Virus record (IMG/VR): IMGVR_UViG_3300025099_000006
Span: 1 to 37,878 of that record
DNA length: 37,878 bases
Source of the DNA: a virus
Reading direction: 5' to 3' (one strand)
Shown here: positions 1 to 37,878 of the stretch, piece by piece
Layout: the number at the start of each line of letters is the position of its first letter
How positions within the stretch are numbered: the stretch's first letter is position 1
Made by a program: the position numbers and the translations under genes
The notes under the pieces: generated by a model
What the model saw: the letters and a program-made list of their open reading frames with translations, nothing else
Databases searched by the model: none
What the model was told of the DNA's origin: nothing

Positions 1-127
1 GCATTCCCTGGATCAAACTTTCGGCTAACAGATCATCGACATTATATCCCATGTTAGTCCTTCCAGAAACATTCCTTCTCCAGTAGTCTCTCGCCCATTG
101 ATTGTTAGGATGGAATGTATATATTAA
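1..127. repeat. Terminal direct repeat, copy 1 (circular overlap)
   Basis: These 127 bases are identical to 37752-37878. An exact 127-base end overlap is typical of a contig from a circular or circularly permuted molecule assembled with k = 127. A true short terminal repeat cannot be excluded from sequence alone. A reading frame continues through the overlap without interruption, which supports circularity. Confidence 0.9.
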
Positions 128-214
128 CCCATGGCATACGACATAGAAATCTATCTCATATGCTGGTGGGATCTCTGGTGATATGTTTGACGATGTTTCT
201 TCCTCTGGTCCCAT
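1..214 (-). CDS. Small hypothetical protein, 5' part (gene crosses the circular join)
   Basis: Leftward reading frame that starts at the ATG at 214, runs off base 1 and continues at 37751 to a stop at 37666-37668, giving 99 residues in total. I chose the start at 214 because a GGAG Shine-Dalgarno lies nine bases upstream of it. An in-frame ATG at 229 is possible but directly abuts the T-tract of a terminator. The protein starts MGPEEETSSN, is acidic at its N-terminus and has an aromatic middle (residues such as WARDYW). I recognise no family. Its stop overlaps the next start (TAATG) at 37664-37668, so it forms a two-gene unit with the 66-residue gene ending at 37466. The unit lies directly downstream of the integrase terminator. 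Confidence 0.7.
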   Translation of the reverse strand, partial: MGPEEETSSNISPEIPPAYEIDFYVVCHGLIYTFHPNNQWARDYWRRNVSGRTNMGYNVDDLLAESLIQGM

Positions 215-229
215 CTTTTTTTGCTCCAT

Positions 230-253
230 AAAAAAAGGGAGCCGCAGCTCCCT
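230..253 (-). terminator. Rho-independent terminator after the integrase
   Basis: On the minus strand a perfect six-pair GC-rich stem (GGGAGC/GCTCCC, 237-252, four-base loop) is followed by seven T residues. It lies 23 bases past the integrase stop and just ahead of the next leftward gene, so that gene is expressed by read-through or from a promoter I cannot see. Confidence 0.9.
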
Positions 254-275
254 CTCATTTAGTATTTTATTAAGT

Positions 276-1487
276 TTATAAACTAGCCACCATATCTAAA
301 GTTTTAGCATCCTGGTAATTACTTAAAGCAATCACATGAGCATAAACTCTCTCAGTAGTTGCGATCTCCTGGTGTCCAAGAAACATTGAGATCTTTTTAA
401 GATTATCTCTTGAGTCACCATCAGTTAAGATCAGTTTACTAGCAACATAATGTCTTAGGCTGTGCCATGTAACTGGAATAGCTCCGCTTAATTTAATAGC
501 TCTTTTTAAAATGTATGCAAGAGTATCGTAAGAAGCTAACTCACCTTCGTAGTTATAAGATGATGTATTGTTAGCTCTAGCCCCAGCTCTAAATCTTTCA
601 CCATATCTGATAAAAACTTCTTTATCTTCCTGGCTGTATTTAGTTTCCATCTTCCAAGACAATAATGCTTTTTTAAGATCTGGATTAAGAGGAATCTTTC
701 TACCAATCATGGCTGTACTTTCTCTTAACTTATCAGCTTTAGTTCCCTCGCCTTCTGATATGTTTTTATTGATAGTAATAACATCATTATCAAAATCAAT
801 ATCAGACCATGTTAAAGCAAGTTGCTCACCAGCTCTCATGCCAGTCTTAACAGCCATCAAAAACATTAGCTGCGAAAATGTATCATCAAAAATATTTTCT
901 TGGATCAATTGAATGTTCTCTTCGGAGATACTTTGAATATCAAATTTCTTTGAATCATTTTGAAATAAAACAGATACCATTTTATGAACAGTAGGCTTCG
1001 TAGAAATAAAATCTTCTGTCTGACACCAAACAAAAAATCTCTCTAAACATGAGTGATGATTTTGAATTGTCTTCCTAGATCTGCCTTTAGATTTATTATA
1101 CCTATAAAAATCTGAAACATCACTAGCTCTAACTTCGTCACAAATCATTTTGCCAAGATCATACTGTTTTAATAATTTACCGACATAGGTATATCTTTGA
1201 TACCTATCTGTTGTCATCTGGTTAGAGTCGTACAAAGGGTTAATATCTTTTTGCAAGAAAAGAGAATAAATATTATTTACAGATTTCTTATTCGCTTTAG
1301 GTACAATCTTGTTATTAACTTTTTGCTTATAAATATCTCTAGCAGTTGCTTCGGCAAGATCCCTAGTTTTAAAATGCGTATTTCTATATTCAGCATTTAA
1401 AGTTTGGTCTTGAAAAGAGACATGCCATGAAGCATGCCCCTTTTTTGATCTAGTTTTTCTTTGTGTAATTTTATAAGGCACTCTCAT
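276..1487 (-). CDS. int: Tyrosine-type site-specific integrase
   Basis: Catalyses recombination between attP and the bacterial attachment site. Residues below are numbered from the ATG at 1490. The catalytic domain contains the first arginine in TGMRAGEQLALTW (R219), the H-x-x-R box in TWHSLRH (H343, R346), LGH (H373) and the nucleophile in RVYAH (Y383). A lysine near 265 may be the beta-hairpin lysine. Residues of about 1-70 fit an arm-binding domain and 75-185 a core-binding domain. Length (about 403) is normal for phage integrases. The ATG at 1487 is preferred over 1490 because AGGAGG lies five bases upstream of it but only two from the other. The gene lies next to a tRNA-like attP core and ends at a terminator. 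Confidence 0.97.
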   Translation of the reverse strand: MRVPYKITQRKTRSKKGHASWHVSFQDQTLNAEYRNTHFKTRDLAEATARDIYKQKVNNKIVPKANKKSVNNIYSLFLQKDINPLYDSNQMTTDRYQRYTYVGKLLKQYDLGKMICDEVRASDVSDFYRYNKSKGRSRKTIQNHHSCLERFFVWCQTEDFISTKPTVHKMVSVLFQNDSKKFDIQSISEENIQLIQENIFDDTFSQLMFLMAVKTGMRAGEQLALTWSDIDFDNDVITINKNISEGEGTKADKLRESTAMIGRKIPLNPDLKKALLSWKMETKYSQEDKEVFIRYGERFRAGARANNTSSYNYEGELASYDTLAYILKRAIKLSGAIPVTWHSLRHYVASKLILTDGDSRDNLKKISMFLGHQEIATTERVYAHVIALSNYQDAKTLDMVASL

Positions 1488-1514
1488 CATTTCCTCCTAT
1501 ATGTTAATTGATAT

Positions 1515-1535
1515 GTTTGACTTACAAAGACAAAC
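1515..1535. promoter_or_regulatory. Operator-like inverted repeat upstream of the integrase
   Basis: GTTTG (1515-1519) and CAAAC (1531-1535) form an inverted repeat 25-45 bases ahead of the integrase start. The left part, GTTTGACTTA, is identical to the left part of the palindrome at 33545-33560 over the regulator promoter. I infer a shared repressor or regulator site; no binding data exist here. Confidence 0.45.
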
Positions 1536-1600
1536 TAGATCACTATAGCCGTACCTGTCAAGAGGGGAAATTTCCGAGCTTCGTGAATTAGCGGAAAATA

Positions 1601-1626
1601 TAGCGTCACGGAGAGCGTCACGGAGG
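1601..1626. repeat. Tandem 12-mer, candidate integrase arm site
   Basis: Two perfect copies in tandem of the 12-mer AGCGTCACGGAG (1602-1613, 1614-1625). A related pair lies on the other side of the tRNA-like core at 1777-1800. Direct repeats on both sides of the core are what arm-binding sites of lambda-type integrases look like. Confidence 0.65.
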
Positions 1627-1668
1627 TTTTTAAAAAATGATTATCGTTATAAAACAATGGTTTAAGGA

Positions 1669-1713
1669 TGGCAGTCCCTAGGGGAATCGAACCCCTTAAC
1701 TAGCGTTTTGTAG
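1669..1713 (-). other. attP: attP core: 3' half of a tRNA gene
   Basis: Read on the minus strand, this is a 5-pair T-arm with the canonical loop (stem AGGGG, loop TTCGATT, stem CCCCT), a seven-base acceptor 3' strand AGGGACT, a G discriminator and CCA. The 5' half of a tRNA is absent, so it is not a functional tRNA. Phages that integrate at tRNA genes carry exactly such 3' halves to rebuild the gene. The A1-U72 acceptor end, G73 and a loop reading C-T-x-C-A-A-A resemble tRNA-Trp; the isotype is a weak inference. It lies between repeat pairs at 1601 and 1776 and beside the integrase. Confidence 0.8.
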
Positions 1714-1775
1714 TCTCATTTAACGCACAATACAAGCATTTAATGAAACCCAATGACTCCTATTGATTTACATCG

Positions 1776-1807
1776 TAGCGTCACGGAGAGCGTCATGCTG
1801 TGACGCT
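1776..1807. repeat. Second arm-like repeat with 7-bp inverted repeat
   Basis: AGCGTCACGGAG (1777-1788) is followed by AGCGTCATGCTG (1789-1800) and an inverted copy TGACGCT (1801-1807). The last two give a perfect 7-bp inverted repeat with a 5-base spacer. It mirrors the 1601-1626 pair across the attP core and directly follows the small basic gene at 1815. Confidence 0.65.
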
Positions 1808-1814
1808 GGACATT

Positions 1815-2006
1815 TTAATAGTTAGATTTCTTTTGTTTTTTCTTTGGCTGTGCAGATGTTCTGACTACGCCTTTTGTCTTACCACGATCAGCAATTCTTT
1901 GAGCTGGTGAATTAGATTTTGTTCCACTTGGTAGAGCAGATCCACCTACTCCAGCAGTCTGTCCTTGCTTCCTTTTTCTTTGTGAAGATCCTAATAATGT
2001 TGTCAT
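1815..2006 (-). CDS. Small, highly basic hypothetical protein (63 aa)
   Basis: Sixty-three residues, rich in Lys, Arg, Ser and Gly, with a C-terminal stretch PKKKQKKSNY. No cysteines and no membrane segment, so it is likely disordered and may bind nucleic acid. I do not recognise a family. It is the last gene of the long leftward operon before attP. Its ATG overlaps the stop of the metallophosphoesterase gene (ATGA), with a GGA ribosome site about ten bases upstream, so the two are probably translationally coupled. Confidence 0.7.
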   Translation of the reverse strand: MTTLLGSSQRKRKQGQTAGVGGSALPSGTKSNSPAQRIADRGKTKGVVRTSAQPKKKQKKSNY

Positions 2007-3157
2007 TTAATTATTCCTTTTTTTCTGTAATCGTCATTTAATAATTTAATCATATTAGCTCCATAATCTATGTCGCTGTAGATCTGTATTCTGTTTTGTT
2101 GAGTTGTAAATGGATCTATTACAATCAGTCCAGCATGTCCGTAATCTTGCCTAGGAAAGCCATGCATATCAGAATAAGAATCTATATCTTTAAATCCTTT
2201 TACTCTTAACAAATGAGCTGGTGTTTTAAATCCTGTCTCATGGTTTGATTTGCTTGTTGATGGCATCTCCATCTTTGCATAATTATGTTTATGTCCAGCA
2301 ACATATATGTCTGCATTGGTATTAAATAGATTTGCTTTTTGCATTCCATGTAACGGATTATACATTGAGTGACCTGGGAAATCATGTCGGAAATCAGCTT
2401 TAACAGATGTACCATTTGGGAATTGAAAGTCTACATTAATTCTCCAATCTACAGTTAAAACTCCTGATGCCGAAGCAAGCCATTCCATCTTATCATATTG
2501 TTTATTACCAGGCTCCCACATGTCATGGTTACCCCTTAAAATAAGACACCAATTTATTTCCTCAATAATCATTTCTATAACTTTGTAGACCATTGATTTA
2601 GTCATTTTTTGTTCAGGGCTGTATTTCAAACTTAGAAATCGTTGCCAATTATTGTGTGTGTCTCCAATGTTTACAGAATAAATTGGATCTGGAGATCCTC
2701 TGTCTGGATCAAACTTTTTTAGGGTTTCCATTAAGGATGTTAAAACATCGAAATTACAGCCACCATCGTCAAGATGTGGATCGCCCCAAACGCAAATCCC
2801 TGTTACAAGATCTTTAGAAAACTTTATAGGGACCAGCTCTAATAGATCATCCTTTTCTTTTTTTCTTCTCCAATTTTCATGGGCATATTTAATAATTTCT
2901 TCGGCAGTGAGATCTTCATGCTTAACCATTTTTTCCAAACCAGGAATAGTATAACTTTGGTTATCGTCTTCGGTCTTGTCCATCTTGATAATGTGTCTGG
3001 CTGATTTTAATCTACCCTTTAATTGATCAAGAGTAAGGTCCATAGATAAAGCAAGATCTGATTGTTTTTTCCAAGTTTTATTTCTACCTACTTCATTACC
3101 TTTAGCAACAAGATCTTCAGCTTCTTCAAAGCTCATTGAGTTTGTAGATTTAACCAT
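2003..3157 (-). CDS. Calcineurin-like metallophosphoesterase with N-terminal extension
   Basis: Predicted metal-dependent phosphoesterase. The binuclear-metal signature is complete and in order: DPH (D126, H128), GD (D166), GNHD (N210, H211, D212), a histidine in the 255-265 region (RHDFPGH) and GHKH (H289, H291). The first 80 or so residues are separate, helical and charged (KKQSDLALSMD...QLKGRLKSARHI), which could be a small DNA-binding helical domain; that is inference. The substrate is unknown; relatives cleave phosphodiesters in nucleic acids, nucleotides or phosphoproteins. It overlaps both neighbours by a few bases, so it belongs to a tight leftward operon between the lysis cassette and attP. 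Confidence 0.9.
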   Translation of the reverse strand: MVKSTNSMSFEEAEDLVAKGNEVGRNKTWKKQSDLALSMDLTLDQLKGRLKSARHIIKMDKTEDDNQSYTIPGLEKMVKHEDLTAEEIIKYAHENWRRKKEKDDLLELVPIKFSKDLVTGICVWGDPHLDDGGCNFDVLTSLMETLKKFDPDRGSPDPIYSVNIGDTHNNWQRFLSLKYSPEQKMTKSMVYKVIEMIIEEINWCLILRGNHDMWEPGNKQYDKMEWLASASGVLTVDWRINVDFQFPNGTSVKADFRHDFPGHSMYNPLHGMQKANLFNTNADIYVAGHKHNYAKMEMPSTSKSNHETGFKTPAHLLRVKGFKDIDSYSDMHGFPRQDYGHAGLIVIDPFTTQQNRIQIYSDIDYGANMIKLLNDDYRKKGIIK

Positions 3158-3342
3158 TAGTTAGTCTCTATGTCTATATCATCACTCATTCTATAGACAG
3201 TTCTGCAATCGTAATTAGAACATATTAGCTGGCTAATTTTTTGCTCATCTAAATGCTGTTCGGCTTCAATATTGAAATCAATAGATCCACATTCTGTGCA
3301 TCCAAATATTTCTCTCTTAGCAAATGTTAATACTGTATTCAT
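3157..3342 (-). CDS. Small zinc-ribbon protein (61 aa)
   Basis: Four cysteines in two knuckles, CTEC near residues 15-18 and CSNYDC near residues 41-46, spaced as in a zinc ribbon that binds one zinc. The rest is acidic. Zinc ribbons of this size often contact DNA, RNA or a polymerase, but no partner is evident. The start has a good AGGAG site five bases upstream. The stop overlaps the ATG of the metallophosphoesterase (TAATG), which suggests coupled translation. Exact family unknown. Confidence 0.75.
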   Translation of the reverse strand: MNTVLTFAKREIFGCTECGSIDFNIEAEQHLDEQKISQLICSNYDCRTVYRMSDDIDIETN

Positions 3343-3593
3343 GTACTCTCCTCATTACATATCTGTATCGTCTAACTCGTTGGTTAATTTTCTTCTTCGA
3401 CTACACGATGCAACACAAACATCAGTCGAAGTCATTGAGACTCTCTCATGGATGAAATAATTGAAACTAAAGACACAGATTAAACTTATTATGTTGACTG
3501 TGATCAGCTTCCAGCTATGTGACAAAATAAACTAACTAAGTTTAATTTTATCCTGTATCTGCCTTTAAATTTCTATCCATGATAACCTCCCTT
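3343..3593. other. Intergenic region with an 8-bp inverted repeat
   Basis: This 251-base stretch separates the lysis cassette from the zinc-ribbon operon. It holds a perfect inverted repeat, CTTCGACT (3395-3402) and AGTCGAAG (3424-3431), with a 21-base loop. On the minus strand a strong GGGAGG site precedes an ATG at about 3580 that opens only a 10-codon frame. That could be a leader peptide or a remnant. No convincing terminator or larger gene is visible. Confidence 0.4.
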
Positions 3594-4160
3594 TTATCTA
3601 GTTATTAAATATAAAACTTCTGAAATTTTCATTGCTGTTGCTTTTGTAGTTTTCAAATCAGGCGTTACACCATCTCGATATGTTACTAACAAAACTCCCC
3701 AGGCATCTTCAGATGACATTATAGGGCATGCAATGTTTGGTACATCTCTATCAAGAGAAGTACATTGACTTAAAACAAAATGACCGATGACATATTCGTC
3801 ACCTTCCATCCAGTATCCTGTTGGTAATAGATCTGCGCTGTTTCTTGGCTCAGTAAATAATGGAACAATGTTTCTGGCATCTACCCAATCGTATAACCAG
3901 ATTGAATCAATATCTCTGTCAGATCTTAGAAGCCTAGTCATAAGATCCTCTACTCTAGCTTTCTTCTCAGGATCGTTCTCGTACACTTCTACTATTGGGA
4001 TCTCAGTATCTTCTTCAACACCCAAGCTTGTGTATTGCTGGAAGCCTATGTAACCAATAACAGATACAATAATAAGGCTTGTGATTTTCATTACAAAAGC
4101 GGACCAAGATTGCTCTGGTGATATTATTCCTTTTATTGCATCAATGATTTTATCCATCAT
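3594..4160 (-). CDS. Membrane-anchored hypothetical protein, lysis region (188 aa)
   Basis: One transmembrane segment near residues 24-41 (ITSLIIVSVIGYIGF) after a short amphipathic N-terminus, then about 145 soluble residues with acidic and aromatic content and three cysteines. By topology the soluble part would lie in the periplasm if the N-terminus is cytoplasmic. No lysozyme, amidase or peptidase motif is visible, so I do not call it an endolysin. It starts two bases after the 3-TM holin stop, and that position suggests a role in lysis, for example as a regulator or envelope-disrupting protein. Function unproven. Confidence 0.75.
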   Translation of the reverse strand: MMDKIIDAIKGIISPEQSWSAFVMKITSLIIVSVIGYIGFQQYTSLGVEEDTEIPIVEVYENDPEKKARVEDLMTRLLRSDRDIDSIWLYDWVDARNIVPLFTEPRNSADLLPTGYWMEGDEYVIGHFVLSQCTSLDRDVPNIACPIMSSEDAWGVLLVTYRDGVTPDLKTTKATAMKISEVLYLITR

Positions 4161-4161
4161 A

Positions 4162-4599
4162 TTACTTTCTCATCTTTTCAATAGATCTGGATCCAAACCA
4201 GAAACAACAAATGCTCGACATTAAACCAGCATCGTAATCGGTAAAGATTTTATCTATTACTTTGTATAATTCACCGCCATCCATGTAGAGTTGGACCACA
4301 GCAAGTAACTTTACAGACAGCCATAAAATAATAATCATATAAGTTACTACTGGTCTCACAGTAGAGCTTAGAGTTACGGACCACTTGCTTGCTTTAGATT
4401 GTATTGTTTGTGAATGCGCATAGACACCAGCTACTTCTGCTGTGTCTGTTTTTGCTTCCTGTTCTTGTACTTTGTATTTAGCCTGGGCTTCCAGCATCTT
4501 TAATTTAAAAGCATTTTCTTGTTTAGCTTTAAATATATCTATGATGGAAGGAACAGTAGATCCAGCGAAGCCTATTAAGCTTCCAAGGATTGAGAACAT
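4162..4599 (-). CDS. Holin, 3-TM GTA-holin type
   Basis: Resembles the 3-TM holin family known from gene transfer agents and phages. It has an N-terminal hydrophobic segment (about residues 1-23), a charged helical stretch rich in Lys, Glu and Gln (24-55), a long transmembrane stretch near 84-106 containing YMIIILWLSVKLLAVV, and a C-terminal hydrophobic segment with the conserved look of FWFGSRSIEK. It would permeabilise the inner membrane at the end of infection. Length (145) is usual. The start overlaps the stop of the upstream lipoprotein gene (TAATG), so expression is probably coupled. Confidence 0.8.
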   Translation of the reverse strand: MFSILGSLIGFAGSTVPSIIDIFKAKQENAFKLKMLEAQAKYKVQEQEAKTDTAEVAGVYAHSQTIQSKASKWSVTLSSTVRPVVTYMIIILWLSVKLLAVVQLYMDGGELYKVIDKIFTDYDAGLMSSICCFWFGSRSIEKMRK

Positions 4600-4736
4600 T
4601 AGTCTTTGTTGCTTGTGGATTCTATTGTTATTTTTAGATCTGTTTCTGCTGGTGTTACAGTAGAAACATTAACACTGCCTGGCTCGGCACATGCTGTAAT
4701 TAAAACAGCAATCATTATTGTTAAAAAATATTTCAT
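4599..4736 (-). CDS. Small lipoprotein, possible outer-membrane spanin (45 aa)
   Basis: A 45-residue protein. It starts MKYFLTIMIAVLITACAEPG: two residues, a hydrophobic signal and a lipobox ITAC with the lipidated cysteine at residue 16, leaving a mature chain of 30 residues. An AGGAAA ribosome site lies a few bases upstream. Its position directly ahead of the holin, with a TAATG overlap, fits a lysis cassette, where short lipoproteins are often o-spanins (Rz1-like). The mature part has few prolines, unlike lambda Rz1, and no clear i-spanin partner is seen, so the spanin role is inference. Confidence 0.75.
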   Translation of the reverse strand: MKYFLTIMIAVLITACAEPGSVNVSTVTPAETDLKITIESTSNKD

Positions 4737-4745
4737 AATCTTTCC

Positions 4746-4940
4746 TTATATATTTTGTATTATTACTAAAACAGTCCCACCTAGGACCGAAAACAATGTT
4801 GCAAATAAAAGGTACTCTAATCTTTTTACTCGACTTAAAGTTTCCATTGATAAACTTTCACATGATCGTTGATGATCCATAAGAGCTTGCTCTAAAACAG
4901 CTACTTTTTTGTCTACATCTGCAACAGTTGTTTTAGCCAT
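4746..4940 (-). CDS. XhlA-like small membrane protein (64 aa)
   Basis: Residues 1-40 form a likely coiled coil (VADVDKKVAVLEQALMDHQR). A single C-terminal transmembrane helix follows at about 43-61 (YLLFATLFSVLGGTVLVII). This layout is that of the XhlA/haemolysin family that works with holins in other phages, although sequence identity cannot be tested here. It is the first membrane protein gene of the lysis cassette. Its ATG overlaps the stop of the 151-residue gene (TAATG). Alternative roles are a second holin component or an i-spanin-like protein. Confidence 0.65.
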   Translation of the reverse strand: MAKTTVADVDKKVAVLEQALMDHQRSCESLSMETLSRVKRLEYLLFATLFSVLGGTVLVIIQNI

Positions 4941-5395
4941 TAGATTTGCTCTACAGTATCGCTAGAGGTATGACTTGCAGCATCAGTTGATACAGCTCCT
5001 CTAGTGCAACCTATAAGATTTGTTCCATCAACTTCAGTGTATGTAATCTTTTCATCACCTATTTGCACAGTACCAGACGCTGTAAATGGGTTTGAATTAC
5101 CGACAGGAATAGTTGTTACAGAGTCATTAATATCAGATGAAAGGCTATTAGAACCTTTATAATCTGCATTAGCTAACCATGAAGAACCATCATGTTTGTA
5201 TTTCCAACCCCAATAATCTGATTTAGCATCTACGCCTGTGTGCAATGTTGCGTTGCTTGAATTGCAATCTGAAATAATTAATTCAGGTGTACCGCCTACA
5301 CTAATTGTTGTTTGGTCTGAACCTACATCTACAGTCTTACTATCTTCTAGATAATAAAGACTTATATTTGTATCTTTTCTTACTATTGTTTGCAT
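4940..5395 (-). CDS. Putative virion/fibre-associated protein with IGDE module (151 aa)
   Basis: The N-terminal half is beta-rich, with no known motif. The C-terminal part (about 84-151) matches, residue by residue in its key positions, a segment of the tail nozzle protein (its residues 219-290): LSS-x-IN, then QIGDE-x-I-x-YT, a glycine, an RG, and H-x-S-x-x-x-V. Such modules occur in phage adhesion proteins. An AAGGAG ribosome site precedes the start. The gene lies in the GATC-poor stretch with the fibre and its chaperone, so it may travel with them. No enzymatic residues stand out. Confidence 0.65.
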   Translation of the reverse strand: MQTIVRKDTNISLYYLEDSKTVDVGSDQTTISVGGTPELIISDCNSSNATLHTGVDAKSDYWGWKYKHDGSSWLANADYKGSNSLSSDINDSVTTIPVGNSNPFTASGTVQIGDEKITYTEVDGTNLIGCTRGAVSTDAASHTSSDTVEQI

Positions 5396-5405
5396 TGTTT
5401 ACTCC

Positions 5406-5690
5406 TTATAAAAAACTTGGCTTTGTAGGAAAAGCAATATTTGGAAAACCATTTTGTGCAGGTAAATCCCTTAATGCTTGTCTATATGTAACTGCTTCAG
5501 CTTTTTGTTCATCAGTTAAAGGGGTATCAGAAGTTAAAGCCCAATCAGTTTGACTTAATAAAGTATTTCTTTGTGATCTTACTAATTTTTTATTATCTTC
5601 AATAGTATTAGCCTCATTAACTAAATCATCATTAACTTCTAATGTTACATATTGTTTTGTTGTTGCATTGTATACTTGTGTTTGTGCCAT
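5406..5690 (-). CDS. Tail-fibre assembly chaperone-like protein (94 aa)
   Basis: The C-terminal half has the hallmark of the phage tail assembly chaperone family (Phage_tail_APC type): RNTLLSQTDWALTSD followed by EQKAEAVTYRQALRDLP. These short proteins are usually encoded immediately after the tail fibre and help it fold or assemble; they are not normally in the virion. Here the gene follows the fibre gene by ten bases, with a good AGGAG site. It lies entirely within the GATC-poor stretch, consistent with exchange together with the fibre tip. Confidence 0.8.
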   Translation of the reverse strand: MAQTQVYNATTKQYVTLEVNDDLVNEANTIEDNKKLVRSQRNTLLSQTDWALTSDTPLTDEQKAEAVTYRQALRDLPAQNGFPNIAFPTKPSFL

Positions 5691-5699
5691 GACTTACTC

Positions 5700-8600
5700 C
5701 TAACCTATAATTGCGTAAACAGAAACTACGCCTTCCATAATTGCTGTACTTTGTGCATTTTGGCTATCGTCTGCTATATAAAAATAAAATCCATCTGCAT
5801 AATTAGTTGTGGAATTTGTAGTGCCTGATGAAACTACACCACGAGCAAAAGCATGACTTGTATCTGATGAACTCCACCTCCAAGTAGAGCTATAATCATA
5901 TGAACCATTTTTTAGAGAGTTAGTGTATATTGCTCTACCATTTAACTGACCACCATGACCTGATGTATTGTTATAATTTTGTTTAGGATTATCTACATCA
6001 TTACCACTAAATGCAGCACGAGCACCACCATCACCTCTTTGTAAAGGAAACCCTGCCGATACTGTTTTAGATGTTTGTATTCTATCACTACTGTCGTAGG
6101 CACTAAATATACTCATTTTTACATTATTACCAGAAAGAATACTAGATGAACCATTGTAAGGTTTAAAAGTAAAATGGTTTCCACTTGCTGCAAAACCAAC
6201 ACCATAATAATTAATTTCATATGCTCTAACATTTGCTGCTGTATAACCTGATGGTAAACTAATTAAAACATTTTGTGCTGTGCTAGAACCATCTACTCTA
6301 AAATCATAAGAGCCACAGAATATTCTAGCATCTGATGGAGCAGGTAAATTAGTTAATTGTGAACCATCAACAGCAGGAATTTTTGCGTTTGCATCTAAGG
6401 TAACTGTATTATGTGCAGCAGTTCCTGATTTTACGCCTAATTGTATTTCTGTAGCTGATAATGCTTTACCTATAAGTTGCGTACCAGAAGTTGCTATCGC
6501 TCCAGCATCAGTTGCAAAATAATTAGTACCAATAGCAAGAGAGCTGTGTCCTTCAGATATACCACCATTAATATTTATTTTACCTGTAGCAGTATCAGAT
6601 ATTGCTTCAGCAGATATGCCTAGATAGTTGCTTGTAGTTAGGTTGGATGTACTGCCTGACTGAGCATCAAGCTGATGTATAATATTATTTTCACTACCAG
6701 AACCAAAATTAATTAACGCTTGAGTTTTAGAATAATTACTACTTACATTTGGATAGCGTGTAGCTGATGAAGAAAATTCTTGTACTGAACCATTAGTAAC
6801 GCTTGTACCTGATACTGTAATTACACAAAAAATACCTTTATCAGCATTTGATGCACTTCCAGAAGTAGTTGCTCTTACAATTACAGTTTTGCCACTTGCT
6901 ATTTTAACACTTCCACATTCTCCAAAAGCACCATTTAAAACAGTTATATTAGATATTTGTGATGTACTTCCCCATGTTAAAGTAGTGTTACTTAATGTAG
7001 CTGATTGTGAGTATAAAGCGTAAGATTGAGATAAATAAGTAATTACAATGACACCATTATTATCTACGCTTAAAGTAGTGTCTAAAGACATATTACCGTA
7101 ACCTGTATCTACTCGATTTCCTACAGCTTGAGCTGAACCAAAAGAAATACTTGTTCCTGATACTGTACCTACAGTTGTGTAAATATCAGCAGTTGAATCA
7201 GATTGACTGTTTTCACAATATAAAAACACAACTCTATTTTCTGTTGAAGAATATGCACATATAACATTATCAGAAGCATATTCACTTGGTGTAGCAATAG
7301 TAACAGTCGTTCTGCTACCTTGAGTAAAAGTTGTTCCATCTAAATTGATTACAATACAAACTGCATTATTTGTTCCAGATTTTATTCCTGATACTATAAT
7401 TTTTTGTGCAGTTGTATCGTAAGTTATATTAGCATTTTGAAAGCCACTACCTGACCACGCATTAGAATCTATAACAGTTTGTGTACCAAGTGTTAATGTA
7501 GCACTTGAACCTGTACCACTAAAAGTAGCAGTTGTAGCAGTTAAATAATCATTACTATTTAATGCAATAACCACATATTTATCTTGGTTTGGTTCATAAA
7601 TTATACCTGCATTTCTTTCTTTTCCAGCATCAAAATTAACAGTTGTACCTCTAGTTATTGTTTTTAAATCAGTTGATGAAATTGTATTAGGTGTTAAATA
7701 CATATTAGTTGTATTTGCTACTCTATATAAATTTACAAATTGATTAGTTGCACCCATTGCAACTTGACCTTCTTCTGCATTACTAACAGTATTTGTAGAT
7801 AATGTTCCTGTTCCTGAAGATATTGTTGGTAATGCAACTTCTTTTGCCTTACCTGCTGCCGTAAGTACAACTGGTTTTCTAATAGCTATAGCACCATCTG
7901 CGACTTTGTTTACAGTTCCAGAACTTGCTGGAAGGTTTGTTAATGCTGAACCATCTACGGCTGGTAACTTTGAGCTGCCGTCTAACTGGACCACATTGTT
8001 TGCTCCTGTTCCAGCAGTAAGTGTTGCGGCAGTTCCAAGACCAAGATTACTTCTTGATGTTGATGCTGAAGTAACATCACCTAAGTTACTAGCTTTAGAC
8101 ATAAATCCAGAAGCAGAGAAGGAGCTTTCAACCCATGTGTTGTTAGAGCTTCTTACAAATAATTGATTGCTTGAGCTATTAAAATATAAAGCTCCTGTAA
8201 TAAGAGTGTTGCCATCATTGTCTACTGATGGAGCTGATCCTTTAGCCCCCAGGTATCTATCATCAAAACTGTCAAAAGAAGCTGCTGCACTTGTTGCTGA
8301 CGAGGATGCAGATGACGCAGAGCTTGCACCAGCCGTAGCAGAGCTTGCAGCAGCAGTTGCCGAAGCCGCAGCTTCACTAGCTTTTGTAGTTGCTGTATCT
8401 TTGTGTCCAGAAGCAGTTGATGCGGATGTAGCAGCTTCACCAGCCTTTGTAGTTGCCGTATCTTTATGACCAGATGCCGTTGTCGCAGAGCTTGCTGCTG
8501 CTGTTGCAGAGCTTGCTGATGCTGTTGCAGAGGTAGCTGCTTCGCCAGCTTTCGTAGTTGCTGTTGCCGCAGAGCTGGCTACACTTGCTGCATCAGCAAG

Positions 8601-9539
8601 AGCTACCCAGGCAGAGCCATTCCATGCATACATAAGATTGGAAGAAGTGTTCCAATACAATGCACCATTAGCTAAAGCATCTCCATCATTATCTGTTGAA
8701 GGAGCTGATGATTTTGCACCTAAATATTTATCATCAAAGCTATCAAAGGATGCTGCTGCTGCCGTAGCACTACTAGCCGAAGCTGTTGCTGAAGTTGCCG
8801 AAGCAGTTGCACTTGTACTTGCTTCAGCAGCTTTTGTAGTCGCTGTTGCAGCCGCAGTTGTAGCTGTTGCAGCATCTACTAATAATGTGTATTTAGCTGA
8901 GTTAGCATTAGATGTAAGGGGCTGGGATCCAGAGGATGTATGACCACTGTTTATTTGAAAAATATTATTTGTTGAAGTGTCTTTAACTATATCTCTTTCA
9001 GAGTAAACTGTAGACGCAGCCCAATTACCTCTGTTTGTTCCAAGTGTTGTTGATATTGAAAGATTACCATTACTATCAAAACCAAATAATTTATTAGCTC
9101 TATCAGTTGCAGAATCCGCAAATTCAGTTGTTGTAATTGTATTTGTAACAGAAGCCTTAATAGATCTATCAACCTCTTCTTTAATCTGTTGCACATGCAT
9201 TGTGAGACGATCTAAACCTTCCTCGTGAGACTCGGCTGGGAAAGGATCGTTTTCAACATAATCGTGAGTTTGAGTTAAAGGTACTACTCTTTGTATAATA
9301 ACAGTCTCGGTATTAGTTGGTGTATTGCCACCAGTAAAAGTTACATTACCACCAGAAGCAGATCCTACTCCTGACACATTGTAGTGAGTTGAAATAGTTT
9401 TTAATGTTTCGGTCCCAGTAGCAGATCTTATATAAACTTTTAGATCTGAGTTTGCTAATATCTTAAAGTTGTAAGCAAAAACAGTTGTAGATCCATTTCC
9501 TGAAAACGATACTTTGTTTGATGTTGTTGATAATGTCAT
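5700..9539 (-). CDS. Tail fibre / receptor-binding protein, T7 gp17-like N-terminus
   Basis: Binds the host surface. Residues 1-130 are a T7-type fibre anchor (FAYNFKILANSDLKVYI, then HDYVENDPFPAESHEEGLDR and a helix). From about 215 to 445 runs an Ala/Ser/Thr-rich coiled-coil repeat, interrupted by two copies of a globular module starting FDSFDD(K/R)YLGAK. Residues of about 600-1010 hold repeated 50-residue strands with GTS and TFG-like turns, which suggests a beta-propeller or stacked beta fold. Two copies of a KxPAVDGSxLTNLPA linker flank this part. The C-terminus is Gly/Ser/Tyr-rich and ends EGVVSVYAIIG. At 1279 residues it is more than twice T7 gp17 (553). Base composition changes at about residue 435. 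Confidence 0.92.
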   Translation of the reverse strand: MTLSTTSNKVSFSGNGSTTVFAYNFKILANSDLKVYIRSATGTETLKTISTHYNVSGVGSASGGNVTFTGGNTPTNTETVIIQRVVPLTQTHDYVENDPFPAESHEEGLDRLTMHVQQIKEEVDRSIKASVTNTITTTEFADSATDRANKLFGFDSNGNLSISTTLGTNRGNWAASTVYSERDIVKDTSTNNIFQINSGHTSSGSQPLTSNANSAKYTLLVDAATATTAAATATTKAAEASTSATASATSATASASSATAAAASFDSFDDKYLGAKSSAPSTDNDGDALANGALYWNTSSNLMYAWNGSAWVALADAASVASSAATATTKAGEAATSATASASSATAAASSATTASGHKDTATTKAGEAATSASTASGHKDTATTKASEAAASATAAASSATAGASSASSASSSATSAAASFDSFDDRYLGAKGSAPSVDNDGNTLITGALYFNSSSNQLFVRSSNNTWVESSFSASGFMSKASNLGDVTSASTSRSNLGLGTAATLTAGTGANNVVQLDGSSKLPAVDGSALTNLPASSGTVNKVADGAIAIRKPVVLTAAGKAKEVALPTISSGTGTLSTNTVSNAEEGQVAMGATNQFVNLYRVANTTNMYLTPNTISSTDLKTITRGTTVNFDAGKERNAGIIYEPNQDKYVVIALNSNDYLTATTATFSGTGSSATLTLGTQTVIDSNAWSGSGFQNANITYDTTAQKIIVSGIKSGTNNAVCIVINLDGTTFTQGSRTTVTIATPSEYASDNVICAYSSTENRVVFLYCENSQSDSTADIYTTVGTVSGTSISFGSAQAVGNRVDTGYGNMSLDTTLSVDNNGVIVITYLSQSYALYSQSATLSNTTLTWGSTSQISNITVLNGAFGECGSVKIASGKTVIVRATTSGSASNADKGIFCVITVSGTSVTNGSVQEFSSSATRYPNVSSNYSKTQALINFGSGSENNIIHQLDAQSGSTSNLTTSNYLGISAEAISDTATGKININGGISEGHSSLAIGTNYFATDAGAIATSGTQLIGKALSATEIQLGVKSGTAAHNTVTLDANAKIPAVDGSQLTNLPAPSDARIFCGSYDFRVDGSSTAQNVLISLPSGYTAANVRAYEINYYGVGFAASGNHFTFKPYNGSSSILSGNNVKMSIFSAYDSSDRIQTSKTVSAGFPLQRGDGGARAAFSGNDVDNPKQNYNNTSGHGGQLNGRAIYTNSLKNGSYDYSSTWRWSSSDTSHAFARGVVSSGTTNSTTNYADGFYFYIADDSQNAQSTAIMEGVVSVYAIIG
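8280..8880. repeat. Degenerate coiled-coil repeats in the fibre gene
   Basis: Imperfect repeats encode alternating Ala/Ser/Thr stretches, with the longer unit TASGHKDTATTKAGEAAT recurring. The globular module FDSFDD(K/R)YLGAK occurs twice, ending near 8270 and 8755 on the plus coordinates. These are coding repeats, not a CRISPR array: unit length and spacing are irregular. Confidence 0.7.
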
Positions 9540-9540
9540 T

Positions 9541-12500
9541 TTAGTAACCCTTTATTTGTAATAATTTTTGTTCTCTTTTTTCTTTGTCATAATGATTTCT
9601 GAACTCCACTCCATATTTGTAATTTCTTGGTCTTGCTAAAATTCTTTTAAAAACCAATCTTCTTCTTGCATTAACTTGACGACTTGCAATCCCAATGCAT
9701 GTATCTCTTGCCTCTAAATCTGTCTTGCCACTGTCAATAAATCTTTGTTTATTTACTTGATATTTTCTGTCTGCTTTTAATCTTGGCTCAATAAAAATAT
9801 TGTAATCTTTTGCAAATTCCTTCTGCAAAAATAAATACATATCTTTTCCATTATCCATTTTAGTAAAATTAAAATTGACACCATCAAAGCTATATCTTGG
9901 TTTAACTAACGAAGGTCCAGCACCAAATAGAAACCAATCTTTTTGAAGATTTGTTAATTGTTCTGGTGCAAATGGTTTTGATGCAAAGGGATTAAAAAAT
10001 GAAGACCAACCTATTTTGCTTTGTTTCATTTCTCTTCCATGCAAATCTAAGTATGGATTTACAGTATCGCTTAACCAAGGAATCCCAGTATTAATTTTAT
10101 CTATTATATCCATATGCTGTCTTAAAACTGGATCTACTATTTTAGCCATTTGTTTAATAACGGCTGGGGTAAAACTTGATGCCATTTGATACAACCAATT
10201 CTCACCATATCTTTCTGGCTCAAAGGCTACCTTTATAAAAGTGTCAGCTCCTTGAGCAAAAGTTTTGTTTAAAATTGCATTTTCTAAAGCTAATACGCCA
10301 CCCCAAAATCTTTGTGTAATAGTATCCTCATCATCAATTAACTCTGGATCATTCAGTATTTTATGAAAATCTTTGCCAATCATCATCCAGGAAGAAAAAG
10401 GCTCAAAACCTCTGTATGGCACATATTTTTTAGATCCGTCTTTGCCAATTACCAAGTAAGAATAATCTGGTATATTTGCGACACGCTTTGTATTTCTAAC
10501 AATTTTTCCTTTTTCAGAATATTCTGATTTTAATGTACCGCCAGTCATTCTAGGATATTCTGTGCCATCCTCGTCTACATAAACATTGTCAGCTAATTGA
10601 TAGCCTACAAACATTAACATAGATCCACTAGCCATTCTTGTAATAGCTTCTTCTCTTTCTCTTGCAGTACCACTAAGTATTTTTCTTTTAGCTTCACCAT
10701 GAATCAAACCAAGAGGAGATCCATCTCTAAAAGTAACCATAGCGATGTTGTATGGCGTTTTAAAGAAAGGCATAAACCATCTTAATCCAGAAGATGATAT
10801 TATTTTTTGCATGTCTTTAGCGTTGCCTTTTAGTTCTGATTGAAAAGTTAAATAATCAGCATCTTTTTGAGATCTTAATAAAGCTTCTTCTGGAGGATCA
10901 GCCATAAACTCTGCAATATAATTTATCTTTTCATCACCAGTTAATCCTTTAGATTTTGCAGATCTTTGAGCTTCTATAGATATACTATGTCTTTGAGCTA
11001 ATACTTTAAAAAACACATCTTCAGCATCTAGCATTCCAGTTGGAAAATTAATTGTTTTTCCTAAACCATTAATCATATGACCGACCATTGGTAGATCAGG
11101 ATCAGACGCACTTGTGTTCATTATTGATTCCGATGATATAGCTCTTTGCCTTCCACCAGGCAGATCTATTTTTGTTTGTGCGCCTATTTGTTGTGGCTTT
11201 GCCCCACCCACTGAAACTGATCCCATTGCGGATAAGCCTTCCCATACACTCATAATAGTTGCTAATGTTGCGTTATTGACCTCATCAAGTTTAAGACCAC
11301 CATAATCTAATCCAAGGGCATTCGCAGTAGATCCAACAGTTCCCATAGCATATTGTTCTAGTGTGTTTTTACCTAACATAAGAAGATTACCAAAGATATT
11401 TCTCATATGAGAAAGAGGAGAGCTTAACAAAGCATTAACCCAAAACTCGTTTGCTCTCTCAAAGTATTGAGCTGTTTTTCCTTCTTTGGCATATTTGTAA
11501 AATTGCCTAGTAAATTTATGTCTTCTGTTTTCTGGAAGATCTTGCCAGTTAGAAAAGAATTGCGTTATTTTTTCTTTTCCACCAAGAGTATCAAGAGTAA
11601 TTAAAGCTTCTTCTTCTGATAATATTTTTCCATCAACCACATTATCTGATTGTTCAGCTTTTGTTGTTGCAAAGCTTTCAGGTCTACCCTGTCTTTGTAC
11701 TACTTGATTTTCTGGTCCAAAATCAGATCCCCTTCTAAGGGCTACTAAACCACGACCAAGATTTGTTTTTATTCCAGATATTTTTAATTGAACATTTGCT
11801 ACTATTTCAAATTGTCTTCTTGCTTCCAATATAAATGCATCACTTTTATCTTCGCCTGTTCTTATCTTTGAAATCATTGCGTTAAGCTTTCTGCTTTCAA
11901 TATTATACAATGTACTCATTGCCATTACATAAGGCATAGGGGGTATCTCACCAGGCTTATTAGCAAGTATTCTTGATAAAGCTTTTTTGTCTGAGAGAAG
12001 TGTTATGTCAGAGATATGTTGCATAAGCTCAAAAGACATTTTTTCAGCACCGCCAGACTCAGCATCAAATGCTTTTGCATATCTTCTAGCAATGTACGCA
12101 ATACCTTTTTCTATATCTAAATCTTCTGGTATCTTTCTGTTAGTAGGATCTAATACACCATCTTTAGTTCCTATGACTCTTACATTACCTATAATGCCAT
12201 CGTTAAGCATTGGATCTGTAAATATTTCATTTGAAATATCATTTAAGTCTTCATTATCACTTAGACGAAGCCAATTAACTTCTTCTTGTCCGTAAGTAAC
12301 TCCTTCGTCTTCTAGTATTTTTCTTATTTTTGCTTGTTGTTCTTCTGGAGACAAATTAACATTTTCATTAACTCGTGTGACTTCGTTTTGCAATGCTTCT
12401 TGTTTTGCTCTAAATGCTTTGTGCTGTTTTACAAAAGGAAGTTCATCAGTATATTTTTCAATAAATTTTAATAAGTCTTTTGGATTTATACCCATAACAC

Positions 12501-12870
12501 CAGCAAGATTGACTGTATCTGGAGTTAGCTCACCTTTAAAGCCACCATCATCATAATTAAGTTCATCCATAGTAAGATCGGCATCAGGATCTTCAAGCTC
12601 TTCTTCAGAATTATCTGCTAATCCAAAACCACCATCCATATCTTCTGGGGCTACAAATACATCTTCTGTATTATCTGGTTCCACTTCTGAAACCTGGCTT
12701 CCAATTTCTGGAAATTCTACTTTCTCTGGGGTATCTTCTTTAGGTAAAGCAGTAGTGTCTACAGGATCCACTTCTGGGACATCTGGATTATTGTTTGCCT
12801 GTTCTGTAAGTACCTCTTCTGGACCACCACTTGCTACGGAGTCTAAAGCCAGCTCTTCTACTTCATTCAT
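9541..12870 (-). CDS. Large internal virion (ejection) protein, 1109 aa
   Basis: Placed where T7 has its large ejected core protein gp16. The first 110 residues are acidic and low-complexity. The middle contains a motif often seen in large phage ejection proteins (WVNALLSSPLSHMRNIFGN, about residue 480) and a hydrophobic segment near 760 (SGSMLMFVGYQLADNVYV). The C-terminus is basic (LVFKRILARPRNYKYG). No transglycosylase signature is visible, unlike T7 gp16. It probably enters the cell with the DNA. The start has no clear ribosome site and lies ten bases past the T-tract of a terminator, which would lower its yield. Confidence 0.7.
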   Translation of the reverse strand: MNEVEELALDSVASGGPEEVLTEQANNNPDVPEVDPVDTTALPKEDTPEKVEFPEIGSQVSEVEPDNTEDVFVAPEDMDGGFGLADNSEEELEDPDADLTMDELNYDDGGFKGELTPDTVNLAGVMGINPKDLLKFIEKYTDELPFVKQHKAFRAKQEALQNEVTRVNENVNLSPEEQQAKIRKILEDEGVTYGQEEVNWLRLSDNEDLNDISNEIFTDPMLNDGIIGNVRVIGTKDGVLDPTNRKIPEDLDIEKGIAYIARRYAKAFDAESGGAEKMSFELMQHISDITLLSDKKALSRILANKPGEIPPMPYVMAMSTLYNIESRKLNAMISKIRTGEDKSDAFILEARRQFEIVANVQLKISGIKTNLGRGLVALRRGSDFGPENQVVQRQGRPESFATTKAEQSDNVVDGKILSEEEALITLDTLGGKEKITQFFSNWQDLPENRRHKFTRQFYKYAKEGKTAQYFERANEFWVNALLSSPLSHMRNIFGNLLMLGKNTLEQYAMGTVGSTANALGLDYGGLKLDEVNNATLATIMSVWEGLSAMGSVSVGGAKPQQIGAQTKIDLPGGRQRAISSESIMNTSASDPDLPMVGHMINGLGKTINFPTGMLDAEDVFFKVLAQRHSISIEAQRSAKSKGLTGDEKINYIAEFMADPPEEALLRSQKDADYLTFQSELKGNAKDMQKIISSSGLRWFMPFFKTPYNIAMVTFRDGSPLGLIHGEAKRKILSGTAREREEAITRMASGSMLMFVGYQLADNVYVDEDGTEYPRMTGGTLKSEYSEKGKIVRNTKRVANIPDYSYLVIGKDGSKKYVPYRGFEPFSSWMMIGKDFHKILNDPELIDDEDTITQRFWGGVLALENAILNKTFAQGADTFIKVAFEPERYGENWLYQMASSFTPAVIKQMAKIVDPVLRQHMDIIDKINTGIPWLSDTVNPYLDLHGREMKQSKIGWSSFFNPFASKPFAPEQLTNLQKDWFLFGAGPSLVKPRYSFDGVNFNFTKMDNGKDMYLFLQKEFAKDYNIFIEPRLKADRKYQVNKQRFIDSGKTDLEARDTCIGIASRQVNARRRLVFKRILARPRNYKYGVEFRNHYDKEKREQKLLQIKGY

Positions 12871-12880
12871 GTTTGGGTAT

Positions 12881-12903
12881 AAAAAAAGGATGCGTAAGCA
12901 TCC
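12881..12903 (-). terminator. Rho-independent terminator ahead of the 1109-aa gene
   Basis: On the minus strand a perfect six-pair stem GGATGC/GCATCC with a four-base loop is followed by seven T residues. It lies between the 49-residue gene and the start of the 1109-residue gene in the same direction. It may act as an attenuator that limits expression of the last virion protein and the fibre. Confidence 0.88.
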
Positions 12904-12936
12904 TAATATATATTTTTATAATCTGATTTCGCTACA

Positions 12937-13086
12937 TTAGCTACTATTTTTTGTATCTAACTCAGGTCTTAAATTAATAGATCCATCACTATCTGCAATT
13001 GGATCTGTTGTTACTAATTGAAATGTCCTGGAGTTGGATCCATAGCGTTGTTTAATGTTTTCTATTTCTTGATCTGATAATGCCAT
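12937..13086 (-). CDS. Small hypothetical protein (49 aa)
   Basis: A 49-residue frame starting MALSDQEIENIKQRYGSN, with a near-perfect AAGGAG ribosome site five bases upstream, lying between two virion genes on the same strand. It is polar, with no cysteine and no membrane segment. The strong ribosome site and clean spacing argue that it is real. Function unknown; by position it may be a minor virion or assembly protein. A terminator follows within 35 bases. Confidence 0.7.
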   Translation of the reverse strand: MALSDQEIENIKQRYGSNSRTFQLVTTDPIADSDGSINLRPELDTKNSS

Positions 13087-13139
13087 GTTAACTCCTTAAT
13101 TGCGCAGATCTATAAATATAATCTGTTCATTTTTCCTGT

Positions 13140-16100
13140 CTAGTTAATTTGATCTTGATTGTCATTTTGTCCATCTAACTGACTTAACATGTATCCAGCC
13201 ATAGGAATTGATACACCATATCTCTTAACAATATTAATAATTCTATCATCATAAATTACATAATTATGCGTACTTTTATCTCCACCTTTTCTAGACATTT
13301 GATCATCATACTTTAATCCTTTAATATTGTGTTTTACTAAATATTTTCTTAACTCTTCTGCAACATCTGATCCAAAAAATCCAACATCATCATCTTGGTG
13401 AATCTTTGTCATTGATTTTTTAATTGTCATTAAAACTGTTTCTCCAGGTAAAGTGTCAAATATATCTTCTAAAAACTTATCAAGATCACCTTCGTATGTA
13501 AACTCCATCATTTTTTCAGAATCGCCAAAAATTTCATCCATCTCTCTTTCAGCTACATCTTGAAACTTGTCCATACTCATATTATTTTCTTCAAGAAGAT
13601 CTTTAACAAGATTACTTAATGATTCTCGCACATCTCTATTTACATAATCATTATAATCTATTGTTTGAGATGGCTTTATATCAACCTCTGTTTCATACAT
13701 AGATCCTGTATTTTCTATTTTAATTTCACCATCGTTAATAAGGTTCATCAATTCGCTTGTATTATTATCTAGCTCTCTTTGTTTATCTTTCGCATCATTC
13801 AGCTTGTTTCTTAAATTTTCATAGTCTTCAGTATATCTGTCGTAATTATTTCTCAATACTTCATCATGTCGTTTTTTCAAAAGATCAGGATTTCGTTGAA
13901 ACATAAAAAGTGAGTCGTCAACACCTTGAGATTTTTGATCTGTTGGATCTTCACTCATAATGTATTTTGCTGTTCCATCAGGATTATCACCAGCATACTT
14001 AGAGACAGTATTAGTGTCTCCAATTCCAGTAAGAGTTTCTTTGTATGTCAAAGCAACCCACCTAAGTCGACTATCGCCAAAAATATTATATTTTTTAAAA
14101 AACTCTTCTTCTGAAAGATCACCATATTTTATAAAATCTGGGACTCTACGATTGTTTGAGACTGCTGGTCCATCTGTTAGGCTTTCAAGAAATTTAAGTG
14201 GATCTTCTTTTGTTTTATTAAGATGATCAATTGTTCTTTGAATTATGTCTTTATATATAGAAGAAAATTCATCCTTTCTATTATAAGCAGATTCATTTTT
14301 TTCTATTTCATATTTTCTAATTTCAATTGACTGATCTATATCTTTCTTTTTTTGATCATATGAATCTTCAACAACATCTTTTAAAGTCAATTCTGGCATT
14401 TCTTCAGGATCATAATGCTTTATCATGTCTGACCAAAATCTATATTTTTGAGCTTCATTTCCATCTAATGAATCTGTTAAATTTGTTCTTCTTCCATCTT
14501 TAATAGTCTCTACACCAGATATTTCTACTCGCTTACCAAGAAAACCTTTATAGATCTCACTGACTTCTTCTTCCTCTGCAAAGTATAATCCATGACTATA
14601 TGCCTGGTGTCCTTCACCAGATCCAATTTTAGATACATCAAACTCATCAAATTGATGTGGGCTTCCATGAAATAAAGTTATAGGTTCATTTTCAATTTCA
14701 TTTTCTTTTTTAAATTTTTCGTTAATTAATTGATTATACATGTCTATTATTTCTTCTGAATAATTTCCTTGCATAGTATCTTTTTGAGCTAATCTAATTC
14801 CTATTTCTGTTTTTGGATAAAGAGTTCCATAGTCTTTATTAAAAGGATTTAGATCAATATTATTATCTTTCTCAAATTTTAATATTCTTGCATTTATTTC
14901 TTCCATCTCTTTTACAAGAATCTGCTTGTTTGTTGGACCATCAGGTTTATCTATATCAACAGATCCACTACCACCTTCATCATCAGGCATCCAAGGATTA
15001 GGATTGTCTGGTATTTTCATATCTTCGTAGATCTCGTTAAGCTTGTTGTAAGCTTTTTTTGTAAGAGGTACGGCTTGTTCAAAAGCTGGACCAAAAACAG
15101 CACCAAGAGCATATGAAGAAACTAGGCTTGTTTTATTTAGTTCTGTTGGAAAAGGATTGTTTTCTGGTGGTGACATTCCACCAAATGTTTCTGGATTTGT
15201 AGCTTGCCCTTGTATTTGATATTGTTGCATCTGGTAATCAAAGGCAGATGAATATACGCCACCTTCTACAGAAACAAGCATTGTTGGTGAAAGCATTGCT
15301 TTCATTATTTTTGAAGCAAGCGTTCCTTTACCAACCTTCCCAGATAATTTAGCTAATAATTTTGCCCCACCTTTATAGATAAGACCTCCTGTCCATGTGC
15401 TTGGATCTGTTCCTATACCTCTTAAAGCTCTAAAAATACCATCCCAGGCAACACCATCAAATTTTTGGTTTTCATCTTCATACCAAAGGTTTGCAACACC
15501 AGTCGCTTCGCTATCTTCGTACATTTTTAAAAGACGATATATATCAAGTTTAGATTCATTTGATAGCTTGTTAAATTGATCTAATGCAACACCACCATAT
15601 ACAAGATTATTTGCAATCCTAGCAACAAATTCTAAAGCCCATTCAGATATTTCTTCTGGGCTTGCATTATAATTAAAATCCATAGGCTTATACATTTCTG
15701 GAAATAAATTTGGATCTTCATATAATCTTTGTGCAGATTCTTGCCATAAGAAAATACCATCTTCACTTTTATAGTTGTGAAGAATTTCTCCACCTCTTGA
15801 GTTTACAAATGGATTTTCTTGCTGGCTTTCTTCTGGATTCATAACCCCTAGAGGATTCTCATCAGTATAAAAAGTATTAAAAGGACTTAAACCTTTTTCC
15901 GTACTTTCGTCATAATGCCTACGAGCATTAGATAACATATCTTTACCAATTTTGTCTTTATGTAACTCTTGAGTGTTGCCTTCAAAATTATTATTTTTTA
16001 GATATTCTATTTGTTCATCTGTGGTGTATGGATTTATTAAAGGATAAAAACCTTCTTCAGTATTAGGTGCGCCTATCGAAAGTTCTGTCATAGTTTTACC

Positions 16101-16391
16101 AGTAATATTATTTTTAATAGCACCTTTCCAACCTACCGCAGATTTTAAAGATCCGTTACTTCTGTAAGCATCCGGTGGTAGTGGTAAAAATGGAAAATTT
16201 GATTTAACTTTTACCTGATCGCTTGTTGGTTCTTTTATTTCTTCTTTTTTTTGCCAATTCAAATTTAATGGAATTTTATTGTGTTCCAGGTGCATTGGAT
16301 CCGCACCAAAACTTTCAACAGCTTTGTATTGATTAAAATCAGATTGATCTATTATTCCGTCTTGTGGATTTAATGTTTTTAAAAAGCTCAT
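13140..16391 (-). CDS. Large internal virion protein with ADP-ribosyltransferase-like domain
   Basis: 1083 residues. Residues of about 571-620 (ITLFHGSPHQFDEFD, then GSGEGHQAYSHGLYFAE) carry the signature of the ART domain found in phage polyvalent proteins. Near 1020-1055 come GLKYDD and NYVIYDDRIINIV, the usual end of that domain family. The domain would transfer ADP-ribose from NAD+ to a host target. The N-terminal 450 residues contain a DPSTW-Gly-rich segment (329-350) like other internal virion proteins. A highly charged helical region (640-960) interrupts the ART-like part. Its position among ejected proteins suggests delivery into the host at infection. Activity and target are not known. 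Confidence 0.82.
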   Translation of the reverse strand: MSFLKTLNPQDGIIDQSDFNQYKAVESFGADPMHLEHNKIPLNLNWQKKEEIKEPTSDQVKVKSNFPFLPLPPDAYRSNGSLKSAVGWKGAIKNNITGKTMTELSIGAPNTEEGFYPLINPYTTDEQIEYLKNNNFEGNTQELHKDKIGKDMLSNARRHYDESTEKGLSPFNTFYTDENPLGVMNPEESQQENPFVNSRGGEILHNYKSEDGIFLWQESAQRLYEDPNLFPEMYKPMDFNYNASPEEISEWALEFVARIANNLVYGGVALDQFNKLSNESKLDIYRLLKMYEDSEATGVANLWYEDENQKFDGVAWDGIFRALRGIGTDPSTWTGGLIYKGGAKLLAKLSGKVGKGTLASKIMKAMLSPTMLVSVEGGVYSSAFDYQMQQYQIQGQATNPETFGGMSPPENNPFPTELNKTSLVSSYALGAVFGPAFEQAVPLTKKAYNKLNEIYEDMKIPDNPNPWMPDDEGGSGSVDIDKPDGPTNKQILVKEMEEINARILKFEKDNNIDLNPFNKDYGTLYPKTEIGIRLAQKDTMQGNYSEEIIDMYNQLINEKFKKENEIENEPITLFHGSPHQFDEFDVSKIGSGEGHQAYSHGLYFAEEEEVSEIYKGFLGKRVEISGVETIKDGRRTNLTDSLDGNEAQKYRFWSDMIKHYDPEEMPELTLKDVVEDSYDQKKKDIDQSIEIRKYEIEKNESAYNRKDEFSSIYKDIIQRTIDHLNKTKEDPLKFLESLTDGPAVSNNRRVPDFIKYGDLSEEEFFKKYNIFGDSRLRWVALTYKETLTGIGDTNTVSKYAGDNPDGTAKYIMSEDPTDQKSQGVDDSLFMFQRNPDLLKKRHDEVLRNNYDRYTEDYENLRNKLNDAKDKQRELDNNTSELMNLINDGEIKIENTGSMYETEVDIKPSQTIDYNDYVNRDVRESLSNLVKDLLEENNMSMDKFQDVAEREMDEIFGDSEKMMEFTYEGDLDKFLEDIFDTLPGETVLMTIKKSMTKIHQDDDVGFFGSDVAEELRKYLVKHNIKGLKYDDQMSRKGGDKSTHNYVIYDDRIINIVKRYGVSIPMAGYMLSQLDGQNDNQDQIN

Positions 16392-18278
16392 TTATTTTTC
16401 AATTTTAGGTGGTTCTTTAGTTGCTGATAAGTAATTTTTTGAAGCATCAAATGCTTTTCCTATACTGATTAAGTAACTCAAATTTCCGTTAAAAGATCGT
16501 CTTCTTGCATTCTGTTCTTCTATTGATAAACTTGCAAATGCCTGTCGCATTTGTTTTTCAAAAGTTACTGGATCACCTTTTACAATTGGAAGAATTTCTT
16601 CTGGTGTATAAGAAATATCTGTCTCAGTAATATCTTTAAATGCATTTATAACATCGTCTCCAAAAGTAACTGGCAAGGATTGCATGTTAGAAATTTCTTG
16701 AGACAGAGTTTGATGAAAACCATCTCTTGCATTATTAAATGCTATTTCTATTTGTTCAATGTTTGGGTATACATTTGAATCATCTTTAGCAACAGAATCA
16801 TAAAAACTATTCATCATAATACTAACTCTTGCTTTATCATCCAAACTATCAAATCCAGCAAAATCATCGCCAAATGGATTTACTATAGATCTAAGTTTTG
16901 TAGCAAATCTTTTTACAGTTTCTCCATAAAGAGTATCATCGTTATCTATTGCAGATTTTAATAATTTGTCTCTATTATTCCAATCAGTATTATTTATTTC
17001 TCCACTAACAAGAGCAAAATGATTTCTTTTTTTCAATTTAATTAAATCGTTTATATCCAAAGCACTATCAAATTCATTAATAAATGATACTTGGTTAACA
17101 CTGCTTGTGACATTATTATTACCAGTCTTTAAATTTTTAAGTGCTGTTCCTAATGCCTTATATTGAGTGTCATCTATCTTTTTATCAGCCCAAGCTATAT
17201 CAAGTCTTCCTTCATCAAAGCTCATATAACCATTTACAATCTCATCTTTAAATTGGCTATAATTATCATCTTGTACTTTTTCTTTTTCTCTTTTTCTTCT
17301 TTTATATTCACTTTCACTAAGGCTGTTGTTTGTTTTCATATTAGCAATAATATTAGTGTCAATTTTATCTCTAAGCGCAGATCTTTGATCAAGGCTCATT
17401 AAAGGGAAATTTACAAAAGCTTCTGTTTCTGGATCTTGTTCAAAAAGATCATCACTAAAATCACTTAAAGATTCTTCTAAAGCAAGATTGCTATCAGGAT
17501 CATCGACTTGTTTTAGTTGATGAATCATATCCTCAGCAACAAGATCTGCTATTTCTGTCTGAGTTTCCCTCATGTCCTTCAACATATCGCTAGGATCTGT
17601 ATAAATACCAGCATTGTTTTTTTGATCAAATAATCCGTTTTCACCAAAAAGTTTTTCTATTGCAACAGCTCCATTTGGAGTATCAAATTGCAACACAGCA
17701 TCTTCAATAAGAATTTCTTTTTTAGTATCAAATTCTTTAGTCAGTCTGTTTGTGTATCGAGTTACAGCAATTTTAGTTAATGATGAGTTAGACAGATTAT
17801 CTTGCAACGAAAAGTTAGATTTTACTGTACTTTTTACAGCACTGTTTTTGACTATTGGATATGCTTCCCCAGTTTCCTCACTAACATTAAAAACAAGATC
17901 TTCTCCACCACCTAAAGATTTAAGTGTGTAACTCATTCCTTGTGTAAGAGATAATTGAGCTTTTGCTTTTTCTGTTTTAGCCCATTCTTGAACATCAATA
18001 TTATCAGGTAATAAAGAAGCTCTTGCAGTTATTTCATTGTCAATTTTTTTGTACTCAAGCTCAATTCTCTGTGCATCAGAAGTGTTTTTAATTTCCTGAA
18101 GCTGTTTTCCCATTTCAAAAACCTGACCTCCTAGCTGAGATACCTGGTTTCCAAAATTAGCTTGAGCAACGGCTCCTTGAGACATTGCTCCAGGATTAGC
18201 TTGTATAGATAAAGGTGAGTTACCTACTTCTCCAGTTAACCTAGTTTGCGCTTCAAATGTTGGGATTTTCATTGCCAT
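16392..18278 (-). CDS. Internal virion protein, T7 gp15 position (628 aa)
   Basis: Sits after the gp14-like gene, the place of T7 gp15 (747 residues). The N-terminus is Gln/Gly/Ala-rich (GAMSQGAVAQANFGNQVSQL) followed by a heptad-like helical stretch to about residue 85. The remainder is mostly helical and charged, with no cysteine-rich or enzymatic motif visible. A good AGGAG site lies upstream. It likely forms part of the internal core or ejection channel. The assignment is by synteny and composition only. Confidence 0.72.
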   Translation of the reverse strand: MAMKIPTFEAQTRLTGEVGNSPLSIQANPGAMSQGAVAQANFGNQVSQLGGQVFEMGKQLQEIKNTSDAQRIELEYKKIDNEITARASLLPDNIDVQEWAKTEKAKAQLSLTQGMSYTLKSLGGGEDLVFNVSEETGEAYPIVKNSAVKSTVKSNFSLQDNLSNSSLTKIAVTRYTNRLTKEFDTKKEILIEDAVLQFDTPNGAVAIEKLFGENGLFDQKNNAGIYTDPSDMLKDMRETQTEIADLVAEDMIHQLKQVDDPDSNLALEESLSDFSDDLFEQDPETEAFVNFPLMSLDQRSALRDKIDTNIIANMKTNNSLSESEYKRRKREKEKVQDDNYSQFKDEIVNGYMSFDEGRLDIAWADKKIDDTQYKALGTALKNLKTGNNNVTSSVNQVSFINEFDSALDINDLIKLKKRNHFALVSGEINNTDWNNRDKLLKSAIDNDDTLYGETVKRFATKLRSIVNPFGDDFAGFDSLDDKARVSIMMNSFYDSVAKDDSNVYPNIEQIEIAFNNARDGFHQTLSQEISNMQSLPVTFGDDVINAFKDITETDISYTPEEILPIVKGDPVTFEKQMRQAFASLSIEEQNARRRSFNGNLSYLISIGKAFDASKNYLSATKEPPKIEK

Positions 18279-18287
18279 TGTTTACTC

Positions 18288-18830
18288 CTAACCGAACATA
18301 CCGACTGATTTACCTTGCATTCCCATGCTTGCAAGGTTTGAAGCTCCACTTAATAAACTGCCATATGCCTGGTATTTACCTCTGGTCCTAGCTTGATCTC
18401 CATACATCCTATTTAGATCAGCTTGCATACCACCTTGTATAGCTTGCTCTTCAAGTTGAGATTCTTTTACTTTGCTATTGTATTGTTGTATTGCAATCTC
18501 TTTTTCTGCTTCATAAGCATTCTCTAAAGCTACCACTAATGGTGTTCCAGTATCAGCTTGAAAACCATTTACTCTGTAAGCCTGTGAAGTAGCTCTTTGA
18601 AATTTGTCAAAATCTTTTTGGAAATCAAGAATATTTAGATCTGTTTGTTTTTTTGTAATTTCTTTAGAAAGTCTTGCAACCTTAGAATTTCTTTCTGCAA
18701 CCTTGGCATTATATTCTTGTGCCTGTTGTTCCATCTTACCAGCCTTCTTGGCTCCTTTGTAAGCCATGTAGGATCCACCCACACTTGCTGTCATTCCTAC
18801 TGCTACCATTGCTGTTACTGGATCTGCCAT
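18288..18830 (-). CDS. Internal virion protein, T7 gp14-like (180 aa)
   Basis: Begins with a hydrophobic, Gly/Ala-rich segment (MADPVTAMVAVGMTASVGGS) that could insert in a membrane. A long helix rich in Lys, Glu and Gln follows (residues 25-130), then a Gly/Ser/Met-rich tail. This pattern and length resemble T7 gp14 (196 residues), which forms the outer-membrane part of the ejection channel. It lies between the gp13-like and gp15-position genes, exactly as in T7. The ribosome site AAGGAG is strong. Identity is inferred from synteny and layout. Confidence 0.8.
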   Translation of the reverse strand: MADPVTAMVAVGMTASVGGSYMAYKGAKKAGKMEQQAQEYNAKVAERNSKVARLSKEITKKQTDLNILDFQKDFDKFQRATSQAYRVNGFQADTGTPLVVALENAYEAEKEIAIQQYNSKVKESQLEEQAIQGGMQADLNRMYGDQARTRGKYQAYGSLLSGASNLASMGMQGKSVGMFG

Positions 18831-19289
18831 TTATAACTCCTTGTAAATTTTTGCGTATGTATAATAATCTGTTTCGTTAGGTCCGTATTTTTGGTGAAAG
18901 CCTTCTCTTTTAAATCCTAGGTATTCAATAAATCGGACCGCTTCTTTCCAGTCAGTTAAGACATGGGTACTTACTCTTTTGTACTCTTTATGCTTTGCAA
19001 TTAAATCAATTGTTCTTCTTGTAACTTTAATAATAGACTTTGCATTCTTTGGTAAAAGATGAGTTCCATAAAACCAGGCATCGCCATGATGTTGCCATAA
19101 TTCCATTATCCCACCACATGCTATAATTCTTCCAAGCTCATCAATAGCAGTATAAGCTCCACCATCATCAACATGTTTTTTAGACCATTCTTTCCAATCT
19201 ACTAATGGGTTTCTCATTTCCTCAGTAGCAGATCCATATGGTTTTTCTAACCATGAAACATGCGATGGCTCAAAAGGTATTAATCTCAT
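18831..19289 (-). CDS. T7 gp13-like protein with GNAT-like fold (152 aa)
   Basis: Pattern of an N-acetyltransferase-like protein: a central ELGRIIACGGIMELW strand pair, a HLLPKNAKSIIKVTRR segment where GNATs bind acetyl-CoA, and a C-terminal YLGFKREGFHQKYG that is typical of the family. T7 gp13, a virion assembly protein with this kind of similarity, lies at the same place between the tail nozzle and gp14. The usual acetyl-CoA loop (Q/RxxGxG/A) is not intact, so it may be structural rather than catalytic. Its start overlaps the nozzle gene stop (TAATG). Confidence 0.75.
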   Translation of the reverse strand: MRLIPFEPSHVSWLEKPYGSATEEMRNPLVDWKEWSKKHVDDGGAYTAIDELGRIIACGGIMELWQHHGDAWFYGTHLLPKNAKSIIKVTRRTIDLIAKHKEYKRVSTHVLTDWKEAVRFIEYLGFKREGFHQKYGPNETDYYTYAKIYKEL

Positions 19290-21853
19290 TATCTCTCAAA
19301 TGTTTGTAGTCGTGGATAGATAGATAAAACTGTTAATGGTAACGGCTGGTCCGATACAACATAAATAAATCCATCGCTATCATAACCAGAAGTAAACTCA
19401 ATTGTCTTATCACCAGTATACAGATCTAAAGGCTGGTCCATTTCATCAGCAGAGCTTCTAAAAGGAATAAGATCGTTAGTTGCTAAACTCTGTCCAATCT
19501 TTAATCCAACAGTTCTAAACAATCGTATAGTAACATCGTAGATCCTTTTTGTTTTACCTTGTGATGTTCCCAAAGTTGCTCCAGCATCTACTCGCATAGT
19601 CTGAAGCGTTGAGGTATATTTTAATCCAAAGTGAACAGTCTTTGCAGATCTGTTTAATGTAATAGATCCACCTGAGACAGTTACATCTGGATGCGTAGCA
19701 CCATCAGCCAGGACAGATAATGTTTGTCCCTCTAAATGTCCAAGACCAGAGAAGGAAGTAAAAGCACTTGATGTGTAAGACGACAATCCAGAATCAACAA
19801 AGAAGGCATCTTTTACATCAGTACCAAAATCAAAATAATTAAATCTTTCTACAAATCTTTTTGTTGCTCCGTTGATAGTTCTTTTTACAACAACATAAAT
19901 ATCGTCTTCATCTAATTCACCTGGAATAGTTGTTATACTTTCAACAACACCATATGGATAAGTTATGTTTGGTGAAACAGATGTATCAATCCAAGATCCG
20001 CCAAGAGTATGCTCATGCCATGCAACAATATTTTCTTCTCTTCGGTATGTCATGCAAGCAAGCTTGCCGTTATTTAATACGCACCAAATTGTATTGTCTG
20101 GTTCTTGCGCATGTGCCATTTCTTTTATGCCAGATGAAGTTATATGCTCTGCCATAATCGTAAGATCTGGAGCTGTGTATGAATCTGTATCAAAACTATA
20201 AACTAGCTCTCTAACCTTTCTTCTTGCTCTTTGTACGAACAAGGTAACATTACCTACTTGCACTGGGCTTATGTTAGAAGTTCCATAATAAGCTTGTCTT
20301 TTTATTTGAGCAGATGTTGGTGATAATGGTGCATCAGATCCAGAAGATCTAACAGCAAATTCACCACCAGAAGTTCCAACAAGAAGAGAGCTACTAGAGG
20401 ATAAATATCTAATAACATTTACTTGGTTAGATCCAATTGTATAAATTAAACCATCGTCATCAGCGACACCAGTTGCAAAGTTTTCAAAGTCTCCGCCTTT
20501 ACTAAAAAATAATGTTTGTGGATTTGAGCTTGTTCCAGCTAACACTAATCTTTCTTCATAAAAAGCTATTGCTCTGGGATAACCACTTGTAGAAGAGAAT
20601 GCTCCCATAGACCAATTTAAGTCATCTTCTAAAGATCCATTTATAGCTATAGCAGATCCAGCATTTGCATTAACAAGATCATCAGACGGAGCTAATAAAA
20701 TTGTATCTTCTGTTGCCTGGACAATTAATTTTGGAGGATAGGATGAATTACCTATTGTTGCATTATTTTCATTATCGGAAGCTCCAGCAACCTCAATAGA
20801 CATTCCTGTCTTAAACCCTTCTGTTACAAAATTCTTTTCACTGTTAACAATTCTATCGTTATGCTCTAACCCAGTTGAAGACGGATCACCCTCTGCAAAG
20901 CTTATTTTACTGTTACTAATAAAAGGCATTAGCTCTGCCCTGTTCTCTTCGTTTTCTTGTATAGTTGTATTAACAGAAGTTAAGCTAGTAACAGTTGCAC
21001 CAGAATTATGAGCTACGGCTGATGTTCCTAATTGTCCTCTAGCTACACCTGAGTTTACAGAAGATCCAGACATAGATGTATATTTAATTATTTCGTCACC
21101 AATTTGAAAATAACCACCAGGACTATCTGTTTGAAATCCTGTATTACTTGCAATATTAAAGCTAGTTGAAGAATTGTTAATTCCAGAAGATAATGTTGTT
21201 GTTACTAAGGCTGAAATTTTTGTATAACCATCGTGAAGTTTTATGAGCCTTCCTACATCTGTACTTAAAAATCCTTGACCATCATTTATGCCAACGACAT
21301 CACTTGCATAAATATATGCAGATCCAGTACGGCTTGAAGCTCTCATAGTGGTTGCTGTTAAATTAATATCCATCATTGGACCATTTTTGAAATTAACTTC
21401 AGTTAAGGTCCAATTAATATGGCTTGTTCTAGTAAGTTTTCTTACTGGATGATCTGGATGTACTAAGTACATTACATCAGCAGATTGAACAAATTTTATG
21501 TCTGCTAATTGTCCAGATGTGTATGTTGTAGCTGTCTCAACAATGGTGCTTCCACCATCAACAATAATTCCACCATCACGATAAAAACGAATATAGTTAT
21601 TACCAAATTCTAAGATATAAGTTTGTGTTACATTAAACTCAAAAGGAATAAGACGAGAAGCATTAGCCGAAGACTTTACCTCATTTACAAATATAGTTCC
21701 TGGTCTTCTTGATACGCCACCATGAGGATGGACCAATAAATTTTTCATCTGAGTTGCACCAGTGAAATATTTTTCTAAGTCAGTTCTACCTGACATTTTT
21801 TCACTTAGCTCTCCAGAAGTAAAAGCATTAAAGGCTGGGGCAGATTTAGCCAT
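19289..21853 (-). CDS. Tail tubular protein B / tail nozzle, T7 gp12-like
   Basis: The N-terminus FNAFTSGELSEKMSGRTDLEKY and LVHPHGGVSRRPGT is the classic start of T7 gp12-type tail nozzle proteins. Length (854) is close to T7 gp12 (794). Residues 219-290 form an inserted module (LSSGIN, then QIGDEIIKYT) that is shared with the 151-residue protein near the fibre. The C-terminal half is beta-rich and ends in YPRLQTFER. It forms the distal tail tube through which DNA leaves. The gene is in the standard order after tail tube A. Confidence 0.93.
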   Translation of the reverse strand: MAKSAPAFNAFTSGELSEKMSGRTDLEKYFTGATQMKNLLVHPHGGVSRRPGTIFVNEVKSSANASRLIPFEFNVTQTYILEFGNNYIRFYRDGGIIVDGGSTIVETATTYTSGQLADIKFVQSADVMYLVHPDHPVRKLTRTSHINWTLTEVNFKNGPMMDINLTATTMRASSRTGSAYIYASDVVGINDGQGFLSTDVGRLIKLHDGYTKISALVTTTLSSGINNSSTSFNIASNTGFQTDSPGGYFQIGDEIIKYTSMSGSSVNSGVARGQLGTSAVAHNSGATVTSLTSVNTTIQENEENRAELMPFISNSKISFAEGDPSSTGLEHNDRIVNSEKNFVTEGFKTGMSIEVAGASDNENNATIGNSSYPPKLIVQATEDTILLAPSDDLVNANAGSAIAINGSLEDDLNWSMGAFSSTSGYPRAIAFYEERLVLAGTSSNPQTLFFSKGGDFENFATGVADDDGLIYTIGSNQVNVIRYLSSSSSLLVGTSGGEFAVRSSGSDAPLSPTSAQIKRQAYYGTSNISPVQVGNVTLFVQRARRKVRELVYSFDTDSYTAPDLTIMAEHITSSGIKEMAHAQEPDNTIWCVLNNGKLACMTYRREENIVAWHEHTLGGSWIDTSVSPNITYPYGVVESITTIPGELDEDDIYVVVKRTINGATKRFVERFNYFDFGTDVKDAFFVDSGLSSYTSSAFTSFSGLGHLEGQTLSVLADGATHPDVTVSGGSITLNRSAKTVHFGLKYTSTLQTMRVDAGATLGTSQGKTKRIYDVTIRLFRTVGLKIGQSLATNDLIPFRSSADEMDQPLDLYTGDKTIEFTSGYDSDGFIYVVSDQPLPLTVLSIYPRLQTFER

Positions 21854-21855
21854 TG

Positions 21856-22446
21856 TTATCTTCTCGCATTAATAAATGTGTTGGATTGAATAGATCCATA
21901 ATCAGCAACATTTTCTGTTGCACCTGGCATTCCTTCTGTTGCATCTACAAATCTTGCTTCTGATAATTTAAGCATGTAGATGTCCATCATCTGAGCTGAC
22001 AAGGTGTTAGATCCAATTACTGGGTATGAAATATCTGAAGCTAATCTTGATGCTATAGCTTCGACTAATAATTCATCGTATTGCATTGCGTCAGTTATCT
22101 GAGCAACATATTGTATTTTTAATGGTGCGCCTTCGTCTGTTACAATTTTCTTACCTTCAATTTTGTAAACACTATCAAGGTACTCTAATCTTAAAACTCT
22201 TAAGCAATCTACTGGTAACGAATAGGCATAACTAAATTCCCAATCTGGTGCAGTTGTATCGGCTGCTAATGAAGTTCTTTTTATTAAACAATTCCATGGA
22301 TGCGCTCTAAAAACGGCATCTCTTACATGAGGGTATCTTTGGTTACAGATACGACCTACTTTACTGTCTTCTGTTAGTGATAGTATTGTCGAAGCCCCTA
22401 TCATGTTGAGGGCTGAATTACATATATCTACATCTGAAGTTGCCAT
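21856..22446 (-). CDS. Tail tubular protein A, T7 gp11-like
   Basis: Exactly 196 residues, the same as T7 gp11. Typical features: an N-terminal VDICNSALNMIGA, then CNQRYPHVRDAVFRAHPWN, a region that is strongly conserved in this family. It forms the adaptor ring between portal and nozzle. An AAGGAT ribosome site precedes the start. It follows a hairpin terminator after the capsid genes, so tail expression may be lower than capsid expression. The nozzle gene begins two bases after its stop. Confidence 0.95.
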   Translation of the reverse strand: MATSDVDICNSALNMIGASTILSLTEDSKVGRICNQRYPHVRDAVFRAHPWNCLIKRTSLAADTTAPDWEFSYAYSLPVDCLRVLRLEYLDSVYKIEGKKIVTDEGAPLKIQYVAQITDAMQYDELLVEAIASRLASDISYPVIGSNTLSAQMMDIYMLKLSEARFVDATEGMPGATENVADYGSIQSNTFINARR

Positions 22447-22465
22447 ATTAAATCCTTGTTAAATT

Positions 22466-22502
22466 AAATATGGGAAGGCGATAACTCAACCTTCCCATAT
22501 TT
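22466..22502 (-). terminator. Long hairpin after the capsid genes
   Basis: A perfect 13-bp stem (22466-22478 with 22490-22502) with an 11-base loop, AT-rich at its base. On the minus strand the stem runs into a TTTAATTT tract. On the plus strand it is followed by a clean run of T residues. It can act in both directions, and it separates abundant head proteins from tail proteins. Confidence 0.8.
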
Positions 22503-22511
22503 TTTTAGTTA

Positions 22512-22940
22512 TTAACTAACTGTATAGTAAACCACAGTCGTAATAGTACCACTGGTAGTTGCACCACCAGTTGTTACTAAAATGTTTGTGATTGTTGATG
22601 TTATTTCATCACCTATTGCTTCTATTTTACCATCATTTGATAAACTGATTAGTTTATTTGCGGTATTCATAGCGGCAGCAGCAATATATTTGTCTGCTGT
22701 TGTTCCGTTGCCTACAGCTAAAGTTGCATTACTACCTAAAGCATCAGCTTTAACATGTATGTCTACGACTTTAGCACCGATAGGTAATCTTGCCACAGTG
22801 ATGTCAGAACCAGAAGCTAAAGATGAAGCTTCGTAAGTGTCTTTAAAGACTCTTACTGATCCATGTACTTCACTTGCGTCAGCAAGTACGGATGGTGATG
22901 CATCTAAGTTAGTAATATTTGTCGCTTTTACACTAGCCAT
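22512..22940 (-). CDS. Putative capsid-associated (decoration) protein (142 aa)
   Basis: Directly follows the major capsid gene (13-base gap) and ends before a terminator. The sequence is Ala/Thr/Val/Ser-rich and beta-like (e.g. DITVARLPIGAKVVDIHVKA), with no cysteines and no tryptophan. Size and place fit a capsid cement, decoration or head-fibre protein that is made in capsid-like amounts. I recognise no exact family. A GGGAG site lies upstream with about nine bases of spacing. Confidence 0.7.
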   Translation of the reverse strand: MASVKATNITNLDASPSVLADASEVHGSVRVFKDTYEASSLASGSDITVARLPIGAKVVDIHVKADALGSNATLAVGNGTTADKYIAAAAMNTANKLISLSNDGKIEAIGDEITSTITNILVTTGGATTSGTITTVVYYTVS

Positions 22941-22953
22941 TTTTTATTACTCC

Positions 22954-23805
22954 CTATTCTGCACAGTTGATTTGTACGACTTTAGCTTCTTCCATTCTGG
23001 TAGCTCCAAAGTCTGCACAATAATAAACTTGAGTTGAGTATGACTTGTCTGCTCTTTCCTCGATACGAGAAGTTACATTCTTGCCAACACCCAATAGAAG
23101 ACCATCTTCAGCCCATGCAAAGCATGCTCTGTCAGATCCAGCTAATCCAAGTCTATTGGTTACGATAAATTTGAAGCCTACAAAACTATCAATTTCACCA
23201 GTTGAAAGAGCTTTAACAGTGTTAAAGTCTGCACTGGTTACTGTTGTTGAGTTTAATAGATCTTCAATTTGCTCAGGTGAAACAGCTATATATCTTGTGA
23301 TAGATGGATCAACGCTTCCTTCATCAAGTGTCTTTTTAGCAGCCACAAGTTTTGCAATCGTTAAGCCAGTACCACCAGTTGCTATCGTATTTGATAACGC
23401 TACAGATGAGGCACCAGTTTTTCCTGTTAGAGCAGCTCCAGTTGCAGCCGTAATTATGGCATCATCCATTGCTCTACCCATTGCGCCAGCCATAGCTTTT
23501 GCATAAGTTGATGATGGATCTGTCAATAGACGAACCTTATCGGAATCGTCAATTAAGTCTGCTACTTCATAAGTTGAAGTTAGGACCATGCGTCTAGCAT
23601 GAGGAGTTTCAATTAGAGGCGTATCTGCATGTCGAGATGTTCTTAATTGAGCTGTGGTACTTCCCACTTGATCAAAAAAGGCTTTCTCGCCATTAATGCT
23701 TTCTTCTCTAACTGCACCCCTAAGTAAGCTTACTTTCTGTTGAGAAAGAAGCTGAATGTTTGCACTAAATTGTTGTACAAACGCAGTAGTAATCTGATTA
23801 GACAT
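22954..23805 (-). CDS. Major capsid protein
   Basis: 283 residues, starting SNQITTAFVQQFSANIQLLSQ, the typical opening of capsid proteins in marine podoviruses of the HMO-2011/pelagiphage kind. It is encoded between the scaffold and tail tube A genes, as in T7. The protein is shorter than T7 gp10A (345). It includes a hydrophobic Ala/Gly-rich stretch (AKAMAGAMGRAMDDAIITAA) that is usual in the central helix. The AAGGAG ribosome site is strong, and a 150-base leader precedes it. Family naming is by pattern recall. Confidence 0.9.
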   Translation of the reverse strand: MSNQITTAFVQQFSANIQLLSQQKVSLLRGAVREESINGEKAFFDQVGSTTAQLRTSRHADTPLIETPHARRMVLTSTYEVADLIDDSDKVRLLTDPSSTYAKAMAGAMGRAMDDAIITAATGAALTGKTGASSVALSNTIATGGTGLTIAKLVAAKKTLDEGSVDPSITRYIAVSPEQIEDLLNSTTVTSADFNTVKALSTGEIDSFVGFKFIVTNRLGLAGSDRACFAWAEDGLLLGVGKNVTSRIEERADKSYSTQVYYCADFGATRMEEAKVVQINCAE

Positions 23806-23955
23806 TACTATCTCCTTAGTTATGATTAAAAAAAATAAAGTAGGTTACCCATATAAATATGGACCAAGGTTTAAAGGTGCAGAATCCGTCTGCTGTCGGA
23901 GGGGCTTTTCAGCTTGTCCCAGTCTTGTAAGGTTAGTAGGGCTTGCGCTTGTCTA
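23806..23955 (-). promoter_or_regulatory. Leader region upstream of the capsid gene
   Basis: A 150-base gap between scaffold and capsid genes in an otherwise tightly packed region. On the minus strand it contains two hairpin candidates: CCATAT/ATATGG with a two-base loop (23849-23862) and one near 23887-23902. An eight-T run comes next, just ahead of the AAGGAG ribosome site. It could be a promoter, a partial terminator or an mRNA-processing/stability element that raises capsid yield. I cannot choose among these. Confidence 0.4.
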
Positions 23956-24831
23956 CTAGGATTCAGGATATAGTTGTTCGTATAATTCTGAAACCTTTCT
24001 CACATAAGAATCGTGTTCAGGATGTTTTTTATCGCCATAAGGTCCGCTAAGATCTTGTAGCTTATTTAATTCATCCTCTAACTGAGTTGGATTAAAGGCA
24101 GTTGTTCCTTGCAATCCGTCAATAGAATCTTCGCCTATTCGTGAATTTATAAAGTCACCAACACCAGCCATCATTTTAATAAACTCAGCATTATCGCCAA
24201 GCCTAGTTCCATCGGCTAATGAAGTTTCAAACAAAGCTTCTTTGTCTCCAGTAAAAAATTTATCTATAACATTTTGTGATATGGCTAACTTATTATCATA
24301 AGTTTGCCCCCACTCTTGCCGTAATTGTTTCGCAGAATCTTCCTGAGATTGACGAGCAGTTTCTTCATTCATACTTGCCATTTCAGAATTATTAGCATTC
24401 CACTGTTCTACTAAAGATTGTGCCTGGCTGTTGTTTAATCCAACCTTATGCGCCACATCTTTAAACCATCCAATTAGATTTTCATCTGCTTCCATGTTTT
24501 CACCTAGACCAGCATTTGAATCAAACTGATACTCGCCACTGGTGGATGGTAATCCCAGCTTTGTATAAGTTTCTCTCCATTCATCCTCGGTAGCTGATTG
24601 ACCAGGGACTATTATCTTGTCCTTACCAATCATGGTCTGAGCATTCATATAACTTTTTGCTAATGCTCCTACATCGGTGAAATGAGATATTGATTTGTGA
24701 TCTCTAATATCTTCTGGAAGATTATCTCTCCATGAAGATTCTGATACTTGCTCTTGACTGACAGACTCCGTAGATGCCACTGGGGCTTCTGCTGGAGTTG
24801 CCTGTTCAGCTACTTGCGCTTCTTCAGACAT
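23956..24831 (-). CDS. Capsid scaffolding protein
   Basis: 291 residues, strongly acidic at the N-terminus (SEEAQVAEQATPAEAP), then a motif common to podovirus scaffolds (WRDNLPEDIRDHKSI, then DVGALAKSYMNAQTMIG), a helical Gln-rich centre, and a charged C-terminus with HPEHDSYVRKVSELYEQLY. Scaffolds guide procapsid assembly, leave before packaging, and bind capsid through their C-terminus. The gene is directly upstream of the capsid gene, as expected. An AGGAG site lies ten bases ahead of the ATG. Confidence 0.88.
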   Translation of the reverse strand: MSEEAQVAEQATPAEAPVASTESVSQEQVSESSWRDNLPEDIRDHKSISHFTDVGALAKSYMNAQTMIGKDKIIVPGQSATEDEWRETYTKLGLPSTSGEYQFDSNAGLGENMEADENLIGWFKDVAHKVGLNNSQAQSLVEQWNANNSEMASMNEETARQSQEDSAKQLRQEWGQTYDNKLAISQNVIDKFFTGDKEALFETSLADGTRLGDNAEFIKMMAGVGDFINSRIGEDSIDGLQGTTAFNPTQLEDELNKLQDLSGPYGDKKHPEHDSYVRKVSELYEQLYPES

Positions 24832-24848
24832 TTTTATTTACTCTCCTA

Positions 24849-25091
24849 TTAATTTTCAGCTTGTTTACCAATTTCCCCCATTGCTATGAGGAATAACACG
24901 ACAGAACGCTGACCTTCTGCATATGCTAATTCGTGGGGATCTATTGTCCCTGTTTTTACTGTTGTAGAATTAAAATGAAATCTTTTTTTTAGATCATCTA
25001 ATACTATTTGACCTACTGCATTTTGTGCAAAATTTGCATACATTGCATGCAGTCTTTTTAACTCTTCTTCTGGGTTAACTTCATTTTCCAT
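24849..25091 (-). CDS. Bbp19-like small phage protein (80 aa)
   Basis: Resembles the Bbp19-type phage domain: an N-terminal helix (EELKRLHAMYANFAQN), an FHFNSTTV loop, and the typical ending with ELAYAEGQRSVVLFLIAMG. The role of this family is unknown; its members are found near portal genes. Here it lies between portal and scaffold, with a GGAGG site located inside the end of the portal gene. Stop and start are adjacent, so it is co-translated with the portal. Confidence 0.78.
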   Translation of the reverse strand: MENEVNPEEELKRLHAMYANFAQNAVGQIVLDDLKKRFHFNSTTVKTGTIDPHELAYAEGQRSVVLFLIAMGEIGKQAEN

Positions 25092-26753
25092 TTAGACTTC
25101 CTCCGTGTCCATTTGATTAAAAGCTTCTACCATTGGAGCTGAGTTTTTTGCTATTTCGGCTTGTTGCATTTGCTCTTGCATCTGACCTTGCTGTTGTTGC
25201 TCCTCTTGCTTTTTATTTCTTCTTGCCTGGATCTCATCTTCTGATCGTATAACGGATGCTGGTATCGATAAGCTTTTTAATAAATGTTTAATTAAGCCAT
25301 CGCCATCTAAGTGATCAATAATAGTTGGATCTATCTGTGCTACTGGCTGGACAACCTGGAGCATTTGCATTGTTGATTGCACATCTGTTTGCCTTTGAGC
25401 TTTAGCTAATGGAGATACATATTCAATCTCAATATCTTGACCAGAAATAATTTGTGGTGGTGGTGGCAATTGTTCTTGCCTTAGTAAGATATTATAGCTT
25501 CTGTTAATAAGGGGCTGGAGCAATTCAGCTTGTAATCTCCCCAGGACTGGACCAAGAAGTCTCATTTTTTCCTCGGTCCTTGCAACCACCTCAGTAGCCG
25601 TCATTTGAGGACCAGCCCCCATGACCAATTGATCGACATAAAACGCAGATCTTATCGCTTGTCGTCTCTGGTCTTCCATTTGCAGACCAAGAGGATTATT
25701 AGATCCAGTTTGTAAAGGCTCCAGTCTATCTCTTGTTCCGCTTCTGTAAAAATTTAAACCACCAGGGACAGTTCTTATTGGTAACATAAAACCATCATCA
25801 GGTAACATAAGAGGAGGATCTACTTGTTTCTCAGCAGATCGGATTGTAACTTCACTCATTTTATTTAGCATTTTTACATCTGGTAACGCTTGCATAGCTG
25901 GGGATCTTCCGTACCCTCGTTCAAAACTTGCCTTTAAGTATCGAGGACACATATATGGAAATTCGTCAAAGCCAGATTCTTTAATAATTACTTTTTCCTC
26001 TGGATCTATGTAAATAGATGCAAAGGGTTTATTTTCAGAAGATAGTTTTTCAATATCTCTTTCATCTCTTGGCATAACAACATGAACAATCTCGATCTCT
26101 TCGTGAGGATTTGATTTCATCAGTTTGTTAATACGAGAAGATGCTTCTTCACCAAAAAGTTTTTGAGCAGATCTCACAGACATTTTGTATTTTCTATAAA
26201 CAGTGTCGACTCTTCCTTCGCTATCTTCAGCTAAGAAGCACTCAGAAATATGTCTTGTTTCAAAACGAAAACCAGTCTCAGGATTGCTTTCAACATAAAT
26301 AACGCCTGTGCCGAAAGTTATAAGATCGTGGTAGAGTTCATGGATCTGTTCTTGAAAATTAGATCTATGAAAATGTGCATACATTATTGCTTCTACTTCT
26401 TCTAACCATTCTTTTGCTTCATCAATTAAAGTTAGCTGAAAGTTCATGTAGCATAAATTAAACCAGTTTGTTGACGCAGAGGTTAACATGCCGTGAATAG
26501 ATGCTGATAAAAGTTCGGATGCATGTATGGCTGTACCATCATAGATCTTGTCCATTCTTTTATCGCCAGCAGATCTAGTTCTAGTAAAGTCTGCTTTTCT
26601 AGGAACAATATAATCAGCAACATCTTGCCAATGATCTTCCCAAGATTCTCTTTGCTCTTCTAAAGAAGAAAGCCTGTCTAAAAGTTTAGATGCTATTTTT
26701 TTTGTATCTTCATTTATAGATGGCTCTACATCTATTATTTCTTCATCAGCCAT
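25092..26753 (-). CDS. Portal protein (head-tail connector)
   Basis: 553 residues, close to T7 gp8 (536). It carries the marks of the podovirus head-tail connector family: RLSSLEEQRESWEDHWQDVADYIVPR at the start (about 25-50), GMLTSASTNWFNL (about 89), FERGYGRSPAMQALPD (about 285), and AEKQVDPPLMLPDDG. The C-terminus is Gln-rich (KQEEQQQQGQMQEQM), as is common in portals. It forms the dodecameric DNA gate, holds the terminase and seeds capsid assembly. It overlaps no neighbour but is spaced by only one or two bases on either side. Confidence 0.95.
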   Translation of the reverse strand: MADEEIIDVEPSINEDTKKIASKLLDRLSSLEEQRESWEDHWQDVADYIVPRKADFTRTRSAGDKRMDKIYDGTAIHASELLSASIHGMLTSASTNWFNLCYMNFQLTLIDEAKEWLEEVEAIMYAHFHRSNFQEQIHELYHDLITFGTGVIYVESNPETGFRFETRHISECFLAEDSEGRVDTVYRKYKMSVRSAQKLFGEEASSRINKLMKSNPHEEIEIVHVVMPRDERDIEKLSSENKPFASIYIDPEEKVIIKESGFDEFPYMCPRYLKASFERGYGRSPAMQALPDVKMLNKMSEVTIRSAEKQVDPPLMLPDDGFMLPIRTVPGGLNFYRSGTRDRLEPLQTGSNNPLGLQMEDQRRQAIRSAFYVDQLVMGAGPQMTATEVVARTEEKMRLLGPVLGRLQAELLQPLINRSYNILLRQEQLPPPPQIISGQDIEIEYVSPLAKAQRQTDVQSTMQMLQVVQPVAQIDPTIIDHLDGDGLIKHLLKSLSIPASVIRSEDEIQARRNKKQEEQQQQGQMQEQMQQAEIAKNSAPMVEAFNQMDTEEV

Positions 26754-26754
26754 T

Positions 26755-28848
26755 TTATGATCCTACTAAAGTTTTCTTGTTTACGCTTCCACCGAGAATA
26801 GAAGCAGTACGAGTTTTGTTTCTAAAATTAGGTCCTCTTGTCTGACCTTGCTTTGTTGCATTTGGATCTTCATCACCTATACGAACAACATCTTTAGGTG
26901 CAAAGAAAGATCCAGTAGATTGTTTTTTCTTCTTATCTTTTTTAGCTTTTGCTGTATTAATTTTAAGTTCTTCTGTTGTTGTTCCCCATGCTTCAGCAAT
27001 TTGCTCTAGGGTTAATCCATAAGCTTCTAAATTTACATCACTAGCTAACCAGAAGTTAGTTACATATTCTTGATCAGTTCCTCTAGCATCTAAAATCATT
27101 TGTTGAACAAGGAAGTTAGTTACACCAAGCTCGTTATCAGCAATACCATCCCCACCTACTCCGTAAGTCCATTCGTCATTAAGCTTCCATGAGTAGTTAG
27201 TAAGATAACGCATGGCTTCTTCATTCGTAAGAGTTCTGCCTTCTCCGTAAACCATCTCAATAAGATTACCTAAGTTTTCGTATTGGCTATGATCTTGTAT
27301 ATTATCTAAGCTCCATTTCTGAGAATTATCTAAACCAGAAACAAAGAGAACAGACTCAGCCAACCAATCAGATAAGAATTGATCCATATCGGCTTCTGAT
27401 ATTGTTCCGTTATATTGACCAGTATATTCTTTAACGAGTTCAAAATAATCGCCCATAGTTTTAGAGGACATAATAACGCCAGTTGTTTCACCCTGGTCTA
27501 TCATTGTGTTCCAGAAAGCCGTTAATTTAACTTGGTCTTCTTCTGTTAAAGATCCGTCTTCGCCTGTAGCAAACAGACCTTCTATTTCGCTATAGTAACC
27601 AATAAGATCATCAGTTGTATCAGATCCAGTTGTTACTAAAATTCCTTCTAATGTTGCTTTAACAGTGTCATAAGCTTCTTGATCCAAGCCTGTATTGCCA
27701 ACACCTTTAATTACATCATCCTTCAGTGCGTCAGTTTTAGTTCCAAGAGTTGTCATACCTTCACGCCCAGCTCCATTTGCATCAACAAGCTGTCCGTCTT
27801 TATTCCAGTACATATTAAATTGAATAGCTTCTGTAATAAACTCATTAGCCGGAATATCTGTTGCAAAGATAAATCCTTTAGATCCGTCTGGAAATGTATG
27901 CTCTTCTAATTGTTCTTTTGTTAACCCTGTTGTCATTATGCCATCAGGAATGCCATCGCCATCTTCGTCTGTAGATCCTTTAAGCCAAGGATGATTTTCG
28001 CCTTCCTCAGTGTTTAATAAGTTGCCTGATATTGTGAGGTAACTAGCATCGGTGCTTACATCAAGATTGACAATTTCACCACCAGCATAATCAACGCCAG
28101 TAAACTGATCTGCATTTATAGTTTCGACTTCAGCTCCAGTTCCGTCTTCTATTCTATAGGTGTCAAGTTCCCCATCACCATTTGAATCAAAACCATAGGC
28201 AAGATTACCATTAGCCAATTCGATTGGCTCAGTATTTATTGTCGATACATTTTTAAGTGTATCGTTACCAGCACCGCCAACAATAGAATCTTCAGCAGTT
28301 GCACCAGGCAAAGAATCCTCCTGGGTAGATCCTACTATTGGGATTCTTGATCCGTCTGATACTCCAATAAAGTCTCCGTCCTTTGTAAAATCATAACTAA
28401 CATTTTGAGTTCCAAATCTACCACCTAAATTAATATCTAGGTTTTGAGTAAATGTTCCATCAGTATTTTCTGTCCAGGTAGATCCATCACCATCGAATCC
28501 AGTTGATTGCCAATCTGGATCTAAAGTAAAATCAGGTTTTACAGATTCAACATCAATGCTATTAGAAACACCACTACCATCAGCACCAGCAATTTGAGGA
28601 GTGTTATTAGCTGTCTCACCTGAAACAGTAGAGAGTAAAGTGGTGTCAATACCAGTTGTTTTAACAGTTGAATTAGCATCTATTGTTTCTCCCTCGGCTG
28701 GCACAACCTCATCAGGACCAACACCAGCATCATTATTCATTAAAGATCCACCAGAAGAAGAGACAGCATTAGCTGTTTGGTTATTAGGTCCCATTAATAA
28801 ATTAGGATCTATTCCACTAAGATCTATTCCTAATCCTGTTGTACTCAT
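26755..28848 (-). CDS. Unrecognised large protein with calcium-binding-like motifs (697 aa)
   Basis: Located between the portal and a small TerL-linked gene, a place where T7 has only short genes. Motifs visible: GGAGNDTL (191-198), the RTX nonapeptide pattern; DSNGDGELD (221-229) and DEDGDGIPDG (294-303), EF-hand/thrombospondin-type loops. All three suggest calcium binding. Residues 100-300 are otherwise beta-rich and acidic; 380-640 are helical. The C-terminus turns basic (AKKDKKKK) and ends in NKKTLVGS, an ending that resembles that of the 46-residue protein near TerS. No signal peptide is visible. It is probably a virion protein. A GAGGG site lies upstream. Confidence 0.6.
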   Translation of the reverse strand: MSTTGLGIDLSGIDPNLLMGPNNQTANAVSSSGGSLMNNDAGVGPDEVVPAEGETIDANSTVKTTGIDTTLLSTVSGETANNTPQIAGADGSGVSNSIDVESVKPDFTLDPDWQSTGFDGDGSTWTENTDGTFTQNLDINLGGRFGTQNVSYDFTKDGDFIGVSDGSRIPIVGSTQEDSLPGATAEDSIVGGAGNDTLKNVSTINTEPIELANGNLAYGFDSNGDGELDTYRIEDGTGAEVETINADQFTGVDYAGGEIVNLDVSTDASYLTISGNLLNTEEGENHPWLKGSTDEDGDGIPDGIMTTGLTKEQLEEHTFPDGSKGFIFATDIPANEFITEAIQFNMYWNKDGQLVDANGAGREGMTTLGTKTDALKDDVIKGVGNTGLDQEAYDTVKATLEGILVTTGSDTTDDLIGYYSEIEGLFATGEDGSLTEEDQVKLTAFWNTMIDQGETTGVIMSSKTMGDYFELVKEYTGQYNGTISEADMDQFLSDWLAESVLFVSGLDNSQKWSLDNIQDHSQYENLGNLIEMVYGEGRTLTNEEAMRYLTNYSWKLNDEWTYGVGGDGIADNELGVTNFLVQQMILDARGTDQEYVTNFWLASDVNLEAYGLTLEQIAEAWGTTTEELKINTAKAKKDKKKKQSTGSFFAPKDVVRIGDEDPNATKQGQTRGPNFRNKTRTASILGGSVNKKTLVGS

Positions 28849-28890
28849 CTACTTTCCCTCTGGGGTAATGTTAAAAATTTTTTTGACCTA

Positions 28891-29385
28891 TTAAGCTTTT
28901 GCATCAAGCAAAATGTTTTCTATCTTTTCGTTAGGAGACATTTCAATTTCATCGCCTGGAATAAAACCTTGCTCACTAGCTTGTGCAATAACTTGATCGC
29001 CTGTTGCACCATCGGTAATACCAAAAGCACCAGCATAGGCTACTGGAGTTGGTGTCATTAATCCCATCGGACCAGTGACAATTGTACTCTTCCTGGAAAA
29101 CCTTCTCATCAGCATTTCTTTTGTTCTTTGAACCATATCTTTATAACGAATGACTGTATCTGGAGCTATAGTCTCTCCTTCATTAATCATGGCTGGATCT
29201 ATTGGATCCCCAGCATTTAACATAATGCTTTCACCAGTTGTTGGATCTGTGAAAGATTTCTTTTCTGAATATGGAGTTGTGTAGGCATCCACCTTTGGTG
29301 CTACTGGATCTGTCTCCAAAGGATTACTTGGATTAGCTTGCGCTTGTGAATCCACTGGAACATATACTGTCTTTGTTTTAGCCAA
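28891..29385 (-). CDS. Hypothetical protein linked to terminase (164 aa)
   Basis: Starts at a TTG that overlaps the last codons of TerL by eight bases, with AAAGGA about nine bases upstream. The N-terminus is Pro/Ala/Asp-rich; residues 85-120 hold a basic patch followed by RKSTIVTGPMGLMTP, similar to short motifs in podovirus proteins encoded between terminase and portal. The C-terminus is acidic. No catalytic motif is seen. It may be a minor head or packaging protein. Confidence 0.65.
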   Translation of the reverse strand: MAKTKTVYVPVDSQAQANPSNPLETDPVAPKVDAYTTPYSEKKSFTDPTTGESIMLNAGDPIDPAMINEGETIAPDTVIRYKDMVQRTKEMLMRRFSRKSTIVTGPMGLMTPTPVAYAGAFGITDGATGDQVIAQASEQGFIPGDEIEMSPNEKIENILLDAKA

Positions 29386-30679
29386 TTGCTTTCATCCTTT
29401 TATCAGATCCCAACGGATCCCATTTATTATCAGCAAAACTTTGTGGAGCTTGCTGGACTTGTTGTTGTTTTAAACCGACTGCCATATACCGAAATGCATC
29501 CGCTCCGTGGCTGGTCCAATCGTGGACTGGCGTGGCTCGGAAAGATCTGGTCCTCTCATTGTAAGCTCGGTGATAATGCCGAAGAGCTTCGATACCATCT
29601 TTGCAATTTTTGACATCGAACATGCACCTGGGAAGCATCATCTTCACAGCATGAATGCCATCCTCTATTGGCAATTTCGGAACAACCCTAAAATTAATTC
29701 CTAGATCGTAGGCAACCTCTCTTCTGGATCTTCCTGTACCAAGTTCACGGACCTCAATATCATGTGGTGCGTTGTGTGTGCCGTACAAATATTCTTTATC
29801 TTCCAGGACACCAACAAAATGCGGAAGCCCCTCGTTTCTTACTTCATAATAATCAATAACAGATACAGCCCCACCTCTGGATGTTTGTGCAAACCATATG
29901 GCAGTGCTATCGTTAAGACCAAGATCCCAGTAGGTATCAACCCTAAGAGAAGGATCGTAAGGGCATGTTGTAATTTTTCCATCTTCTTGTAACTGTTCCA
30001 TCTCGGATCCAAAAATAGATCCTGGAATATTGGCTACCCAGCTACACTCAAACTCCTGATTGTATTGATCTGGAGACATAGTTTGTGATGCCTGGCGTAA
30101 TTCCTCTTCATCTAATATATTTGTTTCACTAGCCTTATACAAAGCCGTATACCACTCAGGCTGTATTTCTCCATTCTCATAAAGATCATAAAACATATTG
30201 TGTCCTTTAGGAGTTCCAATAAAATAACAAAAACCTTTTCTATCCGATAGAGCTGGTCTGATAACTTCTGGAAAGACACTCTCTGGCATGTCAGCGACCT
30301 CATCGATAACACAACCATCTAAATATATACCTCTAAGACTGTCTGGATTTTCCGATCCTAGGAGAGTTATTCTTGCTCCATTCGGAAGATCACATCGCAA
30401 TTCTGTTTCATTAAATTTTATATTCGGAATCTTACTTGTAAATTGTTTTATATAATCCCATGCCACTGATTTAGCTTGTCTGTATGTGGGAGCTACATAG
30501 GCAAATCTTGGATTTTTTTTATCGCTAAGAATGCTTGCTCGTAGTAAATGATTTATAGCCATAACAGTCTTGCCGAATCTTCTATGGCAAACTATTACAG
30601 CCCATCTATGATTGTCTAACTCCGTATGCAGATCATTCTGCAAAGGTCTGGGAGTATAGGGTATGATAACCTCAGTCAA
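29378..30679 (-). CDS. terL: Terminase large subunit
   Basis: Motor and nuclease for DNA packaging. ATPase: Walker A CHRRFGKT (31-38), Walker B CVIDE (123-127), coupling motif FIGTPKGHN (about 153-161). Nuclease: TYWDLGLNDSTAIWF (about 250-264), an Asp in HDIEVREL (about 309) and the C-terminal HDWTSHGADAFRY (about 390-402), giving the acidic triad. The start is TTG with GAGGAG nine bases upstream; no ATG is better placed. Length (433) is on the short side but all motifs are present. The gap upstream (30680-30906) holds the AGCGTCAC repeat pair. Confidence 0.96.
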   Translation of the reverse strand: MTEVIIPYTPRPLQNDLHTELDNHRWAVIVCHRRFGKTVMAINHLLRASILSDKKNPRFAYVAPTYRQAKSVAWDYIKQFTSKIPNIKFNETELRCDLPNGARITLLGSENPDSLRGIYLDGCVIDEVADMPESVFPEVIRPALSDRKGFCYFIGTPKGHNMFYDLYENGEIQPEWYTALYKASETNILDEEELRQASQTMSPDQYNQEFECSWVANIPGSIFGSEMEQLQEDGKITTCPYDPSLRVDTYWDLGLNDSTAIWFAQTSRGGAVSVIDYYEVRNEGLPHFVGVLEDKEYLYGTHNAPHDIEVRELGTGRSRREVAYDLGINFRVVPKLPIEDGIHAVKMMLPRCMFDVKNCKDGIEALRHYHRAYNERTRSFRATPVHDWTSHGADAFRYMAVGLKQQQVQQAPQSFADNKWDPLGSDKRMKAIG

Positions 30680-30764
30680 TGTGTGTGTCTCCTCAATGGG
30701 TTTATAACGATATAGGAAGGGACCGCAAAGTTCTTGGGGGTACGCCTTAGGTTTTTCGTAGGAT

Positions 30765-30790
30765 TAGCGTCACAGAAAGCGTCACGATCA
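30765..30790. repeat. Third AGCGTCAC repeat pair, at the terminase locus
   Basis: AGCGTCACAGAA (30766-30777) followed by AGCGTCACGATC (30778-30789). The 12-base phasing and the AGCGTCAC core are those of the attP-flanking repeats at 1602-1625 and 1777-1800. Here it lies in the 227-base gap between terL and the 43-residue gene. Options are a second integrase or excisionase site, a packaging site or a control site. The rest of the gap shows no gene. Confidence 0.55.
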
Positions 30791-30906
30791 TTTTATTCCC
30801 ACAGATCTGCCAATATTAAGGGGAACCATACCCCTCAGATCTGTCAGCAATCGCATGCGCGCATAGAAAGCCGACACGCACCGCATTGCATAACCATCAT
30901 AGCCAC

Positions 30907-31038
30907 CTACAGTAATGTATCCCTTGGTCTAGCATATCCATACTTGCTTGGTCTTCCACCCAGGTCTACTGGTCCTTGCTTCTTCTTATTGCTTTGATCT
31001 GTTGTTGGCTTAACACCTGGTGGTAATAGATTATTCAT
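30907..31038 (-). CDS. Small hypothetical protein (43 aa)
   Basis: A 43-residue frame starting MNNLLPPGVKPTTDQSNKKK and ending in GRPSKYGYARPRDTLL. It begins seven bases after the TerS stop on the same strand and fills the TerS-TerL gap. The GRPSKYG stretch is like the start of some DNA-binding small terminases, but there is no HTH. The ribosome site is weak (GGGTAA). It could be a packaging accessory protein. Moderately supported by position and composition. Confidence 0.5.
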   Translation of the reverse strand: MNNLLPPGVKPTTDQSNKKKQGPVDLGGRPSKYGYARPRDTLL

Positions 31039-31045
31039 GTTGAGC

Positions 31046-31444
31046 TTACCCATCTTCATTGCCCCATCGAATAGTTATCTCACCACTGTCTTGCTTGTCC
31101 TCTACCTTGTTACGCAAAGATCCTCGTGGCTGCAGTTGAGTCCTTCTCTTATCAAGCCAATAGGACATCTTATCCCTTCTTAATATCTCTGTATGCTTCT
31201 CTTTAACATCTATTGGATAGCTCTCATTCCACATGTCTAACAGTTGGTCTGAGATCTTCTCAGCTTGTAATGCTCTAGCCTTCATATACTCTTCAAAGTT
31301 CTCGTCACTGTCTTGCACATGGCGTAGAACAGTCCTGTCCGAAGGCATGCCATCGTCAGTACAGATCTGTCTTAGACTCTCACCATCTATGATGCGATCT
31401 AAGATCTCTTTAAATGTTGTCTTGTTAACTCTTGCTTTAGCCAT
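31046..31444 (-). CDS. terS: Terminase small subunit, Sf6-like
   Basis: 132 residues with an N-terminal HTH of the Sf6 TerS type: FKEILDRIIDGESLRQIC followed by GMPSDRTVLRHV. Then comes the oligomerisation stretch with YMKARALQAEKISDQLLDMW, and a basic C-terminus (LDKRRTQLQPRGSLRNK). It recognises the phage DNA and hands it to TerL. An Sf6-like TerS usually goes with headful packaging; this would fit circular permutation and the circular contig, but is inference. It is coupled to the upstream 46-residue gene (stop/ATG adjacent). Confidence 0.9.
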   Translation of the reverse strand: MAKARVNKTTFKEILDRIIDGESLRQICTDDGMPSDRTVLRHVQDSDENFEEYMKARALQAEKISDQLLDMWNESYPIDVKEKHTEILRRDKMSYWLDKRRTQLQPRGSLRNKVEDKQDSGEITIRWGNEDG

Positions 31445-31585
31445 TTAACCTACTAATGTTTTCTTCTTCTTCTTGGGGAAGCCAGCTTTCATGTTGGCAT
31501 ACGATTTGTCAGATACAGTGCTGTTCTTCTTGCTCCGACTTGTTCCAGCCTTCTTACGAGCATTCATGTTCTTGTATAAGCTCAT
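31445..31585 (-). CDS. Small basic protein ahead of TerS (46 aa)
   Basis: Starts MSLYKNMNARKKAGTSRSKK, continues with SYANMKAGFP and ends in KKKKKTLVG. I recall very similar small basic proteins in many marine phages near the terminase genes; their function is unknown. It is very rich in Lys/Arg and likely disordered. The ATG overlaps the upstream stop (ATGA), and the TAA is directly followed by the TerS ATG, so the three genes form a coupled set. Confidence 0.75.
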   Translation of the reverse strand: MSLYKNMNARKKAGTSRSKKNSTVSDKSYANMKAGFPKKKKKTLVG

Positions 31586-31707
31586 AGCAAAAACAATACT
31601 ATCGCTACAGCTAATGTAATGCCCAGAAGCTTATATAAGCCTGGTGTAGTTAGCCCTTCGAAATAGCCCAGTAGTGCATAGTCAAATTTGTCTTTAAGTC
31701 CTCTCAT
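31582..31707 (-). CDS. Small membrane protein (41 aa)
   Basis: Starts MRGLKDKFDYALLGYFEG and ends with one transmembrane helix (YKLLGITLAVAIVLFLL). An AGGAGA ribosome site lies five bases upstream, and the stop overlaps the next start (ATGA), which supports a real gene. No family recognised. It might be a membrane-interfering or host-modifying small protein; position alone links it to the TerS set. Confidence 0.65.
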   Translation of the reverse strand: MRGLKDKFDYALLGYFEGLTTPGLYKLLGITLAVAIVLFLL

Positions 31708-31847
31708 GGTTGTCTCCTATTCTCCTCTTGGCTAGTCCTAGAGCGAGACAAGGCAAAGGACTGCCGATGAGTCTACTAGCTACAGGGGAGGAGATGATAT
31801 TTTTTTGATTTATTTGTGATATAAGGTGCGCACAAAAATGCTCTAGG
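31708..31847. promoter_or_regulatory. Gap with inverted repeats upstream of the TerS set
   Basis: A 140-base stretch without a convincing gene. It contains AGTCCT (31734-31739) with AGGACT (31757-31762) and a GCTAGT/ACTAGC pair (31731 and about 31774), so it can fold. A run of seven T residues on the plus strand (about 31800) and an AT-rich part lie at its right end. It is a plausible site for a late promoter or RNA element, but no consensus is clear. Confidence 0.35.
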
Positions 31848-32336
31848 TTATCTATTATTAAGCGAATTTGACGGCATTGGCAACACTTTATAGTCAATAT
31901 TTTGTGTGTTTGGCTTGAGTGTGTACCAGAGCTTGTAGATCGCATCCATGTAGCGTCTCTTCACAGTCCTGTAATTGATGTGCAAGATCTTACCAATCTT
32001 GGACCATTGTGGTCCTCTGTCACGAAATGCTCCGCTATGATTGACAGCCCAGATAAGCTGTCTCTCTTCAAGTGTGCAATATTCTGTTAGCAATTCTAAA
32101 ACTAAATCATATCGGTCAATTTGTTTTGGCGTAGGTTTTGGAAGTCGTGACTTGCCTTTGCCATAGCCATAAGCAGTCCATTCTGTCTTGTAGTCCATCC
32201 AATGTGTTAGCCTTTGTTTTACCCTTACAGAAGGCATCATCTTTTCAGTCTCGCATGCTTCCGCTAATAAGTTATCAAGATGCGATATGCCATTGTTTAG
32301 TATTAGATCTATTTCATGCTCTTTAATACTTTGCAT
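31848..32336 (-). CDS. DUF6362-like HTH protein, likely transcription regulator (162 aa)
   Basis: Contains the signature WTAYGYGKGKSRLPKPTP followed by QIDRYDLVLELL, then a C-terminal HTH (QWSKIGKILHINYRTVKRRY) that resembles region 4 of sigma factors. I match this to the DUF6362 phage family by memory. It is located just ahead of the TerS/late genes, where antiterminators or late activators commonly lie, so a role in switching on late genes is a reasonable inference. It overlaps the upstream gene by 14 bases. Confidence 0.75.
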   Translation of the reverse strand: MQSIKEHEIDLILNNGISHLDNLLAEACETEKMMPSVRVKQRLTHWMDYKTEWTAYGYGKGKSRLPKPTPKQIDRYDLVLELLTEYCTLEERQLIWAVNHSGAFRDRGPQWSKIGKILHINYRTVKRRYMDAIYKLWYTLKPNTQNIDYKVLPMPSNSLNNR

Positions 32337-32691
32337 GTTTGATCCATTCTTGCTTTTGATTGTAGTCCATATTGCTAACTCGTAGTGCTAGATCCTTCCA
32401 GGCATCTCTGGACATGCTACTGCTGGCTCTTGTTAGCTTCTTATGTGTCATGTTTTCGACATAGCCATTCTTTTGGCTCTTGTCTTTTGCTACGACATAA
32501 TAAGCATTCATATGCTTAACTGTGTCTTGCAATGTCTTGCTTAGATCTGGCTGTCTTATATTAGCTTGGCTAACTGGTTGCTTGCAGTCCGTTGCTTTTT
32601 TTAAGTTAATTTTTTTTAGGTGATTAAGCAGATCTTGGGCTGATTCGTTGCCCTTGCTTATATAAGCCTTTTCGTTATCACAATTCGTCAT
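32323..32691 (-). CDS. Hypothetical protein (122 aa)
   Basis: Polar, Lys-rich and helical, with the end RVSNMDYNQKQEWIKHAKY. Two cysteines are widely apart. No known domain. A GGAGG site nine bases upstream of the ATG lies in the end of the preceding gene, and its ATG overlaps that gene's end by four bases. It is in the leftward early operon with regulators and zinc proteins, so it may be a small regulator. Confidence 0.65.
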   Translation of the reverse strand: MTNCDNEKAYISKGNESAQDLLNHLKKINLKKATDCKQPVSQANIRQPDLSKTLQDTVKHMNAYYVVAKDKSQKNGYVENMTHKKLTRASSSMSRDAWKDLALRVSNMDYNQKQEWIKHAKY

Positions 32692-32969
32692 GTTTGTAAA
32701 TCCTCCTCCATATTGCCCTTAATTTTGCTAAGTAATTCTTTTGAGGAAACAGTTCGAAGTCCGCTCCGATTGCATTCCAATCCCATTCTGGCTTCTGCTT
32801 CTCTTCTCGTTTTTTCAAAACAATCTGTCCTTAATTCTCCAGTTATGTAATTAATTTCATAGCAAAGTAGTTTCTTGCTTCCATTAAAAACCCATCCACC
32901 GAGATGGCTGTAATGGATCCGATCACAGACAAAGCATCTGCCAACGGCTACAGCTTTTTTTCTTGCCAC
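32688..32969 (-). CDS. Putative zinc-binding protein (93 aa)
   Basis: The N-terminal half has CFVCDRIHYSHLGGW, a second cysteine in LLCYEI and one in RTDCFEK, with histidines between them: enough ligands for one zinc. The C-terminal half is helical and charged. The start is GTG, which overlaps the previous gene's stop (TAGTG). Small zinc proteins like this are common in phage early regions; the function is unknown. Confidence 0.65.
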   Translation of the reverse strand: MARKKAVAVGRCFVCDRIHYSHLGGWVFNGSKKLLCYEINYITGELRTDCFEKTRREAEARMGLECNRSGLRTVSSKELLSKIKGNMEEDLQT

Positions 32970-33199
32970 TAATGATCAGCCCAGATCTTTACCAGAGACA
33001 CACCAACATCCATCCAGTCAGCCTTCTTCCAGCCAGCTCCAGTTACTTTGTTAGCTCTTATACCCAAAGACTCCATTGCTTCTTGTGGAGAGACATCCTG
33101 GGACATCCAAAACTTTAGCTGCTCGGCTGTGATCATAAAGCATTCATCAACACTCATAAGTCTATTTTCTATCATTCTAATTTTAGGTTCTGTTCGCAT
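32969..33199 (-). CDS. Hypothetical protein (76 aa)
   Basis: Starts MRTEPKIRMIENRLMSVDEC and has a helix-rich middle (AEQLKFWMSQDVSPQEAMESLG). The segment PQEAMESLGIRANKV looks like part of an HTH but is incomplete. I chose the ATG at 33199 because it has a GGAAAG upstream and only a short overlap with the preceding gene; an ATG at 33247 would add a basic 16-residue stretch. Family unknown. Confidence 0.6.
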   Translation of the reverse strand: MRTEPKIRMIENRLMSVDECFMITAEQLKFWMSQDVSPQEAMESLGIRANKVTGAGWKKADWMDVGVSLVKIWADH

Positions 33200-33458
33200 G
33201 AAATCTTTCCGCCTTTTCTTTAGTTTGTGTGTTTTCAAACCATTCATAAAAATCTTTACTCGTCACTTCACCAAGCGTGGCTGTTTGAACATTGAGAATA
33301 TTATCTGGTCCAGGGAAATTAAAATTCTTGTCATACGCATCAAGAGTCCATCGTCTTATGATAGATCCATCGCTAATGCCAAATCTATGCGCAAGCTGTT
33401 TCCAGGTGATTTGCTTTTCACCTTTTGCTTGCGACTTCTTCCAGTCTATTAAATACAT
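33183..33458 (-). CDS. HTH protein, first gene of the leftward operon (91 aa)
   Basis: ITWKQLAHRFGISDGSIIRRW (split here: ITWKQLAHRFG then ISDGSIIRRW, about residues 17-37) is a clear helix-turn-helix, so it likely binds DNA. The C-terminus is acidic. I chose the ATG at 33458 because AAAGGAT lies seven bases upstream; a GTG at 33497 lacks a ribosome site. As the first gene left of the divergent control region it takes the place of a Cro-like or early regulator, opposite the 308-residue HTH protein. This role is inferred. Confidence 0.7.
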   Translation of the reverse strand: MYLIDWKKSQAKGEKQITWKQLAHRFGISDGSIIRRWTLDAYDKNFNFPGPDNILNVQTATLGEVTSKDFYEWFENTQTKEKAERFHANRT

Positions 33459-33544
33459 TTCGAATCCTTTTTTGGCGTGCTGAATTTTTATCAACACATC
33501 TTGTTAACTTACTTATCGATTTTTGGGATTTCGAAAACTAATTC

Positions 33545-33560
33545 GTTTGACTTATCAAAC
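33545..33560. promoter_or_regulatory. Operator-like palindrome over the regulator -35 box
   Basis: GTTTGA-CTTA-TCAAAC, a perfect 6-bp inverted repeat with a 4-base spacer. It covers the -35 element of the rightward promoter. Its left ten bases, GTTTGACTTA, also occur at 1515-1524 upstream of the integrase. An autoregulatory site for the adjacent HTH protein is the simplest reading. Confidence 0.65.
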
Positions 33561-33574
33561 CAAGTTAATATACT
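33547..33574 (+). promoter_or_regulatory. Promoter of the 308-aa HTH regulator
   Basis: TTGACT (33547-33552) and TATACT (33569-33574) each match five of six sigma-70 consensus bases, spaced by 16. The start codon lies 20 bases after the -10, with GGAGGT between them. The -35 lies within the operator-like palindrome. Confidence 0.75.
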
Positions 33575-33594
33575 TTCTGGCGGAGGTCAATCAC

Positions 33595-34521
33595 ATGATA
33601 AAAAATATAAACCCATCCGCCTTTGTATTGCATCAAGATAGAGCTGATGCTATTTATAAAAATATTCAGTTGGAGAATAAATTAGTGCCTAATAAAAATG
33701 TTGAGCAATTACGCTCAAGCCACAATGATACGACAGATCATTTACGAAACTCATTAAACGAATTAATTTCAATTTATAATTTAGAGAATAATAAGCTTGC
33801 TAAATTTCTTGGCATAAAAGCAGAAACAATCTCAAAGCACAGACATGGTAAAAGTCCTATAAGTTTTGAAATGGCTGAAAAATATTCTGCAATGCTTTTT
33901 GATGAATATAACATAGCATCAGATCCACTCGGCTTAATGACAAGTAAATGCAAGCATGCAGATCTATATGAAAATTCTCTTGCGCCTGGTCAAATGGAAA
34001 TTATTGGAAGTTTTAACAGACCAGAAAGAGAAATAACTCTTTTTAATACCACTAAAAGAAAGATGTTTTTGACATGTGAATATTTAACACATTGGATGAC
34101 TGTTGCATCACCAGAGGTTAAGACTTCTGCTATTATGTTTTCTGGCTGGGATAATAGAAATAATTTTGAAGACGAAAGTGATTTTCACATGCAAGATTTT
34201 CATTATTGGTTAGTTATTCATAGACCTATGATTAAAAATATTATTCACCGAGATTCTTTAAACAGTTTATCTTTGTGTAAAATTAAAGGTGTAGATGAAA
34301 TTTATGCTGGCATCTTGTATGAAAAACCAAGACGAACAAGAAAAGCCCCAAGGCTATTTCAGTTATTGGATGAAGAATATTTACATGAAGATTATAAGTT
34401 TTTACCTTTAGACAAAAATCTGGATGGCGTAGAATTAGACTGGGCTACTCCAGTAATAACTTCTATAGTAAATCCAACCGCACAAGGTATGACAGTGACA
34501 TTTGAAAAGTCTGACGATTAA
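33595..34521 (+). CDS. HTH transcription regulator, candidate lysogeny repressor (308 aa)
   Basis: An XRE-like HTH near residues 40-75 (NNKLAKFLGIKAETISKHRHG) is preceded by an extended N-terminus. The C-terminal 200 residues are of unknown fold; no LexA/CI-type Ser-Lys protease pair or Ala-Gly cleavage site is evident, so it may not be cleaved by RecA. The ATG at 33595 has a perfect GGAGGT seven bases upstream; the upstream TTG at 33523 is inside the promoter and is rejected. The gene has its own promoter and terminator, and lies divergent to the leftward operon, typical of a repressor. Role inferred. Confidence 0.78.
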   Translation: MIKNINPSAFVLHQDRADAIYKNIQLENKLVPNKNVEQLRSSHNDTTDHLRNSLNELISIYNLENNKLAKFLGIKAETISKHRHGKSPISFEMAEKYSAMLFDEYNIASDPLGLMTSKCKHADLYENSLAPGQMEIIGSFNRPEREITLFNTTKRKMFLTCEYLTHWMTVASPEVKTSAIMFSGWDNRNNFEDESDFHMQDFHYWLVIHRPMIKNIIHRDSLNSLSLCKIKGVDEIYAGILYEKPRRTRKAPRLFQLLDEEYLHEDYKFLPLDKNLDGVELDWATPVITSIVNPTAQGMTVTFEKSDD

Positions 34522-34545
34522 GCTTTAATGTAAAATTTTGATTTT

Positions 34546-34573
34546 AAGGGACAGAAATGTCCCTTTTTTTTTG
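34546..34573 (+). terminator. Rho-independent terminator after the regulator
   Basis: Stem AAGGGACA/TGTCCCTT with a stable GAAA tetraloop (34546-34565), followed by a T-rich tract. It separates the regulator from the recombination genes. Confidence 0.93.
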
Positions 34574-34595
34574 ATTTTTTTTCTGTCTTTTAGTG

Positions 34596-34604
34596 TTATC
34601 CACA
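34596..34604 (+). promoter_or_regulatory. Perfect DnaA box
   Basis: TTATCCACA, the exact high-affinity DnaA consensus, in an AT-rich 114-base gap after the terminator and before the nuclease/ERF genes. As the phage encodes no visible polymerase, primase or helicase, this may mark an origin fired by host DnaA. A single 9-mer can occur by chance. Confidence 0.5.
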
Positions 34605-34627
34605 GCCTTATAAACATCTGTAATGAC

Positions 34628-34656
34628 TTGTGAAGACATTTGTATGATTTTATAGA
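34628..34656 (+). promoter_or_regulatory. Possible promoter of the recombination operon
   Basis: TTGTGA (34628-34633) and TATAGA (34651-34656), with a 17-base spacer and four of six matches each. A second TTGACT at 34666-34671 lacks a good -10. Some promoter is needed here because a terminator lies upstream. Confidence 0.35.
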
Positions 34657-34686
34657 AATTTGTTGTTGACTTGTTAGGTCTTGTAA

Positions 34687-35697
34687 ATGAATATTTTTAT
34701 CATGCAAGAAAAGTCAAACATAAAAAACAGAGATTCATTTGGTACCTTCCCAGACTGGGCTAAGATCCATCAATTCAAATGGCATAGTAATCCAGCCAGT
34801 AAACATTTTAGTAAAACAGTTTTTGATAAGTCTTTTATAAGACCTCAAACTGATAAAGCCTGGAAGCTATTAAATGAATCAAAAATAGATGAACAAAAAA
34901 TACGAAAGCAAGCATTTAATATTATAGATAAATATTCGTATGACTCAGCTCCTATGTGTCTCGGTAGAACAGTTCAAACAATCTGTGATGCTCGTCTTCT
35001 TCCCCTAGACGAATTACAAAGGATCTACCAAACAAAAGATAGAAAGGAGATTGAGGACACAGCTCGCCATGAGATGGATGTATACCAACCCTATGCATAT
35101 GCCACAAATGACGAGCTTAAAGCAAAGGCATGCTTTGAAGCTTTAGATGATACTGTGCATCACGCTATGCAAGGTTTAGAGCATGCCTTTCAATTGTTGG
35201 GCTTAAACCAATGGGAGGGAGAAACAGATGTATTTATGGAGCTTCATGGGATTGAGCTTCCGTATTACTTCAAGCCTGACTTTTGTAACCTGATTGAGCT
35301 AAAGATCCGATCACCTCGTCTGAATCCTCCTCGGAAGGATGGTTCACGCACCTGGAGTAAAGGTAGCATTCCGAAAACACCTTATGCTGGATGGCTTAAT
35401 CAGGTTAGCGCATACAATTCATATTTTAACAGACAGCCAGTTATCGTTTGCGCCAACAATGTAGAAAACAAAGTTTATCATCCAGAGAATGGTGATTGGA
35501 TGTTGGAGCAAGATCACTTGAACAACACAATGCAGAACATTGTTCAAGATCTAAAAAGACACGAACATATTTTAAGAAAAAGTGACAACCTGGAAGAGTT
35601 AGTCCAGATGGTTATTCCTGACTGGGATCACATCTCATGGAGCAGTATGAATCCAGAGGTTCTTGATGAAGCTAAATTATTATTTGGAGTTATATAA
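34687..35697 (+). CDS. PD-(D/E)XK nuclease, RecB/Cas4-like exonuclease
   Basis: 336 residues. The active-site pattern is visible: Asp in YFKPDFC (D198), ELK (E204, K206), and the QxxxY motif in LNQVSAYNSY (Q239, Y243) of the RecB/AddB/Cas4 group. The nuclease would resect DNA ends to give single strands. It is followed immediately by an ERF annealing protein, so the pair resembles the exo-plus-annealing modules of lambda or P22-like phages. No obvious ribosome site is present at 34687; an alternative ATG is at 34702. The start is therefore uncertain, but the gene is not. Confidence 0.85.
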   Translation: MNIFIMQEKSNIKNRDSFGTFPDWAKIHQFKWHSNPASKHFSKTVFDKSFIRPQTDKAWKLLNESKIDEQKIRKQAFNIIDKYSYDSAPMCLGRTVQTICDARLLPLDELQRIYQTKDRKEIEDTARHEMDVYQPYAYATNDELKAKACFEALDDTVHHAMQGLEHAFQLLGLNQWEGETDVFMELHGIELPYYFKPDFCNLIELKIRSPRLNPPRKDGSRTWSKGSIPKTPYAGWLNQVSAYNSYFNRQPVIVCANNVENKVYHPENGDWMLEQDHLNNTMQNIVQDLKRHEHILRKSDNLEELVQMVIPDWDHISWSSMNPEVLDEAKLLFGVI

Positions 35698-36378
35698 ATG
35701 AATGCAGATCTAAATTTACCAATAGTTAAAATAGAAAATGAAAAGGCTCCTGAGATGATCAGTACAATTGATAAGATAGATCCTGATCTAGCTTCATCTC
35801 TTGTGAAGTTTCAAAGTAAGATGAGGTTAATTGAAAAAGACGGCAAGTCTCATAACAATACATACACTACTTATGACAAGCTTATAGAAGCCTTTAGAGA
35901 GCATGGACCAGAATGTGGTCTTACACCATACATAATGATAAGAGGTAACTTTATACAGGCTCATATGATCCATGAGAATGGACATCTTAGTCCAGCATCT
36001 ATTGTTGAGATGCCAGAAGAACATAGTCTTCGTGCTGGCAACAATTTGCAAGGCTTGGGATCTGATATTACCTATCTTAAAAGATACATTTTATCAGCTA
36101 TGTTAAATCTTGCATCTGGTGATGATATGGATGGCAATCCAATAAAAAAAGAAACTCTAATAAAAAAAGAAACTCCAATAAAAAAACAAGATCCAAAATC
36201 AATGGAAGCTAATTTGATTGATGGCATTGTAAAAACAACAAGACTGCCAGCCCTTATGTCCTGGAAGATGGACAATGCAGATGCATTAAAATTTTTTGAA
36301 GAAACGAATGTTGAAGGGCATGTTCGTATTTTTGAACATTACAAGAAAAAAGAAACTGAATTAAAGGAGAAAAAGTAA
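35698..36378 (+). CDS. erf: ERF-type single-strand annealing protein
   Basis: 226 residues. The ERF superfamily core is clear: KFQSKMRLIEKDGKSHNN, TYTTYDKLIEAFREHG, then NLQGLGSDITYLKRYIL and ASGDDMDGNP (about residues 110-147). ERF proteins anneal complementary strands and help circularise or recombine phage DNA. A threefold six-residue repeat (PIKKET-type) follows, then a helical C-terminus. It starts with GGAG ten bases upstream and one base after the nuclease stop, so it is in the same operon. Confidence 0.93.
   Translation: MNADLNLPIVKIENEKAPEMISTIDKIDPDLASSLVKFQSKMRLIEKDGKSHNNTYTTYDKLIEAFREHGPECGLTPYIMIRGNFIQAHMIHENGHLSPASIVEMPEEHSLRAGNNLQGLGSDITYLKRYILSAMLNLASGDDMDGNPIKKETLIKKETPIKKQDPKSMEANLIDGIVKTTRLPALMSWKMDNADALKFFEETNVEGHVRIFEHYKKKETELKEKK
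36139..36192. repeat. 18-base tandem repeat, three copies, inside erf
   Basis: Three in-frame 18-base units (36139-36156, 36157-36174, 36175-36192), encoding PIKKET, LIKKET and PIKKQD. The third unit has diverged. They form a basic linker between the ERF core and the C-terminal part. Copy number could vary by slippage without breaking the frame. Confidence 0.85.
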
Positions 36379-36660
36379 ATGGGAAGACCGCATATGGGTA
36401 ACTCAAGGGTTACAGTACACCAAGATATAAAACAAAACTGGGCTAACGGAGAAGCTACAGGCTTTAAAGATATTAAAGCTTCCGCTTGGATTAATTGTGG
36501 CAAGGAAGGTCCCAGCCAAGACGATCAAGAAGTTATAGATATGTTTACCAAATGGTTAAAGACAAACAGCTACACAGTTGGAGTTCAGATCCAAGAAAAA
36601 GCTGGTGACAATTTTATAAAATTATTAAGCGTAAATTTATTTGGTAATACGGAGGAGTAA
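36379..36660 (+). CDS. Hypothetical protein of the recombination operon (93 aa)
   Basis: Starts MGRPHMGNSRVTVHQDIKQN and has two Trp in the middle (NWANG, ASAWINCG). The C-terminal part NSYTVGVQIQEKAGDNFIKLL could be beta strands. I do not recognise a family. A single-strand-binding or regulatory role would suit its place after ERF, but this is only context. An AAGGAG site lies ten bases upstream. Confidence 0.65.
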   Translation: MGRPHMGNSRVTVHQDIKQNWANGEATGFKDIKASAWINCGKEGPSQDDQEVIDMFTKWLKTNSYTVGVQIQEKAGDNFIKLLSVNLFGNTEE

Positions 36661-36963
36661 ATGAAAGATGCAGAGGAAAACAGCATCTTGGTCAACACTA
36701 AGCAAGCTTCGAAAATTTTATGGGGAGACATTTCTCCATCAGCCCAAAGAAGGACAACAAGACTTGCGAACAAAGGAGTCATCAAACATGTCAGAGAAGG
36801 AAAGCTCTACTGGTTCAATCGAATTGCCCTTAAACGAGTTGCTGGTGATACCGACAGAGAACAAGATAACAGTAGTAGTGCAAGGCAAGGTTTATACATG
36901 CAAGGCAAGCAAGCAAGTCTTGATCCGAAAAGCACAAGAGTTTTTAACAAGAGGGATTCTTAG
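36661..36963 (+). CDS. Excisionase-like winged-helix protein (100 aa)
   Basis: Residues of about 9-62 fit a small winged helix: ILVNTKQASKILWGDIS, RRTTRLANKGVIKHVREG and LYWFNRIALKRV, as in excisionases and MerR-like HTH proteins. The remaining 38 residues are Ser/Gln/Arg-rich and look unstructured. That part is overlapped in another frame by the next gene. GGAGGAG lies just upstream of the ATG. As an integrase and attP with repeats are present, it is a candidate Xis; the call is an inference. Confidence 0.65.
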   Translation: MKDAEENSILVNTKQASKILWGDISPSAQRRTTRLANKGVIKHVREGKLYWFNRIALKRVAGDTDREQDNSSSARQGLYMQGKQASLDPKSTRVFNKRDS

Positions 36964-36985
36964 TAAAGAAAATCCAAATGGCTAA
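36788..36985 (+). CDS. Small protein overlapping the HTH gene out of frame (65 aa)
   Basis: Starts MSEKESSTGSIELPLNELLV, with an AAAGGAG site nine bases upstream. The middle ITVVVQGKVYTCKASKQ looks like beta strands and the end QEFLTRGILSKENPNG a helix, which is more protein-like than the other frame here. It overlaps the previous gene by 176 bases, an unusual overlap, and the next gene by eight. I keep both frames: the first has a clear HTH, the second a clear ribosome site. Function unknown. Confidence 0.55.
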   Translation: MSEKESSTGSIELPLNELLVIPTENKITVVVQGKVYTCKASKQVLIRKAQEFLTRGILSKENPNG

Positions 36986-37115
36986 AAAGTTAATACCAGG
37001 AAAAGAAAAATCTAAGGGCAAGAAGTACAGCCATAGACCAAAGAGATTTGAGGACCAATGGTACTGCAAAGAAACAAGAACATGGCTCAGAGGTACAGAT
37101 CCAGATGTCAGTTGA
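36978..37115 (+). CDS. Small basic protein (45 aa)
   Basis: Starts MAKKLIPGKEKSKGKKYSHR, includes EDQWYCKETRTWLRGTD and ends in DVS. Highly basic N-terminus. Its start overlaps the preceding stop by eight bases (ATGGCTAA). The ribosome site is weak, so translation likely depends on coupling. No family recognised. Confidence 0.5.
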   Translation: MAKKLIPGKEKSKGKKYSHRPKRFEDQWYCKETRTWLRGTDPDVS

Positions 37116-37299
37116 TAAGGGGATGATTTTATATAATGCCTGTAGGGATCTTAATCACATCTGTAATGATGTATTTCCATACGCACATGAAGATCATACT
37201 GTTAACGATAAGATCTTAAAAGAGCTGTATCAGGATCTACAGGACATCCAACAAAAATATTTAAGCGAAGTTAGAAGACAAAGAGTCGAACATGGATGA
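37105..37299 (+). CDS. Small helical hypothetical protein (64 aa)
   Basis: From the ATG at 37105 it reads MSVDKGMILYNACRDLNHIC, then a charged helical part (NDKILKELYQDLQDIQQKYL). I chose this start because it overlaps the previous stop by only 11 bases; one at 37123 is also possible. No domain recognised. It is near the end of the rightward operon. Confidence 0.55.
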   Translation: MSVDKGMILYNACRDLNHICNDVFPYAHEDHTVNDKILKELYQDLQDIQQKYLSEVRRQRVEHG

Positions 37300-37384
37300 G
37301 TTTGATCTTTATTTAAGAATTATGATGGTGGCAATACTTGCATATGCTGGTTTTGTTAAATTATTGTTCAGTTTAGTACAGTAA
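37292..37384 (+). CDS. Tiny putative membrane protein (30 aa)
   Basis: MDEFDLYLRIMMVAILAYAG and then FVKLLFSLVQ: one hydrophobic helix in a 30-residue frame. The start overlaps the previous stop by eight bases (ATGGATGA), the same kind of overlap as two genes earlier. An AAAGAG site lies six bases upstream. It is the last rightward gene. Weakly supported due to size. Confidence 0.4.
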   Translation: MDEFDLYLRIMMVAILAYAGFVKLLFSLVQ

Positions 37385-37465
37385 TATTGTCAGCATTGCT
37401 GTAAGCCATTTTAAGCCCCATACAGAATCATTTGTAGTTTTAGATCAGATCGTATTAAGGACCTA

Positions 37466-37666
37466 TTAGTTTATCTTCTTAGGGCTTATATGAAGTTTTT
37501 TTTCAGCCAAATACATGTTTGTAATGTCACTTACAAACTCGCTGATGCCGAAAGCTAAATTATGATCTAAAAGGTACTGCAAGGCATCTATATATTCCTG
37601 TTCCTCTTCACATTGTATTAATCCGTGGATCTTCATAATAACTTTGTAAAGATTTTCTTCTGTCAT
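37466..37666 (-). CDS. Small acidic hypothetical protein (66 aa)
   Basis: Starts MTEENLYKVIMKIHGLIQCE and is entirely helical in appearance, with EEEQEYIDALQYLLDHNLAF. No family known. Its ATG overlaps the stop of the 99-residue gene that crosses the join (TAATG). It is the last leftward gene and faces the rightward operon; the 81-base gap between them (37385-37465) contains only a weak CAGC/GCTG hairpin. Confidence 0.65.
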   Translation of the reverse strand: MTEENLYKVIMKIHGLIQCEEEQEYIDALQYLLDHNLAFGISEFVSDITNMYLAEKKLHISPKKIN

Positions 37667-37878
37667 TAATTTGTCTCTATAAATTTTCTTTCTGGCTTAT
37701 AGCCATGATCAGAATCTTCATTTAAAATTGTTACTTCAATATTATTAGCGAGCATTCCCTGGATCAAACTTTCGGCTAACAGATCATCGACATTATATCC
37801 CATGTTAGTCCTTCCAGAAACATTCCTTCTCCAGTAGTCTCTCGCCCATTGATTGTTAGGATGGAATGTATATATTAA
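37666..37878 (-). CDS. Small hypothetical protein, 3' part (gene crosses the circular join)
   Basis: Continuation of the gene at 1-214. The frame goes from the repeated end into 37751-37666 and ends in YKPERKFIETN with TAA at 37666-37668. Bases 37752-37878 repeat the window start, so this entry and the entry at 1-214 describe one 99-residue protein that appears split only because the circle was opened inside it. Confidence 0.7.
   Translation of the reverse strand, partial: LIYTFHPNNQWARDYWRRNVSGRTNMGYNVDDLLAESLIQGMLANNIEVTILNEDSDHGYKPERKFIETN
37752..37878. repeat. Terminal direct repeat, copy 2 (circular overlap)
   Basis: Identical to 1-127. Should be removed once when closing the circle, giving 37,751 unique bases. 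Confidence 0.9.

Follow-up and report, generated by a model that had tools for sequence, protein, structure and literature searches.

In phage lambda (arm-type sites P1, P2 and P'1-3) and in pairs of the L5/Tn916 type, short paired repeats flank the core of the attachment site and are read by the N-terminal domain of the integrase. To our knowledge, the known arm sites of lambda-type systems all lie within the att region. The viral DNA analysed here (the whole stretch of 37,878 nucleotides, called the window, a virus contig that carries a terminal repeat of 126 bp) likewise has short paired repeats flanking the core of its attP. Unlike lambda, it has an additional pair 8.6 kb off, between terS and terL, that co-evolves with the attP arms. 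In KplE1, the arm-type site of the integrase is an operator, and IntS represses its own promoter (PMC2951348). The KplE1 operator coincides with the att region and acts on int, whereas in the window the candidate operator is a separate site before the terminase and late genes. P2 Cox, 186 Apl and directionality factors of the RdfS type (RdfS: PMC11963761) have a similar habit, in which one recombination protein uses phased repeats at att and in a regulatory region elsewhere. These proteins are small winged-helix excisionases, whereas the evidence from the window points to the integrase itself. Elements that use XerCD and dif (IMEX) provide a further parallel, as dif is found in the same slot of integrase-less relatives of the window. 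Unlike IMEX, the window phage encodes an integrase, and the repeats in its slot are of the arm type and lack a core. For P22, whether packaging or excision comes first is a tuned trait (PMC8575938). The open-access literature that we searched contained no integrase arm-type site beside terminase genes. Read as an integrase arm-type site outside att, the pair in the terS–terL gap is without precedent in that literature.

The gap pair is made of two 8-bp half-sites, GTGACGCT TTCT GTGACGCT in the sense of terL (30766–30785, minus strand), and its sequence suggests an integrase arm-type site. On the plus strand, AGCGTCAC occupies 30766–30773 and 30778–30785 with a start-to-start distance of 12 bp, which is also the phasing of the attP pair. 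The first-pass annotation of this DNA had noticed the repeat and its attP-like phase, and we found both copies, at 30766 and 30778. The distances to attP that it gave, 29 kb or 8.6 kb across the join, were correct. The pair sits outside the att region; the 8.6 kb distance excludes membership of attP, and the pair is an arm-type site outside att. No tRNA-like core was found in the gap of the window, so no strand-exchange core lies beside the pair. Six exact copies of AGCGTCAC are present in the whole window against 0.38 expected, a number that none of 100 shuffles reached. Exact 12-phased pairs occur in the 37.9-kb circular phage only at 1602–1621 and 30766–30785, and the same number of shuffles gave no such pair.

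The pair lies in a non-coding post-terS region of 227 bp (30680–30906) that is conserved in relatives; the non-coding gap before terL had been described earlier and was confirmed on rereading the window. It is bordered by terL, the terminase large subunit gene, with a TTG start (29378–30679, minus strand). At the other end, an ORF of 48 aa (30907–31053, minus strand), which is kept in close relatives, separates the gap from terS, encoding an Sf6-type terminase small subunit (31046–31444, minus strand). Three elements of the gap were given labels coined in this analysis (A, E and F); they and a hairpin-like sequence are listed here on the minus strand. Element A (CGCGCATGCGATTGCTGACAG, 30841–30864) is an almost invariant block toward the terS end of the gap. 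The hairpin-like sequence AGGGGTATGGTTCCCCTT (AGGGG-loop-CCCCT, 30818–30835) has a stem that is constant and a loop that is variable among relatives. Element E (GTACCCCCAAG, 30733–30743) is a C-rich box found in all relatives, and element F (TATATCGTTATAAAC, 30702–30715) is a TATA-like box before terL. About 80 gaps share one order: element A, the slot for the pair, box E, box F and the next gene. In the window clade the hairpin comes before the slot, in most other gaps after it. Of about 30 phages, most have the start of the pair 179–185 bp upstream of terL; in the window clade it lies 103–107 bp upstream. The orientation of the pair is uniform inside each clade. Judged by its sequence, element F is a possible late promoter; a sigma-70 promoter scan of the gap gave nothing above chance. 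The spacing between the pair and box F varies by clade, and a single rigid promoter geometry is therefore unsupported. In L387, 1.3 kb of additional ORFs lie between the gap and terL, which indicates that the slot is part of the post-terS region.

The core of attP, as read from the sequence, is the 3' end of a tRNA gene (TTCGATTCCCCTAGGGACTGCCA, about 1669–1697, minus strand), and arm repeats lie on either side of it. The pair adjoining int is GTGACGCT CTCC GTGACGCT (1602–1621, minus strand). The far arm (1777–1807) is AGCGTCAC GGAG AGCGTCAT plus an inverted copy, with AGCGTCAC at 1777–1784, AGCGTCAT at 1789 and the inverted copy at 1800–1807; this arm was absent from the first-pass annotation. 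The tyrosine integrase (276–1490, minus strand) contains both the catalytic tyrosine recombinase domain and the core-binding domain, and its N-terminal ~62 aa are proposed to be an arm-binding (AB) domain. A model of the whole chain gave its best alignment with Tn1549 Int, and lambda Int aligned over residues 6 to 399. The AB domain modelled alone is strand-strand-helix (pLDDT 83), and a PDB structure search with it gave no confident match; the name that we propose for it is based on its position, on the covariation and on the alignment of the whole-chain model with lambda Int. The arm pair adjoining int is located ~110 bp upstream of the int start (window 1490–1621). By analogy with KplE1 IntS, the integrase may repress its own gene through that arm pair.

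Close relatives were retrieved through TerL and through a conserved gap block. Their terS–terL gaps carry a direct repeat phased at 11 or 12 bp, the letters of which differ between phages and, on contigs that include both regions, match the arm sites of the phage's own attP. In the sense of terL, the gap pair is GTGACTCC/ACGACTCC in L113, GCAACAC twice in L115, GCATCAAC/ACATCAAC in L118, GCAACAAC/ACAACAAC in L230, GCATCGCA/ACATCGCA in L119 and TCATCAAT twice in L123; L118 and L230 differ by an identical substitution in both half-sites. Half-sites within a phage agree at 6.8 of 8 positions, compared with 4.2 when shuffled between phages (0/20,000), and the columns of the pair are less conserved than the flanks. 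Own attP arms equal the gap pair in G003 and G006 (GTGACTCC), G005 (GCAACAC), G011 (CGCATCAACA..TACATCAACA) and G020. The match is also seen in distant relatives with other integrases (G035, G041, G045, G057, G058, G064, G071, G074, G076, G080, G082 and L387). Over 20 phages, the match between the gap and the own attP has a mean of 15.1/16 against 11.8 when permuted (maximum 13.4; 0/200,000 permutations), and the own attP ranks first in 18 of the 20. This scoring allowed mixed phases between gap and attP, as a demand for equal phase under-scored G045. The whole-genome scan for further pairs that had been proposed as a check found none: in eleven (near-)complete genomes of 32–38 kb, the pair is present at attP and in the gap only. 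That chance recurrence is unlikely had been argued from the phased copies, and both the shuffles and the ranking bear this out. The window by itself would have left room for a stray duplication. The covariation in 18 of 20 phages refutes both chance and a stray attP copy, a reading whose probability is practically nil. The site is real, and it is conserved as a position and not as a sequence.

The letters of the pair follow the N-terminal domain of the integrase and not the terminase. TerS and TerL are 100% identical in the window and G003, whose attP arms and gap pairs differ; their integrases are 69% identical in the AB domain and 84% in the rest. TerL is also 100% identical with different pairs in L262/L189, L263/L264 and L171/L187. 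A packaging site proper, read by TerS or TerL with a secondary likeness to attP, would suit the location between terS and terL. This reading, a form of the packaging site that had been put forward, is contradicted by the constant proteins under changing pairs; TerS and TerL are ruled out as readers on the strength of window and G003, and we give the idea very little chance. The replication site suggested at the same time is without support. The broader proposal, of one DNA-binding protein that connects attP and the terminase region, has strong support, and the protein to name is the integrase, acting through its N-terminal AB domain.

Within single integrase families, the changes are concentrated in the AB domain. 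Between G058/L371 and G064/L373, it is 89% identical and the rest 97%, and the pairs are GGGTCACA and GCATCACA, respectively; L371 and L373 differ at few positions within the first 57 residues. The integrase bodies of L371, L374, L375 and L376 are 93–98% identical, and the first 57 residues of the latter three are 63–68% identical to L371; the arms are GGGTCACA, GCGCGCCTA, GGGCGCCTA and GCGCGCCTA, respectively. Where the second strand begins, the residue tends to go with the bases: K is found with GG, W with GCA or GGA, and H with CG or GTG. L379 is one of the exceptions. L377 has DTR-Y and ends in CCTAA, and L386 has DTR-S and ends in CCAAA, a Y/S change matched by a T/A change.

The phased repeats to which P2 Cox, 186 Apl and similar excisionases bind lie both at att and at promoters. 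This habit would fit a second phage protein, for example an excisionase, that reads the attP arms and the gap, with the integrase covarying by linkage. Against it, the letters track AB-concentrated changes within one integrase family, including the Y/S with T/A change of L377 and L386. The repeats also lie on both sides of the core, as integrase arm sites do, and integrases that lack the AB domain mostly go with gaps that lack the pair. We regard a second protein as quite improbable. Integrases of about 355 aa in G084, G085, G086 and G088 (L334, L336, L337 and L338) are such cases: they have no AB domain (by protein alignment in G085, by length and start in the other three), the gap has no pair, and no arm pairs are recognisable upstream. 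On contigs of at least 31 kb, the pair is present in 12 of 13 phages with an AB integrase and in 0 of 6 without integrase (p = 2.6e-4, from a table compiled by hand; the latter contigs may be incomplete). Relatives that keep the attP repeats and lose the repeat near terL had been named as evidence against a link; the linkage is generally kept, and G091, with attP arm pairs and no gap pair, is the one clear exception. G042 has a loose match only. G036 and G037 (L153 and L154) keep a GTGGACA gap pair with an integrase that lacks the AB domain, and their contigs have no second pair.

Relatives in which we detected no integrase have a XerCD dif site in the same slot. The pattern, CGCATAA-N6-TTATGTTAAAT, is exact over 18 defined bases at ten loci in the post-terS gap of tailed phages (L124, L127, L133, L134, L137, L139, L147, L156, L159 and L167); several of these are short contigs on which integrase absence is unreadable. 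No dif site was found in the gaps of integrase phages, the window included. The dif sites in the slot probably serve as attP in relatives that integrate through Xer. An integration event at dif would cut the post-terS region in two, possibly a second route to the same end.

We consider it fairly probable that the gap pair is a site of the phage's own integrase, read through the AB domain and kept by selection in the terS–terL control region, which it would gate. Binding of the integrase to the gap pair is what we infer from the covariation. The integrase would contact the pair through its N-terminal AB domain, as at the attP arms. When abundant, either while lysogeny is being established or while excision is incomplete, it would occupy the gap pair, and the occupied pair would keep the late/terminase operon or packaging initiation off. 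That late transcription or packaging initiation is gated at all, and that the sign is a block and not an activation, is our hypothesis. In these temperate marine phages, integration is probably coupled to late or packaging functions. The N-terminus of the integrase is hypervariable on a near-constant body in L371, L373, L374, L375, L376, L377 and L378, and the pattern resembles immunity-group diversification. A more far-reaching version, which we hold to be doubtful, makes the integrase a specificity-determining regulator of the late/terminase genes, with the gap pair as its operator and the AB diversification as a reflection of immunity-like competition between related prophages. If true, superinfecting phages that share the gap pair of a resident prophage could be blocked by its integrase.

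The gating proposal has to be weighed against two other uses of a bound integrase. The integrase could license packaging by masking pac in the gap, so that headful packaging waits until the integrase departs or excision takes place and the host DNA is spared in situ packaging. The Sf6-type TerS and the Erf-like annealing protein suggest headful packaging in the window phage and fit a P22-like cycle, and the placement of the pair between terS and terL also fits. In P22, packaging precedes excision (PMC8575938), which shows that the order matters, and the region between terS and terL would be divided by integration in the dif phages. Against licensing, the packaging mode is deduced from genes, the contig ends gave no start-site mark, and the extra ORFs of L387 stand between the gap and terL. 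A cos site in the gap receives no support from the contig starts near terL, which fail to coincide (a weak indicator). We treat licensing as a tentative option, clearly behind gating in probability. The integrase could also bridge the gap and attP in an architectural role, the loop controlling recombination, for example by sensing a circular genome or an idle late region. An arm-type pair without a core would serve such a role, bridging of distant sites is typical of such integrases, and the clade-constant orientation is in keeping with it. The loop would, however, span 8–9 kb or more, no known integrase requires such a remote site, and the fixed spacing to terL suggests a tie to the downstream genes. 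An architectural site is unlikely in our estimate.

A megablast search of phage records with the terminase half gave no match, and a search of genome contigs by TerL alignment gave two distant matches only, so that neither a prophage nor a host was found. Among cultured phages, none with such a gap pair was found. The full annotations of the isolates HTVC010P, HTVC034P, HTVC106P and Venkman, with TerL identities of up to 59%, list no integrase; in HTVC034P, a protein gene abuts terL and the gap is missing. The terL neighbourhoods of seven other isolate records, for which gene tables were used, show no integrase beside terL. Related integrases among phage records are below 60% identity.

Gating by the own integrase would suggest a direct wire from the integrase to the late/packaging control region, retained in many phages while the DNA word and the integrase change together time after time. 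It would also give a testable explanation of how a phage that has no lambda-like CII circuit may prevent a collision of integration and late functions, and the dif-carrying relatives would show the same arrangement in another, independent form. The covarying pairs would amount to a natural code by which the arm-binding domains of integrases recognise DNA, and arm sites of integrases could be called from the sequence alone. A scan of viral contigs with a 20-base pattern returned 108 stretches, of which L070 and L087 (same integrase) were used and the rest went through an automatic repeat scan only. Five unrelated viral contigs (L004, L006, L015, L036 and L039) carry two or three AGCGTCAC pairs in steps of 24 bp.
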